A DNA stretch of 64,000 nt. It comes from Methanothermococcus okinawensis IH1 (GTDB lineage: Archaea > AGJL01 > Methanococci > Methanococcales > Methanococcaceae). Below the pieces are notes generated by a model. It made no database searches and was not told the DNA's origin. It saw nothing but the letters and a program-made list of their open reading frames with translations. This document shows positions 1 through 64,000 of the stretch, piece after piece. Each line of letters begins with the position of its first letter. Position 1 is the stretch's first letter. The position numbers were made by a program, and so were the translations under genes. The stretch lies in assembly GCF_000179575.2 (NCBI RefSeq), contig NC_015636.1, forward strand, positions 558,001-622,000, written 5' to 3'.

Positions 1-1069
1 TATTTAGGGATGCGTTGTAATCCCTGTCAATCTTCCAACCGCAGTTGGGACAAAAAAATACCCTATCAGATAATTTTAAGTTATCAACTACACAACCGCA
101 GTTGGAACACTTTTTAGAAGTATATGCAGGATTTATTAATATTACTTCTCTACCAGCACCCTCCGCCTTGTAGAGAAGTAAGTTTATGAATTTACGCCAA
201 GAACCGTCAAGAATATGACGGTTTAGAGTCTTCTGACCCTTTCTATTTTTAACCATGGACTTAATGTTTAAGTTTTCTAAAACTATTTTATCATAATTGT
301 TTATGTAGTATCTTGATAGTTTATGTAGAAAATCATTTTTCTGATTGTTTAGTTTATCATATACCTTAATAAGTTTTAATTTAGTCTTTTTATAGTTGCT
401 CGAACCCCTAACTTTTTTAGATAGGTTTTTCTGGACTTTCTTTATTTTATCCAAAGTTTTGTCAATAAACTTTGGATTTTCAAACTTATTGCCATCTGAA
501 TCGATGGCATAACCATCGATTCCTAAATCGATACCTACAACCTTATTGGTTTTAGGTAGTGGTTTAGGTTCTTCTTCCACTTGGAAGAAGGCATGCCACT
601 TACCTGTTAGTTCTTTTTTTATAATAACTCCTTTAATTTCTCCTTTGATTTTTTGATGTAGTTCTATAGGAATTTCTCCTATTTTAGACAGTTTGAGTCT
701 TTTGGTTTTACAATCAAGTTTAAAACCTGATTGATTGTATTCTAATGTTTTGTAATGGTTTTTGGATGATTTGAATCTTAACTTACCTACTTTATATCCG
801 TTCTGTTTTAGTTTTCCTAATGCTTTGAGATTGCCCCAAAGCTTATTATTCACCATTTGGAGAACTTTGGAATGGACTTTTTTAAGTTCAGGATATTCCT
901 TTTTATGCTCTGTGATTAGTTTTTGAGTATCCTTTTTGTTTAGTTTTGGGTTTTTAGTTTTTTGTTCTAAAAGGTAATTATAGATGTATCTACAAATGTT
1001 TAGATGCTCTTCTATTGTTTCCCTGATTTTCCTGGATGGATAAATCCTGAACTTATAAGTCCTCATCAT
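1..1069 (-). CDS. tnpB: TnpB, RNA-guided nuclease of IS200/IS605-type elements (partial, C-terminus off the window)
   Basis: I translated this by hand. The reading frame begins at ATG 1069 (MMRTYKFRIYPS, the typical TnpB N-terminus) and stays open for 356 codons to the window edge. A RuvC-I motif (VGIDLGIDGYAID), a RuvC-II glutamate (IVLENLNIKSM), a four-cysteine zinc ribbon (CSNC...CPNC) and the RuvC-III aspartate (DRDYNAS) are all visible, so the nuclease looks intact as far as it can be seen. TnpB proteins are guided by an omega RNA made from the element's 3' end, which lies outside the window. No tnpA is found on the 5' side, so this is probably a tnpB-only element. The gene contains no GAGCTC, unlike most resident genes. 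Confidence 0.93.
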   Translation of the reverse strand, partial: MMRTYKFRIYPSRKIRETIEEHLNICRYIYNYLLEQKTKNPKLNKKDTQKLITEHKKEYPELKKVHSKVLQMVNNKLWGNLKALGKLKQNGYKVGKLRFKSSKNHYKTLEYNQSGFKLDCKTKRLKLSKIGEIPIELHQKIKGEIKGVIIKKELTGKWHAFFQVEEEPKPLPKTNKVVGIDLGIDGYAIDSDGNKFENPKFIDKTLDKIKKVQKNLSKKVRGSSNYKKTKLKLIKVYDKLNNQKNDFLHKLSRYYINNYDKIVLENLNIKSMVKNRKGQKTLNRHILDGSWRKFINLLLYKAEGAGREVILINPAYTSKKCSNCGCVVDNLKLSDRVFFCPNCGWKIDRDYNASLN

Positions 1070-1139
1070 TAGCATCACAGTTTGATTTACTTATAAATAG
1101 TAGTTTATACTAAAAACCATATAAATGTTTTGCCCGCAT

Positions 1140-1310
1140 TTCCGAGCAATAGCGAGGAAACCGTATAAATCCCGAAGGGATTTTGAGGATTCATCCCCTC
1201 CCTTATCTTCGAGCGAAGCGAGGAGATTTTACAATCACAACGAAGTTGTGAGTAATGAAAATCGTAAGATTTTCATCTAAATCCAAAGGATTTGTATAAC
1301 GGAAGGGGAC
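1140..1310. repeat. String of short unrelated hairpins upstream of tnpB
   Basis: Consecutive perfect inverted repeats with 2-4 nt loops follow one another: 1167-1183 (7-bp stem, GAA loop), 1207-1218 (5 bp, AG loop), 1236-1250 (6 bp, GAA loop), 1255-1276 (9 bp, GTAA loop) and 1279-1293 (6 bp, AAA loop). Weaker pairings lie at 1139-1160 and 1185-1200. The stems differ in sequence but share the design. No reading frame covers the region. The position is just 5' of tnpB, so it may be part of the left end of the element or an insertion hotspot. Confidence 0.75.
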
Positions 1311-1572
1311 TTCTTGCGGAATAAGTTAAAAACTATTTATTACTAACCTTAACTATAAGATGAACTTTAATTTTAATTATAATATAATAATTAATAATTT
1401 TCTAATTTAATGAAAATATATAAAAATATATATAAAATTATAGATATAATGTATAATAGTGATATAATGTATATAGTAATTTTAATATATTAATATATTT
1501 TAAGATATACGGCATAAACATAAAATAAAGTTTAAAAATATTAATTTATAAGTTATCATCTCGGTGAAAATA
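1311..1572. other. AT-rich intergenic region
   Basis: This stretch is almost pure A/T with several TATA-like runs between 1380 and 1500 and no reading frame of note. It must hold the promoter of the site-2 protease gene, but I cannot choose one box with confidence. Confidence 0.5.
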
Positions 1573-2166
1573 ATGGGTTATATGGATATATTTAAATTTA
1601 GTCAGGAAGAAATCAGGGATTTAATTATCTCAACCTTAGCCATAGCACTTATATTTGCATGGTATGGTAGAGGCATTCCACATCTGGATTCATGGTTTGG
1701 AATTCTGTTTTTAATATCAATATTCACAGTTGGGAGTGGGTTTATATTACATGAATTAGCCCATAGAACAGTAGCTCGTCATTTTGGTGCATTGAGTGAA
1801 TTTAAAGCCTGGTATGAGGGATTAGCAATTGCATTGGTATTGAAAATAATATTGGGTTTTACTTTTATAGCCCCTGGTGCAGTTTATATTTACAAGGATT
1901 ACTTAACATCAAAAGAGAATGGACTTATATCACTTGCAGGACCTTTAACAAATATTTTATTGGCATTTGTATTTTATATGTTGCATATTCCTTTAATATC
2001 TGACTTAGGCTTTAATGTCAATTTATACCTTGCAGCATTTAACATGATACCAGTATATCCACTTGATGGTAGTAAAATTATAAGCTGGAATCCTTTGGTA
2101 TGGGGCATAATATCCATTCCTTTATTCTTATGGGTGTTGGGTTTATTTAATATCAATTTATTTTAG
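1573..2166 (+). CDS. Site-2 protease family (M50) membrane metalloprotease
   Basis: The protein is a multi-pass membrane zinc protease. The HELAH zinc-binding motif is at residues 60-64 and the second metal motif, NMIPVYPLDG, is at about 157-166. Both lie in predicted membrane segments, as in the M50/S2P family. The length (197 aa) fits minimal archaeal members without a PDZ domain. A GTG at 1564 also opens the frame, but GGTGA at 1563-1567 overlaps it and has ideal spacing to the ATG at 1573, so I use 1573. Substrates are unknown. The next gene is also an intramembrane protease (rhomboid). Confidence 0.88.
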   Translation: MGYMDIFKFSQEEIRDLIISTLAIALIFAWYGRGIPHLDSWFGILFLISIFTVGSGFILHELAHRTVARHFGALSEFKAWYEGLAIALVLKIILGFTFIAPGAVYIYKDYLTSKENGLISLAGPLTNILLAFVFYMLHIPLISDLGFNVNLYLAAFNMIPVYPLDGSKIISWNPLVWGIISIPLFLWVLGLFNINLF

Positions 2167-2311
2167 TTTAAGTTTTATATTTTTAAGTTTTATATTTTTT
2201 TATTAAAGTTATAAGTTATAAATTATATTTTATTAAGTTTTTTATATAATATAATGTATTAAATATTAATATTCTAAATTTATTTAAATCTTATAAAAAG
2301 GGGTTGAAAAT

Positions 2312-2887
2312 ATGAGATATACCATTACAATTATTGGGGTATGTGTCGTAGTATTTTTATTTGAATTATTTTCCAACAGTTTAGTAAATCTATTGTCATT
2401 TAATCCACAGTATGCATTAAATATGCCGTGGCAGTTTATAACAAGTATATTTATCCATGGAAGTTTCACGCATTTATTCCTTAATATGTTTGTGTTATTC
2501 TTCTTTGGACTAAGACTTGAAAAATGGATAGGAGGGGCTAATTTTTTAAAAATATTTTTTATATCAGGCATTGCCGGTAATATTGCATATCTTCTGTATT
2601 CTTATAGTACCAATCAATATATTCCAGCGGTGGGTGCATCAGGTGCAATAAGTGGTATCATAGGAGCTCTAACAATATTAGACCCAAATATGGAAATTAT
2701 GATATTTCCATTTCCAATTCCTATAAAACTAAAATATGCAACAATATTATTTGCAGGATTTGAAATATTATGTCTTATATTCTCAATAATGCCCACAATA
2801 GGGCATGCAGCTCATCTTGGAGGCTTATTTACTGGCATGCTCTGTGGAAAATTATTAAATAAAAGATATATATCGTATTATTATTAA
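2312..2887 (+). CDS. Rhomboid family intramembrane serine protease
   Basis: Six membrane segments are readable in 191 residues. The HGSFTHLFLNM motif is at 49-59, the catalytic serine is in GASGA (Ser110), and the catalytic histidine is in HAAHLGG (His168). This is the standard Ser-His dyad of a minimal rhomboid that cleaves transmembrane proteins within the bilayer. The start ATG has an AGGGG-type site upstream. The scpA-like gene begins 30 bp downstream on the same strand and may be co-transcribed. Confidence 0.92.
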   Translation: MRYTITIIGVCVVVFLFELFSNSLVNLLSFNPQYALNMPWQFITSIFIHGSFTHLFLNMFVLFFFGLRLEKWIGGANFLKIFFISGIAGNIAYLLYSYSTNQYIPAVGASGAISGIIGALTILDPNMEIMIFPFPIPIKLKYATILFAGFEILCLIFSIMPTIGHAAHLGGLFTGMLCGKLLNKRYISYYY

Positions 2888-2917
2888 TATTATTGATATA
2901 CTCATTTAAGGGATAAT

Positions 2918-3649
2918 ATGGAATTTGAACTTTGGATAAAGATTATTAAAGAGAGCATAGATAAAAGGAACATAGAACCTTGGAATATCAATATTGCAGA
3001 AATAACCAATGAATATATCAAAACCATTAAAGAACTTAAAAAATTTGATATAAGATTATCCGCAGATGTTATATTGGTTGGGGGCATATTGTTGCGTATG
3101 AAATCCCAGATACTTTATGGAGAATGTGAAAATACATTTAATGAGGAAGATGAAGAGTTTGAAGATATGATAGGGGATGAGCTCCAAGGGCATGAGGACG
3201 AATATGTAAATACTGAATATATTGAATACAATGATAATAATATCGAAAATATTGCCAATAATATAAAAGAAAACGAAAATAAAAATATAAATAAAAATAA
3301 GAATAACAATATTGGAAGTAAGCAGATAACATTTAACGATTTAATCAATACTTTAAAATCAGAGCTTAAAAAGGTTAAAAAAACCCGAAAAAAACAGAAA
3401 AATAAAGAAGGAACTCCAATTTATAATATAATAGAAGAAATGGAAGAAGAATACGACATTTCCGATTTAATGGAAAATTTAATATCTGAACTTGAAAAAG
3501 AAGGTGAATTTGTATTCCAAAATAAATTTTACGAGAAAAAAGAGGTTGTAAAAAATTTTCTACCTTCCCTTTATCTTGCAAATGATGGAAAAATTGAAAT
3601 TTTTCAGGAGGAGCTCTTCAAGGATATACTCCTAAGATATAAAAATTAA
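2918..3649 (+). CDS. scpA: ScpA-like kleisin (chromosome segregation and condensation)
   Basis: The N-terminal 70 residues match the ScpA pattern: an LDIxxWNINIAEITxEYI-like helix, then DVILVGGILLRMKSQIL. The C-terminus (FLPSLYLANDGKIEIFQEELFKDILL) resembles the winged-helix part that binds the SMC head. ScpA bridges SMC ATPase heads in condensin-like complexes. Between them lies a highly charged linker with an Asn/Lys/Glu-rich stretch (about residues 105-130) and an Arg/Lys-rich patch near 150-165. No scpB or smc is adjacent. Spacing from the rhomboid gene suggests a shared transcript. Confidence 0.82.
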   Translation: MEFELWIKIIKESIDKRNIEPWNINIAEITNEYIKTIKELKKFDIRLSADVILVGGILLRMKSQILYGECENTFNEEDEEFEDMIGDELQGHEDEYVNTEYIEYNDNNIENIANNIKENENKNINKNKNNNIGSKQITFNDLINTLKSELKKVKKTRKKQKNKEGTPIYNIIEEMEEEYDISDLMENLISELEKEGEFVFQNKFYEKKEVVKNFLPSLYLANDGKIEIFQEELFKDILLRYKN

Positions 3650-3719
3650 TATTATTTTATTACTATATATTATTATATTTTTATAGTTATACATGGTAGT
3701 GATTTAAAACAGCACATAT

Positions 3720-3745
3720 CAGTAAGGTTTATATAGAAGTTCATA
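3720..3745 (+). promoter_or_regulatory. Thermosome promoter: BRE/TATA element
   Basis: A purine-rich BRE followed by a TATA element (AAGGTTTATATAG at 3724-3736) closely resembles the box of the stable-RNA operon at 36732-36747, which suggests a strong promoter. It would give a leader of roughly 100-110 nt before the thermosome ATG at 3870. A second, weaker AT-rich box near 3795 cannot be excluded. Confidence 0.6.
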
Positions 3746-3869
3746 ATCATATACATACCGTTAAAGTAGATTACATTGGAAATAGATAAATCAAATTTAT
3801 AAAATATAATATATAATAATGTAAAAAATAAAAGTTTAAAATAAAAAATAAAAAAATCGAGGTGATGGC

Positions 3870-5507
3870 ATGGCAGCAGGTCAGCCAGTAGTTGTATTAC
3901 CAGAAAATGTAAAAAGATATATGGGAAGAGATGCTCAAAGAATGAACATATTAGCAGGAAGAATCATAGCTGAAACCGTAAGGTCCACACTAGGACCAAA
4001 GGGAATGGACAAAATGTTAGTTGATGATTTGGGGGACATTGTAGTTACAAATGACGGTGTAACAATATTAAAAGAAATGAGTGTAGAACATCCAGCTGCA
4101 AAAATGTTAATCGAAGTTGCAAAAACCCAAGAAAAAGAGGTAGGGGATGGAACAACAACAGCAGTAGTTATAGCTGGTGAATTATTAAGAAAAGCTGAGG
4201 AATTACTCGACCAGAATGTTCATCCAACAATTGTTATCAAAGGATACCAGTTAGCACTTGAAAAAGTTCAGGAAATATTAAAAGAAATAGCTGTTGATGT
4301 AAAAGCTGATGACAAAGAAATGTTAAAGAAAATAGCAATGACATCAATCACAGGAAAAGGTGCTGAAAAAGCTAAGGAAAAATTGGGCGATATTATTGTT
4401 GAAGCAGTTACAGCAGTTGTTGATGAAAACGGTAAAATCGATAAAGATTTAATAAAAGTAGAGAAAAAAGAAGGAACATCAGTTGATGAAACAGAATTAA
4501 TCAGGGGAGTAGTAATAGATAAAGAAAGAGTAAATCCACAGATGCCTAAGAAAGTAGAAAATGCAAAAATCGCATTATTGAACTGCCCAATTGAAGTTAA
4601 AGAAACAGAAACAGATGCTAAAATAAGCATAACCGACCCTTCAAAGATGATGGAATTCATCGAACAAGAAGAAAAAATGTTAAAAGACATGGTTGATGAA
4701 ATAAAAGCATCTGGTGCAAATGTTGTATTCTGTCAAAAAGGAATTGATGATTTAGCTCAGCACTATCTTGCAAAAGCTGGCATCTTAGCAGTAAGAAGAG
4801 TTAAAAAGTCAGACATAGAAAAACTTTCAAAAGCAACAGGAGCAAATATTATTACAAACATTAAAGACTTAACAGCAGAAGACTTAGGAGAAGCTGGACT
4901 TGTATCCGAAGAAAAGGTTGCTGGCGACGCAATGATATTTGTTAAAGAATGCAAACATCCAAAAGCGGTAACAATATTGGCAAGAGGCACAACAGAACAT
5001 GTTGTAGATGAAGTAGCAAGAGCTATCGACGATGCAATAGGAGTTGTAGCATGCACCATAGAAGATGGTAAAATTGTTGCTGGTGGTGGAGCAGCAGAAA
5101 TAGAATTAGCTATGAGATTAAGAGACTACGCAGACACAGTAAGCGGAAGAGAACAGTTAGCAGTTAGAGGATTTGCAGATGCATTAGAAGTAATTCCAAG
5201 AACCTTGGCAGAAAATGCTGGTTTAGATGCTATCGAAATGCTCGTAAATCTTAGAGCTAAACACGCAACAGAAGGCAATGCAAGATACGGATTAAATGTA
5301 TTTTCAGGAGAAGTTGAAGATATGAGTGAAAATGGAGTTGTAGAGCCATTAAGAGTTAAAACACAAGCTATACAATCAGCTACTGAGTCATCAGAAATGT
5401 TATTAAGAATAGATGATGTAATAGCTGCTGAAAAATTAAGCGGTAAAGAAGCCGGTGGCGACATGGGCGGAATGGGAGGTATGGGAGGTATGGGCGGAAT
5501 GATGTAA
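3870..5507 (+). CDS. thsA: Thermosome subunit (group II chaperonin)
   Basis: This is the ATP-driven archaeal folding chaperonin that forms a double-ring cage in the cytosol. The family signature blocks are present: [31 protein letters not shown] near the N-terminus, and a C-terminal flexible tail of GGM repeats. The length is 545 aa, as expected. GAGGTGAT lies 3 nt before the ATG. The gene has no GAGCTC hexamer. A pyrimidine-rich tract at 5525-5535 probably ends transcription. Only one subunit gene is in the window, so the ring could be homo-oligomeric. Confidence 0.98.
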
Positions 5508-5622
5508 GCCCGTCACTCTCATTACTTTCTTTTTTAGAAATATATATCTATAAATCTAAATTATTGATTAAAGATGGATATAAAAATAAAATAATGAAAA
5601 TAATACTTAAAATAAATAATTA

Positions 5623-6948
5623 TTAATTATACCTATTAATTCCACCAATATTTTTTATAACTTCTAAAAATGATTTTTTCAATATCTTTAAATCATCTTT
5701 TTTATATGAATATATCCTAAATGTAACGCTTTTAAACCCATTTTTAACATTACTACCTTCATATATATCTATAATTTCAATATCAAACATACAGTTAAGC
5801 AATTTTAAAATAATGTCTAAATTTATCTCCTTTTTAAATAATATGGATATATCATAATAATACTTTTTTAAATTTTGCTCCTTCCATTCTTTTAACTCTT
5901 CATTACTCATTAGCATTACATTTGCTATATTAAGCTTTAAATCCTTTCCATTTTTATTTAAAATTATAAAATCATCAACAACATTTTTTACAATTCCAAA
6001 ATGGACTTTATTGGAATATACATGCCTTAATCCAATTTCTTTACCTATTGATTTTTTAATTCTTTCGATTTCTTCTGTAATTGCACCAACAGCCTTGTTT
6101 GAATAATTCATACCCCTAATGGTTTCATTTCCAAAGTGTTTAGCAGCTTCTTTCATTATTTCTGCAAATGACTCCCTATCTTTTTTCTCTACAATTTGTT
6201 TTATGGTATTGCATTCTTTTATAAATGTTTCATGAATATGTTTTATTTGTGGATTATGCATCTGAATATCAGCATATAGGTATGGATTTTGCCCAATAAT
6301 CCTTGCTATAATATTTAGCATGAGCTCATATATGGGTGAGGCATATTTTCTCGATTCTTTGATATTTATATTTAAGTCTTTTAAAGTTGCACCAAGAGCT
6401 ATATAGGCATAATGGGTTAAACCCTGAACAACACCCATAATTCTATCGTGTTTTTCAGGGGGTATCACTATAACCCGAGCTCCTTCTTTTTCAAGAAACA
6501 TTTTTATTTTATCAAACCATGGGTTATTTTTATGCTTTTCAGAGGGAGTTAGTATTACAACCTGTCTTTTTAAAGAGGGAGTGGATGGTCCAAACATTGG
6601 ATGGGTGGGAATTACACAAACACCATCTTTTGCATATCTTTCCATGGCTCTTGCTGGAATTTCTTTTATAGAGGTAATATCCATTAAAACACAATTTTCC
6701 CGCACATATGGGGCTATTTCTTTAATAACCTTTTCAGTGATATTTATAGGGACTGCAACCATTACAATATCTCCAATTTTAGAAGCTTCAATATTGTTAT
6801 TGGTATATCTTACTCCTATTTCTTTTTCGACTTTTTTGCCTTTTATTGTATCTCTTCCAGTAACAACTACATCAAAACCTTTATTTTTTAAAAATCTTGC
6901 AAACCATTTTCCTAATCCATCAGTTCCGCCAATTATTGAGATTATCAT
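5623..6948 (-). CDS. tyrA: Prephenate dehydrogenase with C-terminal extension
   Basis: This enzyme catalyses the oxidative decarboxylation of prephenate to 4-hydroxyphenylpyruvate in tyrosine synthesis. The N-terminus carries a Rossmann nucleotide-binding motif (IIGGTDGLGKWFA), followed by the conserved HPMFGP motif of TyrA at about 117-122 and a helical dimerisation domain. Residues beyond about 290 form an extra regulatory-looking domain, as in other methanococcal TyrA proteins, and may bind a small ligand. The 441-aa length fits that architecture. The start ATG is preceded by GAAGGA. It is convergent with the thermosome gene. Confidence 0.88.
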   Translation of the reverse strand: MIISIIGGTDGLGKWFARFLKNKGFDVVVTGRDTIKGKKVEKEIGVRYTNNNIEASKIGDIVMVAVPINITEKVIKEIAPYVRENCVLMDITSIKEIPARAMERYAKDGVCVIPTHPMFGPSTPSLKRQVVILTPSEKHKNNPWFDKIKMFLEKEGARVIVIPPEKHDRIMGVVQGLTHYAYIALGATLKDLNINIKESRKYASPIYELMLNIIARIIGQNPYLYADIQMHNPQIKHIHETFIKECNTIKQIVEKKDRESFAEIMKEAAKHFGNETIRGMNYSNKAVGAITEEIERIKKSIGKEIGLRHVYSNKVHFGIVKNVVDDFIILNKNGKDLKLNIANVMLMSNEELKEWKEQNLKKYYYDISILFKKEINLDIILKLLNCMFDIEIIDIYEGSNVKNGFKSVTFRIYSYKKDDLKILKKSFLEVIKNIGGINRYN

Positions 6949-7119
6949 AATAATTCCTTCATATTTTTAATTTTTTATAATTTTAAATAATGTTGATGAT
7001 ATTCATAAAAATAATAAAAAATAATGATATATAATACCATAATAAATAATATGTAAATAATACTCACTAATGTCCATGATAAATGTATATATCTATATCT
7101 TACATTTATAATAGCATTA

Positions 7120-7140
7120 CCAAAAAGTTTATATATTAGA
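7120..7140 (+). promoter_or_regulatory. tRNA-Cys promoter
   Basis: An AAAGTTTATATA box centred near 7131 lies about 45 bp before the mature tRNA 5' end, so the primary transcript would carry a short leader of roughly 20 nt for RNase P to remove. Confidence 0.5.
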
Positions 7141-7177
7141 ATTGTATTCTTAATTTATAGAGTTAATATAATACTGT

Positions 7178-7251
7178 GCCAGGGTAGTCTAGTCCGGCGA
7201 GGCAGCGGACTGCAGATCCGCTTCAGAAGGGTTCAAATCCCTTCCCTGGCT
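7178..7251 (+). tRNA. tRNA-Cys (GCA)
   Basis: The acceptor stem GCCAGGG pairs with CCCTGGC, and the anticodon loop reads CTGCAGA with anticodon GCA. The T-loop GTTCAAATC is standard and the discriminator base is U73, as expected for Cys. CCA is not encoded. A T-rich terminator follows directly at 7251-7266. Confidence 0.97.
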
Positions 7252-7469
7252 TTTTGCTTTTTTAGGTTTTATGGATATTATTTTTGAATATTTTAATATT
7301 GGGTTAATATTTTTTATATTTTATGTAATTTTATATTATATATTTCAATATTAATTAATTTAATACCAGCTATAATAATTTTTTTAGATATCGTAATACT
7401 TTAAATTAGATAGATAAGTTTTTATATTATTTTATACAACATATTTATTACAAAATCTGAGGTGATATA

Positions 7470-8534
7470 TTGAAAGTTGCTATATTAGGAGCAGGTTGTT
7501 ATAGAACACATGCCGCAGCTGGAATTACAAACTTTTCAAGAGCAGCAGAAGTTGCAAAAGAAGTAGGAATACCAGAAATTGCCTTAACGCATTCATCAAT
7601 TACTTATGGTGCAGAGCTTTTACATCTTATTCCAGAAATCGATGAGGTAGTAATCTCTGACCCATGCTTTGCAGAAGAGCCAGGATTGGTTGTAATTGAC
7701 GAATTTGACCCAAAAGAAGTTATGGAAGCTCACTTGGCAGGAGAACCTGAAAAGGTAATGCCAAAAATTAGGGAAGCTGTTAAGGCTAAGGCAAAAGAAC
7801 TTCCAAAACCACCAAAAGCAAACATTCATTTAGTTCATCCAGAAAAAGTTGGGTTAAAAGTAACCGCTGATGATAGGGAGGCAGTAGCAGATGCAGATAT
7901 TGTAATTACATGGTTGCCAAAAGGGGGAAAACAGCCAGATATCATTAAAAAATTTGCAGACGCTATAAAAGAAGGGGCTATTGTAACACATGCATGCACC
8001 ATTCCAACACCTAAATTCGCAAAAATCTTCAAAGACTTAGGAAGGGATGATTTAAACATTACTTCATACCACCCAGGATGTGTTCCTGAAATGAAAGGAC
8101 AGGTATATATTGCAGAAGGTTATGCATCAGATGAAGCTGTCGAAAAACTTTACTGTATGGCAAAAACTGCAAGAGGAACTGCATATAAAATGCCTGCAAA
8201 TTTAATCAGCCCTGTATGTGATATGGGTTCAGCAGTTACAGCAGCAGTTTATGCAGGAATATTGGCATATAGAGATGCAGTTACAAAAATATTGGGAGCT
8301 CCTGCTGACTTCGCTCAGATGATGGCTGATGAAGCTATTGCCCAAATATTGGAATTGATGAGAAAAGAAGGTATTAGAAACATGGAAGATAAATTAGACC
8401 CAAGAGCTCTAACTGGAACAGCAGACAGTATGTGCTTTGGCCCATTGGCAGACATCCTTCCAGCAGTGCTTAATGTTCTTGAAAAACATGGTAAGGATAA
8501 CAAATGCGAATGCGAATGTAGTATAAAACCATAA
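7470..8534 (+). CDS. hmd: [Fe]-hydrogenase: H2-forming methylene-tetrahydromethanopterin dehydrogenase
   Basis: Hmd reversibly reduces methenyl-H4MPT with H2 using the iron-guanylylpyridinol (FeGP) cofactor, in the CO2-reducing pathway of methanogenesis. The N-terminal Rossmann motif (AILGAGCYRTHAAAGITNF) and the iron-ligating cysteine in THACTIPT (Cys176) are both present, and His14 is in place. The length (354 aa) matches active Hmd rather than a shorter paralogue. The gene starts with TTG, four bases after GAGGTGAT. The next three genes on the same strand belong to FeGP cofactor synthesis, so this is a hydrogenase-plus-maturation cluster. Confidence 0.98.
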   Translation: MKVAILGAGCYRTHAAAGITNFSRAAEVAKEVGIPEIALTHSSITYGAELLHLIPEIDEVVISDPCFAEEPGLVVIDEFDPKEVMEAHLAGEPEKVMPKIREAVKAKAKELPKPPKANIHLVHPEKVGLKVTADDREAVADADIVITWLPKGGKQPDIIKKFADAIKEGAIVTHACTIPTPKFAKIFKDLGRDDLNITSYHPGCVPEMKGQVYIAEGYASDEAVEKLYCMAKTARGTAYKMPANLISPVCDMGSAVTAAVYAGILAYRDAVTKILGAPADFAQMMADEAIAQILELMRKEGIRNMEDKLDPRALTGTADSMCFGPLADILPAVLNVLEKHGKDNKCECECSIKP

Positions 8535-8616
8535 TTTATAATGGATACCTACAATAACTTTTTTTATTTTTTCCTTTTTTATTTGATATAACCATAATTT
8601 ACAATTTGGTGATGTA

Positions 8617-9660
8617 ATGGATTTTTCAAAAATAAAAAGCAATTTTCAAGATTTAAAGGATGGAAAGATTGATGCAAAACAGGGTTTAATATCAAAAGAA
8701 GATGCTTTAAATTTATTTAATATTGCACATTGGAATGATTATTTAAAATTATTCAGTATAGCCTCAGAAGTAAGGGATTATTTTAAAAAAGAGATAGAAA
8801 TTACATCAACGATACATATTACGAACATCTGCAAGGTTAATCCAAAATGTTTATACTGCGGTTTTGCCGCTGGAACTTCAAAAGAGGGATACTACACACC
8901 ATTTAGAATATCCGATGAGGATATAAAAAAATCTGCCATTGCAATAGAAAAAAGCGGGATATGTCGTGTAAGCTGCTCATCTGCCCATGGTTATGAAGGG
9001 GAAGAGGTATTAAGAGCTCTAAAAATAGTTAAAGAAAATACTAATTTGGAGGTATTAGTAAATGCAGGAGCAGATTTAACAGAGGAATCAATAGTGGAAA
9101 TGAAAAAATACTGCATAGACACCATTTGCTGTAATTTAGAAACTACAAACAATGAACTATTTGAAAAAATAAAACCTGGGGAAGAGTTGGAAAATAGAAT
9201 AAAGGTTTGTAAGCTGGTTAAAAAATACAATATAGAACTATCATCAGGTTTATTGGTAGGGGTTGGGGAAAGTTATGAGGATAGAGTAAATCACCTACTA
9301 TTTTTAAAGGACCTCGGTGTAGATGAAATACCTATAATGGGTTTTAATCCCTATAAGGGCACACCTATGGAAAATCATCCAAGATGTTCCTCATTGGAAC
9401 AGGCAAAAACTATCGCAATTGTAAGATTGATGTTTCCAAATATACGAATCACATCACCAACTCCAACAATAGGGGCTGAGCTCATGCAGTTTGCACTATT
9501 TGGAGGAGCAAGTAATATAGCAACAGTTATACCTGATAACCATCCCATGAATATAAAAGGGGTGGGTAATCCAAAAACGGGAAATTTAAAAGAGGTAATT
9601 AAAATGATTAAAGAACTTGGATTAACGCCTAAATTAAAGAAGGATATGGCGAGAAATTAA
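8617..9660 (+). CDS. hcgA: Radical SAM protein for FeGP cofactor synthesis (HcgA/HmdB)
   Basis: The protein is a BioB-like radical SAM enzyme with the unusual CX5CX2C cluster motif (Cys72, Cys78, Cys81) that marks the HmdB/HcgA group instead of CX3CX2C. It is thought to help build the guanylylpyridinol ring system of the FeGP cofactor. The TIM-barrel continues through CSSAHGYEGEEVL and SGLLVGVGES motifs. A GGTGAT site lies before the ATG. The gene follows hmd by 82 bp and precedes a small unknown gene by 17 bp, consistent with one operon. Confidence 0.93.
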   Translation: MDFSKIKSNFQDLKDGKIDAKQGLISKEDALNLFNIAHWNDYLKLFSIASEVRDYFKKEIEITSTIHITNICKVNPKCLYCGFAAGTSKEGYYTPFRISDEDIKKSAIAIEKSGICRVSCSSAHGYEGEEVLRALKIVKENTNLEVLVNAGADLTEESIVEMKKYCIDTICCNLETTNNELFEKIKPGEELENRIKVCKLVKKYNIELSSGLLVGVGESYEDRVNHLLFLKDLGVDEIPIMGFNPYKGTPMENHPRCSSLEQAKTIAIVRLMFPNIRITSPTPTIGAELMQFALFGGASNIATVIPDNHPMNIKGVGNPKTGNLKEVIKMIKELGLTPKLKKDMARN

Positions 9661-9677
9661 TAAAAAGCTGGGATATT

Positions 9678-10253
9678 ATGAAAGTGGGCATAACTAAGAT
9701 GTATGCAGATATTGCAAAAATAATTGGCATTGAAAACTACGATGTAGTCAATCCATACAACAACAAATTAACAGAATATTATGACTTACTTATTATTTCA
9801 AAGGGGTATAAAGAAAGGGTGAAAAAATTAAATCCTTATCCCATTTTTGAAATAAAATCCGCCACTTTTGATGATTTAATTGATAGCTTAAATGGACTAA
9901 AAAGATTGAATATCGGAGCTCCTAATAAAATAGATAAATATATTGAAACAATCCAAAAAAAGAAAAATGAGATTAAATCCCTAAAATACCCTAAAAATGT
10001 AAAAATCAACTCAAAAACGGAATTTATAAAAAAAATTATAGCTGATTTGGGGCTTAATATCTCAGATGATGGCATTTTAATAATTCCTGATTATATGGTT
10101 GATAAAAATATAACTATTACAACTATCGATGAAAATGGTAAAAAAACCTATATAATGCTAAATACTCATAGATATGATTTAAATACTCTTGAAAGAATTG
10201 AAGATAGGTATTTATCTATTATAAAGTCCATTAATAAATTATCGGTGGAATAA
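9678..10253 (+). CDS. Uncharacterised protein of the hmd cluster
   Basis: I do not recognise a named family. The 191-aa protein is soluble and Lys/Ile-rich, has no cysteine, and has no obvious cofactor motif. Its stop codon overlaps the first base of the next gene's ATG (TAATG), which implies translational coupling. It lies tightly between hcgA and hmdC/hcgG, so a role in FeGP cofactor assembly, perhaps as a scaffold or partner, is an inference from context only. Confidence 0.7.
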   Translation: MKVGITKMYADIAKIIGIENYDVVNPYNNKLTEYYDLLIISKGYKERVKKLNPYPIFEIKSATFDDLIDSLNGLKRLNIGAPNKIDKYIETIQKKKNEIKSLKYPKNVKINSKTEFIKKIIADLGLNISDDGILIIPDYMVDKNITITTIDENGKKTYIMLNTHRYDLNTLERIEDRYLSIIKSINKLSVE

Positions 10254-11788
10254 TGAAAGATATAATAAAAAATGCAGTAAATGATTTGGATATCTGTTTA
10301 GAACTGAGAAAGGATGTTATTGAAAAAATAACAAAAAATAAACTATCTGAAAAGGAAATAATAGAAATAGTGGATGCAGTGGATGATTTAAGTATTGAAG
10401 AAATACAAAAACTTGGAAGTAATTTTAGAAAATTCCCACTTGGATGCGATTTAGTGGAAATGGGCATAGGTCCATGTTCTTCATCATTGACTTTAACTGA
10501 GCTCATAGAGAACTGTATATTATCGGATTATATAGGATTTCCAATACATATATGTGCCTATGCACTTGGCGATATAGCGGAAAAAGAAGGCATGACTCCA
10601 TTGGAGGTTTTTAAAACAATTCATAATGCAATTGAAGTTCCAATTGATTTAGACCATTTTGGAAAATACGGAGCAATGAGATTTCCAAAAGAAATAACAC
10701 ATTGTATGGGGGATTGTTATTATAATGGACCCCCATTTAAAGGATGTCCAAAAGATAGAATACATAAACGACTTATTGACAAAGAAAAAAAATATTCCTA
10801 TGAATTCGATGACTGGATAAAATTATCCTCTACGGTATGCGTTAATGTTGTAAGAGAACAGGGGGGAGAGGAACATGCTGCACCACTGGATGAAATGGAA
10901 ATCGTTGCAGAAGCTGCTAAAAAGTATGGTAAGGGCTTGGAAGGTATATTTTATGTTGGGGATGGATATGATGATTTAATCACAGGTTTAAAATCTTGCA
11001 TAGATTTAGATGTGGATGTGTTTGTTGTTGAAGGAGCTCCGTTTAATAGGGCAAAGGATAGGTTAAAAGCATTTGCAAAGGCAGTTGCAGTATCCCGTAT
11101 ATTGGTAAAAGGTGGAGTGGTTGCTACCAATGGGGCATATGAGGATGAATGCAGAATAGGTCTTAGAAGCGGCTTAAATGTAATACTAAGTGGTTTTAGA
11201 GGAAATCATCACGGTTATATGTGTGGTTATTCGCCAAAAACTGCCAAAAGGGGAAATTTTGGGGTTCCAAGAGTTTTAAGAATTATCAAGGAAGAGATTA
11301 AAAATAATAAATTGGATACCCATATATTGAATAGAAATATATTAAAGGCAATAGCATTGGGAAGTAAATTTTTAAACTACAAAAATGAGAGCCTAATTTA
11401 TCCAAACAGTTTAGGAGGTCACTTTATTGGCGATGCTCATTGGGTAGCAGCTAAAAATAGCAATTTATATAACAATATAAATAATATATATAACAAAACC
11501 ATCGATGATATAGACAATTGCAGTAAATTAGGTCTTTTAGGGGGTAGATACATAGCATGGGGAATAGCAAAGGCATTAAAACCAGATGAGGTATATATAA
11601 GCGATGCCAATAAATGGGTGGAAAAAGCCACTGTAAAGATATTGAATGATGCTAAAATAAATGCCTATGGATGCAATGGAAATGATAAAAAAGTAATGGA
11701 AAATGCCGATAAATCGATTATTACTTCATTTATTCCTGAGATAGTTTTAAGAATAAAAAATAAAATTGATGCAGAAAGTTTAATTTAA
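10253..11788 (+). CDS. hcgG: HmdC / HcgG-like FeGP cofactor biosynthesis protein
   Basis: This is a 511-aa protein of the Hmd co-occurring family, which in related methanogens is encoded with hmd and hcgA and is needed for FeGP cofactor synthesis. Conserved blocks include PLGCDLVEMGIGPCSSSLT, HCMGDCYYNGPPFKGCP with several closely spaced cysteines, and NVILSGFRGNHHGYMCGY. The C-terminal part (about 330-511) contains LGGRYIAWGIAKAL and looks like a fibrillarin-type fold. A short Asn/Ile-rich insert is at about 405-425. It starts one base inside the upstream gene's stop. The biochemical step is not settled. Confidence 0.85.
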   Translation: MKDIIKNAVNDLDICLELRKDVIEKITKNKLSEKEIIEIVDAVDDLSIEEIQKLGSNFRKFPLGCDLVEMGIGPCSSSLTLTELIENCILSDYIGFPIHICAYALGDIAEKEGMTPLEVFKTIHNAIEVPIDLDHFGKYGAMRFPKEITHCMGDCYYNGPPFKGCPKDRIHKRLIDKEKKYSYEFDDWIKLSSTVCVNVVREQGGEEHAAPLDEMEIVAEAAKKYGKGLEGIFYVGDGYDDLITGLKSCIDLDVDVFVVEGAPFNRAKDRLKAFAKAVAVSRILVKGGVVATNGAYEDECRIGLRSGLNVILSGFRGNHHGYMCGYSPKTAKRGNFGVPRVLRIIKEEIKNNKLDTHILNRNILKAIALGSKFLNYKNESLIYPNSLGGHFIGDAHWVAAKNSNLYNNINNIYNKTIDDIDNCSKLGLLGGRYIAWGIAKALKPDEVYISDANKWVEKATVKILNDAKINAYGCNGNDKKVMENADKSIITSFIPEIVLRIKNKIDAESLI

Positions 11789-11790
11789 AA

Positions 11791-11859
11791 AACATCCTCA
11801 GCTACCCCAGGTCTCATCTTATACAGCATCAGCAGGGATGACTCTCATCATCGGATGTT
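11791..11859 (-). ncRNA. Box C/D guide sRNA
   Basis: Read on the minus strand, this 69-nt element has a C box (ATGATGA) near its 5' end, 12 nt of guide, a D' box (CTGA), a C' box (AAGATGA, one change from RUGAUGA), 12 nt of guide, and a D box (CTGA). A perfect 7-bp terminal stem (AACATCC with GGATGTT) closes it. Two 12-nt guide spacings are the canonical symmetric archaeal layout. By the D+5 rule the guides would target CAGGGATGACTC and CTACCCCAGGTC, methylating the fifth base of each; the target RNAs are not in this window. An RNA ligase gene ends 97 bp upstream on the same strand. Confidence 0.9.
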
Positions 11860-11883
11860 ATTTTTTTATTTATTTCTTTTTTG

Positions 11884-11895
11884 TTTTTATAATTT
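11884..11895 (-). promoter_or_regulatory. Candidate promoter of the C/D sRNA
   Basis: A TATA-like element (ATTATAAAAA, minus strand) lies about 27 bp before the 5' end of the sRNA at 11859, the expected archaeal spacing. The surrounding DNA is nearly all A/T, so chance matches are common. Read-through from the RNA ligase gene is the alternative source of the sRNA. Confidence 0.4.
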
Positions 11896-11956
11896 TTTTT
11901 CTTTTTTTATTTATTTCATATTAGTTTTTATTTATTATTATTTTAATTAAATTTAT

Positions 11957-13147
11957 TTACCAAAGATTTCCATCCAAATGGCTTTTTATTTTGTCGTTGG
12001 TTGAATTATATATTCTTCCTATTTTAACCTTATGCATCCCATTTTCAAATTTTTGATTTTCCTTTACAACAAATGCTATATGAAGTTTTTTTAGATAATC
12101 CAAAAATTCATTTAAATCCTCTTCACTATCCAAATATATTTCAAAATCCTCTGTAATCAACTCTCCTTTTGAAATATTTTTTATACTATTTACCATTGGA
12201 TAAAGTATTGATTTTCCTATGTTTTTTGCCCTTTTTTCCATTTCTTTTTCATCCTCGTTAAATTCAAACGATTGATAACCTTCCCTCACAAGTCGGCTAA
12301 ACATAAAATCAATACCTAAGTCATACATATACCTAAATGCCACGGATAAATCGTTACATTGGGTATAATGAGTTGTGTATTTTATGGGGTTTATAATCAT
12401 GTCAGGGTCTTTTAAAACTACTCCTTCCCTTTTTTTATCATTCAAAGTCAGTATTATTTTTTTTATATGTTCAATATCTTCTTTATTAAATATACCAATA
12501 GGTTTCACATATGGGAGCTCATATTTTTGTAGGAGCTCCTCCTTTTCACTTATTGAAAGTGGTTTATTTGTTTCCCTATATCTTACATCAAATATATAAA
12601 ATCCTAAATTCTCAATAATTTTAGTTTTTTTATTATTATTTTTATCACTTTTAATTAATATATTATTTACTTCTGGATAATAATGGGGAACATAGGGATT
12701 ATTTAACCCTATCATCTCACCGCAAAGCATTAAATTAGGATAATCATCCAATATATTAACATTTAAAAATTTTAACGCCTTTTTTGTAGTAAATGGGCAA
12801 ATTCGACCTCCTCTCGTAATCGCCATAACTTTATTGTCAATTTTTGTTATTCTAACATTGTATCCATCTAATTTTTCTTCTACAACGATTTTATTAATAA
12901 AATAATTTTTTAATGTAGGATAAAGCATCATAGCACGCCTTATTTTTGGATATCCCATTACAATATCCATATTATTATTTAAAAATAAAACAGTCCCCCT
13001 TTCAATATGTCTTAGTTTCTTTTTAAATAATAGATATTTTTTGTTATGATACATATCAAAAGAAATTATTTTTCTTTCAAATGCCTTTTTTATATCCACT
13101 TCATCCAACTTTAACCTTTCCGAGACTTTTAAAATATCAATATCCAT
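11957..13147 (-). CDS. ATP-dependent RNA ligase, archaeal Rnl3 family
   Basis: The nucleotidyltransferase lysine motif EEKLDGYNVR (Lys92 from my start) and later motifs (GEMIG; REGVVLKDP with its lysine) identify a covalent nucleotidyltransferase, and the overall layout matches the archaeal Rnl3 RNA ligases. Characterised members join or circularise RNA, including box C/D sRNAs. The length (396 aa) fits. A GTG at 13156 also opens the frame, but it lies in the GTGAT ribosome-binding sequence of the ATG at 13147, so I prefer 13147. A short Asn/Lys-rich loop lies near residues 170-180. Confidence 0.88.
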   Translation of the reverse strand: MDIDILKVSERLKLDEVDIKKAFERKIISFDMYHNKKYLLFKKKLRHIERGTVLFLNNNMDIVMGYPKIRRAMMLYPTLKNYFINKIVVEEKLDGYNVRITKIDNKVMAITRGGRICPFTTKKALKFLNVNILDDYPNLMLCGEMIGLNNPYVPHYYPEVNNILIKSDKNNNKKTKIIENLGFYIFDVRYRETNKPLSISEKEELLQKYELPYVKPIGIFNKEDIEHIKKIILTLNDKKREGVVLKDPDMIINPIKYTTHYTQCNDLSVAFRYMYDLGIDFMFSRLVREGYQSFEFNEDEKEMEKRAKNIGKSILYPMVNSIKNISKGELITEDFEIYLDSEEDLNEFLDYLKKLHIAFVVKENQKFENGMHKVKIGRIYNSTNDKIKSHLDGNLW

Positions 13148-13219
13148 AAAAATCACAATAATATATTTTATAATATAACATATTATGGCCTATCTTTCTC
13201 CATATATCTTTATACTGTT

Positions 13220-13891
13220 TTATATTTTATTTTTTATAACACCCCATTTCCTCAATTTTTTAGATAATTTGCTAAAAAACAGGATATTTAATGGAGTTCC
13301 CAATTTTGCATAATAGTTTAATCCATCCCCAATATTATTGTTCTTTTTTAATACCCTTAAAAACTCCTTTGGATTATCTTTATCAAATTCATCGACTTCC
13401 ATATATGCATTGCCGAGCTCCCATGGAAAATGGGAATCGCTACCAACACCCATTAATAAATTGTTTATTTTAGCATATTCATAAGCCATAATATTTGGTT
13501 CTTCCTCTATGCATCTACTGTTAAAAACCTCAACAATATCCACCTTTTTAATAAAATCCTTATTATTCAATATATCAAATCTACATAATGCCCTTCTTCT
13601 CCTACCATCAAATGGATGAGGTAAATAAATCAATCCACCCTGCTCTTTTACCCTGTCCATAGCCTCAAAGATATCCTTTTCATTTACCTGTTCGTTTAAA
13701 AATGCTCCAATAAATTCTCCTTTTTCTGTGGCTATCTCTTCACCAGGAATCCCAAAATCCACCTTTGTTAATAAATTGTGGTCTGCTATAATTGGAAATA
13801 TTTTTTTTACAGAACATACCTTTTTCAGAACTTTTATAGGATTTATTGAACAGTTTGAACAAATTGTATGGACATGCATATCAACTTTCAT
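13220..13891 (-). CDS. PHP-domain metal-dependent phosphoesterase
   Basis: The N-terminal DMHVHTICSNCS motif and downstream IADHN, HPFDGRRR and GSDSHFPWELG blocks are the metal-binding motifs of the PHP superfamily. At 223 aa it is a stand-alone PHP domain of the kind seen in nucleotide or phosphoester hydrolases. Its substrate is not known. The ATG directly abuts the stop of the upstream deaminase gene (TAAATG), so the two are translationally coupled. Confidence 0.87.
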   Translation of the reverse strand: MKVDMHVHTICSNCSINPIKVLKKVCSVKKIFPIIADHNLLTKVDFGIPGEEIATEKGEFIGAFLNEQVNEKDIFEAMDRVKEQGGLIYLPHPFDGRRRRALCRFDILNNKDFIKKVDIVEVFNSRCIEEEPNIMAYEYAKINNLLMGVGSDSHFPWELGNAYMEVDEFDKDNPKEFLRVLKKNNNIGDGLNYYAKLGTPLNILFFSKLSKKLRKWGVIKNKI

Positions 13892-15205
13892 TTAGTTTTC
13901 ACCAATGTTGAATTTTTCCTTTATTATTTTATCTATTTTCTTATAAACATCATTTAAAAATTTATCCCCGAATATGAATTTTTTGTTTTTTAGTAATACC
14001 TCTCCATTTACTATTACGGTATCTACATCATTTCCATTTGCAGAATATACAATATTTGATTTTATATTATTCACAGGTCTTAAATGTGGTGAATTGATAT
14101 CCAACAATACAATGTCATTATTTTCAAATCCCAATATTTCACTATTAAAAACCATATTTAAAACAGTATCAACATCCCCTACTGTTGGGTCCCATCTGTG
14201 TGCCTTGTGAAGTAATGCGGTAATTTTCATCTCTTCCAAAATATCTAAATTGTTGTTGCTTGCAGGTCCATCTGTTCCAATAGAAACATTTACGCCCTCA
14301 TTTAACATCTCCACAAGTGGCATAACACCCCCGCTGGCAAGTTTCATATTACTTCCAGGACAGTGAGATACCTTCACATTATGCCTTGCAAGTTTTTTTA
14401 CCTCATCCTTCGTAATCCATACAAGGTGAGCTCCTATTACATTGCTATCCAATACCCCAATATTTTCCAAGTATTCAACGGGCCTCATTTTTATGTTATT
14501 TTCCATCTCAACTACTTCATATCTTGTTTCAGATATATGAGTGTGCAATAATATATTGTATTCATCGGCTATCTCTTTACATTTAATATATGTTTCCTTA
14601 GAGCAGGTATATGGAGCATGTGGAGCTATCGCTGGTTTAACTATCTTTTCATTCTTATGTTTTTTTATAAAATTCTCAGCCATCTTCAAAAGTTTGTTTA
14701 GGTCTTTACTTTCAGGAGTTCCAAAATCTATTATCGGAAAACCTATTACTCCCTTTAACCCTATCTGTTTTGTGGCATTCATAATCTCTTCTGAAAAAAA
14801 ATACATCTCATTAAATGAGGTAATACCAAACCTCAACATTTCAAGGCATCCCAAAAGGGAACCATAATAAACATCTTCTTCTGTTAATTTTGCTTCATTA
14901 GGCCATATTTTTTCATTTAACCAATTTTGCAAAATCATATCATCGGCAATTCCTCTTAAAAGTGTCATTGGTATGTGAGTGTGAGTATTTGTTAATCCAG
15001 GCATTGCACATTTATTTTTTCCATTTATTATTTTTAAATCATTCTTATTTAGGTTTTCCTTTTTAACTAAGTTTTTTCCAATTATAATTTTAGTTATGTT
15101 TTCATTTTCATTTTCATACTCTTTTTTTATTAGAATATCAACATTTTTATATACATTTAGCTTTTTATCAACCACATAATCTAAATTTTCTACCAATATC
15201 GTCAT
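13892..15205 (-). CDS. dadD: Amidohydrolase: 5'-deoxyadenosine / SAH / MTA deaminase
   Basis: This 437-aa enzyme belongs to the MtaD/SahH-deaminase group of amidohydrolases. Metal ligands are visible in GLTNTHTHIPM, HTHISET and IGTDGPASNN. In methanococci the orthologue deaminates 5'-deoxyadenosine and S-adenosylhomocysteine, recycling the products of radical SAM and methyl transfer chemistry. That suits a cell with several radical SAM pathways. The start ATG follows AGTGATAGC. It is coupled to the PHP gene downstream. Confidence 0.88.
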   Translation of the reverse strand: MTILVENLDYVVDKKLNVYKNVDILIKKEYENENENITKIIIGKNLVKKENLNKNDLKIINGKNKCAMPGLTNTHTHIPMTLLRGIADDMILQNWLNEKIWPNEAKLTEEDVYYGSLLGCLEMLRFGITSFNEMYFFSEEIMNATKQIGLKGVIGFPIIDFGTPESKDLNKLLKMAENFIKKHKNEKIVKPAIAPHAPYTCSKETYIKCKEIADEYNILLHTHISETRYEVVEMENNIKMRPVEYLENIGVLDSNVIGAHLVWITKDEVKKLARHNVKVSHCPGSNMKLASGGVMPLVEMLNEGVNVSIGTDGPASNNNLDILEEMKITALLHKAHRWDPTVGDVDTVLNMVFNSEILGFENNDIVLLDINSPHLRPVNNIKSNIVYSANGNDVDTVIVNGEVLLKNKKFIFGDKFLNDVYKKIDKIIKEKFNIGEN

Positions 15206-15296
15206 GCTATCACTAAATTAAAAAAGAATAAATAATAAAATAAATTATGAAATATAAATATAATAAGTTAAAGTTATAAAATAAAATATAAAAACA

Positions 15297-15617
15297 TTAA
15301 TTTCTTATATATACACATACTTCATATTTATTTCCTTCATCATCGTAGGCGTGGGTTTTTCTTCTAAGATAATATACCCCTTCATCTTCGTAGTCATCAA
15401 ATATCTTTAATTCATCCTCGGATATATCAAAAAGAATAATGCCATCAACAGTTTTTCTTTTTTCTTTTATTTCTTCTTTTACCCCATAATACCCTATATT
15501 TTTATCAAAAAATTTTTCATACCCAATTATTTTTCCTTTTTTCATTTTTGGAACCCTATTTATCAATTCCTTTAACCTATCCTTTTTCATCAATTCTCCA
15601 TAGGCAAATACATTCAT
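15297..15617 (-). CDS. Gamma-glutamylcyclotransferase-like (GGCT/AIG2 fold) protein
   Basis: The FAYGELM motif at the N-terminus, the central IILFDISEDELKIFDDYEDEG block and the C-terminal YEVCVYIRN match the small GGCT-like family. The glutamate of the second block fits the catalytic acid position. The length (106 aa) is typical. The cellular substrate in methanogens is not known. It lies 66 bp upstream of nothing it obviously works with; the DNA polymerase gene follows it on the same strand going the other way along the map. Confidence 0.8.
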   Translation of the reverse strand: MNVFAYGELMKKDRLKELINRVPKMKKGKIIGYEKFFDKNIGYYGVKEEIKEKRKTVDGIILFDISEDELKIFDDYEDEGVYYLRRKTHAYDDEGNKYEVCVYIRN

Positions 15618-15682
15618 ATTATCCCTTAAATTATCCTTAAATTATTATTATCATTATCATTATATCTATAAATTTATATAAA

Positions 15683-18115
15683 TTATTCCATTAAAAATCC
15701 TTCCAATGTAATTTGTTTATCAACATTCCTGAGCTCATCCTTTGAGATTCCCAATGATTCCATTATTCGCAATACAGGCGGTAAAATTTGATTATCTATA
15801 TAATAGGATGTATCGTAATCCTTTGCATCCTCTGGAAGAACAGCCCTTTCACTTATGGATTTATTGCCGCTGGTTATTATATAACCGATTACATCACCTA
15901 TATTTAATCTCCCGCCTTTTTTTAATATTTTTTTGGCTACTTCAACATGCGGTGCTGTGGTTTTATATTCGTTAATATCCTTTGTAAGCTGAGTGTATAT
16001 TATCAAATCCTTTTTATCAATTTTTCCATTTTTTAAATCAGTTATTATATTTTTTATAATATTTTTAGCCTTTTCAACATTCCCTTCTTTTAATAAGATT
16101 TCTAAAACTGCTTTTTGAGTTTTCTTTGCAATATTAGACCAATCTCTTCTTACAAATTCCAATCCTTTTATAGTTATTTTATCGTTTTCATCGATAAGTG
16201 CATATCTCTTTTTTGTGATAAATATGCCTCTTTTATAGTATCCTTCGAATTCTAACTCCATATCTTTTGGTAGTTTTTCATTTATTTTATTTAAAAATTC
16301 ATAGGTTTTATTTAATAATGTCTTTTTATCGCTATTTTCATTCAATACAGCGTATAAACCATCAGTATCGGCATAAATTACTTTAAATCCGTATTTTTCT
16401 GCCTCCTCAATGGTTTTTTGAATATAAGTTCTGCCTAAATGTGTGATTACCTCCGCACATTCTTTTGAATACCACCGAGCTCGCGGATAAGCCATATATC
16501 CATAATGACTATTTGCAAGTATCTTCAATGATTTTTGTTCATAATTAAGTAGTTTATAATATTCGTTATAATATTTGTTATTCTTGCTGTTAAGTTCTTT
16601 CTTTTCGGTATCTTTTTCCTTTAATATTTTTTTAATTGTTTTTCTCCTTTCAATTAAGTTCCTCAATACCATAGGGATAAGTCCAATTCTTTTTTTACAA
16701 AACCAGTGTCCAAGTATCTTTTCAGACATATCCTCACAGCATTTACAATCTATGGTGTCTGGGCTTATGTTGTAGCTTATTATAATGGAGGGATACAGAG
16801 CTCTGAAATCCATGCTAACAATATTTTCATGCATGCCTTTAATTGGTTCTTTCACATAACCTCCTTCATAATATTCCCTTAATCTCTTTTGATATTCTCT
16901 ATTTGAAGGTCTATTTGGAGCTAAAAAGTTATTTTTAAATGAATGTTTTAATAAAAGATATTCAACCATTTGACTACTTCCCATCCTGCTAACTTCAAAT
17001 AGCGTCTGATTTACAATTCTTGAAAACATCACTTCCAACGGCAAAAAATACTCCCCAATTTTATAGGTGTAATAGGCATCTTGGAATGAGTATTCAACGA
17101 GATTTTTATCCATATTATTCCAAAGATTTGATATATTTTGATGCCCCACTTCTAACTTATGCACCCCAAAGAGCTCATAACTCACATCCTCCAATTTATA
17201 AGTTGTTAGATTTAACGTCCTTCTTGCTATTGGATATAAATCAATATGCACCTTTCCTGGAATGTAGCTTCTTAAATGGATTCCTCCTCGTGAAATCTTT
17301 ATTTTTTGTTTATGTTTCTGTGTTTTTGTTTTTTTTCCTATTTCTGTCTTTTTATCATCATTACCTGTTTTGTCAAAAAATACATTTATTCCAAGATTCT
17401 CAGCCCTTCTCTTTAAATAAGGAAAATCAAAGTTATCTCCGTTATAGGTGTAAATTATATCGTAATCTTTTAGTATGTCAATAGTTCTTTTTATGAGCTC
17501 CGATTCATCCTTTACCAATTCCATATATTTATGCTTAAAAGGTTTGTAGGTTATTACTTTTTTTAAGTCCTTTGAACAAAAACTTGTCATTAAAATGGGA
17601 TTTTTCTCTGGATTGGGTTCTCTACCTTCGCAATACACCTCCATATCAAAGGAAATAGTTTTTAATTCTGGAAGGTTATTATTTATTATTGTCCTTCTAT
17701 TTTTATCCTCAAAATTGTTATAATAAGTCGTTGGAATTATATCACTATCTATTAAATATCTCTTTGTAAATGGAATGTCATGTTCATATATCTCTCCGAG
17801 CTCCTTTAATACCCTCAGTTTTGGGACATCTTTTGGATATCTCACTGTGATTTTTGTAAAGTTTCTTTCGATTATCCGATTTTTTGAGTCGTTGAGATTG
17901 CTGTTTATAATTATTTTTCTTACACTTTCAAGATTTTCGACATAATTTAAGAGATTTTTATTATCATCATTACTTAAAAAATCATTTATCTCTTTTGTAG
18001 TGGCATCTACATAAAAATATGGTTTAAAATCTCTTTCCTTCAAAACTTTGTTTATTAAATATAAGTAAATACATTTATCTTCTGAATCATAATTTACATC
18101 AATAAGGGCATCCAT
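15683..18115 (-). CDS. polB: Family B DNA polymerase (PolB)
   Basis: This is a replicative/repair polymerase with 3'-5' exonuclease. Exo I is SFDMEVYCEG, Exo II is in YTYNGDNFDFPYL, and the polymerase motifs are SMDFRALYPSIIISYN (A), KILANSHYGYMAY (B) and YADTDGLYAV (C). At 810 aa it is uninterrupted, with no intein at any of the usual PolB sites. A lysine-rich insert (about residues 250-275) sits between exonuclease motifs. The ATG is preceded by TTGGTGTAAGC. Confidence 0.97.
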   Translation of the reverse strand: MDALIDVNYDSEDKCIYLYLINKVLKERDFKPYFYVDATTKEINDFLSNDDNKNLLNYVENLESVRKIIINSNLNDSKNRIIERNFTKITVRYPKDVPKLRVLKELGEIYEHDIPFTKRYLIDSDIIPTTYYNNFEDKNRRTIINNNLPELKTISFDMEVYCEGREPNPEKNPILMTSFCSKDLKKVITYKPFKHKYMELVKDESELIKRTIDILKDYDIIYTYNGDNFDFPYLKRRAENLGINVFFDKTGNDDKKTEIGKKTKTQKHKQKIKISRGGIHLRSYIPGKVHIDLYPIARRTLNLTTYKLEDVSYELFGVHKLEVGHQNISNLWNNMDKNLVEYSFQDAYYTYKIGEYFLPLEVMFSRIVNQTLFEVSRMGSSQMVEYLLLKHSFKNNFLAPNRPSNREYQKRLREYYEGGYVKEPIKGMHENIVSMDFRALYPSIIISYNISPDTIDCKCCEDMSEKILGHWFCKKRIGLIPMVLRNLIERRKTIKKILKEKDTEKKELNSKNNKYYNEYYKLLNYEQKSLKILANSHYGYMAYPRARWYSKECAEVITHLGRTYIQKTIEEAEKYGFKVIYADTDGLYAVLNENSDKKTLLNKTYEFLNKINEKLPKDMELEFEGYYKRGIFITKKRYALIDENDKITIKGLEFVRRDWSNIAKKTQKAVLEILLKEGNVEKAKNIIKNIITDLKNGKIDKKDLIIYTQLTKDINEYKTTAPHVEVAKKILKKGGRLNIGDVIGYIITSGNKSISERAVLPEDAKDYDTSYYIDNQILPPVLRIMESLGISKDELRNVDKQITLEGFLME

Positions 18116-18444
18116 GCTTACACCAATAAATAATATAAATAATAATAAAAAATAAATACCTGTATTAATAATAATAAGGTTATAATAATCTGTTCATAAT
18201 AAATTGAATATTGAATTTAATATAAGTAATTAAATATTCCTTCCTAAAATTAAAATTTGATAATACTTTTATTTCTATGATTTTTTTATTTTTTCTATTT
18301 TTTATTTTATTTAAATTATTAAATTATTAATAATTAATATATTATTATATATTATTTTTATATATTCTTTATACATTTTTATATTATAAATTTATATCAC
18401 TTTAAGTAATCCAAAAGTTATGATTTTTAAATATAGGTGATTTT
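18116..18444. other. Intergenic region between divergent polB and hacB
   Basis: This is AT-rich and free of convincing reading frames. A TATA-like AATTTATATCAC near 18388-18400 would place the hacB start site about 25 nt before its ATG. Promoters for polB must lie at the left side, but no single box stands out. Confidence 0.45.
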
Positions 18445-18930
18445 ATGATAATAAAAGGAAATGTTCATTTATTTGGCGATGATGTAGATACCGATGCTAT
18501 AATTCCAGGAGCATATTTAAAAACAACAGACCCCTATGAGCTCGCATCACACTGCATGGCTGGTATTGATGAAAACTTTCCAAAAAAAGTTAAGGAAGGG
18601 GATATAATAGTTGCTGGTGAAAATTTTGGCTGTGGTAGTAGTAGAGAACAGGCTCCAATTTCCATAAAATATACAGGCATTAAGGCTATTGTTGCCGAGA
18701 GTTTTGCAAGGATATTTTATAGAAACTGTATAAATATAGGACTTATTCCAATTACATGTAAAGGCATAAATAAGGAGATACAGAACGGAGATAGTATAGA
18801 AATTGATTTGGAAAATAAAAAAATAACAGTTAATGGTAAAAAGCTAAATTGCAATGTTCCAAAAGGTATAGAATGGGAAATATTAAGTGCTGGTGGATTG
18901 GTAAATTATGCTAAAATGAATAAGGAATAA
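18445..18930 (+). CDS. hacB: Homoaconitase small subunit (LeuD/HacB family)
   Basis: This is the swivel subunit of an aconitase-type dehydratase. The substrate loop reads [17 protein letters not shown] and the [14 protein letters not shown] block is present. The [25 protein letters not shown] stretch resembles the methanococcal homoaconitase subunit for coenzyme B (2-oxosuberate) synthesis more than the isopropylmalate isomerase. In homoaconitase the loop usually reads YLRT; here it is YLKT. The 161-aa length fits. GGTGAT precedes the ATG. The large subunit is not in the window. Isopropylmalate isomerase remains possible. Confidence 0.8.
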
Positions 18931-19077
18931 AAATATAAAAACAAAAGAAAATAAGATAAAAATTAAAAGAAAATTAAAAAAAGAGCATATAAAAAATAAA
19001 AAAAATGGAGAAATAAAAAAATCAAATAGGGTCAATAAATTAATAATTAATAATATTAAACGATAAATGGTGATGTA

Positions 19078-20862
19078 ATGGCAGATAGATTGGCCATTTT
19101 AGATTATGATAGATGTCAGCCGAGAAGATGTTCCTTAGAATGTATAAAATACTGCCCCGGCGTTAGAATGGGGGAAGAAACCATAGTTATGGATGAAGAC
19201 CTTGGAAAACCAGTGATTTCAGAAGAATTATGTAGCGGATGTGGTATATGTGTAAAAAGATGCCCCTTTGAAGCCATCACAATTATAGGTCTTCCAGAGG
19301 AGCTCACCGAAGATAAGATAGTGCATTCCTACGGTAAAAATAGGTTTAGACTATATGGGTTAATAGCTCCAAGAGAAGGAGTAGTTGGTATATTGGGACC
19401 AAACGGTGTTGGTAAATCCACAATACTTAATATATTAAGCGGAGCTCTTATACCAAATTTAAATGATTTCAATGAAGAGCCGAATTATGACAAGGTAATA
19501 AAATACTTCTCAGGGACCGAGCTCCAAAAATATTTTGAAGATTTAAAAAATGGAAATATTAAACCTGTCCATAAACCACAGTATATCGATGTCCTTCCAA
19601 AGGTTGTAAAAGGAACTGTTGGAGAATTATTAAAAAAGGTAGATGAAAAGGGATTATTTAACGAAATAATAGATGTTTTGGAAATAAAAAACATACTCAA
19701 TAGAACATTAGATAATCTCTCCGGGGGTGAGCTCCAAAGGGTGGCAATTGCCGCAGCATGTTTAAGAGAAGGTGATATTTATTACTTTGATGAACCTTCG
19801 TCATGGCTTGATGTAAGACAGAGATTTAATGCTGCAAAAGTAATTAGAAAAATATCTGAAGAAGAAGGTAAAAAGGTTGTTGCAGTAGAACACGACTTAA
19901 TAGTTTTGGATTATCTCTCCGACTATATACATATTATGTATGGTATTCCTTCCGCCTATGGGGTTGTAACCCATCCAAGAGGAACAAGGGTTGGAATAAA
20001 TACATATTTAAATGGATTTTTAAGAGAGGAAAATATAAGATTTAGAAAAAATCCTATTGTATTTGAAAAAAGACCTCCTGCAAATTATTCAAATAGACCA
20101 TTGCTTTTGGAATATTCAAAGGTTACAAAAACCCTTGGTGAGTTTAAGCTGTCTGTTGAAGGCGGAACAATACACAGAGGGGAGGTAATGGGGATATTAG
20201 GACCAAATGGTATAGGTAAAACAACATTTGTAAAAATACTTGCTAAAATTATCAAACCTGATGAAGGTAATGTTTCAAGTGGAGATATAAAAGTATCGTA
20301 TAAACCGCAGTATATCTCATCCGATTACGATGGAACGGTTAGAGACCTATTGATGAGTATAACAAATATAAATACTTCATTTTATAAATCTGAGATAATA
20401 AAACCGTTGAGTTTGGAAAAAATAATGGACTTTGATGTGAAAGATTTATCTGGGGGTGAGCTCCAAAGGGTGGCAATTGCAGCATGTTTAAGTAGGGATG
20501 CCGATATATATTTAATAGATGAACCTTCGGCATTTTTGGATGTGGAGCAGAGGTTAAATGTATCAAGGACAATAAGGAGAATGGCAGATGAAAAGGATGC
20601 AGCAATGTTTGTAGTGGACCACGATATATTATTCCAAGACTATATATCGGATAGATATATAGTATTCAGCGGTGAGGTCGGTAAAATTGGAAAAGGTTCT
20701 TCACCATTGGATAAAAGAAGCGGTGCAAATAAATTCTTAAAGGAAATGAATATAACATTTAGAAGAGACCCCGACACAGGAAGACCAAGGGTCAATAAAG
20801 AGGGAAGTCAGAGGGATTTATATCAAAAAGAAATTGGAGAATACTACTATGTGGATGAGTAA
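19078..20862 (+). CDS. ABCE1 / RNase L inhibitor homologue, ribosome recycling ATPase
   Basis: ABCE1 splits 70S ribosomes after termination with aPelota/aRF1. Residues 1-75 hold two [4Fe-4S] clusters (CQPRRCSLECIKYCP, then CSGCGICVKRCP). Two ABC domains follow, each with a Walker A (GPNGVGKST; GPNGIGKTT) and an LSGGELQR signature, joined by a hinge near 330-350. The 594-aa length is typical. The ATG follows GGTGATGTA. The two LSGGELQR segments share an exact 29-bp DNA repeat (19723-19751 and 20452-20480). Confidence 0.98.
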   Translation: MADRLAILDYDRCQPRRCSLECIKYCPGVRMGEETIVMDEDLGKPVISEELCSGCGICVKRCPFEAITIIGLPEELTEDKIVHSYGKNRFRLYGLIAPREGVVGILGPNGVGKSTILNILSGALIPNLNDFNEEPNYDKVIKYFSGTELQKYFEDLKNGNIKPVHKPQYIDVLPKVVKGTVGELLKKVDEKGLFNEIIDVLEIKNILNRTLDNLSGGELQRVAIAAACLREGDIYYFDEPSSWLDVRQRFNAAKVIRKISEEEGKKVVAVEHDLIVLDYLSDYIHIMYGIPSAYGVVTHPRGTRVGINTYLNGFLREENIRFRKNPIVFEKRPPANYSNRPLLLEYSKVTKTLGEFKLSVEGGTIHRGEVMGILGPNGIGKTTFVKILAKIIKPDEGNVSSGDIKVSYKPQYISSDYDGTVRDLLMSITNINTSFYKSEIIKPLSLEKIMDFDVKDLSGGELQRVAIAACLSRDADIYLIDEPSAFLDVEQRLNVSRTIRRMADEKDAAMFVVDHDILFQDYISDRYIVFSGEVGKIGKGSSPLDKRSGANKFLKEMNITFRRDPDTGRPRVNKEGSQRDLYQKEIGEYYYVDE

Positions 20863-20949
20863 TTATAAAAATATTAAATATATTTAAAAATATATAAATA
20901 GTAGATTTTATATTATTGGAGATATTTAAAGAAAAACTTAAACACCAAA

Positions 20950-20962
20950 ATAACTTTATATA
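20950..20962 (+). promoter_or_regulatory. Distal S-layer promoter candidate
   Basis: ACTTTATATATTA at about 20952-20964 is a good TATA element. It would start transcription near 20985, just before an 18-bp perfect palindrome, and give a leader of more than 200 nt. Confidence 0.4.
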
Positions 20963-20999
20963 TTAATCAATAGATATTTGTTTTAAATTCTTTAAAAAG

Positions 21000-21017
21000 G
21001 TTGCAAATATTTGCAAC
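21000..21017. promoter_or_regulatory. 18-bp perfect palindrome, putative operator
   Basis: GTTGCAAATATTTGCAAC is a perfect 18-bp inverted repeat with no spacer, located 180 bp before the S-layer ATG in otherwise unstructured DNA. It looks like a dimeric regulator site. A related 10-bp palindrome, GTTTGCAAAC, lies at the stable-RNA promoter (about 36706-36715). Confidence 0.55.
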
Positions 21018-21090
21018 TAATTATTTTTTAAAAATATCTGTTTTTACATAATATTAGATATATACATAAGATATAATTAACTTCTTAGAC

Positions 21091-21135
21091 CTGAAACTAT
21101 TGTTAAAACTGTTTCAGATGATAAAGTATATATAG
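21091..21135 (+). promoter_or_regulatory. Proximal S-layer promoter with upstream inverted repeat
   Basis: A 7-bp inverted repeat (CTGAAAC at 21091-21097 and GTTTCAG at 21111-21117) sits immediately before a TATA box (AGTATATATAG, about 21124-21134). Start would be near 21155, leaving a leader of about 40 nt. The repeat could be an operator or, if the distal promoter is used, an RNA hairpin. Confidence 0.5.
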
Positions 21136-21197
21136 TAAAAATACAAAGTGTTATTTGTAAAAAATTAAATACTCAAAAAATTTTAGGGTGAAAAAAT

Positions 21198-22889
21198 ATG
21201 GCTATGAGTTTAAAGAAAATTGGAGCAATGGCTATTGGAGGAGCTATGGTAGCTTCCGCATTAGCAAGCGGTGCAATGGCAGCAGCTACAACATCAGGAG
21301 ATGTTGCAGGATTTATGAAAAATGCAGTTAAAGACGGACAACCAAATGTAGATGTTGTAGTAGGTTCAAACGCAGCAGCAATGGATGTTGTTTCAGCAGC
21401 TGATATTGCAGCAAAAATCGGTTCAATGTGCTACAAAACAGGAGCTGTTGAAGACGGTAGTGCTGATTTAGGTGTTCATGTTTCATCTGAAACTGATTTA
21501 ACCCAGGATTTAAATGCAGTATATGCTGCTGGTGACAAATTTTTAGTATTTACTACTCCAAAAAGAGATTACACAACAGGATTGGGAACAAATGCAATAT
21601 TAGGTGGGATTGTTGATGATGCACCTACTAAAGCAATTCAACCATTATCAAGATTACCAACATTGATAAGAAATAAAGACATAGACCCTGATGATATTAG
21701 CACAGATACATCCGCAGATGCAGCAGAGTTCTTATTAGCATCAGTTCTTAAAAACGGAAAAGACGACTATACCGTAGATACAGGAGACTTGGTATATGGT
21801 ACATTGGCATTCCAAGATGGACAGTCAACAATAACAAAATTACAACAATTATCAATCGGTATGGAAATCCCATTATTAGGTGAAAACTACAGAATTGTAG
21901 ATACAGATGATAATAAAATATATTTAGGTAAAGAAGCATACTCTGGCAATATCAAAGAAGGAGAATCCTACGATTTAGGAAATGGATACACCGTAAAAGT
22001 TAAAAGTGTATTAATACCAATCGGAGGAGGAAATCCACAAGTAGATGTTGCAATATTAAAAGATGGAAAAGAAGTTGCATCCAAAGATGACCGAGCACCA
22101 TTTGAATTAAGAAGCGGAGATGTTGGAGTAGATGTATATGATGCATATCAAGATGTTGGTGGAAACTATGGATACGCATCATTAATAATTACAAAAGATG
22201 TAAAAGGTTACGAATTAGGTAAAGAATTCACAAAAGATTGGAAAATATATGGATTAACTACTGATGCAGCAGGTGCAGCAGCTACTAAATTAGTTTTAAC
22301 AGATAATGACTTATCAGAAGGAGCTGTTCCAGCCGGTGCAAAAGAAAAACCAATATCTGACAAAAACACAGGAATACCATTATACGGTTTAGCATTAAAA
22401 TATACAGGAGATAAAAAAGATTCATTAAAAGACGGAAGTGTTGTTGACTTCGTAAGTGATTATGCAAGTTTAAAATTCACCGACGACGATACAGCAGGTA
22501 AATTATTTACAGAATACGAAATGGATGTATCAAAAGACGCTACATTAGATGTTGGACAAAAAACATCAGTATTAAATGCAGACATTACATTAAATGACCT
22601 TAAAGCAAATGCACAGCAAGCAGTTCCAGTAACAGCACCAATTGCAAAATTAGATACAGAAGTATCATTAGACAGTGCAGACAAAAACTTAATCTTAGTT
22701 GGAGGCCCAGTTGTAAACAAATTAACAAAAGAGCTCCAGGATGAAGGTAAAGTTTCAATCGACAACAACAGCCCAGCAACATTGGCTGTTGTTGATAACG
22801 CAGCAAATGGAAATGATGTTTTAGTTGTTGCAGGTGGAGACAGAGACAAAACAAGAGAAGCTGCATTAGACTTAATTAAAAACTACTAA
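21198..22889 (+). CDS. sla: S-layer protein
   Basis: This is the main cell-wall glycoprotein of Methanococcales. A signal peptide spans residues 1 to about 28, with cleavage after GAMA. The mature part is acidic and Asp/Ala/Gly-rich, has a single cysteine pair region near 75, and ends with the family's conserved C-terminus (NLILVGGPVVNKL...VLVVAGGDRDKTREAALDLI). The length (563 aa) is normal. Codon use is that of a highly expressed gene. GGGTGA lies 7 nt before the ATG. A pyrimidine tract after the stop (22890-22912) is the likely terminator. Confidence 0.95.
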   Translation: MAMSLKKIGAMAIGGAMVASALASGAMAAATTSGDVAGFMKNAVKDGQPNVDVVVGSNAAAMDVVSAADIAAKIGSMCYKTGAVEDGSADLGVHVSSETDLTQDLNAVYAAGDKFLVFTTPKRDYTTGLGTNAILGGIVDDAPTKAIQPLSRLPTLIRNKDIDPDDISTDTSADAAEFLLASVLKNGKDDYTVDTGDLVYGTLAFQDGQSTITKLQQLSIGMEIPLLGENYRIVDTDDNKIYLGKEAYSGNIKEGESYDLGNGYTVKVKSVLIPIGGGNPQVDVAILKDGKEVASKDDRAPFELRSGDVGVDVYDAYQDVGGNYGYASLIITKDVKGYELGKEFTKDWKIYGLTTDAAGAAATKLVLTDNDLSEGAVPAGAKEKPISDKNTGIPLYGLALKYTGDKKDSLKDGSVVDFVSDYASLKFTDDDTAGKLFTEYEMDVSKDATLDVGQKTSVLNADITLNDLKANAQQAVPVTAPIAKLDTEVSLDSADKNLILVGGPVVNKLTKELQDEGKVSIDNNSPATLAVVDNAANGNDVLVVAGGDRDKTREAALDLIKNY

Positions 22890-22912
22890 ATTCTTTCTTT
22901 TTCTTTTTTTTC
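22890..22912 (+). terminator. S-layer transcription terminator
   Basis: A run of T-rich sequence (TTCTTTCTTTTTCTTTTTTTTC) directly after the stop codon matches the U-tract terminators used by archaeal RNA polymerase downstream of strongly expressed genes. Confidence 0.6.
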
Positions 22913-23007
22913 ATTAGATTATATTTATTAATTTAGATTTATAGATTAAAAAGAATAAAAAATAATATTACAATATTTAGCAAATAATAATGGAAATATA
23001 AAAAACT

Positions 23008-23025
23008 TTATCGGAGCTCCGATAA
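23008..23025. repeat. 18-bp perfect palindrome centred on GAGCTC
   Basis: TTATCGGAGCTCCGATAA is a perfect 18-bp inverted repeat in non-coding DNA between the S-layer gene and the initiator tRNA. Its core is the hexamer GAGCTC that is enriched across the window. It could be a protein binding site or the remnant of a mobile-element end. Confidence 0.55.
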
Positions 23026-23049
23026 TAAGCTTATAATCATTACCCAAAT

Positions 23050-23085
23050 AACTAATCATTAAAAATAGGTAGCGGGGCGAAGATT
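23050..23085 (-). repeat. Duplicated 3' fragment of initiator tRNA-Met
   Basis: Thirty-six bases here are identical to 23167-23202, which covers the last 16 nt of the adjacent tRNA plus 20 bp of its 3' flank. The copy is in the same orientation, 117 bp away. This pattern is what an element that integrates at a tRNA 3' end leaves behind, though no integrase is seen. Confidence 0.75.
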
Positions 23086-23090
23086 CAAAC

Positions 23091-23152
23091 GCAACTTTTA
23101 GAAAAAGTTGCATCAAAAATCCAACCTCGCTTCGCTTCGGTTGGAGCCTAAA
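23091..23152. repeat. Two hairpins between the tRNA fragment copies
   Basis: GCAACTTTT and AAAAGTTGC form a 9-bp stem with a 3-nt loop. CCAACC and GGTTGG form a 6-bp stem around a GCGAAGC-rich loop. The minus strand of the second contains GCGAAGCGAGG, also found at 1213-1223 in the hairpin string beside tnpB. Confidence 0.65.
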
Positions 23153-23186
23153 AATAACTACAATTAAACTAATCATTAAAAATAGG

Positions 23187-23262
23187 TAGCGGGGCGAAGA
23201 TTTGAACTTCGGATCTCCGGGTTATGAGCCCGGCGGGATGGGCCTGGCTACCCTACCCCGCT
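23187..23262 (-). tRNA. Initiator tRNA-Met (CAT)
   Basis: The anticodon loop reads CTCATAA, anticodon CAT. The acceptor stem AGCGGGG pairs with CCCCGCT, giving the A1-U72 pair, and the anticodon stem ends in three G-C pairs. Both are features of the archaeal initiator. The discriminator is A73. Only CC of the CCA end is matched by the genome sequence. Confidence 0.93.
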
Positions 23263-23344
23263 TCTTTAACTTAGTCGCAAAATAAAGAAGTAATATATAG
23301 TATATAAAGTTTGTTGTTATGTGTTATAATCAATCACAACTGCA

Positions 23345-23530
23345 TTATTTAAAAAACATCATAACAACATAAATTGCCAATATTGCAATCATCATAATAA
23401 AAAACATTTGCTGATTCCTAACTATTTTTTTTCTCTTTTTTAAATATTCTTCTCTGCATTTCTCAGAGCAAAATACTTCATCAGGTGGGATGGATATTCC
23501 ACAATTCAAACAATGTTTATGTTTTTCCAT
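23345..23530 (-). CDS. DUF2116-type zinc-ribbon membrane protein
   Basis: This 61-aa protein has a treble-clef-like zinc ribbon (CLNCG...FCSEKCREEY) followed by a lysine-rich segment and a single transmembrane helix at residues 42-60. It probably faces the cytosol. The function of the family is unknown. GGTGAT lies before the ATG. It starts 22 bp after the UMP kinase gene and is likely co-transcribed with it. Confidence 0.85.
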   Translation of the reverse strand: MEKHKHCLNCGISIPPDEVFCSEKCREEYLKKRKKIVRNQQMFFIMMIAILAIYVVMMFFK

Positions 23531-23552
23531 AAAATATCACCAAAATTATTTT

Positions 23553-24233
23553 TTACTTTGGAACTATAACAGTTCCATGATGCTCACCAGTTATAGCATT
23601 TAGTATTTCCTCCGGAGCTCCTTCAATTACCAAAGTTTTTAATTTTGCTCTATCTATAATTTTAGATGCAAGTGGGTCAATTATAGATGAAGAACCTGCT
23701 GCTATTGAAGAATTACATGTAATATTTAAGAGCTCCTTTGTAGTCATTTTAGTAAGTTTTTTTGCATCATTATATTTTCTCGGGTCTTTATCATAAACGC
23801 CATCAACATTTGTAGCTATAACCAATAAATCTGCATTAATATATTCAGCAAGTGAAGCTGCTACTGCATCTGTTGTATGTGCAGGATGAGTTCCACCCAT
23901 AACAACGATTTTATTTAAATTTAAAATCATTTCAGCTTCTTTAAAGTTTTCAGGAACCTTCTTTACAACATAGTTTCCAAGGGCAGACATCAAAAGCATG
24001 CTGTTCATTCTTGTGGCAAGTATGCCTATTTCATCACAGAAAGCCTCATTTGTAAATTCTCTTGCAATAGAAATGTAATTTCTTGCAGTATTTCCTCCAC
24101 CTACCACTATACCCAATTCATTGCCCATATCCTTTATCTTTTTAAATACCTCAGCGTATTCTTTTAACTTATCTACTGATGCACCTTCTTTTGGCATTAC
24201 AACAGAACCGCCCAATGCAAAAACTATCTTCAT
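23553..24233 (-). CDS. pyrH: UMP kinase (archaeal type)
   Basis: This enzyme phosphorylates UMP to UDP in pyrimidine synthesis. It is an amino acid kinase fold protein of 226 aa, with the N-terminal ALGGSV motif, GGGNTARNYI, GGTHPAHTTDAVAA and NVDGVYDKDPR. These match the archaeal PyrH group. GAGGTC precedes the ATG. The DUF2116 gene follows in the same operon. Confidence 0.96.
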   Translation of the reverse strand: MKIVFALGGSVVMPKEGASVDKLKEYAEVFKKIKDMGNELGIVVGGGNTARNYISIAREFTNEAFCDEIGILATRMNSMLLMSALGNYVVKKVPENFKEAEMILNLNKIVVMGGTHPAHTTDAVAASLAEYINADLLVIATNVDGVYDKDPRKYNDAKKLTKMTTKELLNITCNSSIAAGSSSIIDPLASKIIDRAKLKTLVIEGAPEEILNAITGEHHGTVIVPK

Positions 24234-24415
24234 ATTTAGACCTCAATTAATTTTATAAAGCAGCTATAATTTTCACATAATTAAAGTTAAATTATTCTAA
24301 AAATTCTATAAACCATTATCATATAAAAAATTATATATAATGCAAAATTACAAAATTATAAAAATTAAATTCTTAAAAAATAATAAAATAGAATAATAAT
24401 TATAATGTAAATATC

Positions 24416-24619
24416 TTACATTTTTAATGCCATTTTTACATCTTCAGCTTTTACTGTTTTTCTACCAGCATGTTTTGCTAATTCTGCGGATTCTTTTGCA
24501 ATATCCATTGCAATATCTTCTAAGGCTTCAACTAATACCTTAGCTGCTTCTTCACTTACTCTTTCAGCACCTGCTTTTTTTAATATTCTTACTACTGGTG
24601 CAACTGGAAGTTCTGCCAT
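24416..24619 (-). CDS. Archaeal histone
   Basis: A 67-aa HMf-like histone fold with no tails: [25 protein letters not shown] at the start and [18 protein letters not shown] at the end. It forms dimers and longer filaments that wrap DNA. GAGGTGAT lies 3 nt before the ATG. A TATA box (AGATTTATATATA) lies on the minus strand at about 24659-24671. Codon use is that of a highly expressed gene. Confidence 0.97.
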
Positions 24620-24656
24620 TATATCACCTCATGATTTTATGGATTTATCTTTGGAC

Positions 24657-24672
24657 TAAGATATATATAAAT
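24657..24672 (-). promoter_or_regulatory. Histone gene promoter
   Basis: On the minus strand AAAGATTTATATATATC forms a strong BRE/TATA element about 45 bp before the histone ATG, which predicts a short leader of roughly 15-20 nt holding the GAGGTGAT site. Confidence 0.6.
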
Positions 24673-24842
24673 CTTTCGGAAATAATCTATATACATCTTT
24701 TATATCTAAATACAAGGGAGACTATTATATATTATATCATCTGAAAATTTGAAAAATTAGATAAAATGTTTAATATTTATAAGTGATAATTATATAATAA
24801 ATAATAAAAAAATATAATAAAAAAATAAATTTGGTGATAAAC

Positions 24843-25430
24843 ATTAACAATAAAAGATTTAACAAAAAGGATATCATTGAATGGGCGGTTTTTTTAATCG
24901 TGCTATTAACGGTTTGGAGCCATGTAAATGTTGTCGTATCAAACAGTATGTATCCAATAATGGAAAGAGGAGATTTTGTAATTGTAGAAAATGCAAATTG
25001 GGAATTTAACCCAAATAATGTGCAGGTTGGAGATATTGTTGTATATAAAGCACATTGGCCAAAGTATAAGGAAAATTATATGGATTATATGGTTAAAATA
25101 AATAATAAAACCTTAATTGTATTTAGTGGAAATAAAGTTGAACCTGTAATACATAGAGTTATTGAAAAAGTAAAAATTAATAACAGTAATTACATCATAA
25201 CAAAAGGAGACAATAATCCCACCTATGACCCAGAGCTCATATCCACAAATCAAATAAAACAAAGGGTTGTAACTATAAATGGAAAACCATTGGTAATTCC
25301 CCATGTTGGTTATATCTCAATACTTCTAAAAGAATATGTATGGTTGGTAATATTACTTATCGTATTATGGTATGTGTATGATTATTTAAAAAAAGGTAAG
25401 AAAGAAAAGGAAGATTTATCTAAAAAATAA
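24843..25430 (+). CDS. Signal peptidase I (S26B family), possibly ATT start
   Basis: This membrane protease removes class I signal peptides outside the cell. A TM helix follows the first 10 residues, then the catalytic serine in VVSNSMYP, the histidine in VIHRVIEK, an Asp-containing TKGDNNPTYD block, and a second TM helix (about 165-185) with a basic tail. The Ser/His layout is the archaeal type. TTG (24831) and GTG (24834) also open the frame but sit on top of the GGTGAT sequence (24833-24838). With the usual 4-nt spacing the start would be ATT at 24843. The start is therefore uncertain. Confidence 0.85.
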   Translation: MNNKRFNKKDIIEWAVFLIVLLTVWSHVNVVVSNSMYPIMERGDFVIVENANWEFNPNNVQVGDIVVYKAHWPKYKENYMDYMVKINNKTLIVFSGNKVEPVIHRVIEKVKINNSNYIITKGDNNPTYDPELISTNQIKQRVVTINGKPLVIPHVGYISILLKEYVWLVILLIVLWYVYDYLKKGKKEKEDLSKK

Positions 25431-25480
25431 TAAAAAATAAAAATAATAATACATGTTAAAAATAATAAAAAAGAAAAAAC

Positions 25481-26659
25481 TTATATAATCTCTTTAAAAT
25501 ATTTCAATAATGAAGGAGCATTTTTAACAGCCTTAAATGCTATCTTTTTTACATCCACTTCTTCTAACTTATCATCCATTGCATCAGCCAGTGCATTTAA
25601 TTCTTTTTCAGTTAATTTTTGAAGAATATTCTTATATCTGAGCTCAGTCATTAAGGTATCATAATACTTTTCCTTCCATTTATTTTCATATTCAATTAAT
25701 GCATCTACGCTACAATTGTTATTTTTGATACATTTTGCCGCTACTTCACCAGCCATAGAACCGCAACTCATGGATAAATAGATTCCTCCACCAGATAAAG
25801 GACTTATTTGTCCTGCGGCATCTCCAACAACTATTATATTATCATCCACAGTTTTTTCTATTGGTCCTCCAACCGGAGCTCCTCCACATTTAAATTCTAT
25901 TGGTGTGGCATCTTTTAATCTTCCTTCCAAAATAGGATGCTCTATAAATTCATTCAAATAATCAATTGCCTTTTTATGTTTATCAATTACGCCTAAACCA
26001 ACATTTGCAGTATCTCCCTTTGGAAATATCCAAGCATATCCTTTTGGGGATATATCTCCAAAATAGAATTCCATCATTTCGTTATCAAGTAATTTAACAT
26101 TCGTCATCTCATATTCTGCACAGGAACACACTTGGGTGGGAATTTTTTTAGACTTTAACCCTGCCATTTCAGCAACAGAACTTTCTACCCCATCTGCTGC
26201 TATAACAATTTTTGCCTTTATAATATATTCCTCACCAAGATGACTGACTATTACATCATATCCATTTCCGTTATGTTCCAAATCAACAACCCTACTTTTA
26301 ACTGCCACCTTTGTTCCTACCCTTGCACTTCTTACTGCAAGGTATTTATCAAATATCTTTCTTTCCACAACATACCCATCCGTTTTTCCTCCGCTTACCT
26401 CTATTATTTTACCATTTGGAGCTACTAAATATCCACCTTTTATATGACTCCTTACAAATTGCGGGTCTGGTGTTATTCCAAAATCCTCCATCTTTGGAAC
26501 AGCTTCTGCACACCTTACAGGTTCTCCAATCTCCTGAGATTTTTCAATTAATAAAGTCTTTGCTCCATTTTTAGATGCATAATATGAAGCCATGCTTCCT
26601 CCTGGACCTGCACCAACTACGACCACATCATATTCAGCATTATTTATTAACTCTCTCAT
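25481..26659 (-). CDS. Digeranylgeranylglycerophospholipid reductase (GGR)
   Basis: This FAD enzyme saturates the isoprenoid chains of archaeal membrane lipids. It has an N-terminal FAD Rossmann motif ([21 protein letters not shown]), the [10 protein letters not shown] segment, and a second FAD motif ([17 protein letters not shown]). The frame can be extended to an ATG at 26677, but GGAGGAG fits the ATG at 26659, giving 392 aa. A ferredoxin gene ends one base upstream of this start, so the two are translationally coupled. Ferredoxin is a known electron donor for GGR in Methanosarcina. Confidence 0.94.
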
Positions 26660-26660
26660 A

Positions 26661-26825
26661 TTACTCCTCCAATGCATTTAAGGGACATACTATCATACAC
26701 AATTTACAATTATTGCATTTTTTGTTATCTATAACAATCATGTTTTCTACCAATTCTATTGCGAGCTCCTTACATACTCCTACACAAGCTCCACAGTATC
26801 CACATTTTTCATGATTCACTTTCAT
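26661..26825 (-). CDS. 2[4Fe-4S] ferredoxin coupled to GGR
   Basis: I translated this 54-aa frame by hand. It carries two cluster motifs, [13 protein letters not shown] and [13 protein letters not shown]. The first lacks the usual proline after the fourth cysteine. The ATG follows GTGAT. Its stop (TAA at 26663-26661) is one base before the ATG of the geranylgeranyl reductase, and the reductase's ribosome-binding site lies inside this gene. That coupling strongly suggests it supplies electrons for lipid double-bond reduction. Confidence 0.92.
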
Positions 26826-27029
26826 AATATCACTTTAAATATTAAATTACTATCATCTTGAATTATATATAAAAGATACTAATGATATTTAAATAATTTT
26901 TATTATATTTATGTAGATAATTATGTAGTTATTTCTAATTATTATAAATTATATTAAAAATTTTTCTTGTTAATTATTACTTTATTTTCTTATTATTCTT
27001 TTATTATTTTATATTTTTATTATTTTAAT

Positions 27030-27689
27030 TTAAAATTTTATATCTTTATTACTTACCAATCGCGGAACCATTGCCATTAAAACCGCACTTTCACACAAAT
27101 TTAGTCTGTTAATGCCTCCATTGGTTAAGTATCCTATTATCCCCTCTTTTTTTCCTATATCTTTTATATTATATATTTTTTCTGCTACAACCCCACATTC
27201 CTCCCCATGTTTCATTTCTTTTACGAGCTCAGTAGGCACTTGAAATCCCTGAGAAGTTCCAATGGTATAATCCAACCCATCATAAATGGCACAGACATGA
27301 ACATCCAAATATTTTCTGCCGATTTCAACAAGACCTGCCTCTATACCAACTCCATATAATGAAGATTTAGCTTCAAATGCATATTTTGCCCTGTTTTTTG
27401 CCCCTTCTGTTGTTTCATCAAATCCTATTGGCTGTTTGGATACTCCACTATTTGCATCGACCTCTACCACAAGGGTGCTTCCTATCGATTTTTCCATTGC
27501 CATTTCAACAGCTTTAACTTTAACGGGATTTTTACTTCCAACTGAAATTACTCTTAATTTATGTCCTGCGGGACCTCCTCTTAATAATCTTGCCTTCTCA
27601 GCACATTTAGCACTACCACATAAAAACCTACCAAAAAGATAAGTTGTAGCAGGAGCTCCGCATATTTCACATTTTTTACCTTTGAACAT
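27030..27689 (-). CDS. Inosine/xanthosine triphosphatase-like protein (DUF84) with N-terminal zinc ribbon
   Basis: The C-terminal part (from RVISVGSKNPVKVKAVEMAM) belongs to the YjjX/DUF84 family that hydrolyses non-canonical purine triphosphates. It is preceded by about 45 residues with CEICGAPA...CGSAKCAEKARLLRGG, a zinc-ribbon-like extension. An ATG at 27716 gives 9 more residues but has no ribosome-binding site. GTGAT with 3-nt spacing supports the ATG at 27689 (219 aa). House-cleaning of ITP/XTP is the likely role; the extra ribbon may bind nucleic acid. Confidence 0.83.
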   Translation of the reverse strand: MFKGKKCEICGAPATTYLFGRFLCGSAKCAEKARLLRGGPAGHKLRVISVGSKNPVKVKAVEMAMEKSIGSTLVVEVDANSGVSKQPIGFDETTEGAKNRAKYAFEAKSSLYGVGIEAGLVEIGRKYLDVHVCAIYDGLDYTIGTSQGFQVPTELVKEMKHGEECGVVAEKIYNIKDIGKKEGIIGYLTNGGINRLNLCESAVLMAMVPRLVSNKDIKF

Positions 27690-27750
27690 TTTATCACTTT
27701 TTATTACTTGCCTCATGTTAGTTATATTTTTATATTTTTATATTAATCTA

Positions 27751-28467
27751 TTATTTTAACTCCTTATTACTATCCTCAACTATTTCAACGCCATACCTTA
27801 CTACATTACTACTTCTTAAATATGTTCTATATTCTGCAATTTTATAAGACATTTCCATTATGGCTTTTGAATAATTGGCATCCATTGTAATGGTGTTTAA
27901 AAAACTTTTTAAATCATTTGGTGATTTTATATCGTATATATCCTTTGCACTACTTGAAATCACAACAGGGGTATTATACTTTTTTGCAAGAGACAAATTT
28001 CTTCTAAATGCCCATATAATCCGAGCTCTCTCATAGTATTTCTTTTCCAATAAACTCTTAAAATTTAATTCAATTGCTACCCTGTGGGTACTTCCTAACC
28101 TCGCAAGAATATGGTCAATACCATTATCCCTTCGATTTAACTCGGGTGTGGATAATATATCAACATCGTGCATTTCTAATGCCTTTCTACTAATTTTTAT
28201 AATGCCTCCTTCTACAAGAACCATATCAACTTTATCCCTATATTTTTTAACAGTTTTTAGCATTTCTTTTGATGATTTTGATGATATTTTTATCCCAGAA
28301 TATATTTTTAATCCATATTTCTCGCCATATTCCTTAGCACATTTTAGTTTTTCATTATCGTATTCATTGTGATACTGAATAAATACAGAACCATACCATC
28401 CTAATTCTTTAATCAGTTCAATACCTTCTTCATCAAATATGTGGTTAATATCTACGGGTTTAGTTAT
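27751..28467 (-). CDS. rnp3: RNase P protein component 3 (Rpp30)
   Basis: Rpp30 is the PHP/TIM-barrel protein subunit of archaeal RNase P, which processes tRNA 5' ends. Recognisable blocks are DVDILSTPELNRRDNGIDHILAR, VAIELNFKSLL and PVVISSSAKDIYDIKSPND. The open frame extends upstream to 28602, but that extension is a hydrophobic low-complexity stretch. GAGGA lies before the ATG at 28467, giving 238 aa, the family size. Its partners Pop5, Rpp21 and Rpp29 are not in the window. Confidence 0.93.
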   Translation of the reverse strand: MTKPVDINHIFDEEGIELIKELGWYGSVFIQYHNEYDNEKLKCAKEYGEKYGLKIYSGIKISSKSSKEMLKTVKKYRDKVDMVLVEGGIIKISRKALEMHDVDILSTPELNRRDNGIDHILARLGSTHRVAIELNFKSLLEKKYYERARIIWAFRRNLSLAKKYNTPVVISSSAKDIYDIKSPNDLKSFLNTITMDANYSKAIMEMSYKIAEYRTYLRSSNVVRYGVEIVEDSNKELK

Positions 28468-28623
28468 CATACTATCCTCTTTAAATTTAAATAAAATTAA
28501 AAACATAAAAAAGAAAAAGATAAATTGTAAAAAATAAGGTTTTAATAGTAATAAATAATCCATTAATAAATAAGAATATGTAGTGCAATACTTAATACTC
28601 AATATTTAAACATAATACTTATA

Positions 28624-28923
28624 TTAATATTTCACTCTATCCTGTGGAGTTCTTACCTCTTCAATTATTCTTTTTCCTGCGGCTACTTCATCTATACTAT
28701 GGATTACTCCATTCATTGATTCAATTATATCTTTTATAGGCTCATATTGTAAATCCATTCCTTCTATGGTAATTTTAATATTCTCTGTGGATTTATCGAT
28801 TTCATAAACTGTAATATTTACTCCATCCACATAATCTAATGCACATAATTTTACAGCTAAATCCGTTAATTTGGGCTCATGTGTTTTTAGAACATCCAAC
28901 ACTATTCTTCTCAGTCCCGGCAA
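28624..28923 (-). CDS. DUF211 family protein
   Basis: A 99-aa protein starting MPGLRRIVLDVLKTHEP and containing LDYVDGVNITVYEID and DLQYEPIKDIIESMNGVIHSIDEV. This is the archaeal DUF211 family, with a ferredoxin-like (ACT-like) fold and no assigned function. Translation begins with TTG, placed after GGAGGAGT. It may be the first gene of a unit with the RNase P subunit, since the strands agree. Confidence 0.88.
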   Translation of the reverse strand: MPGLRRIVLDVLKTHEPKLTDLAVKLCALDYVDGVNITVYEIDKSTENIKITIEGMDLQYEPIKDIIESMNGVIHSIDEVAAGKRIIEEVRTPQDRVKY

Positions 28924-29098
28924 TTTTACTCCTCCAATTAGTTATATATTTTTCATTAATAAAATATTTAATTTGATATATATAGTTAATTATAGTTAAG
29001 GTAGATATAATAAGGCATAATAAAAAATATTAAATTATAAAAACAGAATGTATAATATATAATAAATACATCTAAAGAAAATATAAAATATTTAATAT

Positions 29099-31750
29099 CT
29101 AATCGCCTTTCATCATTCCAATTTTAGCAAGCAATGCACTAAGCTGTATCCTCTCATTTGCTCCTTCAACAATCCTAAAATCACATTCCCCAATTGCTTC
29201 AACAAGGGATACCTTTTTTCTTTCTTCAATGTCTAAATTAGGGATTTCCCTAAACATCTGCAATAATATATCTTCACCACTCATTCCCCAATCTATCATC
29301 AAATTATATAGGAGCTCCCTTGCCTCAATGAATTTATTGTTTAGTGCGAGCTCTAACATTTTTATAATCTCATCAGGTCGTGCCTTCGATGATACCTTAT
29401 AAATGATTTCGTCGTTGATATTTTTTGAAACGGTTGCAGCGGTTTGTAATACATTTATGGCTTTTCTCAAATCCCCCTCTGATACATAGATTATAGCATC
29501 GATACCACTTTCATCAATAGTAATTCCCTCATTTTCTGCAATTTCTTTAATTTTTTTTATAATATCTTCTCGTTTTAATGGCGAAAATCTAAATATGGCA
29601 CATCTTGATTGTATCGGAGGAATAATACGGCTTGGATAGTTGCAACTCAAGATAAATCTACATATATCCGAGTATTTCTCCATAGTTCTCCTTAATGCAT
29701 TCTGAGCATCGCTTGTAAGTGCATCGCTTTCATCTAAAAATATTATTTTAAATGGTGCATCTCCAATAGGTTTTGTTCGTGCAAAATCTTTTACTTTTGT
29801 TCTTATTACATCAATACCTCTTTCATCTGAGCTGTTTAACTCCAAAAAATTGTCTCTCCAATTTTCACCATACAAATCCCTTGCAAGACATAACGCCGCA
29901 GTTGTATTGTGCAATACTGTTGGTAAATTTCCCCCTATGAAGTTATGATATTTCGGCACATGTAAATCATATATTGTAAAATCCCCTTCCGATGTTTTTA
30001 CATCTGTGATTTCATCCCAATATAGATTATTTGTTGTTAAGAATAACACATAAGCTATGGCATCCATTAATTTTTCATCATTTAGTGTCTCATTTAGTAT
30101 TTTAAGTTCAACAGCTCTTATCTCTTCCAATTTAGTTATATCAATATTATCATAAGTTTTTTCTTCAAGATAGGATTGGATACTTGAATTCCATGTGCCC
30201 ATACTGAGCTCCGCATAACCAACATAATGTTTAGCAAAATATCTCATTGCCTCAATGGTATCTTCAATATTTATATTAAGACATTTAGCAATTTTAAGAT
30301 AGTCCTTTAAACTTGGTTTTCTTTTACCGTTGATATACTCTAAAATTATATCGCTTTGTATTCCTGTCTTTTCTGAGATATGTTTTTTTCTTTTTTCAAC
30401 TTCATCCCAATCAATTAATATGGATTTATCAATTAACTTTTTAATAGTTTTTAACTCCTCCAATTTATAATAAACTTTTTTGGATATCTCAAAACTTGTT
30501 TTTTTAGTCTCAGCATACCCCAATATTTTTTTATAGTCATTATCAAGTTGTATTCTTAATCTATCTGCAATATATCTTATTTTTGATTTATCAACTGCAA
30601 TTACATCAAGGTTTGGGTTTTCGTTTTTTAATAATGTTTTTGCTCTATTATATTTATCTTTATCATAGAATCCAATTTCTTCTAAAAATTTTCCAATATT
30701 AGATGAATCAGATATTATAACACAATAATAATCCTTATCATGTTTTTTATCATGTTCTGTTTTTAATTTTGATATTATTTCATATTTTGCAAGTGCATAG
30801 CATAAATCCTCAGCCATATTTTTGCTTGCAGTATATAATACAATAGAATCATCTTTTATAATTGCATTACAATCAAAATATGCCTTAATAAAGTATTTTA
30901 AGGATAAGCTATTCATCACATAATTAGGTATTTTTATTTGAGATTTTTTTCCCCTAAAATCAGTAATTATATTAATTGCTTTTTTTGAATTTACATAGAC
31001 GGATGGTGTGTTGTCTTTGTGAATTCTTTCTTTTATTTCTGCATCATCAAATAATTTTTGGGTGAGCTCTGCAAATCTCTTTCTAAGCGTGTAATTGTTG
31101 TTTATAAATATAATTATGTTATCATTGGTTATGCCATCATTACTACTCATACCAGCATAGCTATTGCCTATAAAATAACCAAGCCACTCTAACATCATGT
31201 TTTCATATTTATACTTATGTTCATTGATTAAATTATCTGAATTATTATCATCAAGTGATATATACCTTGAAGTAGCCAATTTATCTCCAATTTTCAGATT
31301 CTCGGCTTTCTCCCATTTTATAGTTCCATCTTTTTTATTTACTAACAGTGGATGATATGTTGTTATTTTTAACTCTCTTCCATATTTAGTTTTTATTTTT
31401 ATTATCTTATTGGTTTTATCCTTATAAACATACTGCACATTGAATCTTTTAATATTCCCATCCTCATCAATACCTAAAACATTTAAATCTTTTGGATTAC
31501 TTACAAGGGTAGCTCCAAATCTTCCATTACTAATTTTTTCTACAATATCTCCTAAATTCTCAATTTTATTATTTACAATTACTTTTGTATCTCCAGTTAA
31601 GCATTTACCAACACCAGGAGGACCGCTAAATAACATATGAGGCATGGATTTCTTTTTTACATAACTTTTAAGTCGTTTTATGATTTCATCATGTCCAGTA
31701 ATTTCATCCAATGTTTTTGGACGGTATTTCTCCACCCATGGCTTTTCCAT
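29099..31750 (-). CDS. rfcS: Replication factor C small subunit, interrupted by an intein
   Basis: The clamp loader small subunit opens and loads PCNA. The host protein is 317 aa: N-extein residues 1-49 (KPWVEKYRPKTLDEI... to GPPGVGK) and C-extein 616-883 (TTAALCLARDL..., with the LDESDAL Walker B, SRIIPPIQSRC sensor and SRC arginine finger). The intein of 566 aa is inserted inside the Walker A motif, between Lys49 and the following Thr. This is a known RFC intein site. The ATG follows GGTGA. The protein must splice to bind ATP. Confidence 0.96.
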   Translation of the reverse strand: MEKPWVEKYRPKTLDEITGHDEIIKRLKSYVKKKSMPHMLFSGPPGVGKCLTGDTKVIVNNKIENLGDIVEKISNGRFGATLVSNPKDLNVLGIDEDGNIKRFNVQYVYKDKTNKIIKIKTKYGRELKITTYHPLLVNKKDGTIKWEKAENLKIGDKLATSRYISLDDNNSDNLINEHKYKYENMMLEWLGYFIGNSYAGMSSNDGITNDNIIIFINNNYTLRKRFAELTQKLFDDAEIKERIHKDNTPSVYVNSKKAINIITDFRGKKSQIKIPNYVMNSLSLKYFIKAYFDCNAIIKDDSIVLYTASKNMAEDLCYALAKYEIISKLKTEHDKKHDKDYYCVIISDSSNIGKFLEEIGFYDKDKYNRAKTLLKNENPNLDVIAVDKSKIRYIADRLRIQLDNDYKKILGYAETKKTSFEISKKVYYKLEELKTIKKLIDKSILIDWDEVEKRKKHISEKTGIQSDIILEYINGKRKPSLKDYLKIAKCLNINIEDTIEAMRYFAKHYVGYAELSMGTWNSSIQSYLEEKTYDNIDITKLEEIRAVELKILNETLNDEKLMDAIAYVLFLTTNNLYWDEITDVKTSEGDFTIYDLHVPKYHNFIGGNLPTVLHNTTAALCLARDLYGENWRDNFLELNSSDERGIDVIRTKVKDFARTKPIGDAPFKIIFLDESDALTSDAQNALRRTMEKYSDICRFILSCNYPSRIIPPIQSRCAIFRFSPLKREDIIKKIKEIAENEGITIDESGIDAIIYVSEGDLRKAINVLQTAATVSKNINDEIIYKVSSKARPDEIIKMLELALNNKFIEARELLYNLMIDWGMSGEDILLQMFREIPNLDIEERKKVSLVEAIGECDFRIVEGANERIQLSALLAKIGMMKGD
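29906..31603 (-). mobile_element. RFC intein with degenerate LAGLIDADG endonuclease
   Basis: The intein starts with Cys (CLTGDTKVIV) and ends in VLHN followed by extein Thr, so splicing residues look intact; block B is in KITTYHPLLV. The homing endonuclease region has motifs LGYFIGNSYAG and FIKAYFDCNAI. In both, the position of the catalytic acid (the last D of LAGLIDADG) is not acidic (Ser and Asn). A helix-turn-helix-like segment (about 435-470) lies between the endonuclease and the C-terminal splicing block. It is probably splicing-competent but no longer homing. Confidence 0.88.
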
Positions 31751-31889
31751 ATTTTCACCAATGGTTATATTTATCGTTTTATTATTTTTAATTATTTTAT
31801 TATTACTTTATACTATTATTTTTTTATTATTGCTTTATTTATTTTATTTATCTTTATACTTTAATTTAATTAATTTAATAATTTTTTAA

Positions 31890-33110
31890 TTATTTATTTA
31901 GAGCATAATTTAGAACTTCACCAAATCTTGATTTTACAATAGCTCTTTTACCTAAAACTTTTGCATGAGCATCCAATTCAATAATGGCATAATCGTAAAT
32001 CTCTTTTATCGGATAATATAACCTTGGACCATCGCTTATCCCAATAGTTATTACATCTTTATTTATTTCCTTTAACTCTTCAATAGGCAGTGCATGGGGA
32101 ACTCCTGAAACTATTACAATATCTGGGTTAATTTCCTTTAATATATTTACAGCCCTTTTTCCAGTAATTGGGTATTCATCTAATCCACCAGTAATATAAT
32201 CTATATTTATATTATTTTTTGAATATTCATTTAATATATTTTCTGCATCTTTTCTAACCTTTTTAAATCCTATATTTTTATCCAAATTGACTATATTTAT
32301 TATATCAATATTTTCGATATTTATGTTCTTTTTATTTTTATCAATATTATTTTTTATTTTATTAATTATTTTATTAATCTCAACAAGTGGATGAGCAAAT
32401 AAATATGCAGTCTCCTTTTTAGCATTTAAAACACAGGCGATTTTTAAATTATTATTACTGTTGTTATTATTATTGTTATTAATATTATTGCTACTATTAT
32501 TAATATTATTATATTTATTTATATATTCAGTTATTAAATTTATTACCTCGTCTAAATCATCTTCATAGGTTGGTTTTATATATTTACTTTTAGCCATGCC
32601 TCTGGTTTTTTCAACTTCTGTGGCTTTTATAAGCATTTCTTTTTGCCTATTAAATTCTTTTTCATCAATTATTCCCAAATTTAAACAACTTTCCATGGTT
32701 TTAATGGCTCCAATAGTATTATCGTTCATTCCACTATGGACTTCAACTGGAATAATCACTACATCCCTATTGTCATTATAATCATCAACTGGTGCATACA
32801 AATCCTCACCAATTATCATACTTACACAGGTCCCAACAATACCTATGAGATATTTATTTTTCTCGGATTTGTTTTTCTTTAAATAATCTATTACATCAGC
32901 TATTGTATTACTTAATTTTTCCTGAGCTCCGAATATAAAATCATTCTCATCCATGGCAGTTGTGAAAACTCTAACTCCATCCAATTCTAAAAGTCTTGCG
33001 GTTCTAAAACAGCAACCACTTGGTCCATGCATAATTATAGCATCAACCCCAATATCCCTTAGCTGATACATTGATGCGGCTATTGGTGATGGTCTAGGGT
33101 GCATTATCAT
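31890..33110 (-). CDS. cfbD: Ni-sirohydrochlorin a,c-diamide reductive cyclase subunit CfbD
   Basis: CfbD is the NifD-like subunit of the nitrogenase-type reductase that makes the F430 precursor for methyl-coenzyme M reductase. The start MIMHPRPSPIAASMYQLRDIGVDAIIMHGPSGCCFRTARL and VGTCVSMIIGEDL contain the cysteines of the family. An insert of about 25 residues, almost all Asn and Ser, lies at about 198-222 and looks lineage-specific. The ATG follows GGATGATAAA. The partner cfbC is not in the window. Confidence 0.92.
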   Translation of the reverse strand: MIMHPRPSPIAASMYQLRDIGVDAIIMHGPSGCCFRTARLLELDGVRVFTTAMDENDFIFGAQEKLSNTIADVIDYLKKNKSEKNKYLIGIVGTCVSMIIGEDLYAPVDDYNDNRDVVIIPVEVHSGMNDNTIGAIKTMESCLNLGIIDEKEFNRQKEMLIKATEVEKTRGMAKSKYIKPTYEDDLDEVINLITEYINKYNNINNSSNNINNNNNNNSNNNLKIACVLNAKKETAYLFAHPLVEINKIINKIKNNIDKNKKNINIENIDIINIVNLDKNIGFKKVRKDAENILNEYSKNNINIDYITGGLDEYPITGKRAVNILKEINPDIVIVSGVPHALPIEELKEINKDVITIGISDGPRLYYPIKEIYDYAIIELDAHAKVLGKRAIVKSRFGEVLNYALNK

Positions 33111-33242
33111 TTTATCATCCTTATCTTTCTAAATACTAAATATACGAATAAATATAAATTAAAAATCTATAAAATAAATGGAATAATTAATAAAATTAAA
33201 ATAATTGATAAATAATAAAATAACTAAATAAAATTAATTATA

Positions 33243-34271
33243 TCATGGTTTTAATCCACCATATAACAATGCCTCGGTTTCATTAAATCCAGCCATTAAA
33301 TTCATATTTTGGATTGCCTGACCACTAGCCCCCTTTACAAGGTTATCTATTGCAGAAACCATAACAAGTCTTCCATATTTATCCACTTCAAATCCTCCAA
33401 TATCACAGAAATTTGAACCCCTAACCCCCGTCAATGTAGGAGCTCCTTCATCAAATATTCTTACAAATGGTTCATTTTTGTAGAATTTTTTATAAATATC
33501 AATTACCTCAGCCCTCTTAACATTTTCTTTTAAAAAGGTATGAGTAGTTGTCAATATTCCCCTAGTAATTGGTGCAAGATGTGGCGTAAATGATAATTTT
33601 ATGTTTTTGTTGGTTAATTTTTCCAGTTCTTTTTCTATCTCTGGGCTGTGTCTATGTGTTGTAAGTTTATAGGGTTTTATATTCTCATTTACATTTGGAA
33701 AATGAGTAGTTTCTGATGGATTAACCCCTGCACCACTAACACCAGTTTTTGAATCAACAATTATTCTATCTTCTATTAAATCCTCCTTTACAAGTGGTGC
33801 CAATGCCAAAATTGCACCAGTTGGGAAGCACCCAGGATTTGCCACAAGTTTTGTTTTTTTAATATCTTCTCTGTGGAGCTCAGGTAATCCATATACTGCA
33901 TCAAGTTTTCCCGTATGTTTTAGGTTATACCATTCTTCATATGTGCTAATATCTTCAAATCTGTAATCCCCACTTAAATCAATAATCTTCATGCCTTTTT
34001 CATATAATTCAGGCACTATATGCATTGAAGCACCATGTGGTGTTGCACAAAATACAAAGTCGGAATCAATATCAGCAGGAAAGATATTTTTAAATGTTGT
34101 ATTGTCAAGGTTTTTAATGCCTTTTAAATTTGGATGTAGTTTTGTTATTTTCACTCCATCCATTTTTCGTGAAGTAATATATTTTATTTCAACCTCTGGA
34201 TGATTTGAAAGTATCCGCAATAACTCGCTCCCTGTATATCCTGTTCCTCCAATTATTGAAACTGTTATCAT
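33243..34271 (-). CDS. argC: N-acetyl-gamma-glutamyl-phosphate reductase
   Basis: ArgC reduces N-acetylglutamyl phosphate in arginine synthesis using NADPH. The Rossmann motif [16 protein letters not shown] is at the N-terminus, and the active-site cysteine is Cys148 in NPGCFPTGA. The HRHSPEIE block and C-terminal [10 protein letters not shown] are typical. The length (342 aa) is normal. GGGTGAT precedes the ATG. Confidence 0.97.
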
Positions 34272-34396
34272 ATAATCACCCTATATATTATCTTATATTA
34301 TTTTTTTATTATTATTCTATGTTTTTTGTTTTTAATTTTTTCATATTTATTCTTATAATTGTTATTTTTAATATTATTATATTAATATTATTAACT

Positions 34397-35035
34397 TTAT
34401 TCATTTAATACTAAAAATTTATCTTTTATCTCCCTTACTAAATCAACTACATATTTAACTTTTTTATTTTTTATAATTATGCTATCGGATGTTGCCACTA
34501 TTTCTTTATTCATCAAAATATAATCACAATTTTTTACACAGAAAACTTCACCATCTATATTGTATTTTTCCATCAAGGTTCTTATTTTTTTGGAGAGCTC
34601 ACCACTTTTTGATACTTGGGCATCAAAATAAAATATTGGTTTTATGTTGTAATATTTAAATAGTTTAAAAAGTAAATTTATAGCTTTTTCGGTATATGTA
34701 TTAATTTTATAGTTTCCATAAATCCCCATAAAATCTCTATATATCCCATCATCACATAAAACAATCTTATTTTTTAGAAATGCTTCAATTCCAATTAATA
34801 CATTATAGCCATCAATATTTATTTCCCCATTTGATAATTTCTCAATATCTATTAATTTACTTTTTACAGTTTTTATTTCCTCATCGGTATGTATAGTCCT
34901 AATAATTTTTAACCTGTCTCTTTTTGGGATTTTATAATGATTACAAACAACATTTAGAGCATAATCCTTTTTATAGCCTCTATTTATCAAATATTTGAAA
35001 TCCTTTTTAGCCTCGTTTATTTTTTCATTGGACAT
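34397..35035 (-). CDS. DUF434 domain protein
   Basis: This is an archaeal conserved protein of 212 aa. A basic N-terminal helix-rich part (NRGYKKDYALNVVCNHYKIPKRDRLKIIRTIH) precedes a domain with IDGYNVLIGIEAFL and PIFYFDAQVSKSGELSKKI, which resembles NYN/PIN-type nucleases in its spacing of acids. That resemblance is my inference. The start overlaps the polyferredoxin gene by 19 bp, so the two are co-expressed. Confidence 0.78.
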   Translation of the reverse strand: MSNEKINEAKKDFKYLINRGYKKDYALNVVCNHYKIPKRDRLKIIRTIHTDEEIKTVKSKLIDIEKLSNGEINIDGYNVLIGIEAFLKNKIVLCDDGIYRDFMGIYGNYKINTYTEKAINLLFKLFKYYNIKPIFYFDAQVSKSGELSKKIRTLMEKYNIDGEVFCVKNCDYILMNKEIVATSDSIIIKNKKVKYVVDLVREIKDKFLVLNE

Positions 35036-35622
35036 ATTTCCTCACATTCTTTGCAAAATATACAGGAATCTATATCAACTTTAATTATACAGGATTTTAC
35101 ATAATCAGCTGGGGATAACATTGCATGCATCGGACAAAAATCTATACAAATTGAGCAATTTTCACATTTTTCAGGATTTATTGAAATCTTGCAGTTTCCT
35201 TTTTCATCATTCTCAAAGTAGATAGCTTTATTAGGACATTTTGTAATACATAAACCACAATTATTGCATTCATTTGTGATAACGGGGGTGTTAGGCATTG
35301 GAATTTCATTTTTTATAATGGGTATGGAACATACCAATGCACAGTATCCACATTTTGTGCATTTATCCTTATCAATTGTAAATCTATCCAATAAAATAGC
35401 ATTGTTTGGGCAGACATTCATACAAGCCCCGCAATGAGAACATATTATATTTCTAAATTTAAATATTTTTATAGCATTTGTTGGACATACCTTGACACAC
35501 AAGCTACAAGCTATACAGTTATCTAATATCGGATGTTCTGTTTTTTTAAGTTCTTGAAATTCATTTTTTTTAAATACATTTTTAAAAATCTTTTTTAATA
35601 AATTTCCCTTATTTATTACCAT
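35017..35622 (-). CDS. Polyferredoxin with six [4Fe-4S] motifs
   Basis: Six CxxCxxCxxxC motifs are spread over 201 aa (CIACSLCVKVC, CSHCGACMNVC, CTKCGYCALVC, CNNCGLCITKC, CENCSICIDFC, CIFCKECEEIC), giving potentially six cubane clusters. A basic N-terminal tail of about 25 residues could touch the membrane or a partner. Polyferredoxins in methanogens carry electrons between hydrogenases and reductases. The neighbours do not identify a partner. It overlaps the DUF434 gene. Confidence 0.85.
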   Translation of the reverse strand: MVINKGNLLKKIFKNVFKKNEFQELKKTEHPILDNCIACSLCVKVCPTNAIKIFKFRNIICSHCGACMNVCPNNAILLDRFTIDKDKCTKCGYCALVCSIPIIKNEIPMPNTPVITNECNNCGLCITKCPNKAIYFENDEKGNCKISINPEKCENCSICIDFCPMHAMLSPADYVKSCIIKVDIDSCIFCKECEEICPMKK

Positions 35623-35739
35623 ATTTGCCCATCATTTATTTTATTACTTAATTTTTCCTTTCTTAATATATATTATTAATAGAATTTAAATTTAATTTAA
35701 ATATATTTAAATATATAAATTAATATTTATAAAACAAAA

Positions 35740-35814
35740 CGCCCTGGCCGGGATTTGAACCCGAGTCACAGGAGTGACAGTCCTGTATGATAGGCCGAGC
35801 TACACCACCAGGGC
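35740..35814 (-). tRNA. tRNA-Asp (GTC), copy 1
   Basis: The acceptor GCCCTGG pairs with CCAGGGC, the anticodon loop CTGTCAC gives anticodon GTC, and the discriminator is G73 as expected for Asp. It is identical to the copy at 36105-36179 and is the last gene of the stable-RNA operon. CCA is not encoded. Confidence 0.96.
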
Positions 35815-35838
35815 AAATGTATTAAATATATAAAAAAA

Positions 35839-35955
35839 GGCTGACAGCGTCATCCTGTTCCCACCGAAAGGCAGTACTTAGGATATCGCTGGAGGGCTTA
35901 ATTTCCGAGATCGGAACGGGATCGGATGTGGCACCTCCGCTATGACCGTCATGCC
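35839..35955 (-). rRNA. rrf: 5S rRNA, copy 1
   Basis: The 117-nt sequence reads GGCATGACGGTCATAGCGG at its 5' end and closes with GCTGTCAGCC, pairing to helix I. The internal block CCGATCCCGTTCCGATCTCGG is typical of 5S rRNA loops B/C. It lies between tRNA genes, not next to 16S or 23S rRNA, and is identical to the copy at 36203-36319. Confidence 0.95.
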
Positions 35956-35980
35956 AAAAAATGCCAATTAAAGCTTAAAG

Positions 35981-36054
35981 CGGGCCCGAAGGGATTCGAA
36001 CCCTCGACCGCCTGGTTAAAAGCCAGGCGCTCTACCAGACTAAGCTACGGGCCC
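35981..36054 (-). tRNA. tRNA-Lys (TTT), copy 1
   Basis: The acceptor GGGCCCG pairs with CGGGCCC, the anticodon loop CTTTTAA gives anticodon TTT, the discriminator is G73, and the T-loop is GTTCGAATC. It is identical to the copy at 36345-36418. Confidence 0.96.
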
Positions 36055-36104
36055 AAAATTCTTAAACTCCCATTATTGTATTTTATTGATAATATATTAT
36101 TAAA

Positions 36105-36179
36105 CGCCCTGGCCGGGATTTGAACCCGAGTCACAGGAGTGACAGTCCTGTATGATAGGCCGAGCTACACCACCAGGGC
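36105..36179 (-). tRNA. tRNA-Asp (GTC), copy 2
   Basis: Identical in sequence to the copy at 35740-35814: anticodon GTC, G73. It is the sixth gene from the operon promoter. Confidence 0.96.
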
Positions 36180-36202
36180 AAATGTATTAAATATATAAAA
36201 AA

Positions 36203-36319
36203 GGCTGACAGCGTCATCCTGTTCCCACCGAAAGGCAGTACTTAGGATATCGCTGGAGGGCTTAATTTCCGAGATCGGAACGGGATCGGATGTGGCACCT
36301 CCGCTATGACCGTCATGCC
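36203..36319 (-). rRNA. rrf: 5S rRNA, copy 2
   Basis: Identical to the copy at 35839-35955. It lies between tRNA-Lys and tRNA-Asp of the upstream duplicate unit. No 16S or 23S rRNA gene is in the window. Confidence 0.95.
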
Positions 36320-36344
36320 AAAAAATGCCAATTAAAGCTTAAAG

Positions 36345-36418
36345 CGGGCCCGAAGGGATTCGAACCCTCGACCGCCTGGTTAAAAGCCAGGCGCTCTACC
36401 AGACTAAGCTACGGGCCC
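36345..36418 (-). tRNA. tRNA-Lys (TTT), copy 2
   Basis: Identical to the copy at 35981-36054, with anticodon TTT. It follows tRNA-Tyr by 10 bp. Confidence 0.96.
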
Positions 36419-36428
36419 ATGCGTAAAG

Positions 36429-36502
36429 TCCGGCGGGCCGGATTTGAACCAGCGACATGCGGATCTACAGTCCGCCGTTCTACCACGCTGAACTACCGCC
36501 GG
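36429..36502 (-). tRNA. tRNA-Tyr (GTA)
   Basis: The acceptor CCGGCGG pairs with CCGCCGG, starting with C1-G72 as is typical of archaeal tRNA-Tyr. The anticodon loop CTGTAGA gives GTA. The discriminator is A73. No intron is present. Confidence 0.95.
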
Positions 36503-36524
36503 ATAGTTATTAATTAATAAGTGG

Positions 36525-36599
36525 TGGGCCTGCCCAGATTCGAACTGGGGTCTCAGGATCCCAAATCCCAAAGGATGGACCAGGCTACCCCACAGGCCC
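36525..36599 (-). tRNA. tRNA-Pro (TGG)
   Basis: The acceptor GGGCCTG pairs with CAGGCCC. The anticodon loop TTTGGGA gives anticodon TGG, with two G-U wobble pairs at the bottom of the anticodon stem. The T-loop is GTTCGAATC and the discriminator is A73. Confidence 0.94.
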
Positions 36600-36626
36600 T
36601 ATTAAACATAAGCATTCTAAACATCA

Positions 36627-36700
36627 AGCCCCGGGGGGGATTCGAACCCCCGACCACCTGATTACAAGTCAGGCGCTCTACCAGGCTGAGCCACCGAGGC
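36627..36700 (-). tRNA. tRNA-Thr (TGT)
   Basis: The acceptor GCCTCGG pairs with CCGGGGC with one U-G pair. The anticodon loop CTTGTAA gives TGT, and the discriminator is U73, as in archaeal tRNA-Thr. It is the promoter-proximal gene of the stable-RNA operon. Confidence 0.95.
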
Positions 36701-36731
36701 ATTTTGTTTGCAAACTGAATAATGATATTCT

Positions 36732-36747
36732 ACTATATAAACCTTTT
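36732..36747 (-). promoter_or_regulatory. Stable-RNA operon promoter
   Basis: On the minus strand AAAGGTTTATATAGTA is a strong BRE/TATA element that predicts a start near 36708, a few bases before tRNA-Thr. It shares the core GGTTTATATAG with the thermosome promoter. A 10-bp palindrome, GTTTGCAAAC (about 36706-36715), overlaps the predicted start site. Confidence 0.65.
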
Positions 36748-36806
36748 GATTTCAATAATTTAAATTAATTAATAAATCTTATAAAAATAAAATATATAAA
36801 TTAAAT

Positions 36807-37706
36807 TTAATCCCCTCTTTTTGCAAGGAGCTCCTTCTCAGGAATGTCTTCAATGTTAATTCCAACCATTGCCTCTCCAAGGTTTTTACTTACTTCTGCC
36901 ACTACATCAGGTTTATCATAGTTGTATGTTGCTTCAACAATAGCTTTTGCTCTCTCTGCTGGATTTCCTGATTTGAAAATGCCTGAACCTACAAATACAC
37001 CGTCACATCCCATTTGCATCATCAATGCAGCATCTGCTGGTGTTGCAATACCTCCTGCTGCGAAATTAACCACGGGTAATCTTTTTAATTTTGCCACTTC
37101 ATATACCAAATCTAATGGAACTTTCAATTCATTTCTTGCCATTTGGACGAGCTCCCTATCAAGTCCCATTTCATAATATCCAACAACTCTTGCAATACCT
37201 TCATTTACAGCTCTCATGTGTTTTACAGCTTCAACAACATTTCCTGTTCCTGCTTCCCCTTTTGTCCTTATCATTGCAGCTCCTTCATCTATTCTCCTTA
37301 AAGCCTCTCCAAGATTTCTTGCACCGCATACAAATGGAACTTTAAATGCTTTTTTATCGATATGATTTACATCATCAGCAGGAGTTAATACCTCACTCTC
37401 ATCAATCATATCAACGCCGATTGCCTCTAAAACCTGTGCTTCAACAAAATGACCTATTCTTGCCTTAGCCATTACAGGAATTGATACAGCATCCTTTATT
37501 TCCAATATCATTTCAGGGTCTGACATTCTTGCCACTCCACCCTGAGCTCTTATATCTGCTGGGACTCTTTCCAAAGCCATTACCGCAGTAGCTCCTGCTT
37601 CCTCAGCAATCTGAGCCTGTTCAACATTTGTAACATCCATCACAACGCCATGTTTTACCATTTTTGCAAATCCTCTTTTTAAAATGTCTGTTCCAACTTT
37701 TTTCAT
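36807..37706 (-). CDS. pdxS: Pyridoxal 5'-phosphate synthase subunit PdxS
   Basis: PdxS builds PLP from ribose 5-phosphate, glyceraldehyde 3-phosphate and ammonia delivered by PdxT. The (beta/alpha)8 protein of 299 aa shows the catalytic lysine in [11 protein letters not shown], the second lysine region [19 protein letters not shown], and [23 protein letters not shown] precedes the ATG. The pdxT glutaminase gene is not in the window. Confidence 0.97.
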
Positions 37707-37917
37707 AATATGCCTCTTTTATTTTTTATTTCTTAATACTATTTAATAATATATCTAATATAATTAATTTTTAATATAATTTAACATAAATTTTTACATT
37801 CATTTTAATTATTTTTTTATATTTAACATTATCGAATTAAATATTGTTCCTTAGTTTATATTTAATTTTATTTATTATGGTATTATTTTATAATTACCGT
37901 TAATCTTATTCAATATA

Positions 37918-38553
37918 CTATCCTTCCTTTCCAATTAATGGAACAAATGCTACTTCGCCTAAATTCTTTTTTATTAGTTTATTACCTTTTTTTTCCAATA
38001 AAATCAAATTTTGAAAGTACTGCCCAACAGGAGCTACTAATTTTCCCCCATCTTTTAGCTGTTCAATTAATGGTTTTGGAATGTCTGGACCTGCTGCTGT
38101 TATGTATATTCTATCATAGGGTGCAAGAGGTTCATATCCCAATGTCCCATCCCCACAAATTACTATCACATTATCATATCCTAACTCCCTCAATACATTT
38201 TCAGCCCTTTCAGCCAGTTTTGGAATTCTCTCTATTGTAATTACCTGTCCATTTTTTCCAACAATCTCGGCTACAACTGCGGCATGATAACCAGAACCTG
38301 TTCCAACTTCAAGAACCCTATGACCTTCTTTTAAATCAAGAGCTCCGCACATCATAGCCACCATGTGAATAGCCGAAATTGTTTGACCATAACCGATACT
38401 TAATGGTGTATCAATATATGCATAATCCCTGAGCTCCTCTGGAACAAACTTATCTCTTGGAACTTTTAAAAGAGCCTCAGCTACCTTTTTATCTTTTATA
38501 TATCCTTCCCTCTCCAATCTTTCCACTATTGGAATCATCTCTTTTATTATCAT
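37918..38553 (-). CDS. pcm: Protein-L-isoaspartate O-methyltransferase
   Basis: Pcm repairs damaged isoaspartyl residues by SAM-dependent methylation. The SAM-binding motif [19 protein letters not shown], the preceding [14 protein letters not shown] block, and the C-terminal [16 protein letters not shown] are all standard. The length is 211 aa. AGGGGGT lies before the ATG. Confidence 0.96.
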
Positions 38554-38712
38554 TGAATTACCCCCTATCTTAACTTATTATTTAATTTGATGATGATGAT
38601 TTTTTTATTAATTATATTATTAATTTTATTAACTTTATTTTCTACTACTATTTTTATTTTTATTATTATTTTTATTTTTTTATTTATTGTTTTATCCATT
38701 ATTTACTATTAT

Positions 38713-39954
38713 TTATTCCACTTTCCTCATGGCAAGATACGCCCCGACACATACTATAAATGAAATAATGGCGGAAAACTTATACATATTAGACAATCCA
38801 ATACAGTCTGCAACAAATCCAAGAGCTAATGCACCAATAACCATGCCAATGTTCAAACTTGTGGTAAAAAATCCCATGGCTTCTCCTTTTTTATAATGCG
38901 GGATATCCTTCATAGCCAATGCATTTATACTTGGAGAAGTCATGGCTCCCCCAATAGACATAACTACTAAGGATACCAACATGCTTAAAAATGAATGAGA
39001 TAATGAAAGGGCATAGACCCCCAGAGCTCCTACAATCAACCCCACATACATAATGGAAATCCCTGCTGTATCGTAAATTTTTCCAAATTTTCTTTGAAGA
39101 ACACTTGAAATTAAATTGGATGAGGATATTAAAAATCCAATGGAGGCTACTCCAATATGGTAATCAGAAGCATAAACTGCCAAATAGCTTGCAATACCTG
39201 CATTTATAGCCATGTATAATGTATTTACGATATAGGATACTGAAAAATTCTTATTTTTTAAAAATTCTAATGAGATTAATTTCTTATTAAAACTGTTTCC
39301 CCTGATTATATTGTTGGAAATATACTTACATTTTCCAGTCCTATCGACTACTACATTTTTTAATTTAAAATAGCTAACTAAAAATGCAATAAATGCCAGA
39401 GCTCCGCAAAAATAAAATGGTGTTCTTATGCCATACCACGCTGCAAGAAATCCTCCTATAAGAGGACCCATGGCAAATCCAAGTGTAATTGCCGAACTAA
39501 ATATTCCCATATATTCCCCAAGTTTTTCTCGGGGAGCAACGGTTGCAACATAGGCACCGGCAACAGGTGTAATAAATGAAGAAAATACCCCATTAAACGT
39601 CCTAACAACTACCAATCCAATTACTGAGCTCACAAATGCATACATCACTGTAAATATACTGCAAAAAAATGTTCCAATTACAATAAATATTTTTTTACCG
39701 TATTTATCGGATAAACTTCCAATAGGAATTTGAGCTATGGTTCTTGCAATTGCAAAAGAACCAAAAATAAGCCCCACTTCAAAATTTGATGCTCCCAACT
39801 GTTTTGCATAAATTGACATAAGTGGGGCTATCAAACCAATTCCAAGCATTGTTACAAATGTGGTAATCCACAATACAATTACAATATCCATTGGATTTAC
39901 TTTACCACCATCTTTCATAGAGGCACAATTACCCTCACTCTTAGCATTACTCAT
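38713..39954 (-). CDS. MFS transporter
   Basis: This is a 413-aa protein with about twelve hydrophobic segments after a 20-residue hydrophilic N-terminus. The loop 2-3 motif reads GSLSDKYGKKIFIVIG, the A-motif of the major facilitator superfamily. The overall pattern (IGLIAPLMSIYAKQLGAS, PVAGAYVATVAPREKLGEYMG) resembles the DHA1 drug:H+ antiporter branch. The substrate cannot be read from sequence. The gene stands alone. Confidence 0.88.
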   Translation of the reverse strand: MSNAKSEGNCASMKDGGKVNPMDIVIVLWITTFVTMLGIGLIAPLMSIYAKQLGASNFEVGLIFGSFAIARTIAQIPIGSLSDKYGKKIFIVIGTFFCSIFTVMYAFVSSVIGLVVVRTFNGVFSSFITPVAGAYVATVAPREKLGEYMGIFSSAITLGFAMGPLIGGFLAAWYGIRTPFYFCGALAFIAFLVSYFKLKNVVVDRTGKCKYISNNIIRGNSFNKKLISLEFLKNKNFSVSYIVNTLYMAINAGIASYLAVYASDYHIGVASIGFLISSSNLISSVLQRKFGKIYDTAGISIMYVGLIVGALGVYALSLSHSFLSMLVSLVVMSIGGAMTSPSINALAMKDIPHYKKGEAMGFFTTSLNIGMVIGALALGFVADCIGLSNMYKFSAIISFIVCVGAYLAMRKVE

Positions 39955-40036
39955 TATTTATCCCTATTTTTTACACTGTCCCTAATTTTACATTTTTATA
40001 TTTTCATATTTTGCATTTATTATATCTAATTAATGT

Positions 40037-40080
40037 TATAATTGATACAATAATAAATTATAATTGATACAATAATAAAT
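40037..40080. repeat. Perfect 2 x 22-bp tandem repeat
   Basis: The unit TATAATTGATACAATAATAA plus AT is repeated exactly twice, followed by a partial third start. It lies in the AT-rich gap upstream of the MFS gene. It could be a regulator site pair or simple slippage. Confidence 0.6.
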
Positions 40081-40139
40081 TGATATGCTATAATATAAGG
40101 TAATATACCCTATTTTATAATTTATTATATTTTTATTAT

Positions 40140-41321
40140 TTACAACCAGCCATCCAGCGTTAATTTGGGTTCATACCATCTTATTTTTGGTGGAGTTTTC
40201 ATTATCTTTCCATATTCCCCACCGCCTCCTGGATAAATATATATTTTGTTTCTTCTAAACAAATCAACTGTTTTTCCAACCTTTTCGTTTATTTTTACTA
40301 AATCCGATATATCAACATTTGTAAGGATATTAATCTCATTATGGTATAAATTAATATACTCATACCAGAGAGATTCCACAGCTTTTGTTTCTATATTTTT
40401 TCCAATTGAAAGGGCTATAATTTGAGATAGAGGTATTATCTTATAATACGGCGGTCTAAAATCTGGATGGATAATTTTTTTATCCTTGGATAACTCCAAA
40501 GTTCTATCATACACACCTTTTTTAATTCTTCCGCCGCATTCAGCACATTTAAAATTTAACTTTATGGCATCTTCAATATGGTATCTTAAATAGCAGCTTG
40601 AACATGCCGTTAAATGATACTTTCCAAGTGCAGGGTCAAGACCATAATTCGCAACAATCTTATTATTTTTTATAGCTGTTTTTATCTCTTCAAAATTTTC
40701 TTCAAAATCTCCAAGATTTTCTATTTCAACTTGGTTAAATTCCCTTCCAAGCCTATGTGGATGGTAAGAATGAGCATCTGAATTGCTTAAAAATGGAATG
40801 TCGCGGAGCTCCTCCACCATGTCTGCCATGTCAGTATCTGCTGATAAACCGAGCTCTAAGAAATCAGGTTTTTTTTCATAACAATCATATATTGAATTGA
40901 ATGATTTATACAAACTTGTATATGGTGTAAAAGCATGAGCTGGTCCGATTAATCCTCCCACATCCCTGACTATTTCTAGAAGTTCTTTGCCCCCTAAAAC
41001 AATCCTTGGTCTTCCCTCAGTATCAATATTTTTAGAATATTTTTTTAAGATATTTCTTAGTTCCTCAACTTTTGGGATATTTGGCAAAAAAACTAAATGA
41101 TGAACACGGTTTTTATCTTCTATTTCAGTAGTTAAAAGCAAGTGGTTGCTATCCTTATATTTTTTAATCTCTTCAAGGTATTTCGGATGAAGGCAATCCC
41201 CTGTGCCAATAATATCAAGTCCTTTTAGTTTTCCATATTTTAATATATGCTCAATATCCATATACTTTGAGGTTCCCTTTGCAAATCTTGAATGAATGTG
41301 CAAATCTGCATTTATAATCAT
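40140..41321 (-). CDS. Endonuclease Q (PHP-domain DNA repair nuclease)
   Basis: EndoQ nicks DNA 5' of uracil, hypoxanthine and AP sites. The PHP motif INADLHIHSRFAKGTSK begins the protein, with GTGDCLHP, GPAHAFTPYTS and SNSDAHSYHPHRLG following. A zinc finger (CSSCYLRYHI...CAECGG) and a helical C-terminus ending in RWYEPKLTLD match the family. The frame extends upstream to 41432, but that part is a hydrophobic, AT-driven stretch; GGTGG supports the ATG at 41321 (393 aa). Confidence 0.9.
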   Translation of the reverse strand: MIINADLHIHSRFAKGTSKYMDIEHILKYGKLKGLDIIGTGDCLHPKYLEEIKKYKDSNHLLLTTEIEDKNRVHHLVFLPNIPKVEELRNILKKYSKNIDTEGRPRIVLGGKELLEIVRDVGGLIGPAHAFTPYTSLYKSFNSIYDCYEKKPDFLELGLSADTDMADMVEELRDIPFLSNSDAHSYHPHRLGREFNQVEIENLGDFEENFEEIKTAIKNNKIVANYGLDPALGKYHLTACSSCYLRYHIEDAIKLNFKCAECGGRIKKGVYDRTLELSKDKKIIHPDFRPPYYKIIPLSQIIALSIGKNIETKAVESLWYEYINLYHNEINILTNVDISDLVKINEKVGKTVDLFRRNKIYIYPGGGGEYGKIMKTPPKIRWYEPKLTLDGWL

Positions 41322-41507
41322 TATAACCACCTTTTTAAAAATAAAGATAAGAAAAAGATAATAGTTATAAACCATGATGTATGAAAGACAAAAGATATAA
41401 AATAATGATATACAAATAACCAAATATAACAAAATATACTATAAAACTAAGAATAATTAAAAATAATTATAAAATAGATAACATAATAAAATATTAAAAA
41501 TAAAAAT

Positions 41508-41945
41508 TTATTCGAGCTCCTTTAAAAATGAAGCTATTTTTTGAACCACAACTTTTGCTTCTTCCTCATTTTTTGGATATATTAGGTTCAATCTTGGTAT
41601 TTCCCTTCTTCTTATAAGATATTTTGAGAGCTCATTTGTTCTTGCACATCCCACACATCCAAAGGCTATGGGTGCCTCATTCATAATAATTGCAGCATCT
41701 GCCTCTTCAATTAAAGGACCTATTAAGGACATTCTTCCCCTAACTCCTGATGGAACTTCAATTGCCGCATATTTAAGCCCTTTTTTAGGGTCTTCATCAG
41801 TCATATTCAAAGGCGGACTGTCAATTTCCGCAGTTCTTACTTTTTCACCAATTACATTATTTAACATTAATGGCTTATGTCCGAATCGCTCCACTAAATC
41901 TCCCAATATAAGACTATTTGGTGGGTAAATAAATATTTTTTTCAC
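41508..41945 (-). CDS. Methanogenesis marker protein 5
   Basis: The protein is 145 aa and begins [26 protein letters not shown]. It contains [45 protein letters not shown] with a CVGC cysteine pair. This matches the methanogen-restricted marker 5 family, thought to act in biogenesis or activation of methanogenesis enzymes. The start is GTG after GGTGATATT. DUF2111 gene lies 82 bp upstream on the same strand. Confidence 0.85.
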
Positions 41946-42027
41946 AATATCACCAATTAATTCTATGGAATATATATTTAATTTTATATTTAAATTTATA
42001 TTTGATTTACATTATTAATTTTTATTT

Positions 42028-42420
42028 TTACATTTTTGGATAGGCATCATCTGGTAGAAATTTGTATAATTCAGGTCGTCTTGAAAGAGCCAGAACATCC
42101 TCAAAAATTCCAGCGGTTACATCAACAACACCTATTGCACCCAATACTTCATCACCATCTTTTATAGGCACAACAATTACTGGTAGTCCTGTATATGGCC
42201 CCATTGTAGCACTTACCCTTAATGTCTTCCCCAATTTTATGGCAAGTTTCATAACATAACCTTCATAATTATCATCTACAATTTCTCCCTTTTCAATCCT
42301 TACTCCGGGTTTTTCCTTAGACCTCATAGTCACTGGGACTTTATTTACCAATAAATGCACAGCATAAGCTATTGGTAGAATTTCCTTAGCTTCCCCTTTT
42401 TTTAAGCTTTCCTTTAACAT
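42028..42420 (-). CDS. DUF2111 protein
   Basis: This is a 130-aa soluble protein with LPIAYAVHLLVNKVPVTMRSKEKPGVRIEKG and DGDEVLGAIGVVDVTAGIFEDVLALSRRPEL. It belongs to a family found mainly in methanogens, with a PAS/GAF-like look to its central beta-rich region, which is my inference. GGTGA precedes the ATG. It may form an operon with methanogenesis marker 5. Confidence 0.8.
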   Translation of the reverse strand: MLKESLKKGEAKEILPIAYAVHLLVNKVPVTMRSKEKPGVRIEKGEIVDDNYEGYVMKLAIKLGKTLRVSATMGPYTGLPVIVVPIKDGDEVLGAIGVVDVTAGIFEDVLALSRRPELYKFLPDDAYPKM

Positions 42421-42702
42421 AATTTCACCATCTTTTTGATATATTTTTAGTAATTATATATATCATTTATTAATATTTAAAAATAACAGATAATTAAAAT
42501 AGATATAATAATAGATATAATAATAGTAGATGTAAATTATAAAAAAATAAGTATAAATAGAATTTATATATACAGCATAATGTCAAACATATAATATAAA
42601 ACATAACGGATAAAACTAAAATAAACTGCAATTATGACTTATATATTATTAATTATTTATAAGTATATAACTGATATATACTAACTTAATCATGGTGATA
42701 AT
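42421..42702. promoter_or_regulatory. Divergent promoter region of DUF2111/mmp5 and purD
   Basis: This is an AT-rich region of 282 bp. GAATTTATATATAC near 42557-42570 is the best TATA box for the plus strand but would leave a leader of about 110 nt. A nearer AT-rich box around 42655-42665 is possible. No reading frame or palindrome stands out. Confidence 0.4.
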
Positions 42703-44034
42703 GTGAAGGTATTATTAATAGGTGGAGGAGCTCGGGAGCATGCCATAGCAGGAGCTCTTAAAAAAAATAATTCTGTAAAACTATATACCCTTATGAAAAA
42801 CAAAAACCCGGGAATATCTAGAATCTCAGAAAAGGTTTCATTAAATGCCGAAACTGATTTAGATGCAGTGAAAAAATTTGCAGAAGAAATAAAGCCCGAT
42901 TTGGCAGTAATAGGTCCAGAAGCTCCTTTGGGTGTGGGCGTTGCAGACATGTTATGGGATATGGACATTCCAACAGTGGGACCTAAAAAACTCCCTGCAC
43001 AAATTGAAACAAGCAAAGAATTTATGAGAAACCTGTTCAAAAAATATAATATAAAAGGTTCATTAAAATACGCTGCATTTGACAGCTACGATGGAGTGGA
43101 AAAGTTTATAGATGAAATGACAAATTTAGATATAGATGTTGTTGTTAAACCTGTTGGATTAACAGGAGGAAAAGGAGTCAAAGTTGTTGGTGAGCAGTTA
43201 AAGGACAATGAAGAGGCTAAGAAATATGCAAAGGAAATATTTGAAAAAAGCATTGGCGGTGGAAAATTAATTATTGAAGAAAAACTCGTCGGTGTTGAAT
43301 TTACATTACATGGTTTTGTTGATGGAAAAACAATAACATTTATGCCCGCAGTTCAAGACCATCCTCATGCATACGAAAATGATAAAGGTCCTATCACGGG
43401 GGGTATGGGTTCATACTCTTGCCCCAATCATAGCCTACCCTTCTTAACAGAAGATGATTTAAATGAAGCAAAGGAAATAATGAAAAATACAGTAGATGCC
43501 ATTAAAAAAGAAGTAGGGCCATATCAAGGATTTTTATATGGTCAATTCATGCTCACAGCAGATGGACCAAAAATTATAGAATATAATGCAAGATTTGGAG
43601 ACCCTGAGGCTATGAATTTGCTACCTATATTAAAAACTGACTTTTTAGAGGTATGTAATGCCATAGCAAATGGTGAATTGGATAAATTAAACATAGAATT
43701 TGAAAACAAAGCAACGGTTTGTAAATATGTAGTTCCAGAAGGATATCCATTGAATCCCGTAAAAAATAAAGAAATATTTGTTGATGAAGATAAAATAAAT
43801 GAAATTGGTGCAATATTATTCTATGCATCTATAAACGAGAATGATGGGAAATTATATATTACAGGTTCAAGAAGTGCAGCAGTTGTTGGGGTGGCAGATA
43901 CCATTGAAGAAGCAGAAAAAATAGCAGAAAATGCTATACAATACATAAAGGGAGATGTATTTTATAGAAAAGATATTGGAACACTAAATTTAATAAATAA
44001 AAGAATAGAAAAAATGAATAATCTTAGAAAATGA
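42703..44034 (+). CDS. purD: Phosphoribosylamine-glycine ligase
   Basis: PurD joins phosphoribosylamine and glycine in purine synthesis. This 443-aa ATP-grasp enzyme has [16 protein letters not shown] at the start, [16 protein letters not shown] in the ATP site, and [24 protein letters not shown]. Translation starts with GTG at 42703, three bases after GGTGAT. The product is the precursor line used later by PurP. Confidence 0.97.
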
Positions 44035-44250
44035 ATAAGTAGCAAAATATATAAGATATATGACTGATTATCATAGTTTAATATATACTAATTATATGTA
44101 AAAATTTGATACATGAATATATGGAAATATTAATATCTAAAATAAGAAATACTAAACTTTATAAGTAATAATATACCATAATCATTAGAAAATATAAAAA
44201 AGAAAATATAAAAAATATATTCATTCAATAAAATAAAAAGAGTGGATAAG

Positions 44251-45399
44251 ATGAAAAAGTTAGATTATGAAAAGCTTTTAATGATTCCAGGACCTACAAT
44301 GGTTCCAAATACCGTTTTAACCTCAATGGCAAATCCAATAATTGGACATAGAACAAAACAGTACAGCGAATTATTGGAAGATACCGTAGAAAAAATGAAA
44401 AAGGTCTTCATGACAAAAAATGATACCTATTTCATTACAGGTTCAGGGACCTCAGCAATGGACATGGCTATTTCAAATACTGTTGATAAAGGGGATAAAG
44501 TATTAACAATTACAAATGGAAACTTTGGAGAAAGATTCTACAATATAGCTAAGGTATATAAAGCAGATATTATTAGATTAGAAAATGAATGGGGCGATTG
44601 TGCAAAACCTGAACAGGTAAAAGAGATTTTGGATGAGAACCCAGATATTAAGGTAGTAACCATAATTCACAATGAGACCTCAACAGGTGTAAGGAACCCT
44701 ATTGAAGAAATAGGAAATATCGTTAAAGACTATGATGCATTATATGTCGTAGATACCGTTTCATCACTTGGTGGGGATTATGTAGATGTGGATAAATTTA
44801 ACATCGATATCTGTGTTACAGGCTCACAAAAATGTATCGCAGCTCCGCCAGGAATGGCAGCAATATCGGTAAGTGAAAAGGCATGGGATGTAATCAATAA
44901 AACAGAAACAAAATCATTCTACTTAGATATTAACGCATATAAAAAGAGATATGAAAGTAAAAAAGAAACTCCATATACCCCATCAGTTACATTAACCTAC
45001 GCTATGAATGAAGCTCTTGAATTGGTGCTTAATGAAGGTCTCGAAAATAGATTTAAAAGGCACGAAAAACTTGCAAAAGCTACAAGAGCAGGATTAGAAG
45101 CTATGGGCATTGAATTATTTGCAAAAGAAGGGGCAAGGTCAGTAACTGTAACCTCTGCAAAATACCCAGAAGGGATAAAAGATTCAGAATTCAGAGGTTT
45201 GCTTGCAGATAAATACGGCATACTTGTAGCAGGTGGTCAAGCTCAGGTAAGCGGAAAGATATTCAGAGTAGGCCATATGGGAATGGCTAAGGAACATCAT
45301 ATCTTGGGAACATTGGCTGCTATTGAAATGGCATTTAAAGAATTGGGATGTGATGTAGATAGCGGAATTGATGCTGCAAAAGAAATATTAAAAATATAA
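44251..45399 (+). CDS. Class V aminotransferase (alanine/serine-glyoxylate or -pyruvate type)
   Basis: This PLP-dependent enzyme has the N-terminal LMIPGPTMVPNTVLTSM, TGSGTSAMDMAI, VDTVSSLGGDYVDVD and the PLP-lysine segment TGSQKCIAAPPGMA. It resembles methanococcal small aminotransferases active with alanine, serine or phosphoserine-type substrates; the exact substrate is not clear. A GTG at 44242 also opens the frame but lies in the ribosome-binding region, so I use the ATG at 44251 (382 aa). Confidence 0.88.
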   Translation: MKKLDYEKLLMIPGPTMVPNTVLTSMANPIIGHRTKQYSELLEDTVEKMKKVFMTKNDTYFITGSGTSAMDMAISNTVDKGDKVLTITNGNFGERFYNIAKVYKADIIRLENEWGDCAKPEQVKEILDENPDIKVVTIIHNETSTGVRNPIEEIGNIVKDYDALYVVDTVSSLGGDYVDVDKFNIDICVTGSQKCIAAPPGMAAISVSEKAWDVINKTETKSFYLDINAYKKRYESKKETPYTPSVTLTYAMNEALELVLNEGLENRFKRHEKLAKATRAGLEAMGIELFAKEGARSVTVTSAKYPEGIKDSEFRGLLADKYGILVAGGQAQVSGKIFRVGHMGMAKEHHILGTLAAIEMAFKELGCDVDSGIDAAKEILKI

Positions 45400-45470
45400 C
45401 TACATATACTATAATATTATTTTACTCTATTTTTTTGTTTTTATATTTTAGTATTTTTTTAGGTGAAATC

Positions 45471-46406
45471 TTGAAAATAATTATTGGAACAAGAGGAAGC
45501 AAATTAGCACTTGCCCAAACATATTATATAAAAAATCTTTTGGAAAATTTAAATGAAAATCTAAGTATAGATGTAAAAATTATAAAAACAACAGGGGATA
45601 AAAATCAAAAATCAAAATTATCGGAGCTCGGGTTGGGGGTCTTCACAAAAGAATTGGATACTAAAATGTTAAATAATGAAATAGATATAGCTGTCCATAG
45701 TTTAAAGGATGTTCCTACGGTATGGAATGAAAATTTAACAATATCTGCAACTCCTAAAAGAGAAAGCTACCATGATTTAATAATATGGAATAAAAATAAC
45801 GATATAGACATTGAGAAGGATAATTTAATAGTGGGGACTTCCAGCATCAGAAGAAAGGCTTTTTTATCTATTAAATATCCCAATTTAAAGACAAAACTAT
45901 TGAGGGGAAATATTGATACAAGGTTAAGGAAATTAAGAGAAAATAACTACGATGCTATTATTTTGGCAGAAGCTGGATTGAATAGATTAAAAATTGATTT
46001 ATCAGAATTTAATTATAAAAGATTAAAAATACTTCCAGCTCCTGCTCAGGGGGTTATAGGTGTTGCTTCAAGAAAGGATGATAAAGAAATAATAGATATT
46101 CTTAAAAAAATAAACGATAACAAAACATATTTAGAATCCATCGCAGAGAGATACGCATTAAGGGAATATGGCGGTGGATGTCAAGCACCCTTCGGAGCTC
46201 TATCTAAATATGATACTAAAAACAATGAACTGTATTTAACATGTGATGTTGTTTATACTCTAAATGGTAAAAATAATATTATCTCAAAAGAGGATAAAAT
46301 CCAATGTGATATTGAAGATATACATTTAGCCAAAAAAATAGGTATTAAACTTGGAAAAGAGATAAAAGAGGCAGAATCAGAAAAATCAGAAAAACATATA
46401 TTATAA
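45471..46406 (+). CDS. hemC: Hydroxymethylbilane synthase (porphobilinogen deaminase)
   Basis: HemC polymerises four porphobilinogen units, feeding sirohydrochlorin and coenzyme F430. The start IIIGTRGSKLALAQT, HSLKDVPT, and the dipyrromethane-binding cysteine (Cys237 in GGGCQAPFGA) are present. The frame opens at 45435, but GGTGA supports the TTG at 45471, giving 311 aa with the typical N-terminus. The C-terminal domain is short, as in related archaea. Confidence 0.95.
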   Translation: MKIIIGTRGSKLALAQTYYIKNLLENLNENLSIDVKIIKTTGDKNQKSKLSELGLGVFTKELDTKMLNNEIDIAVHSLKDVPTVWNENLTISATPKRESYHDLIIWNKNNDIDIEKDNLIVGTSSIRRKAFLSIKYPNLKTKLLRGNIDTRLRKLRENNYDAIILAEAGLNRLKIDLSEFNYKRLKILPAPAQGVIGVASRKDDKEIIDILKKINDNKTYLESIAERYALREYGGGCQAPFGALSKYDTKNNELYLTCDVVYTLNGKNNIISKEDKIQCDIEDIHLAKKIGIKLGKEIKEAESEKSEKHIL

Positions 46407-46534
46407 TTGAATATATTATAACCTATCTAATAATTAACAATAATCACTATTTAATTTCATACAATGGATAATCATTCCATCGATAACTATATATATTATT
46501 ATATTATATTTAGGATATCATAAGGAGGGATATA

Positions 46535-46804
46535 ATGAATAACACCGTATATGTGGGAAATAAAGGTGTAATGAACTATGTTCTTGCAGTAATTACACAG
46601 TTTAACACAGAAAACGCAGATAAAGTCAGAATTAAAGCAAGAGGCAGAGCTATTAGCAGAGCCGTAGATGTAGAAGAAATGGTCAGAAATAGATTTTTGC
46701 CAGATATTAAAGTGGAAGAGATAAATCTTGGCACAGATAAAGTGAAAAATGAAGATGGCAAAGATGTTAATATATCCACAATTGAAATAGTATTGTCCAA
46801 ATAA
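46535..46804 (+). CDS. albA: Alba DNA/RNA-binding protein
   Basis: This is an 89-aa chromatin and RNA-binding protein. The N-terminal [19 protein letters not shown] and the [22 protein letters not shown] block are the Alba core; the usual double lysine of the DNA loop is replaced by NKG. A strong AAGGAGG site precedes the ATG, and a TATA-like element is near 46483-46495. The C-terminal strand is IEIVLSK. Confidence 0.96.
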
Positions 46805-46999
46805 TTTATATCATATTAATTTTATATAGTTTAGTTTATTTTTTATAATTTTCTATAATTTTCTATATAATTTTATTACTTTTTTGAAATATATATTATT
46901 TATTAATAACATTTAAATAATACTATGGCATAAAATTATACTAAATATATTATAAGATATAACTACATTAAAATACATTAAAATATGGGAGGTAATATT

Positions 47000-47182
47000 A
47001 TGGGAATAAATGAAAATGAAAAAAAGATTAAGAGGTTACTTCATAATTTAAAGCACACCGAAGAACATTTAGAGGAGCTCATATCATCCATTGAAAATTG
47101 TGGTTTAAATCCAGAAACTTATAAAGAATTGTATGAAAAATTAAAAGAGGAAAATAAAAAATTAAAAGAAAAATTGGAATAA
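47000..47182 (+). CDS. Small coiled-coil protein
   Basis: I do not recognise a family. GGGAGGT with good spacing supports the ATG at 47000 over an upstream in-frame ATG at 46985, giving 60 aa. The protein is highly charged and helical, with heptad-like spacing in KIKRLLHNLKHTEEHLEELISSI and LYEKLKEENKKLKEKLE, joined by a CGLNPE turn. That suggests a helical hairpin or dimer. Its own promoter region and strong ribosome site suggest it is really expressed. Confidence 0.75.
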   Translation: MGINENEKKIKRLLHNLKHTEEHLEELISSIENCGLNPETYKELYEKLKEENKKLKEKLE

Positions 47183-47260
47183 TAAAAAAATATATTATAA
47201 CATATAAATATTATTTCACTATTTTTAATATATTAGTATATTAATTAATTATCATATTAA

Positions 47261-48346
47261 TTAGGACAGTATTTTATCCATCATATTTAGCTCCAAAGCC
47301 AATTTTATCTCCCTTGCTATTCTCTGACCCATACTAAGTGGTTCTCCATGGTATAAAAATGAGTATGGGCTTCCATTCATAAAGGAGTTTGTTCCGCCAT
47401 CTATTCTTGCACTCATTTCAAATACCACAATTTCCAAGTTTTCATTACACAGTGTTTGAAGGCAGAATGGACCAATCATTCCCGGAGATACAAGTTCTCC
47501 TGCTTTGGCTACTAATTTATCACCCATTTCAAATACTTTTGGAAGAAGACTCTCCCTTATTACTACGGGAAAATTTCCACTTATAACATAGGATGGGTCT
47601 ATGTCGAGCTCAGTTTGGTCTTTTGCAGGCACCCTAACAATTCCATCGATATTGCTTTCATACCTCCTATCCATTCCCATTAATTCTACCTGGTTTTTTA
47701 ATGGAGAATGGAAATAGTGAATGCAGTAATTTGTCCCTACAACATACTCCTCTATATGGGCATTTCCAATATCTTCATCTGTTAATATACCTTTTGATTT
47801 AAAATATTCTGCTTTTTTCCAAAATTCCTCTGTTGTTGAACATGGGAAATATCCTCTTCCCCCTCTTGCACCAGGAAATTTAACCATAACAGGTCCGTCT
47901 ATCTCATCAGGACTATTATATTTTTTAGGGATTCTTAAACCACTTTCTTTTAAAAGTTTTCCTTCTAAATCCCTCTCAGCTTCCCATCTCAATATCTTTC
48001 TGTTCCCAAACATTGGAACCTTAAAGTCATTCTCTACATTATCTAGTCCGCAGTATGCAATAAAGGAACCGTGCGGAACAATTATGGCATTCATTTCTCT
48101 TAATTTTTCCTGAATTTCTTCATTTGATATGTCTGAAAAATTATCCACATAAATAAACTTATCTGCAACATTAAATCTTTTATATGGAACATCCCTATCT
48201 TTTGTTGTAATTACTGCTGTTGAAAAACCTTCCAATTTTGCTCCTTTCAATATATGGAGTGAAGAATGGCTACCAACTGTGGCTATGGTTATTTCATCCC
48301 TGTTGTATCCATCAAATATGCTTAAAATTTCTTCCTTTGAAATCAT
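47261..48346 (-). CDS. purP: FAICAR synthetase PurP
   Basis: PurP is the archaeal formate- and ATP-dependent enzyme that formylates AICAR in purine synthesis, replacing the folate-dependent step of PurH. The 361-aa ATP-grasp protein shows ATVGSHSSLHILKGAKLEGF, MVKFPGARGGRGYF, VGTNYCIHYFHSP and FEMSARIDGGTNSFMNGSPYS. GGTGA precedes the ATG. It agrees with a methanogen using tetrahydromethanopterin rather than folate. Confidence 0.96.
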   Translation of the reverse strand: MISKEEILSIFDGYNRDEITIATVGSHSSLHILKGAKLEGFSTAVITTKDRDVPYKRFNVADKFIYVDNFSDISNEEIQEKLREMNAIIVPHGSFIAYCGLDNVENDFKVPMFGNRKILRWEAERDLEGKLLKESGLRIPKKYNSPDEIDGPVMVKFPGARGGRGYFPCSTTEEFWKKAEYFKSKGILTDEDIGNAHIEEYVVGTNYCIHYFHSPLKNQVELMGMDRRYESNIDGIVRVPAKDQTELDIDPSYVISGNFPVVIRESLLPKVFEMGDKLVAKAGELVSPGMIGPFCLQTLCNENLEIVVFEMSARIDGGTNSFMNGSPYSFLYHGEPLSMGQRIAREIKLALELNMMDKILS

Positions 48347-48506
48347 TTTTTCACCAGAAATTTATATGCAATGCACTAAAAAAATAGATAATATATCTTT
48401 AAAAGTTCATTTATATATATTTTATCATTATTATTCATTATAAAAATAAAAATAAAAAGAATTATATTATATATTAATATTTAAATAAAAATAAAATTAT
48501 AAATAA

Positions 48507-49073
48507 TTATTTTTCAATGCTGACAACTTTTATCGTGAATATTAGCGTTTTTCCAGCCATCGGGGAATTAAAATCTAAAACTACATGTGTATCATTTACC
48601 TTTATAATTTTAGCCGGAGCTCCCCTAACATATATATACTTACCAACTATTGGTGTTATATTTGCTTTTTTAAATGCCTCTGTTGGTACAGGTATTATCA
48701 ATTTATCGTTTCTAAGACCATAAGCATCTTCTGGTGGAATAGTAACAGTTTTATTCTCTCCCACATGCATTCCGATTACTGCATTTTCAAAACCCTTAAT
48801 TAATCTACCATCTCCAACGGTGAAATTTAAGGGTTTATAGTCTCTGTTGGGATTATATATCCCGTTTTTTATTGCAACGCTTTTAATTGATGTGTCAAAA
48901 ACAGTGCCATTTTCAAATTTACCGATATAATCCACAGATACTGTTGTTCCATTTTTAACTACCATACTGGATGTATTGGAGGAGCTCACACATCCTGATA
49001 ATGCAGTTGATAAGATTATTAAACTACCAAAAATAATGGATAATTTTGTAAAAGTGCATAACCTTAATTTCAT
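48507..49073 (-). CDS. FKBP-type peptidyl-prolyl isomerase, predicted lipoprotein
   Basis: This is a 188-aa FKBP with a signal peptide ending in a lipobox-like LSGC (Cys28), then a Ser/Thr-rich linker, so it should be anchored outside the cell. The catalytic fold has VSVDYIGKFENGTVFDTS, FTVGDGRLIKGFENAVIGMHVGE and AYGLRNDK, with the insert-in-flap region typical of archaeal FKBPs. It is a close relative of the cytosolic FKBP just upstream, so the pair looks like a duplication with one copy exported to fold S-layer or secreted proteins. Confidence 0.9.
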   Translation of the reverse strand: MKLRLCTFTKLSIIFGSLIILSTALSGCVSSSNTSSMVVKNGTTVSVDYIGKFENGTVFDTSIKSVAIKNGIYNPNRDYKPLNFTVGDGRLIKGFENAVIGMHVGENKTVTIPPEDAYGLRNDKLIIPVPTEAFKKANITPIVGKYIYVRGAPAKIIKVNDTHVVLDFNSPMAGKTLIFTIKVVSIEK

Positions 49074-49192
49074 TGTTTCACCAAATAATCCAAATATTGG
49101 AATAAATAATAAATGTAATATTAATAATAAATAATGATTAATATACTTATTGATATTTTAAAAAATTAAAATAAAAAGAAAATAAAATTAAC

Positions 49193-49648
49193 TTATTCCT
49201 TAACATCTACAAGCTTTATTGTAAATATTAAATTCTTTCCTGCCAATTGATGATTGAAGTCCAAAGCTACTTCGTTATCACTAACTTCAATAATTGTAGC
49301 AGGAACACCGCCTGCAAGGATTATCATACCTTCTTCTGGTTCAAAATCTGCTCCTTCAAATGCATCTTTTGGAACTTTTTGAATTAATTTTTCATCTCTC
49401 TGTCCATAAGCCTTTTCTGCTGGGATATTTACTGTTTTTTCATCCCCCTTATTCATATCAAGAACTGCCTCTTCGAATCCTTCAATAAGTTGTCCTTCTC
49501 CAACTGTAAATTCCAAAGGTTCGTATGGTCTTTCAGGTGTGTAAATACCTTCTTCCTTAGCAACACTTTCAATAGAGGTATCAAAAACTTCTCCATTTTC
49601 TAATTTACCTATGTAATCAACTTTTACTTTATCGCCTTTTTTTACCAA
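49193..49648 (-). CDS. FKBP-type peptidyl-prolyl isomerase, cytosolic (SlyD-like)
   Basis: The protein is a short archaeal FKBP with an insert-in-flap chaperone domain. The [18 protein letters not shown] start, [28 protein letters not shown] and [14 protein letters not shown] resemble the studied FKBP of Methanothermococcus thermolithotrophicus. No signal peptide. A GTG at 49657 opens the frame inside the GTGAT ribosome site; TTG at 49648 fits better, giving 151 aa starting [12 protein letters not shown]. Confidence 0.93.
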
Positions 49649-49833
49649 AAAAATCACATCCTATGTTTTAATGTTTATACAATTAACTAAAATAACATAC
49701 TATATATATTTTTTGTTCCTATTTTATATTATTTTTACAATTTTATTTATTTATACTATAATCATATATGATATATTGCAATATTTAGCATTTTAAGCAA
49801 TAATAAGATATATTAAAAAAGATTGGTGTTTAG

Positions 49834-50289
49834 ATGTCCAAGGTAGTTGTTGGCGGAACTTTTGATATACTTCATGAAGGTCATAAGAAACTTTTAAAAT
49901 ATGCTTCACAATTTGGGGAGCTCCGTATAGGTATAACATCCGATGAATTTGCAAAAACATATAAAACTCACAATATAAATCCACTGAGTGTTAGGTTAAA
50001 AAATTTAAAAAAGTATTTGGATGAAAATAAGATTAAATACGAAATATCAATTATAGACGATGCCTATGGGGATGCTATAACAGAGGATTATGATATAATT
50101 GTAGTCACGCCTGAAACAGAAAAAAATGCTAAAAAAATAAATGAAATAAGAGTTAAAAATAATTTGAAACCATTAAAAATAATAGTTTATAACTATATAT
50201 TAAGTGAGGATAAAAAACCCATATCTACAACAAGGATAAGGAATAAGGAAATAGATGAAAAGGGGAGATTATTAAAAAATAAGAAATAA
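49834..50289 (+). CDS. coaD: Phosphopantetheine adenylyltransferase (archaeal/eukaryotic type)
   Basis: This enzyme makes dephospho-CoA from 4'-phosphopantetheine and ATP. The nucleotidyltransferase HIGH-type motif is [17 protein letters not shown] and the C-terminal ISTTRIRN matches the ISSTxI motif. The 151-aa size fits the archaeal PPAT family. GGTGTTTAG precedes the ATG. A membrane transporter gene follows 64 bp later on the same strand. Confidence 0.93.
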
Positions 50290-50353
50290 CAAAGAAAAAA
50301 ATTAAAATAAAAAATAATAAAATATAAATAATAAAATAATACGGTGCAATAGT

Positions 50354-51268
50354 ATGGATATAATGATTGTAATCGTTCTTTTAATATTGACGGGTTATTT
50401 ATCCAAATATCTCAATATTCTAAAAGAAAATGATAGGGTGATTCTCAACAATATTGTGGTATATATGGCAATGCCTTCAACGATATTTTTAACAATTATG
50501 AAAAATGTTTCACCTGTGGATTTACCTCAATTTTTAAAACTTCCTTTTTTGATATTTTTAACATTTATTATGTGTGGAATTATAGGATATATTATAGGAA
50601 AACTTTTAAAGCTAAATAAACAATCATTGGGCGGGTTAATATTAGTTTGTGCATTGGGAAACACTGGATTTTTAGGTTATCCTGTAATATATGGGTTTTA
50701 TGGAACAGAAGGACTTACAAGAGCAATATTTTGTGATATGGGGAGTGTTTTTGCCAGTTTATTATTAGGAACCTATATAGGTATAAAATTTGGAAAAAAT
50801 GAAAATAGTGATACATCCATAATAAAGGAGCTCCTAAAATTCCCACCACTGATGACTGGGGTCATAAGCATAATTCTTGTATTTTTTGGGGTATCCATTA
50901 GTAATTTCCCTGATTTCCTTGTAAAAACATTAAATTATCTATCAAATGCTACAATACCTTTAATTATGCTTTCCCTTGGATTGTCATTATCACCGAGCTC
51001 GGCGAAATTTGGTGCAATTTATGGAATTATAGCTTCCATTGTCAGAATGGGAATTGCACCATTATTAGTATTTATTTTTTCATCCATGTTTTTAATAAAT
51101 GGGCTTGATAAAAATGTTTTAATACTTGAATCTGCAATGCCTTCTGCAATGATGTCTCTTGTATTTGCCGTTCTTTATGGATTGGATGTAAAGCTCGTAG
51201 CTTCGGCATGTTTTATAACCACGGTGCTTTCTTTAATACTATTGCCGATAATACATAATTTAATGTAA
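50354..51268 (+). CDS. AEC family transporter
   Basis: About ten membrane segments in 304 aa form two similar halves. VYMAMPSTIFLTIMKN and ALGNTGFLGYPVIYGFYG in the first half, and SLGLSLSP and SAMPSAMMSLVFAVLYGLD in the second, match the auxin-efflux-carrier (AEC) fold, which exports or imports organic acids. The substrate is unknown. GGTG precedes the ATG. It ends 24 bp from the convergent pilin-like gene. Confidence 0.88.
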   Translation: MDIMIVIVLLILTGYLSKYLNILKENDRVILNNIVVYMAMPSTIFLTIMKNVSPVDLPQFLKLPFLIFLTFIMCGIIGYIIGKLLKLNKQSLGGLILVCALGNTGFLGYPVIYGFYGTEGLTRAIFCDMGSVFASLLLGTYIGIKFGKNENSDTSIIKELLKFPPLMTGVISIILVFFGVSISNFPDFLVKTLNYLSNATIPLIMLSLGLSLSPSSAKFGAIYGIIASIVRMGIAPLLVFIFSSMFLINGLDKNVLILESAMPSAMMSLVFAVLYGLDVKLVASACFITTVLSLILLPIIHNLM

Positions 51269-51292
51269 AGAAAAAAATAATTAAAAAAATGT

Positions 51293-51694
51293 TTATGACC
51301 AATTTATATAAATATTATTCTCATTTCTGCTCAATGTAACAGCAATAACTGTCATATTTGTTTTATAGTTGTAGTTATTAGAGGTTAAATCTATATCGCA
51401 TGTTGTTGTTATATTATAGCCATTGCCTGCCAATGTAATATTCCTTCCATTAATTTCCCATATTGCAGGTGGTGATTTTATATATATTATCTTTTTAGAA
51501 CCTTCATCCGCAGCAGAGAGTATATCGATATTGGTTTTTAGTTTAGATAATGCAGCATGGCCTAAACTTGCAGATGATGTTTCTATTGTCTTTTTATATC
51601 CATACATTCCAGGGGTCATTGTAGATATTATAATAACAATCAGCAGTGCTAAAAATAATATAGAAAATTCCAAAGAAATCTGTCCCCTTTTCAT
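51293..51694 (-). CDS. Class III signal peptide (pilin-like) protein
   Basis: The N-terminus MKRGQISLEFSILFLALLIVIIISTMTPG has the class III signal of archaeal type IV pilins: a short basic leader, cleavage before Gln5, Glu at mature position 5, and a hydrophobic helix. The remainder (to 133 aa) is Asn/Thr-rich, with several N-glycosylation-like NxT/S sites. It should be processed by EppA/FlaK-type peptidase and assembled in a surface filament or minor pilus. It is the last gene of a cassette with a DUF515 protein. Confidence 0.85.
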   Translation of the reverse strand: MKRGQISLEFSILFLALLIVIIISTMTPGMYGYKKTIETSSASLGHAALSKLKTNIDILSAADEGSKKIIYIKSPPAIWEINGRNITLAGNGYNITTTCDIDLTSNNYNYKTNMTVIAVTLSRNENNIYINWS

Positions 51695-51733
51695 ATAAAC
51701 ACCTAATAAATAAGTAATAAATAAGTAATAATG

Positions 51734-52581
51734 TTAATCATCACTATATTTTTTATCCCAATATATAACATATGCATAATCTATATTGTGGTTATCTGAT
51801 GTGGTAAATACCATTGCAGGCACATCAAACAATTTTAAATTGATGTTTTCATTCCCTAAATCATCACCCATATTGGGAACTAATGCATCATCTACATTAT
51901 TGTATAAATCAGGATTTTGTTTATAAGTCATTTCCTTGTGCTTGTGTATATAGCTGTTATAGGAATCCACCCAAACATCTATATCATGTCTTCCAAGAAC
52001 TTTATTAAATTGGTAGTAATCTTTTAAAACTAGTGGTGCTGGAACCACCATGCTTATAACTTCGGAATTCTGTTTTTTTATAGAGCCTCTAACATAGAGT
52101 TTAAAATCATCAAGCATCACTCCTTTTTTGTATATGGGAAATACTTTTTTTAAATTTAAAATCTTTGTAGTATCTACCAATGCAGGTCCTGCAATATCAT
52201 AATTAGTTTGAGATTCATCAACATTTAAGGTATAATCCAATAGCCCCACAGTATTTATTTTCATCGTTGTATATGGTGGAATCCAAAATCCTTTTTTTCC
52301 ATTCAATACAGCATTGTAAAAAACCACACCCCGAGTATTATTCTCAATATTATCTGATAAACTAACCTTTAAAAAATCTTTTGATGATATCAAGGATTTA
52401 TCAGTAAATTCTATTTTATCTGGCACAGCCACAAATACCGTATATGGGTTGGTGTTGGTAATTTCACCAGTCAATGTCCAATAACCATTCATTGTAGCTA
52501 TTGTTTCTGCAAATCCCGTTGAGATAATAGTAATAAAAAAATTATGGGAATTATATATTTAATGAGATATTTCCTCATCAT
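51734..52581 (-). pseudogene. Secreted protein gene with apparent -1 frameshift in an A7/T7 run
   Basis: The long frame (252 aa from ATG 52492) is an Asn/Tyr/Lys-rich extracellular-looking protein with no family I recognise. It has no start signal of its own. Upstream, GGTGAT (52591-52586) leads an ATG at 52581 that encodes MMRKYLIKYIIPIIFLLLL and then stops. If the T7 run (52535-52541, minus strand) had eight T, the frames would join as a full signal peptide ending STGFA-E and run into the mature protein (281 aa). It is a sequence error, a mutation, or slippage-controlled. Confidence 0.7.
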
Positions 52582-52586
52582 AAATA

Positions 52587-53729
52587 TCACCCTGCCTTTA
52601 CAATATAGGCATTGCTACTTTTCATTGAGATAATTTTCGATACAGAATCTGATGGAATGGATAATATTAATAGATATTTAACATTACCATCGAATATCTG
52701 AGTATCTGATTGTATTTTATTTAGTTTTTCTCCGTATCTACCAAATTTCTCATTAATCTTATTATAATCAAGTTTATTGGCAGCAGTTGCATATAGCACC
52801 CCTGGAAGATTATTCAACGAATAGGATATCGACGATGAACTTGAAGCTGATGCAGAATCTCCGTTATCATTTAAACTACTTGAAACACTCTTTGTTTCTG
52901 AATAAGATATATCTTTGAGGACAACATATGAGGCATTTACAACTCCTTCAATAGGATTTTTGCTTGCATTGCTTTTATCGTATATTAGTATTTTATCCCC
53001 TTCATAGGGTATCTTACCACATTGCATTGCAGATACTACAATTGTAATTTTATCGAATGATACAGGTATTATTTTAATACCTTTGAGCTCCGATAAACTC
53101 AATTTTTTTACATGTTCTAATATTTCAGCTCTTGACATAAGGTATTCTCTATTGCCTATTTTAACACTAAAATAATTTCCAACAGTTAATTCACTAGTAA
53201 TTCCCTTTAAATAATATTCCCTGGCATTTTCTTCAATATTGCTATTTCTAAGAATCTTATCAACCTCACTTCGTGAGTTAGCAGATTCTATCTGGCTAAC
53301 CAATGATTTAGCATAGAAACTTCCATCATAATATTTTCCATAAGTAGTTTTTATTGAATTAATCATCTCTTCTTTATAATTCTTAAAATCCACATAATTC
53401 TTTGCACTAATTAATATTTTACTTAATTCTTCATGAGTATTACTGTTTTGAATTTGAGATATATAAATGACTTTATTGGGGTCATTGGGATATTTGGAAA
53501 ATATTTGATTTATATTATTTATTGCCATATTTTTGCTATTTTCAAAGGCTTTTTCTTTTTGAATCTGCTTAGAATGATTAGCGTTATACATGTTATATGC
53601 CACAAATGATATACCTGCAATAATTATAAACAACGCAACATATTTTATATATTTAGATTTATCTCCGGATGACCTTTTGGTTTTTGATTTCAATTTTTTT
53701 AATTTATTGCCAAAATCTTCATTAACCAT
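52587..53729 (-). CDS. DUF515-type membrane-anchored protein of a pilin-like cassette
   Basis: The 380-aa protein has a basic cytosolic tail (KLKKLKSKTKRSSGDKSKYIK), one TM helix at about 29-49, and a large outside domain with repeated helical hairpin segments, a Ser-rich stretch (SASASSSSSISYS) and a C-terminal LLILSIPSDSVSKIISMKSSNAYIV. It matches the methanococcal DUF515 family found near pilin genes. GGAGGGG supports the ATG at 53729 over one at 53747. Its TGA lies within the GGTGAT of the next gene, so the cassette is tightly coupled. Confidence 0.82.
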   Translation of the reverse strand: MVNEDFGNKLKKLKSKTKRSSGDKSKYIKYVALFIIIAGISFVAYNMYNANHSKQIQKEKAFENSKNMAINNINQIFSKYPNDPNKVIYISQIQNSNTHEELSKILISAKNYVDFKNYKEEMINSIKTTYGKYYDGSFYAKSLVSQIESANSRSEVDKILRNSNIEENAREYYLKGITSELTVGNYFSVKIGNREYLMSRAEILEHVKKLSLSELKGIKIIPVSFDKITIVVSAMQCGKIPYEGDKILIYDKSNASKNPIEGVVNASYVVLKDISYSETKSVSSSLNDNGDSASASSSSSISYSLNNLPGVLYATAANKLDYNKINEKFGRYGEKLNKIQSDTQIFDGNVKYLLILSIPSDSVSKIISMKSSNAYIVKAG

Positions 53730-53824
53730 AAATATCTGCCCCTCCAATTATTAATGGTATGAAAAATAAAATATATGACCAATTATTTTTATGTTTAACA
53801 ATATTATAATATTTTCCACTATAA

Positions 53825-54823
53825 TCATTTAAATGTTTGGAATTTTAAATTAAAAAGATAATTTCCCAATTCTGTTAAATAATGCCTATTGTTAATATTC
53901 ATTACCCATTTTTCAGGTATATGATTGATGCCATAATATGTGCCAGCAATAGCACCATATATAGAACCCAAACTATCCGTATCTCCTCCTGCATTTATGG
54001 CATTAATCATTCCAGTTTTAAAATCATCAGTTAAATAGAAGGTTAAAATAGCAGAAGGAACACATTCAATGGCATCCATTCCAGTTCCAAATAATTCATA
54101 TCCTTCATCTAATGTCCTTATCTTTTTTATAAGTAATATCTTTTCCGCAAATACTTCTGAAATATCCCTTATAAATTTTACAAGTTCTGATATAAAATTT
54201 TTAGGGTGATTATATAGAAAAGTTTTACTGGATTCTGATGAATTATTTATATTTATATTATTATTGTAACTACTATTGTTTAAACACCATGAAACTAAAA
54301 AACCTACTGTTAGAGCTCCGGCTATTGCCTCACTGTTATTATGGGTTATCTTGGAAGCCTCAATTATGGCCTCCTTTAACATTTTAGGATTGTCATAATA
54401 AAAAATTCCCAAAGGAGATATTCTCATAGCTGCACCGCAGGTTTTTGAATCTATACCGCTATAATCACCATTTATTAATTTTTCAATGGCTTTTTTACTT
54501 GTAGGTCCAATACCAATGGGATTATTTTTATACCATTTTATGAGCTCCTTTACAAATAGGTTTTTATCAAACCCCTCTTTTGTTATGGACCTTATCAAAC
54601 ATATTGTCTGTTCTGTATCATCGGTATAATCTCCAGCGTTTAATATATTTTTAAAATGATTTTTAGGGGGTAGATACTCCTCAATTCTACCATAGTTTGA
54701 TATTATTTCATTTTTAGTCATGCCCTCTGCTGGCATACCCAATGCATCCCCTATTGCAGTTCCCAATACACAACCTAACACTTTATTTTTATAAATACCA
54801 TATTTAACAGGATTAATACCCAT
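53825..54823 (-). CDS. ADP-ribosylglycohydrolase family protein
   Basis: DraG-type hydrolases remove ADP-ribose from proteins or small molecules using two Mg ions. Metal-binding motifs are GCVLGTAIGDALGMPAEG and YTDDTEQT near the N-terminus and NAGGDTDSLGSIYGAIAG near the C-terminus. An Asn/Ser-rich insert of about 25 residues lies near 190-215. GGTGT supports the ATG at 54823 (332 aa). Whether it is a nitrogenase-type DraG or a general hydrolase cannot be told; no draT is adjacent. Confidence 0.92.
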   Translation of the reverse strand: MGINPVKYGIYKNKVLGCVLGTAIGDALGMPAEGMTKNEIISNYGRIEEYLPPKNHFKNILNAGDYTDDTEQTICLIRSITKEGFDKNLFVKELIKWYKNNPIGIGPTSKKAIEKLINGDYSGIDSKTCGAAMRISPLGIFYYDNPKMLKEAIIEASKITHNNSEAIAGALTVGFLVSWCLNNSSYNNNININNSSESSKTFLYNHPKNFISELVKFIRDISEVFAEKILLIKKIRTLDEGYELFGTGMDAIECVPSAILTFYLTDDFKTGMINAINAGGDTDSLGSIYGAIAGTYYGINHIPEKWVMNINNRHYLTELGNYLFNLKFQTFK

Positions 54824-55152
54824 AAAAACACCATGATAATTTATAAACATTTTATAATTTATTTTTGCATATTATTATTTTATTTACATATTATTTATTT
54901 AGATATATATAATTAATAATATCATTATTTTTTATTTTTTATATTTTTTAAATATTATTATTTTTTAATATATTTGGTATTAATTATATTTATACTATTA
55001 AATATTTATAAAATATATGTAATCAAAATAGTTATCTATTTATGCAATTAATTAACCCAATGTTATTTAGTTAATATTATTATATTCGGTATAACTCCTA
55101 ACTATAATTTAATATTATTTAATTAATAACTAACAAGTTATATGGTGATACA
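54824..55152. other. AT-rich intergenic region upstream of moeA
   Basis: The 329-bp gap is nearly all A/T. It must hold divergent promoters for the ADP-ribosylglycohydrolase gene and the moeA fusion. TATA-like runs near 55003-55018 are candidates. I see no palindrome, RNA gene or reading frame. Confidence 0.45.
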
Positions 55153-57057
55153 TTGAGATACTTAGAGCTCTGCAATATTGAATATGCAAAAAATATTGTA
55201 AATGAATTTATAGAATCGTATGGATGTGAAACTGTTAATTTATTCAATGCTACAAATAGGATTTTGGCGGAAGATGTAATTTCTAATGTGGATGTTCCCC
55301 CATTTGATAGGTCTAAAATGGATGGTTATGCTGTAAAATCTGAGGATACCTATGAGGCAGAGGAAGACCATCCAATAACATTAAAAATTGTAGATAGTAT
55401 AAAAGCTGGGGGATATTCGGATGTTGAAATTAAAAATGGGGAATGTATAGAAATAGCCACAGGAGCTCCTATTCCAAAGGGAGCTAATGCCGTTGTTATG
55501 GTAGAATATACTGAAAAAGAGAAGAATAATACTGTAAAAATCTATAAACCTGTTTCACCACATGAAAATATCCAATACTGCGGTAGCGATATAATGGCAG
55601 GTGAGCTCGTATTGAGAAAAGGTAGTGTTCTTTCACCAAGAGATATCGGTGCATTATCTGCAATCGGAAAAAATAATATAAATGTTAAAAGGGGTCTTAA
55701 TATTGGATTAATATCAACAGGGAATGAGTTAATAAGTCCCAATGAACCTTTAAAATCTTATAAAATTTATGATGTAAATACTTACACCATTGCATCATCC
55801 CTATTGGAAAAGGGATGGAATTTTAAATATTATGGCATTGTAAAAGACAGCAAAAAAGATTTAATGAACTCTATAAAAGATGCAATTGATGATAACAACG
55901 ACATAATAATATTAAGTGGTGGAACCTCAGCAGGAGTTGGAGATTTAACTGCAAGTGTAATAGAGGAGCTCGGAGGGGAGGTTCTTGTTCATGGCATTAA
56001 GATAAAGCCGGGAAAACCTACGATTATAGGGGTTATAAATCATAAAATAAATAATAATTTAAATAACAAATCAGGTGAAAATAGAAAAAAACTAATTGTG
56101 GGTCTTCCGGGCTATCCAACATCCTGTTTAACAATTTTTGATGTGCTATTTAATAAAAAAGGAAAGACTATAACAGGTCATTTTCCAGTTAGATATATGT
56201 CCGCTAAGGGAAGAACAGAATATTTACCTGTATCTGTTATTAAGGGAAATGAGGGCTATGTTATTTACCCCATTACAAAGGGAAGTGGTGCCATTACATC
56301 CTTAACCTACGCCGATGGCTATATTGTTATAGATGAGAATAAAGAGATATTAGAAGATGAAAATGTAGAGGTTCATTTATTTGGAAATATATTATATGGA
56401 TTAACCATAATAGGCAGTCATTGCATAGGAATAGATGAGATACTTAGGAAAGGAAATATTTTTGCAAAGACGATAAATGCAGGTTCTCTTGGGGGATTAA
56501 TGGCTATTAAAAGAGGAGAAGCGGATATTGCAGGTATGCACTTACTTGCAGATGATGGAACATATAATATTCCGTTTATTAAAAAATATAAGGTTAAAAA
56601 CGCTGTTCTTTTTAGAGGCTATATAAGGAAACAGGGATTTATGTTTAAAAAGGAGCTCCCCCTAAATAGCATAGATGATATTGTAAAACATATCAAAAAA
56701 TACAAATTTATAAATAGGAATAAGGGGGCTGGAACAAGAATATTGTTTGATAAATTTTTAAAGGAAAATAATATCAATAAGAACGATATAAATGGCTACG
56801 AAATCGAGGCTAAAACTCATTCCGCTGTTGGTGCAGCTGTTGCCATGGGCAAAGCTGATATTGGTATGGGTATTGAAACAATAGCCAAAAAATATGGGTT
56901 AAAATTTATTCCTGTTGGTGATGAACATTACGATTTCCTTATTAAATCGGATAAGCTAAATGATAAGGATGTAGTTAAATTTATTGAAACTCTTAAAAAA
57001 GTTGAGCTACCGTTTAAAAAACCCGATAATTGTGGAGAGATTATATTTAGATGCTAA
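55153..57057 (+). CDS. moeA: MoeA molybdopterin molybdenumtransferase fused to a periplasmic-binding-like domain
   Basis: Residues 1 to about 400 are MoeA, which inserts Mo or W into molybdopterin: [45 protein letters not shown] and [11 protein letters not shown]. From about 410 to 634 a LysR-like/PBP II domain follows ([50 protein letters not shown]), possibly sensing molybdate or tungstate. This fusion is common in archaea. TTG start after GGTGATACA. Mo/W cofactor is needed for formylmethanofuran dehydrogenase. Confidence 0.94.
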
Positions 57058-57097
57058 ACTATTTTTATTTTAAATCTTATTTCTATAAATATTATTT

Positions 57098-57679
57098 TTA
57101 TTTTAAATTTAAAATATCTTTTAAATCTATTCCTCTCATTATTTTATTTTTTATGTTCTCTTCTTTCTTTTTTATGGCCTTTACATTTTCTATTACTTCA
57201 TTTATTTTATTCCTTTCAATAACTGCAACACCGTTGCAATCTCCAACAATAATGTCCCCTGGATGTATGAGCTCACCCCCACATACAATGGGAATATTAA
57301 TCTCTCCATTATCCAATGGTTTTCCTGCATTTGGAACATTGTATCTTGAAAATACGGGAAATTTTAAATAATGTATGTCCTCAATATCCCTTACACTCCC
57401 ATCAACTACAACAGCTATTACTCCTTTTAGTTTTGCATTTAAAGTTGCCAATCCGCCCCATATCGCAGTTTTAGCTCCTTCTGCATCAATAACTATTACC
57501 TTATTTCTTCCATAGCTTATAGCCTTCACAGTAGTTCCCCACTCATTTGCTGTGGTTCTTACAGTGAGAGCCTCTCCAAAAACGATTTTTTGATACTGAT
57601 TTATCGGTTTAATATCTTTTAACACCCTTGCACCAGCATCACATAGATTTGGAACAGATACTTCTTTTAAAAATCTCAT
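57098..57679 (-). CDS. RraA-like family protein
   Basis: This 193-aa protein belongs to the RraA / HMG-aldolase-like family: VPNLCDAGARVL at the start, VIDAEGAKTAIWGGL, VVVDGSVRDIEDI and PIVCGGELIHPGDIIVGDCNGVAVI. Members include oxaloacetate decarboxylases, aldolases and RNase E inhibitors; some archaeal ones have a role in sugar phosphate metabolism. I cannot choose. The ribosome site is weak. It is convergent with moeA. Confidence 0.85.
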   Translation of the reverse strand: MRFLKEVSVPNLCDAGARVLKDIKPINQYQKIVFGEALTVRTTANEWGTTVKAISYGRNKVIVIDAEGAKTAIWGGLATLNAKLKGVIAVVVDGSVRDIEDIHYLKFPVFSRYNVPNAGKPLDNGEINIPIVCGGELIHPGDIIVGDCNGVAVIERNKINEVIENVKAIKKKEENIKNKIMRGIDLKDILNLK

Positions 57680-57848
57680 AGTATCATTTTTTAACTATTA
57701 TTAAAAAAATTAGAATAAATATATAATTTTTTAACTATCTCTTATATCCATATATTTATTTATTTTTAGTTTAACCTTTTTTTAGTTATTTGCTATTATT
57801 ATTTTATTATTATTTTATTATTATTTTATTTATTATTTCTGCTATTAT

Positions 57849-58928
57849 TTATTTTTTATTACATATTCTACTCTTTTTTAATTTCACAAGTTTTTCTACT
57901 GCTTCTATATCAACATTATCTTCAACTTCAATATATCCATTATCCTGAGCTCTATCAATAAATCCTTTACCCCATTCATTTCTTACCAAAACTGTTGAAT
58001 ATCCCTCAGGTGTTCCAACATTGCCTACTGATATGTCGGATGCAATACCTGTGAAATCACCACATACTTTGCATCCTGCCCTCATAGCATGTTCTACATC
58101 TTTTAATTTGAATTCAATGGAATTTCCATTCATAAGTTTGACTATCAATTTACCTTTTTCTATATCCATCTTTTGAACATCCCATGGATTTATATTATGT
58201 TTTTCCAATATTTCCATCATTTTATCGTAATCGTAGGTTTCAAAACAGAAAAGACCTATTTTTAACCTTATGGCATTTTTAAATGGTTTTAAGAGGTCAT
58301 TTTCTGATGCCATTATTTGATAAACTGCATTCATTACACAGGGTGTTCCAACTACTGCTATTCTATTTAATTTTTTAACCATTACTGCCTCTTTTAATGC
58401 CTTCAATATTGGAACATTCCAGTTATATCTACTTCCAGAGGCTTTTAAAACTTCATCTTTTGATGTTGCTAAATATGACTTTGGTTCCATAGTCCATTTG
58501 TCTTCCATCATTACAAGAGCTCCGTCAATAATGCCCTCATCAAAGGCATTTGCTAAAATTGCAGTAACAACTCCACCACTTTGAGGATTTTTCACTTCAA
58601 TTTTTGATTTTGCCTTTAACTTTTCCAATATTCTGCCAAGTCCTTTTTTAATTGAAGGAATAAGCGGTTTTTCTGTTCTTGGGCAGGCATCATAACAGGC
58701 ACCGCATGGAACATCGTAAAGAGTAACCTTACAGAATTCAGCAGAAACAGGATGTTCTATTTCTTCCACAGGAGCTATAATACAGGCACATTCATCACAT
58801 ACAAATTTTACAGGGCTATCCTCTTTGAAATATATATTATCCACGGGACAGACTGCCACACAAGCACCACATCCAGAACATGTATTTTTATCCCATACTT
58901 CCTCTTTTAAATTCAAATATGATTTCAT
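57849..58928 (-). CDS. F420 dehydrogenase-type (FrhB family) iron-sulfur flavoprotein, glutamate synthase-associated
   Basis: The N-terminus carries a ferredoxin-like cluster motif (CSGCGACVAVCP) and further cysteines (CDECAC, CGACYDACP). The middle matches FrhB/FpoF proteins, which pass electrons between F420, FAD and iron-sulfur clusters: NPQSGGVVTAILANAF, VVGTPCVMNAVYQI. A late CKVCGDFTGIASDISVG block is also typical. It follows the three split glutamate synthase genes on the same strand, which suggests it delivers electrons from F420H2 to glutamate synthase. GGTGGA precedes the ATG. Confidence 0.9.
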   Translation of the reverse strand: MKSYLNLKEEVWDKNTCSGCGACVAVCPVDNIYFKEDSPVKFVCDECACIIAPVEEIEHPVSAEFCKVTLYDVPCGACYDACPRTEKPLIPSIKKGLGRILEKLKAKSKIEVKNPQSGGVVTAILANAFDEGIIDGALVMMEDKWTMEPKSYLATSKDEVLKASGSRYNWNVPILKALKEAVMVKKLNRIAVVGTPCVMNAVYQIMASENDLLKPFKNAIRLKIGLFCFETYDYDKMMEILEKHNINPWDVQKMDIEKGKLIVKLMNGNSIEFKLKDVEHAMRAGCKVCGDFTGIASDISVGNVGTPEGYSTVLVRNEWGKGFIDRAQDNGYIEVEDNVDIEAVEKLVKLKKSRICNKK

Positions 58929-59062
58929 GATTCCACCGTTTTTTATTTCTTACTTACATTACCCTTTTTATTCTCTATTATTATCTACTATCCATCATCT
59001 CTCTATCTTGCTTTTTTTATTTTTAATGGTATATCATTATTATTTATTTATATTCAGCTTTA

Positions 59063-59860
59063 TTACCTCAAATCAGGAGTATATAATTTTTCAAACGGTC
59101 TTTTCGATATTGGAGCTATTTTAGTATATTTTGAATTTATCAATTTATTTTTTAATTCATCACTTAAACCAAATTCTTTACAAAATTCCTCTATATATGG
59201 AGTAATTCTTTTTTTATCTTCTTCTGTAAATTCTTTAATATCGGCAGCTACTCCAAGCTGTGATTTATCTACATTTCCTCTAATATATATGCTCCCACCG
59301 TGAATACCTGTTCCAATCATTTTTCCTTTAATTTTACCCAAATCATTTCCTTTATTATCAATATTCAATATAATAACAATTCCTCCTGCCATATACTCTC
59401 CCAAAAAGTCCTTAGCAGTTCCTCCAACTACTAATACTGGGAATTTATCGTTATATTCCTTCATGTGAATACCGCTTCTATAACCAACATTATCTCTTAC
59501 AAATATCCGCCCCCCTCTCATTGAATGTCCTGTTACATCTCCTCCACTTCCATGTATAACAATCTTACCATCATCCATGGTATTTCCAGGGGCATGGTCT
59601 GTATTGCCATAAACTATAATTGTGGGACCATTCATAAACATTCCAAGGTCTCCGCCAGGGATTCCATGTATTTCAATAATTAAATCTTTTTTTTGGATAC
59701 CATTTCCTATAAATCTTTGACCTAAAACATTTTTTAAAATAATTTTTTTTATATTTGGGTTTTTATTCAATATTTCATGGATTTTTTCGTTTAATTCCCG
59801 ATATTCAAGGTCTTTTGCATCCACTATCACTTCCATATTATTGACCCTTTCTTTTTCCAT
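59063..59860 (-). CDS. gltB3: Glutamate synthase, GXGXG (alpha C-terminal) domain protein
   Basis: This stand-alone protein (265 aa) is the beta-helix domain of the large glutamate synthase subunit. Its repeats include NGIQKKDLIIEIHGIPGGDLGMFMNGPTI, GNTDHAPGNTMDDGKIVIHG, GDVTGHSMRGGRIFVRDNVGYRSGIHM and GTGIHGGSIYIRGNV. In bacteria it is the C-terminal part of GltB and is structural. ATG at 59860 follows GGTGA; a GTG at 59869 also opens the frame. It lies between the FMN domain gene and the FrhB-like gene. Confidence 0.94.
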   Translation of the reverse strand: MEKERVNNMEVIVDAKDLEYRELNEKIHEILNKNPNIKKIILKNVLGQRFIGNGIQKKDLIIEIHGIPGGDLGMFMNGPTIIVYGNTDHAPGNTMDDGKIVIHGSGGDVTGHSMRGGRIFVRDNVGYRSGIHMKEYNDKFPVLVVGGTAKDFLGEYMAGGIVIILNIDNKGNDLGKIKGKMIGTGIHGGSIYIRGNVDKSQLGVAADIKEFTEEDKKRITPYIEEFCKEFGLSDELKNKLINSKYTKIAPISKRPFEKLYTPDLR

Positions 59861-59926
59861 TTTTTTCACCTTTTATAAGTTAAAGTAATAATGATAAATG
59901 GATTTAGTTTAACTATTTTAGTTTAG

Positions 59927-61459
59927 TTATAGTCCTGCCTGCTTAATTCCAAGTGCTTTTAATTCCACTTCACTTAATCCTACACCTCTTAATCTATCTC
60001 TGTTTCCCCTTAAACTTTCAATGGAGTTAATTCCTGCGGCACCAAGCAATTCTTTAATTTCAAGAGTCCAAGCATTTATAAGATTAGCTACCCTCTTAGA
60101 AGCCTCTTCAACATCTAACCTTTTTACGAGCTCAGGTTTTTGGGTTGCTATACCCCAAGCACACTGTCCCGTATAGCATCTACCGCATACCCTACATCCC
60201 ATTGCAATCATTACTGCTGTTCCAATATAAACGGCATCTGCACCAAGTGCTATTGATTTAAATACATCGGCGGAATTTCTAATTCCTCCACTTGCTATAA
60301 TACTTATTTCGTTTCTTACGCCTTCTTCTCTAAGTCTCTTATCAACTGCTGCAATAGCCATTTCTATTGGTATTCCAACATTATCCCTAAATACCTTAGG
60401 AGCAGCACCTGTTCCTCCTTTAAATCCATCTATTACAACGGCATCAGCATCAGATGTTGCTATACCATTTGCAATAGCTGCAACATTATGAACCGCAGCA
60501 ATTTTAACAAATACTGGAACTTTCCATCTTGTAGCTTCTTTCAAACTCCTTACAAGCTGTGCTAAATCCTCAATTGAATAAATATCATGGTGAGGAGCTG
60601 GAGAAATAGCATCGCTACCTTCTGGAATCATTCTTGTCATTGAAACCTCAGCCGATACCTTTTCTCCTGGAAGGTGTCCTCCAATTCCAGGTTTTGCTCC
60701 TTGACCTATTTTTATTTCAATTGCTGCCCCTTTTGAAAGATACTCCTCATTAACCCCAAATCTACCACTTGCTATCTGGGTAATGATATGGTCAGCATAG
60801 GGATAAAGAGCTCTATGTAATCCTCCTTCTCCTGTTCCCATATATGTTCCACATTCTTTAACTGCCTTTGCCATTGCCTTATGGGCATTTAATGACAGAG
60901 CTCCGTATGACATGTGGGCTATCATTATCGGTGTTTCCAACTTTAAGTTTGGAGCTATTTTGGTTTTTAATTTTGCCTTTTTAATTTTTTTACCATCAAT
61001 TTCTTCTTCAACAAAATCAAATTCTAATTTTTTAGGTTTCTTGCCGATGTAAGTTCTTAATTCCATAGGTTCTCTTAATGGGTCTATGGATGGATTTGTA
61101 ACCTGACAAGCATCTAAAACAATTTTATCATAATATATTGGATATTCCTTTGCATTTCCCATACCGCTTAACAATATACATCCTGTTCTGGATTGGTTTA
61201 TTATATCTTCTCTGGCTTCTTTTGTCCATAAAGGATGTTCTCTCCAACATATCGGATTCTCATGAATTGTTATTGCATCCCTTGGACACATTGAAACACA
61301 TCTTTGACATGCACCACATCTATTTGAGTAGGTTATAATTCTGTTTCCATCTCTTCTAAAAACTCCCCATGAACATTGATTTACACATCTTTCACAAAGC
61401 ATGCATCTCTCGGGATTAACTTCAACCCTATACTTTGGTGGAACTGTTGAAGGTATCAT
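59927..61459 (-). CDS. gltB2: Glutamate synthase, FMN-binding synthase domain with ferredoxin domain
   Basis: This 510-aa protein converts 2-oxoglutarate and ammonia to glutamate on FMN. Two N-terminal [4Fe-4S] motifs (CMLCERCVNQC, CGACQRCVSMC) precede the TIM barrel with GEGGLHRALYPYADH, KIGQGAKPGIGGHLPGEKV, PHHDIYSIEDLAQL and GSGG-type FMN-binding IIASGGIRNSADV. The 3Fe-4S-type cysteines are in CRVCGRCYTGQCAWG. GGAGTGA precedes the ATG. It is the core of a split archaeal glutamate synthase. Confidence 0.96.
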   Translation of the reverse strand: MIPSTVPPKYRVEVNPERCMLCERCVNQCSWGVFRRDGNRIITYSNRCGACQRCVSMCPRDAITIHENPICWREHPLWTKEAREDIINQSRTGCILLSGMGNAKEYPIYYDKIVLDACQVTNPSIDPLREPMELRTYIGKKPKKLEFDFVEEEIDGKKIKKAKLKTKIAPNLKLETPIMIAHMSYGALSLNAHKAMAKAVKECGTYMGTGEGGLHRALYPYADHIITQIASGRFGVNEEYLSKGAAIEIKIGQGAKPGIGGHLPGEKVSAEVSMTRMIPEGSDAISPAPHHDIYSIEDLAQLVRSLKEATRWKVPVFVKIAAVHNVAAIANGIATSDADAVVIDGFKGGTGAAPKVFRDNVGIPIEMAIAAVDKRLREEGVRNEISIIASGGIRNSADVFKSIALGADAVYIGTAVMIAMGCRVCGRCYTGQCAWGIATQKPELVKRLDVEEASKRVANLINAWTLEIKELLGAAGINSIESLRGNRDRLRGVGLSEVELKALGIKQAGL

Positions 61460-61669
61460 GATTTCACTCCTTTATTATTTTATTATTATTTAGCTTATTA
61501 TTTTATTTATGTTTATATTATCCGTATTATCCATATTTCATGTTTGTTGGCAGTTATTCGTTATTTATCTTATTTTATTTATCTTATTCGTATTTTATTT
61601 TTAAATTTAATTTTATTCTTATTTTTCCAGCTCATATACTTAAAAAATAGATTTAAAATTAATATTATC

Positions 61670-62755
61670 TTATTTTTCAACCCTTGCTATTACAGGTATT
61701 CCTGCATCGGGCATCCATACCCTATCCAATTCAGGACATATCTTTCTTATAGCTGCTTCTTCACTTGATACAAATGTTAAATCATCTTTTTCAGCAGCAA
61801 CAAGTGGTCTAAGCTTTATCCTATCAGTTAAACCTACCATGGCATTTTCCTTTTCAATATCTCCATTCATGAACATCATTCCTTCATGGGTGCCAACAAT
61901 AATTGCAAAAGGACCATTTAATGTTGCACTGCCGTATGTCATTCTTATAGCCTCATGGATTTTTCTCTCCTCTTCTGGCATATTGTCTATTTCTTTCCAG
62001 AATCTTGGGGCTATGGCACTTAATGCATATTCAACAGGTAATTTGTGTTTTCTTATTAATAAATCAAATATATATGACACAACTTCGGTATCTGTTAATA
62101 GTCTGCATTTATATCCAAAACTTTCAACATATCTTTTGTTTGTTCCATAACTTGTAATCTCTCCGTTATGCACTACTGACCAATTCAATAGGTTAAATGG
62201 GTGAGCTCCTCCCCACCATCCTCTTGTATTTGTGGGGTATCTTGCATGGGATAACCACATATAACCTTTATATTCATCTAATTTGTAAAATTCCGCTACC
62301 TCTTTTGGCCATCCTGATGCCTTAAACACACCTAAATTCTTACCACTTGAAAATACAAATGCTCCATCTATTTTATCGTTAATTTCCATGACAATTTTTA
62401 CCATTGTGTCTTCTTCAACATCCCTATATTTCTCATCAAAATCGTAAAAGAATCTCCATGGAATATGCTCTTTTTCCAATACTCCTTCTTTTGTTGGAAT
62501 TTCTTCATCTTTAAGGACATATCCATATTTTTCCAGTGTTTTTTTTACATTCTCTTTTATCTCATTATAATGTGGTTCATTATCCAAAAAAACATGTATG
62601 GCATAACTGTCTTTATACTTTGGGTATATTCCATACCCTACATAACCTGAACCTTGACCATTTCCTCTTTCTTTTAAGCTATCCAGTGCTATAGCTATCT
62701 TATCTCCACTTATTAATCTTTTTTTTCTACTCATAAAACCAATAATTCCGCACAT
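61670..62755 (-). CDS. gltB1: Glutamate synthase, class II glutamine amidotransferase domain
   Basis: This stand-alone glutaminase (361 aa) starts [13 protein letters not shown], with the catalytic Cys at position 2 exposed after Met removal. [40 protein letters not shown] is the family's core. The frame extends upstream to 62881, but that part is hydrophobic noise and GGAGG supports the ATG at 62755. It channels ammonia from glutamine to the gltB2 product. It is first in the operon. Confidence 0.95.
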
Positions 62756-62978
62756 GGTAATCCTCCGTTTGTAAGTTATACTAATATAAAAAAAGTTATT
62801 TATATAGATTATCAAATAATCATTAAAAAATTTTAAAAATTTAAATAGGTATATAACTATTATTTTTATATATTTTACCATTTTAAGATATAACCAATTT
62901 ATAATAATAAACTATTGGAGTAAAAATATATAAATAAATATGAATAAATATAAATAATTAATAAATATGATAACCCAA

Positions 62979-63593
62979 TTATTTTTCTAATTCAACGGTT
63001 CCTACTCTAAATAAAGCTTTTATTGGAACACCATCTATTTCTTTTATTCCACTTTTATCGATTATTACAACGGCTTTTTTAGGAACCCCTATATTTTTTA
63101 AATATTTTATAGTTTCCTTCATAGTATTTCCAGAGGTCATTACATCATCCACAACTACAACACCTTTGCCCTCGGTGCTTGGGTAATTATGACCTATAAA
63201 TCCTGTGCTACTATCTTTGCTGTGTAAATGTTTTTTAGGGATATATATTGAGAAATTTTTATCCATTTCCTCAGATATTAATGTTGCCAATGGCACCCCA
63301 CCTGTGGAGATGCCAATAACAGTATCAAATTCTACATCTTTCAACATATCACACATTATCAAAGCTATATTTTTTAATCGTTTTGATGAGATTTTAACAT
63401 TGTCCCACTCTACATATATATCTATATTTTTATCTTTTTCAATTTGTTTTTCTGGCTCTTTTAAAAGTTTTTCACCATTTAACACTAAATAAAGTGCAGT
63501 ATCTACTGATATGTTTAATTCCTCTGCAATATCTGCGGTTGTAAATCCAACATCCCTTAATTTAAGTGCCTTTATTATAAGGTCTTTTTTCAT
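62979..63593 (-). CDS. HTH-phosphoribosyltransferase regulator (GfcR/PyrE-like)
   Basis: Residues 1-50 form a helix-turn-helix ([36 protein letters not shown]), and the rest is a type I phosphoribosyltransferase with [18 protein letters not shown] and the PRPP loop [16 protein letters not shown]. Such archaeal proteins, annotated as OPRT-like, regulate sugar or purine genes (GfcR in haloarchaea). GGTGATGTT supports the ATG at 63593 (204 aa); the frame opens at 63650. Targets are unknown. Confidence 0.88.
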
Positions 63594-63944
63594 AACATCA
63601 CCATATTCCCATTTAGCCGTATATCTTATAGTTACTTTATAATTTATCATTTATTTAATTTTGCATTCTAATAATTTCTTTTATTTCCAAATATTTCATT
63701 TTAGATATAAATATTATTGATTAAGTATAATTAAATATAGCTATTAACTAATATTAATTTACTTATTTATTTATTTCAATTTTTATTTTTTATTTTTTTA
63801 TTTTTCATTACGGTTCAAAATGTATATATAGTAATTTTTTATTATAATTATATCGTTCAATATGTTCAAAAATTTTTGAATTAAATGAATACTAAATATC
63901 TTATGAACTATATAAAATATTAAAATTCCAGCATAGGTGAGCTC
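63594..63944. other. Intergenic region upstream of the last gene
   Basis: The 351-bp stretch is AT-rich with no reading frame of note. A TATA-like TGTATATATAGTAA near 63821-63834 could drive the plus-strand gene starting at 63945 with a leader of about 85 nt. No RNA gene or palindrome was seen. Confidence 0.45.
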
Positions 63945-64000
63945 ATGGAGGAATTAAAAAAAACAATGATAGAATTATTTTCAGAGATTGCAAAAATTCA
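63945..64000 (+). CDS. Start of an unidentified gene (partial)
   Basis: ATG at 63945 follows GGTGAGCTC, a good ribosome-binding site, and the frame (MEELKKTMIELFSEIAKI) is open to the window edge. It is an amphipathic helix and too short to identify; an M20-type peptidase or any helical N-terminus is possible. Confidence 0.6.
   Translation, partial: MEELKKTMIELFSEIAKI

Follow-up and report, generated by a model that had tools for sequence, protein, structure and literature searches.

Archaeal double-guide box C/D sRNAs, as exemplified by the sR families, contain boxes C, D', C' and D, 12-nt guides and a terminal stem; two guides can address close sites of one rRNA, and the gene can lie at the 3' end of a protein gene (PMC7994747). 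C/D sRNA genes are often found in or next to the 3' ends of other genes, where a promoter of their own is unneeded, and the majority of C/D sRNAs in archaea are processed out of longer precursors (PMC7994747). T. kodakarensis forms no C/D sRNA circles once its Rnl3 ligase is deleted, and recombinant MthRnl circularises C/D sRNAs only with an intact terminal stem (PMC9014305). Rnl3-type ligases such as Pab1020, MthRnl and TkoRnl (TK1545) match TIGR01209 over their full length and have the Lig_C region as well as KxDG and other motifs. To our knowledge, the role of Rnl3 outside Thermococcales has been little studied.

The locus described here lies in a 64-kb stretch (hereafter the window; G000:C2:558001-622000) of the 1.66-Mb chromosome of the heat-loving methanogen M. 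okinawensis. Its sRNA shares with the sR families the boxes, the guide length, the terminal stem, the two close predicted sites in one rRNA and the position at a protein-gene 3' end. However, it is lineage-specific, with no Rfam family matching it at the gathering threshold, and its neighbour happens to be an RNA ligase. This ligase has the hallmarks of the Rnl3 type, but it is known from its sequence, whereas the T. kodakarensis enzyme acts on several C/D sRNAs. Like other C/D genes at the 3' ends of open reading frames (Tripp et al., 2017, as cited in PMC7994747), the sRNA gene follows a stop codon on the same strand and would probably be expressed from a longer precursor. The gap is nevertheless longer than between the close neighbours described previously (<25 nt; PMC7994747), although it shrinks to about 17 nt in one related genome (G023).

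The sRNA gene and the neighbouring ligase gene

Judged by sequence, motif layout and conservation, the 69-nt segment at 11791..11859 on the minus strand, with its 5' end at 11859, is a box C/D guide sRNA gene. Read from 11859 to 11791, this strand gives AACATCC-G-ATGATGA-GAGTCATCCCTG-CTGA-TGCTGTAT-AAGATGA-GACCTGGGGTAG-CTGA-GGATGTT, which corresponds to a stem arm, box C, a 12-nt guide, box D', an 8-nt spacer, box C', another 12-nt guide, box D and the second stem arm. The sequence features by which archaeal box C/D sRNAs are recognised are present: boxes C and D near the ends, C' and D' inside, a terminal stem, and guides complementary to rRNA. As claimed in the preliminary description, the two arms (AACATCC at 11853..11859 and GGATGTT at 11791..11797, minus strand) form a perfect 7-bp stem. 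Both sides of the stem have changed in five of the seven pairs among 11 aligned copies, and 94.7% of the alignment cells pair, whereas sliding the partner gives no more than 55%. The boxes hardly vary among these copies. In this alignment (A1, 11 genomes), the TGATGA of box C (ATGATGA, 11845..11851), box D' (CTGA, 11829..11832) and box D (CTGA, 11798..11801), all on the minus strand, do not vary. Box C' (AAGATGA, 11814..11820, minus strand) is one change away from RTGATGA and reads TGATGA or TGAGGA in other genomes.

A strict C/D pattern found six matches in the 1.68-Mb genome, as opposed to none for the reversed control pattern. One of the six, at G000:C2:708305-708355, is without a terminal stem and does not resemble a C/D sRNA. 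The covariance model R1 matches the sRNA at 5e-21, the sRNA itself being among the sequences of R1. A plain DNA search over 36 genomes of the order located the gene in 17 of them, all from one family, namely M. okinawensis and 16 other Methanococcaceae, in which it is conserved. The search for a Methanocaldococcus orthologue identified none, the best model matches inspected there carrying other guides, and a literature search for M. jannaschii sRNA lists returned nothing usable.

The gene upstream (11957..13147, minus strand; likely ATG start at 13147, GTG at 13156 in the list of open reading frames) encodes an Rnl3-type (TIGR01209) ATP-dependent RNA ligase. The full-length TIGR01209 match scores 438.6 bits against a curated cut-off of 136.9, and the Pfam matches are Lig_C (the Pab1020 C-terminal region, 5.5e-42) and RNA_ligase. 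Comparison with MthRnl (5d1o) gave E=5.7e-86, with the motifs EEKLDGYN, GEMIG, FDVR, REGVVLKDP and IKYT aligned. The ligase stop and the sRNA are separated by an A-rich gap of exactly 97 nt (11860..11956, minus strand), in which the longest T run is 3 and a weak TATA-like TTATAAAA occurs. The sequence and these matches confirm what was described earlier, a C/D sRNA that begins 97 nt beyond the ligase stop codon, with both genes on one strand and the ligase of the Rnl3 type.

On the other side, hmdC/hcgG (FeGP cofactor biosynthesis; 10253..11788, plus strand) converges on the sRNA, its stop codon lying 2 nt from the sRNA end. A U6 tract at the sRNA 3' end (11787..11792, minus strand), a probable terminator, overlaps this stop codon on the opposite strand. 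The hmdC/hcgG product carries the Pfam name Fibrillarin_2, yet it belongs to FeGP cofactor synthesis and is not the C/D methyltransferase.

Predicted guide targets in 23S rRNA

Both guides match the organism's own 23S rRNA. The D' guide GAGTCATCCCTG (11833..11844, minus strand) forms 10 Watson-Crick pairs with 23S rRNA 2492-2501, and the D guide GACCTGGGGTAG (11802..11813, minus strand) forms nine Watson-Crick pairs and one G-U pair with 2509-2518. With target nucleotides assigned by the N+5 rule, the predicted 2'-O-methylation sites are G2496 and C2513, only 17 nt apart. The sRNA would thus direct a C/D RNP to methylate G2496 through its D' guide and C2513 through its D guide.

Neither match is extreme singly: when each guide was compared with shuffles of its own letters, 65 of 100 and 37 of 100 shuffles, respectively, matched equally well somewhere in rRNA, and the D guide pairing with its one G-U is unexceptional by itself. 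The assignment of the targets therefore rests on the joint test, in which none of 3000 shuffled guide pairs matched 23S rRNA within 30 nt of each other. We take G2496 and C2513 to correspond approximately to E. coli 2424 and 2441, counted in our own numbering from the conserved GGGGAUAACAG motif; the two sites adjoin the peptidyl-transferase loop. With this sRNA, the Methanococcaceae gain a well-supported family of C/D guides whose predicted targets in 23S rRNA lie beside that loop.

The D' guide of the Methanococcus-type genomes is altered and yet still matches the same target through an 11-nt pairing, taking the 23S rRNA of M. okinawensis as the reference. The Methanococcus-type sRNAs (L048, L050, L051 and L052) also carry a long insertion that separates D' from C', and their D guide differs, with no good match in M. 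okinawensis rRNA. Within M. okinawensis, two further C/D sRNAs match the same 35-nt stretch of 23S rRNA, one perfectly at 2514-2525 and the other with one mismatch at 2506-2517. The guides of the three sRNAs (G000:C2:402650, 569791 and 1621000) overlap within 2491-2525 (L003), next to the peptidyl-transferase loop, and their bindings would be mutually exclusive.

Order of the two genes across genomes

The preliminary description proposed that synteny of ligase and sRNA be examined in other Methanococcales. This comparison gave a divided answer. Among the 16 genomes with both genes, the sRNA is directly behind the ligase in four, about 1 kb behind it in two and apart from it in ten. Adjacency is thus not kept wherever both genes are present, as it would be in a conserved gene unit. 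The four adjacent cases span two genera: besides M. okinawensis itself, they are G029 (a Methanothermococcus sp. MAG), G033 (another genus, about 89 nt) and G023. The sRNA is about 1 kb behind the ligase in two Methanococcus-type genomes, G016 and G018.

The ten genomes in which the genes are apart (G015, G017, G024-G028, G032, G034 and G035) show various other neighbours. In G015 and G017, the sRNA is 27-36 kb from the ligase, beside or near a radical-SAM gene that also flanks it in G016 and G018. A leuD/hacB-like gene precedes the sRNA in G024, G025, G028 and G032, and in G034 and G035 the sRNA is followed by an EPSP synthase gene. Finally, sRNA and ligase are found on different contigs in G026 and G027.

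In both the adjacent and the Methanococcus-type genomes, the PolB, amidohydrolase and PHP genes form a stable neighbourhood of the ligase, so the adjacency looks like part of an inherited gene order. In the ligase tree, the group's deepest split has adjacent genomes on either side, which fits a single origin followed by losses; clustering of the adjacent genomes was not significant when labels were shuffled (138/500). The adjacency outlasted a deep split, across which the ligases are about 30% diverged, and its persistence might slightly exceed what a purely passive view predicts. On the whole, these patterns make the ligase-sRNA order look like an old gene order in decay rather than a maintained unit. 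It would have come from an ancestor of the Methanothermococcus-type and Methanococcus-type genomes and would have been broken up several times since.

When about 60 ligase loci (other Methanococcales, Thermococcaceae-like genomes and further archaea) were scanned for the motifs, no C/D sRNA appeared on the 3' side of the ligase, and two C/D candidates lay upstream of it. In one Thermococcaceae-like genome (G189, L139 1371-1421), the open reading frame of the Rnl3 ligase is preceded, at 35 nt and on the same strand, by a probable C/D sRNA, which the other examined ligase loci of that family lack. Three Methanococcus-type genomes (G019, G020 and G021) lack both the Rnl3 ligase and the sRNA and keep the PHP and radical-SAM neighbours.

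Transcription, circularisation and the meaning of the neighbourhood

We consider it very probable, taking all parts of the reading together, that the sRNA is an ordinary double-guide C/D sRNA, probably expressed by read-through from the ligase gene, whose place behind this gene is a remnant of a decayed gene order without regulatory meaning. As for transcription, U4 tracts mark terminators in M. maripaludis (PMC8716108). On the ligase strand, T runs in the gap do not exceed 3 in any of the four adjacent genomes, so that no U4 tract precedes the sRNA, while U6-U7 tracts directly follow it in most relatives. The lack of such a tract before the sRNA and its presence afterwards make read-through from the ligase gene plausible. 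Because a T run of at least 4 is found within 97 nt at 14 of the 18 comparable gene ends in the 64-kb window, the missing tract is suggestive rather than strong. The co-transcription proposed earlier stays plausible. The sRNA would then probably form the 3' tail of the transcript of the ligase operon, ended by the U tract, and nucleases would trim the precursor around the bound C/D proteins.

Alternatively, the sRNA might form an independent unit, transcribed apart from the ligase from its own promoter in the 97-nt gap. The TATA-like TTATAAAA precedes the sRNA by about 30 nt, a possible promoter distance, and TATA-rich regions precede the sRNA in Methanotorris-like and Methanococcus-type relatives as well as several other C/D sRNAs of M. 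okinawensis. However, such a match is expected by chance in a gap of 95% A+T, and the tRNA genes in the window show a fuller TTTATATA. Furthermore, the ligase-sRNA gap of G023 is too short to hold a promoter, unless it lay within the ligase gene. We accordingly regard a separate promoter as rather unlikely, though worth keeping in mind, and read-through as likelier on the sequence signals at hand.

With its 7-bp stem, the sRNA has what MthRnl-type circularisation calls for, and the suggestion that the stem suits ligation holds to this extent. The argument applies to C/D sRNAs at large and gives this one no special place: on inspection, terminal stems are also seen in the four remaining C/D sRNAs of the same genome, and in three of these the stem also forms when the bare RNA is folded. 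Terminal stems being common to them, the sRNA is not marked as a privileged ligase substrate. It is probably a substrate of the ligase on the same footing as any C/D sRNA. The sRNA would probably be circularised in part, like other C/D sRNAs with terminal stems. If so, it could conveniently serve as a native substrate in tests of a methanogen Rnl3.

The idea of a special or feedback relation between the two genes, in which the 3' UTR of the ligase mRNA carries the enzyme's own substrate and the levels of ligase and circular sRNA control one another, for instance through the ligase or L7Ae binding the copy of the sRNA in the 3' UTR, draws on several of the same observations. Adjacency in four genomes of two genera, the lack of a terminator signal between the genes, the circularisation of stem-bearing C/D sRNAs by Rnl3 (PMC9014305) and the joint absence of both genes from three Methanococcus-type genomes could all be read in its favour. 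Joint absence can, however, be explained by one deletion of linked genes. The genes are apart, beside other neighbours, in ten of the 16 genomes that have both; no C/D sRNA follows the ligase in the tested loci of Methanocaldococcus, Thermococcaceae-like and other archaea; and the terminal stem is no peculiarity of this sRNA. We therefore depart from the preliminary description on this point and hold such coupling to be very improbable. The narrower version, in which release and circularisation of the sRNA tune ligase expression where the genes have stayed together, the 3' end of the ligase transcript serving as the enzyme's own substrate, is in our view even less probable. An inherited and repeatedly broken gene order implies that the neighbourhood most likely has no regulatory meaning, and the locus illustrates how an inviting arrangement of genes can be no more than an old order in decay.

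The convergent gene offers another possibility, namely that the sRNA is antisense to the hmdC 3' UTR and affects hmdC mRNA. The sRNA end is only 2 nt from the hmdC stop codon. The long T tracts of the hmdC strand lie beyond the sRNA, so the 3' UTR of hmdC mRNA would contain the sRNA complement, and hmdC converges on the sRNA in G025, G028 and G032 too, at about 0.4-1.2 kb. On the other hand, hmdC is not beside the sRNA in G023, G033, the Methanococcus-type or the Methanotorris-like genomes, and the conserved guides fit rRNA. To an antisense role at hmdC we give the least credence of all, and we retain the ordinary rRNA guide with a decayed gene order as the preferred reading.

Elsewhere in the window (35739-36418), two tandem copies of a tRNA-Lys, 5S rRNA and tRNA-Asp cassette are found at a distance from the 16S/23S operons (near C2:713772 and C2:762570).
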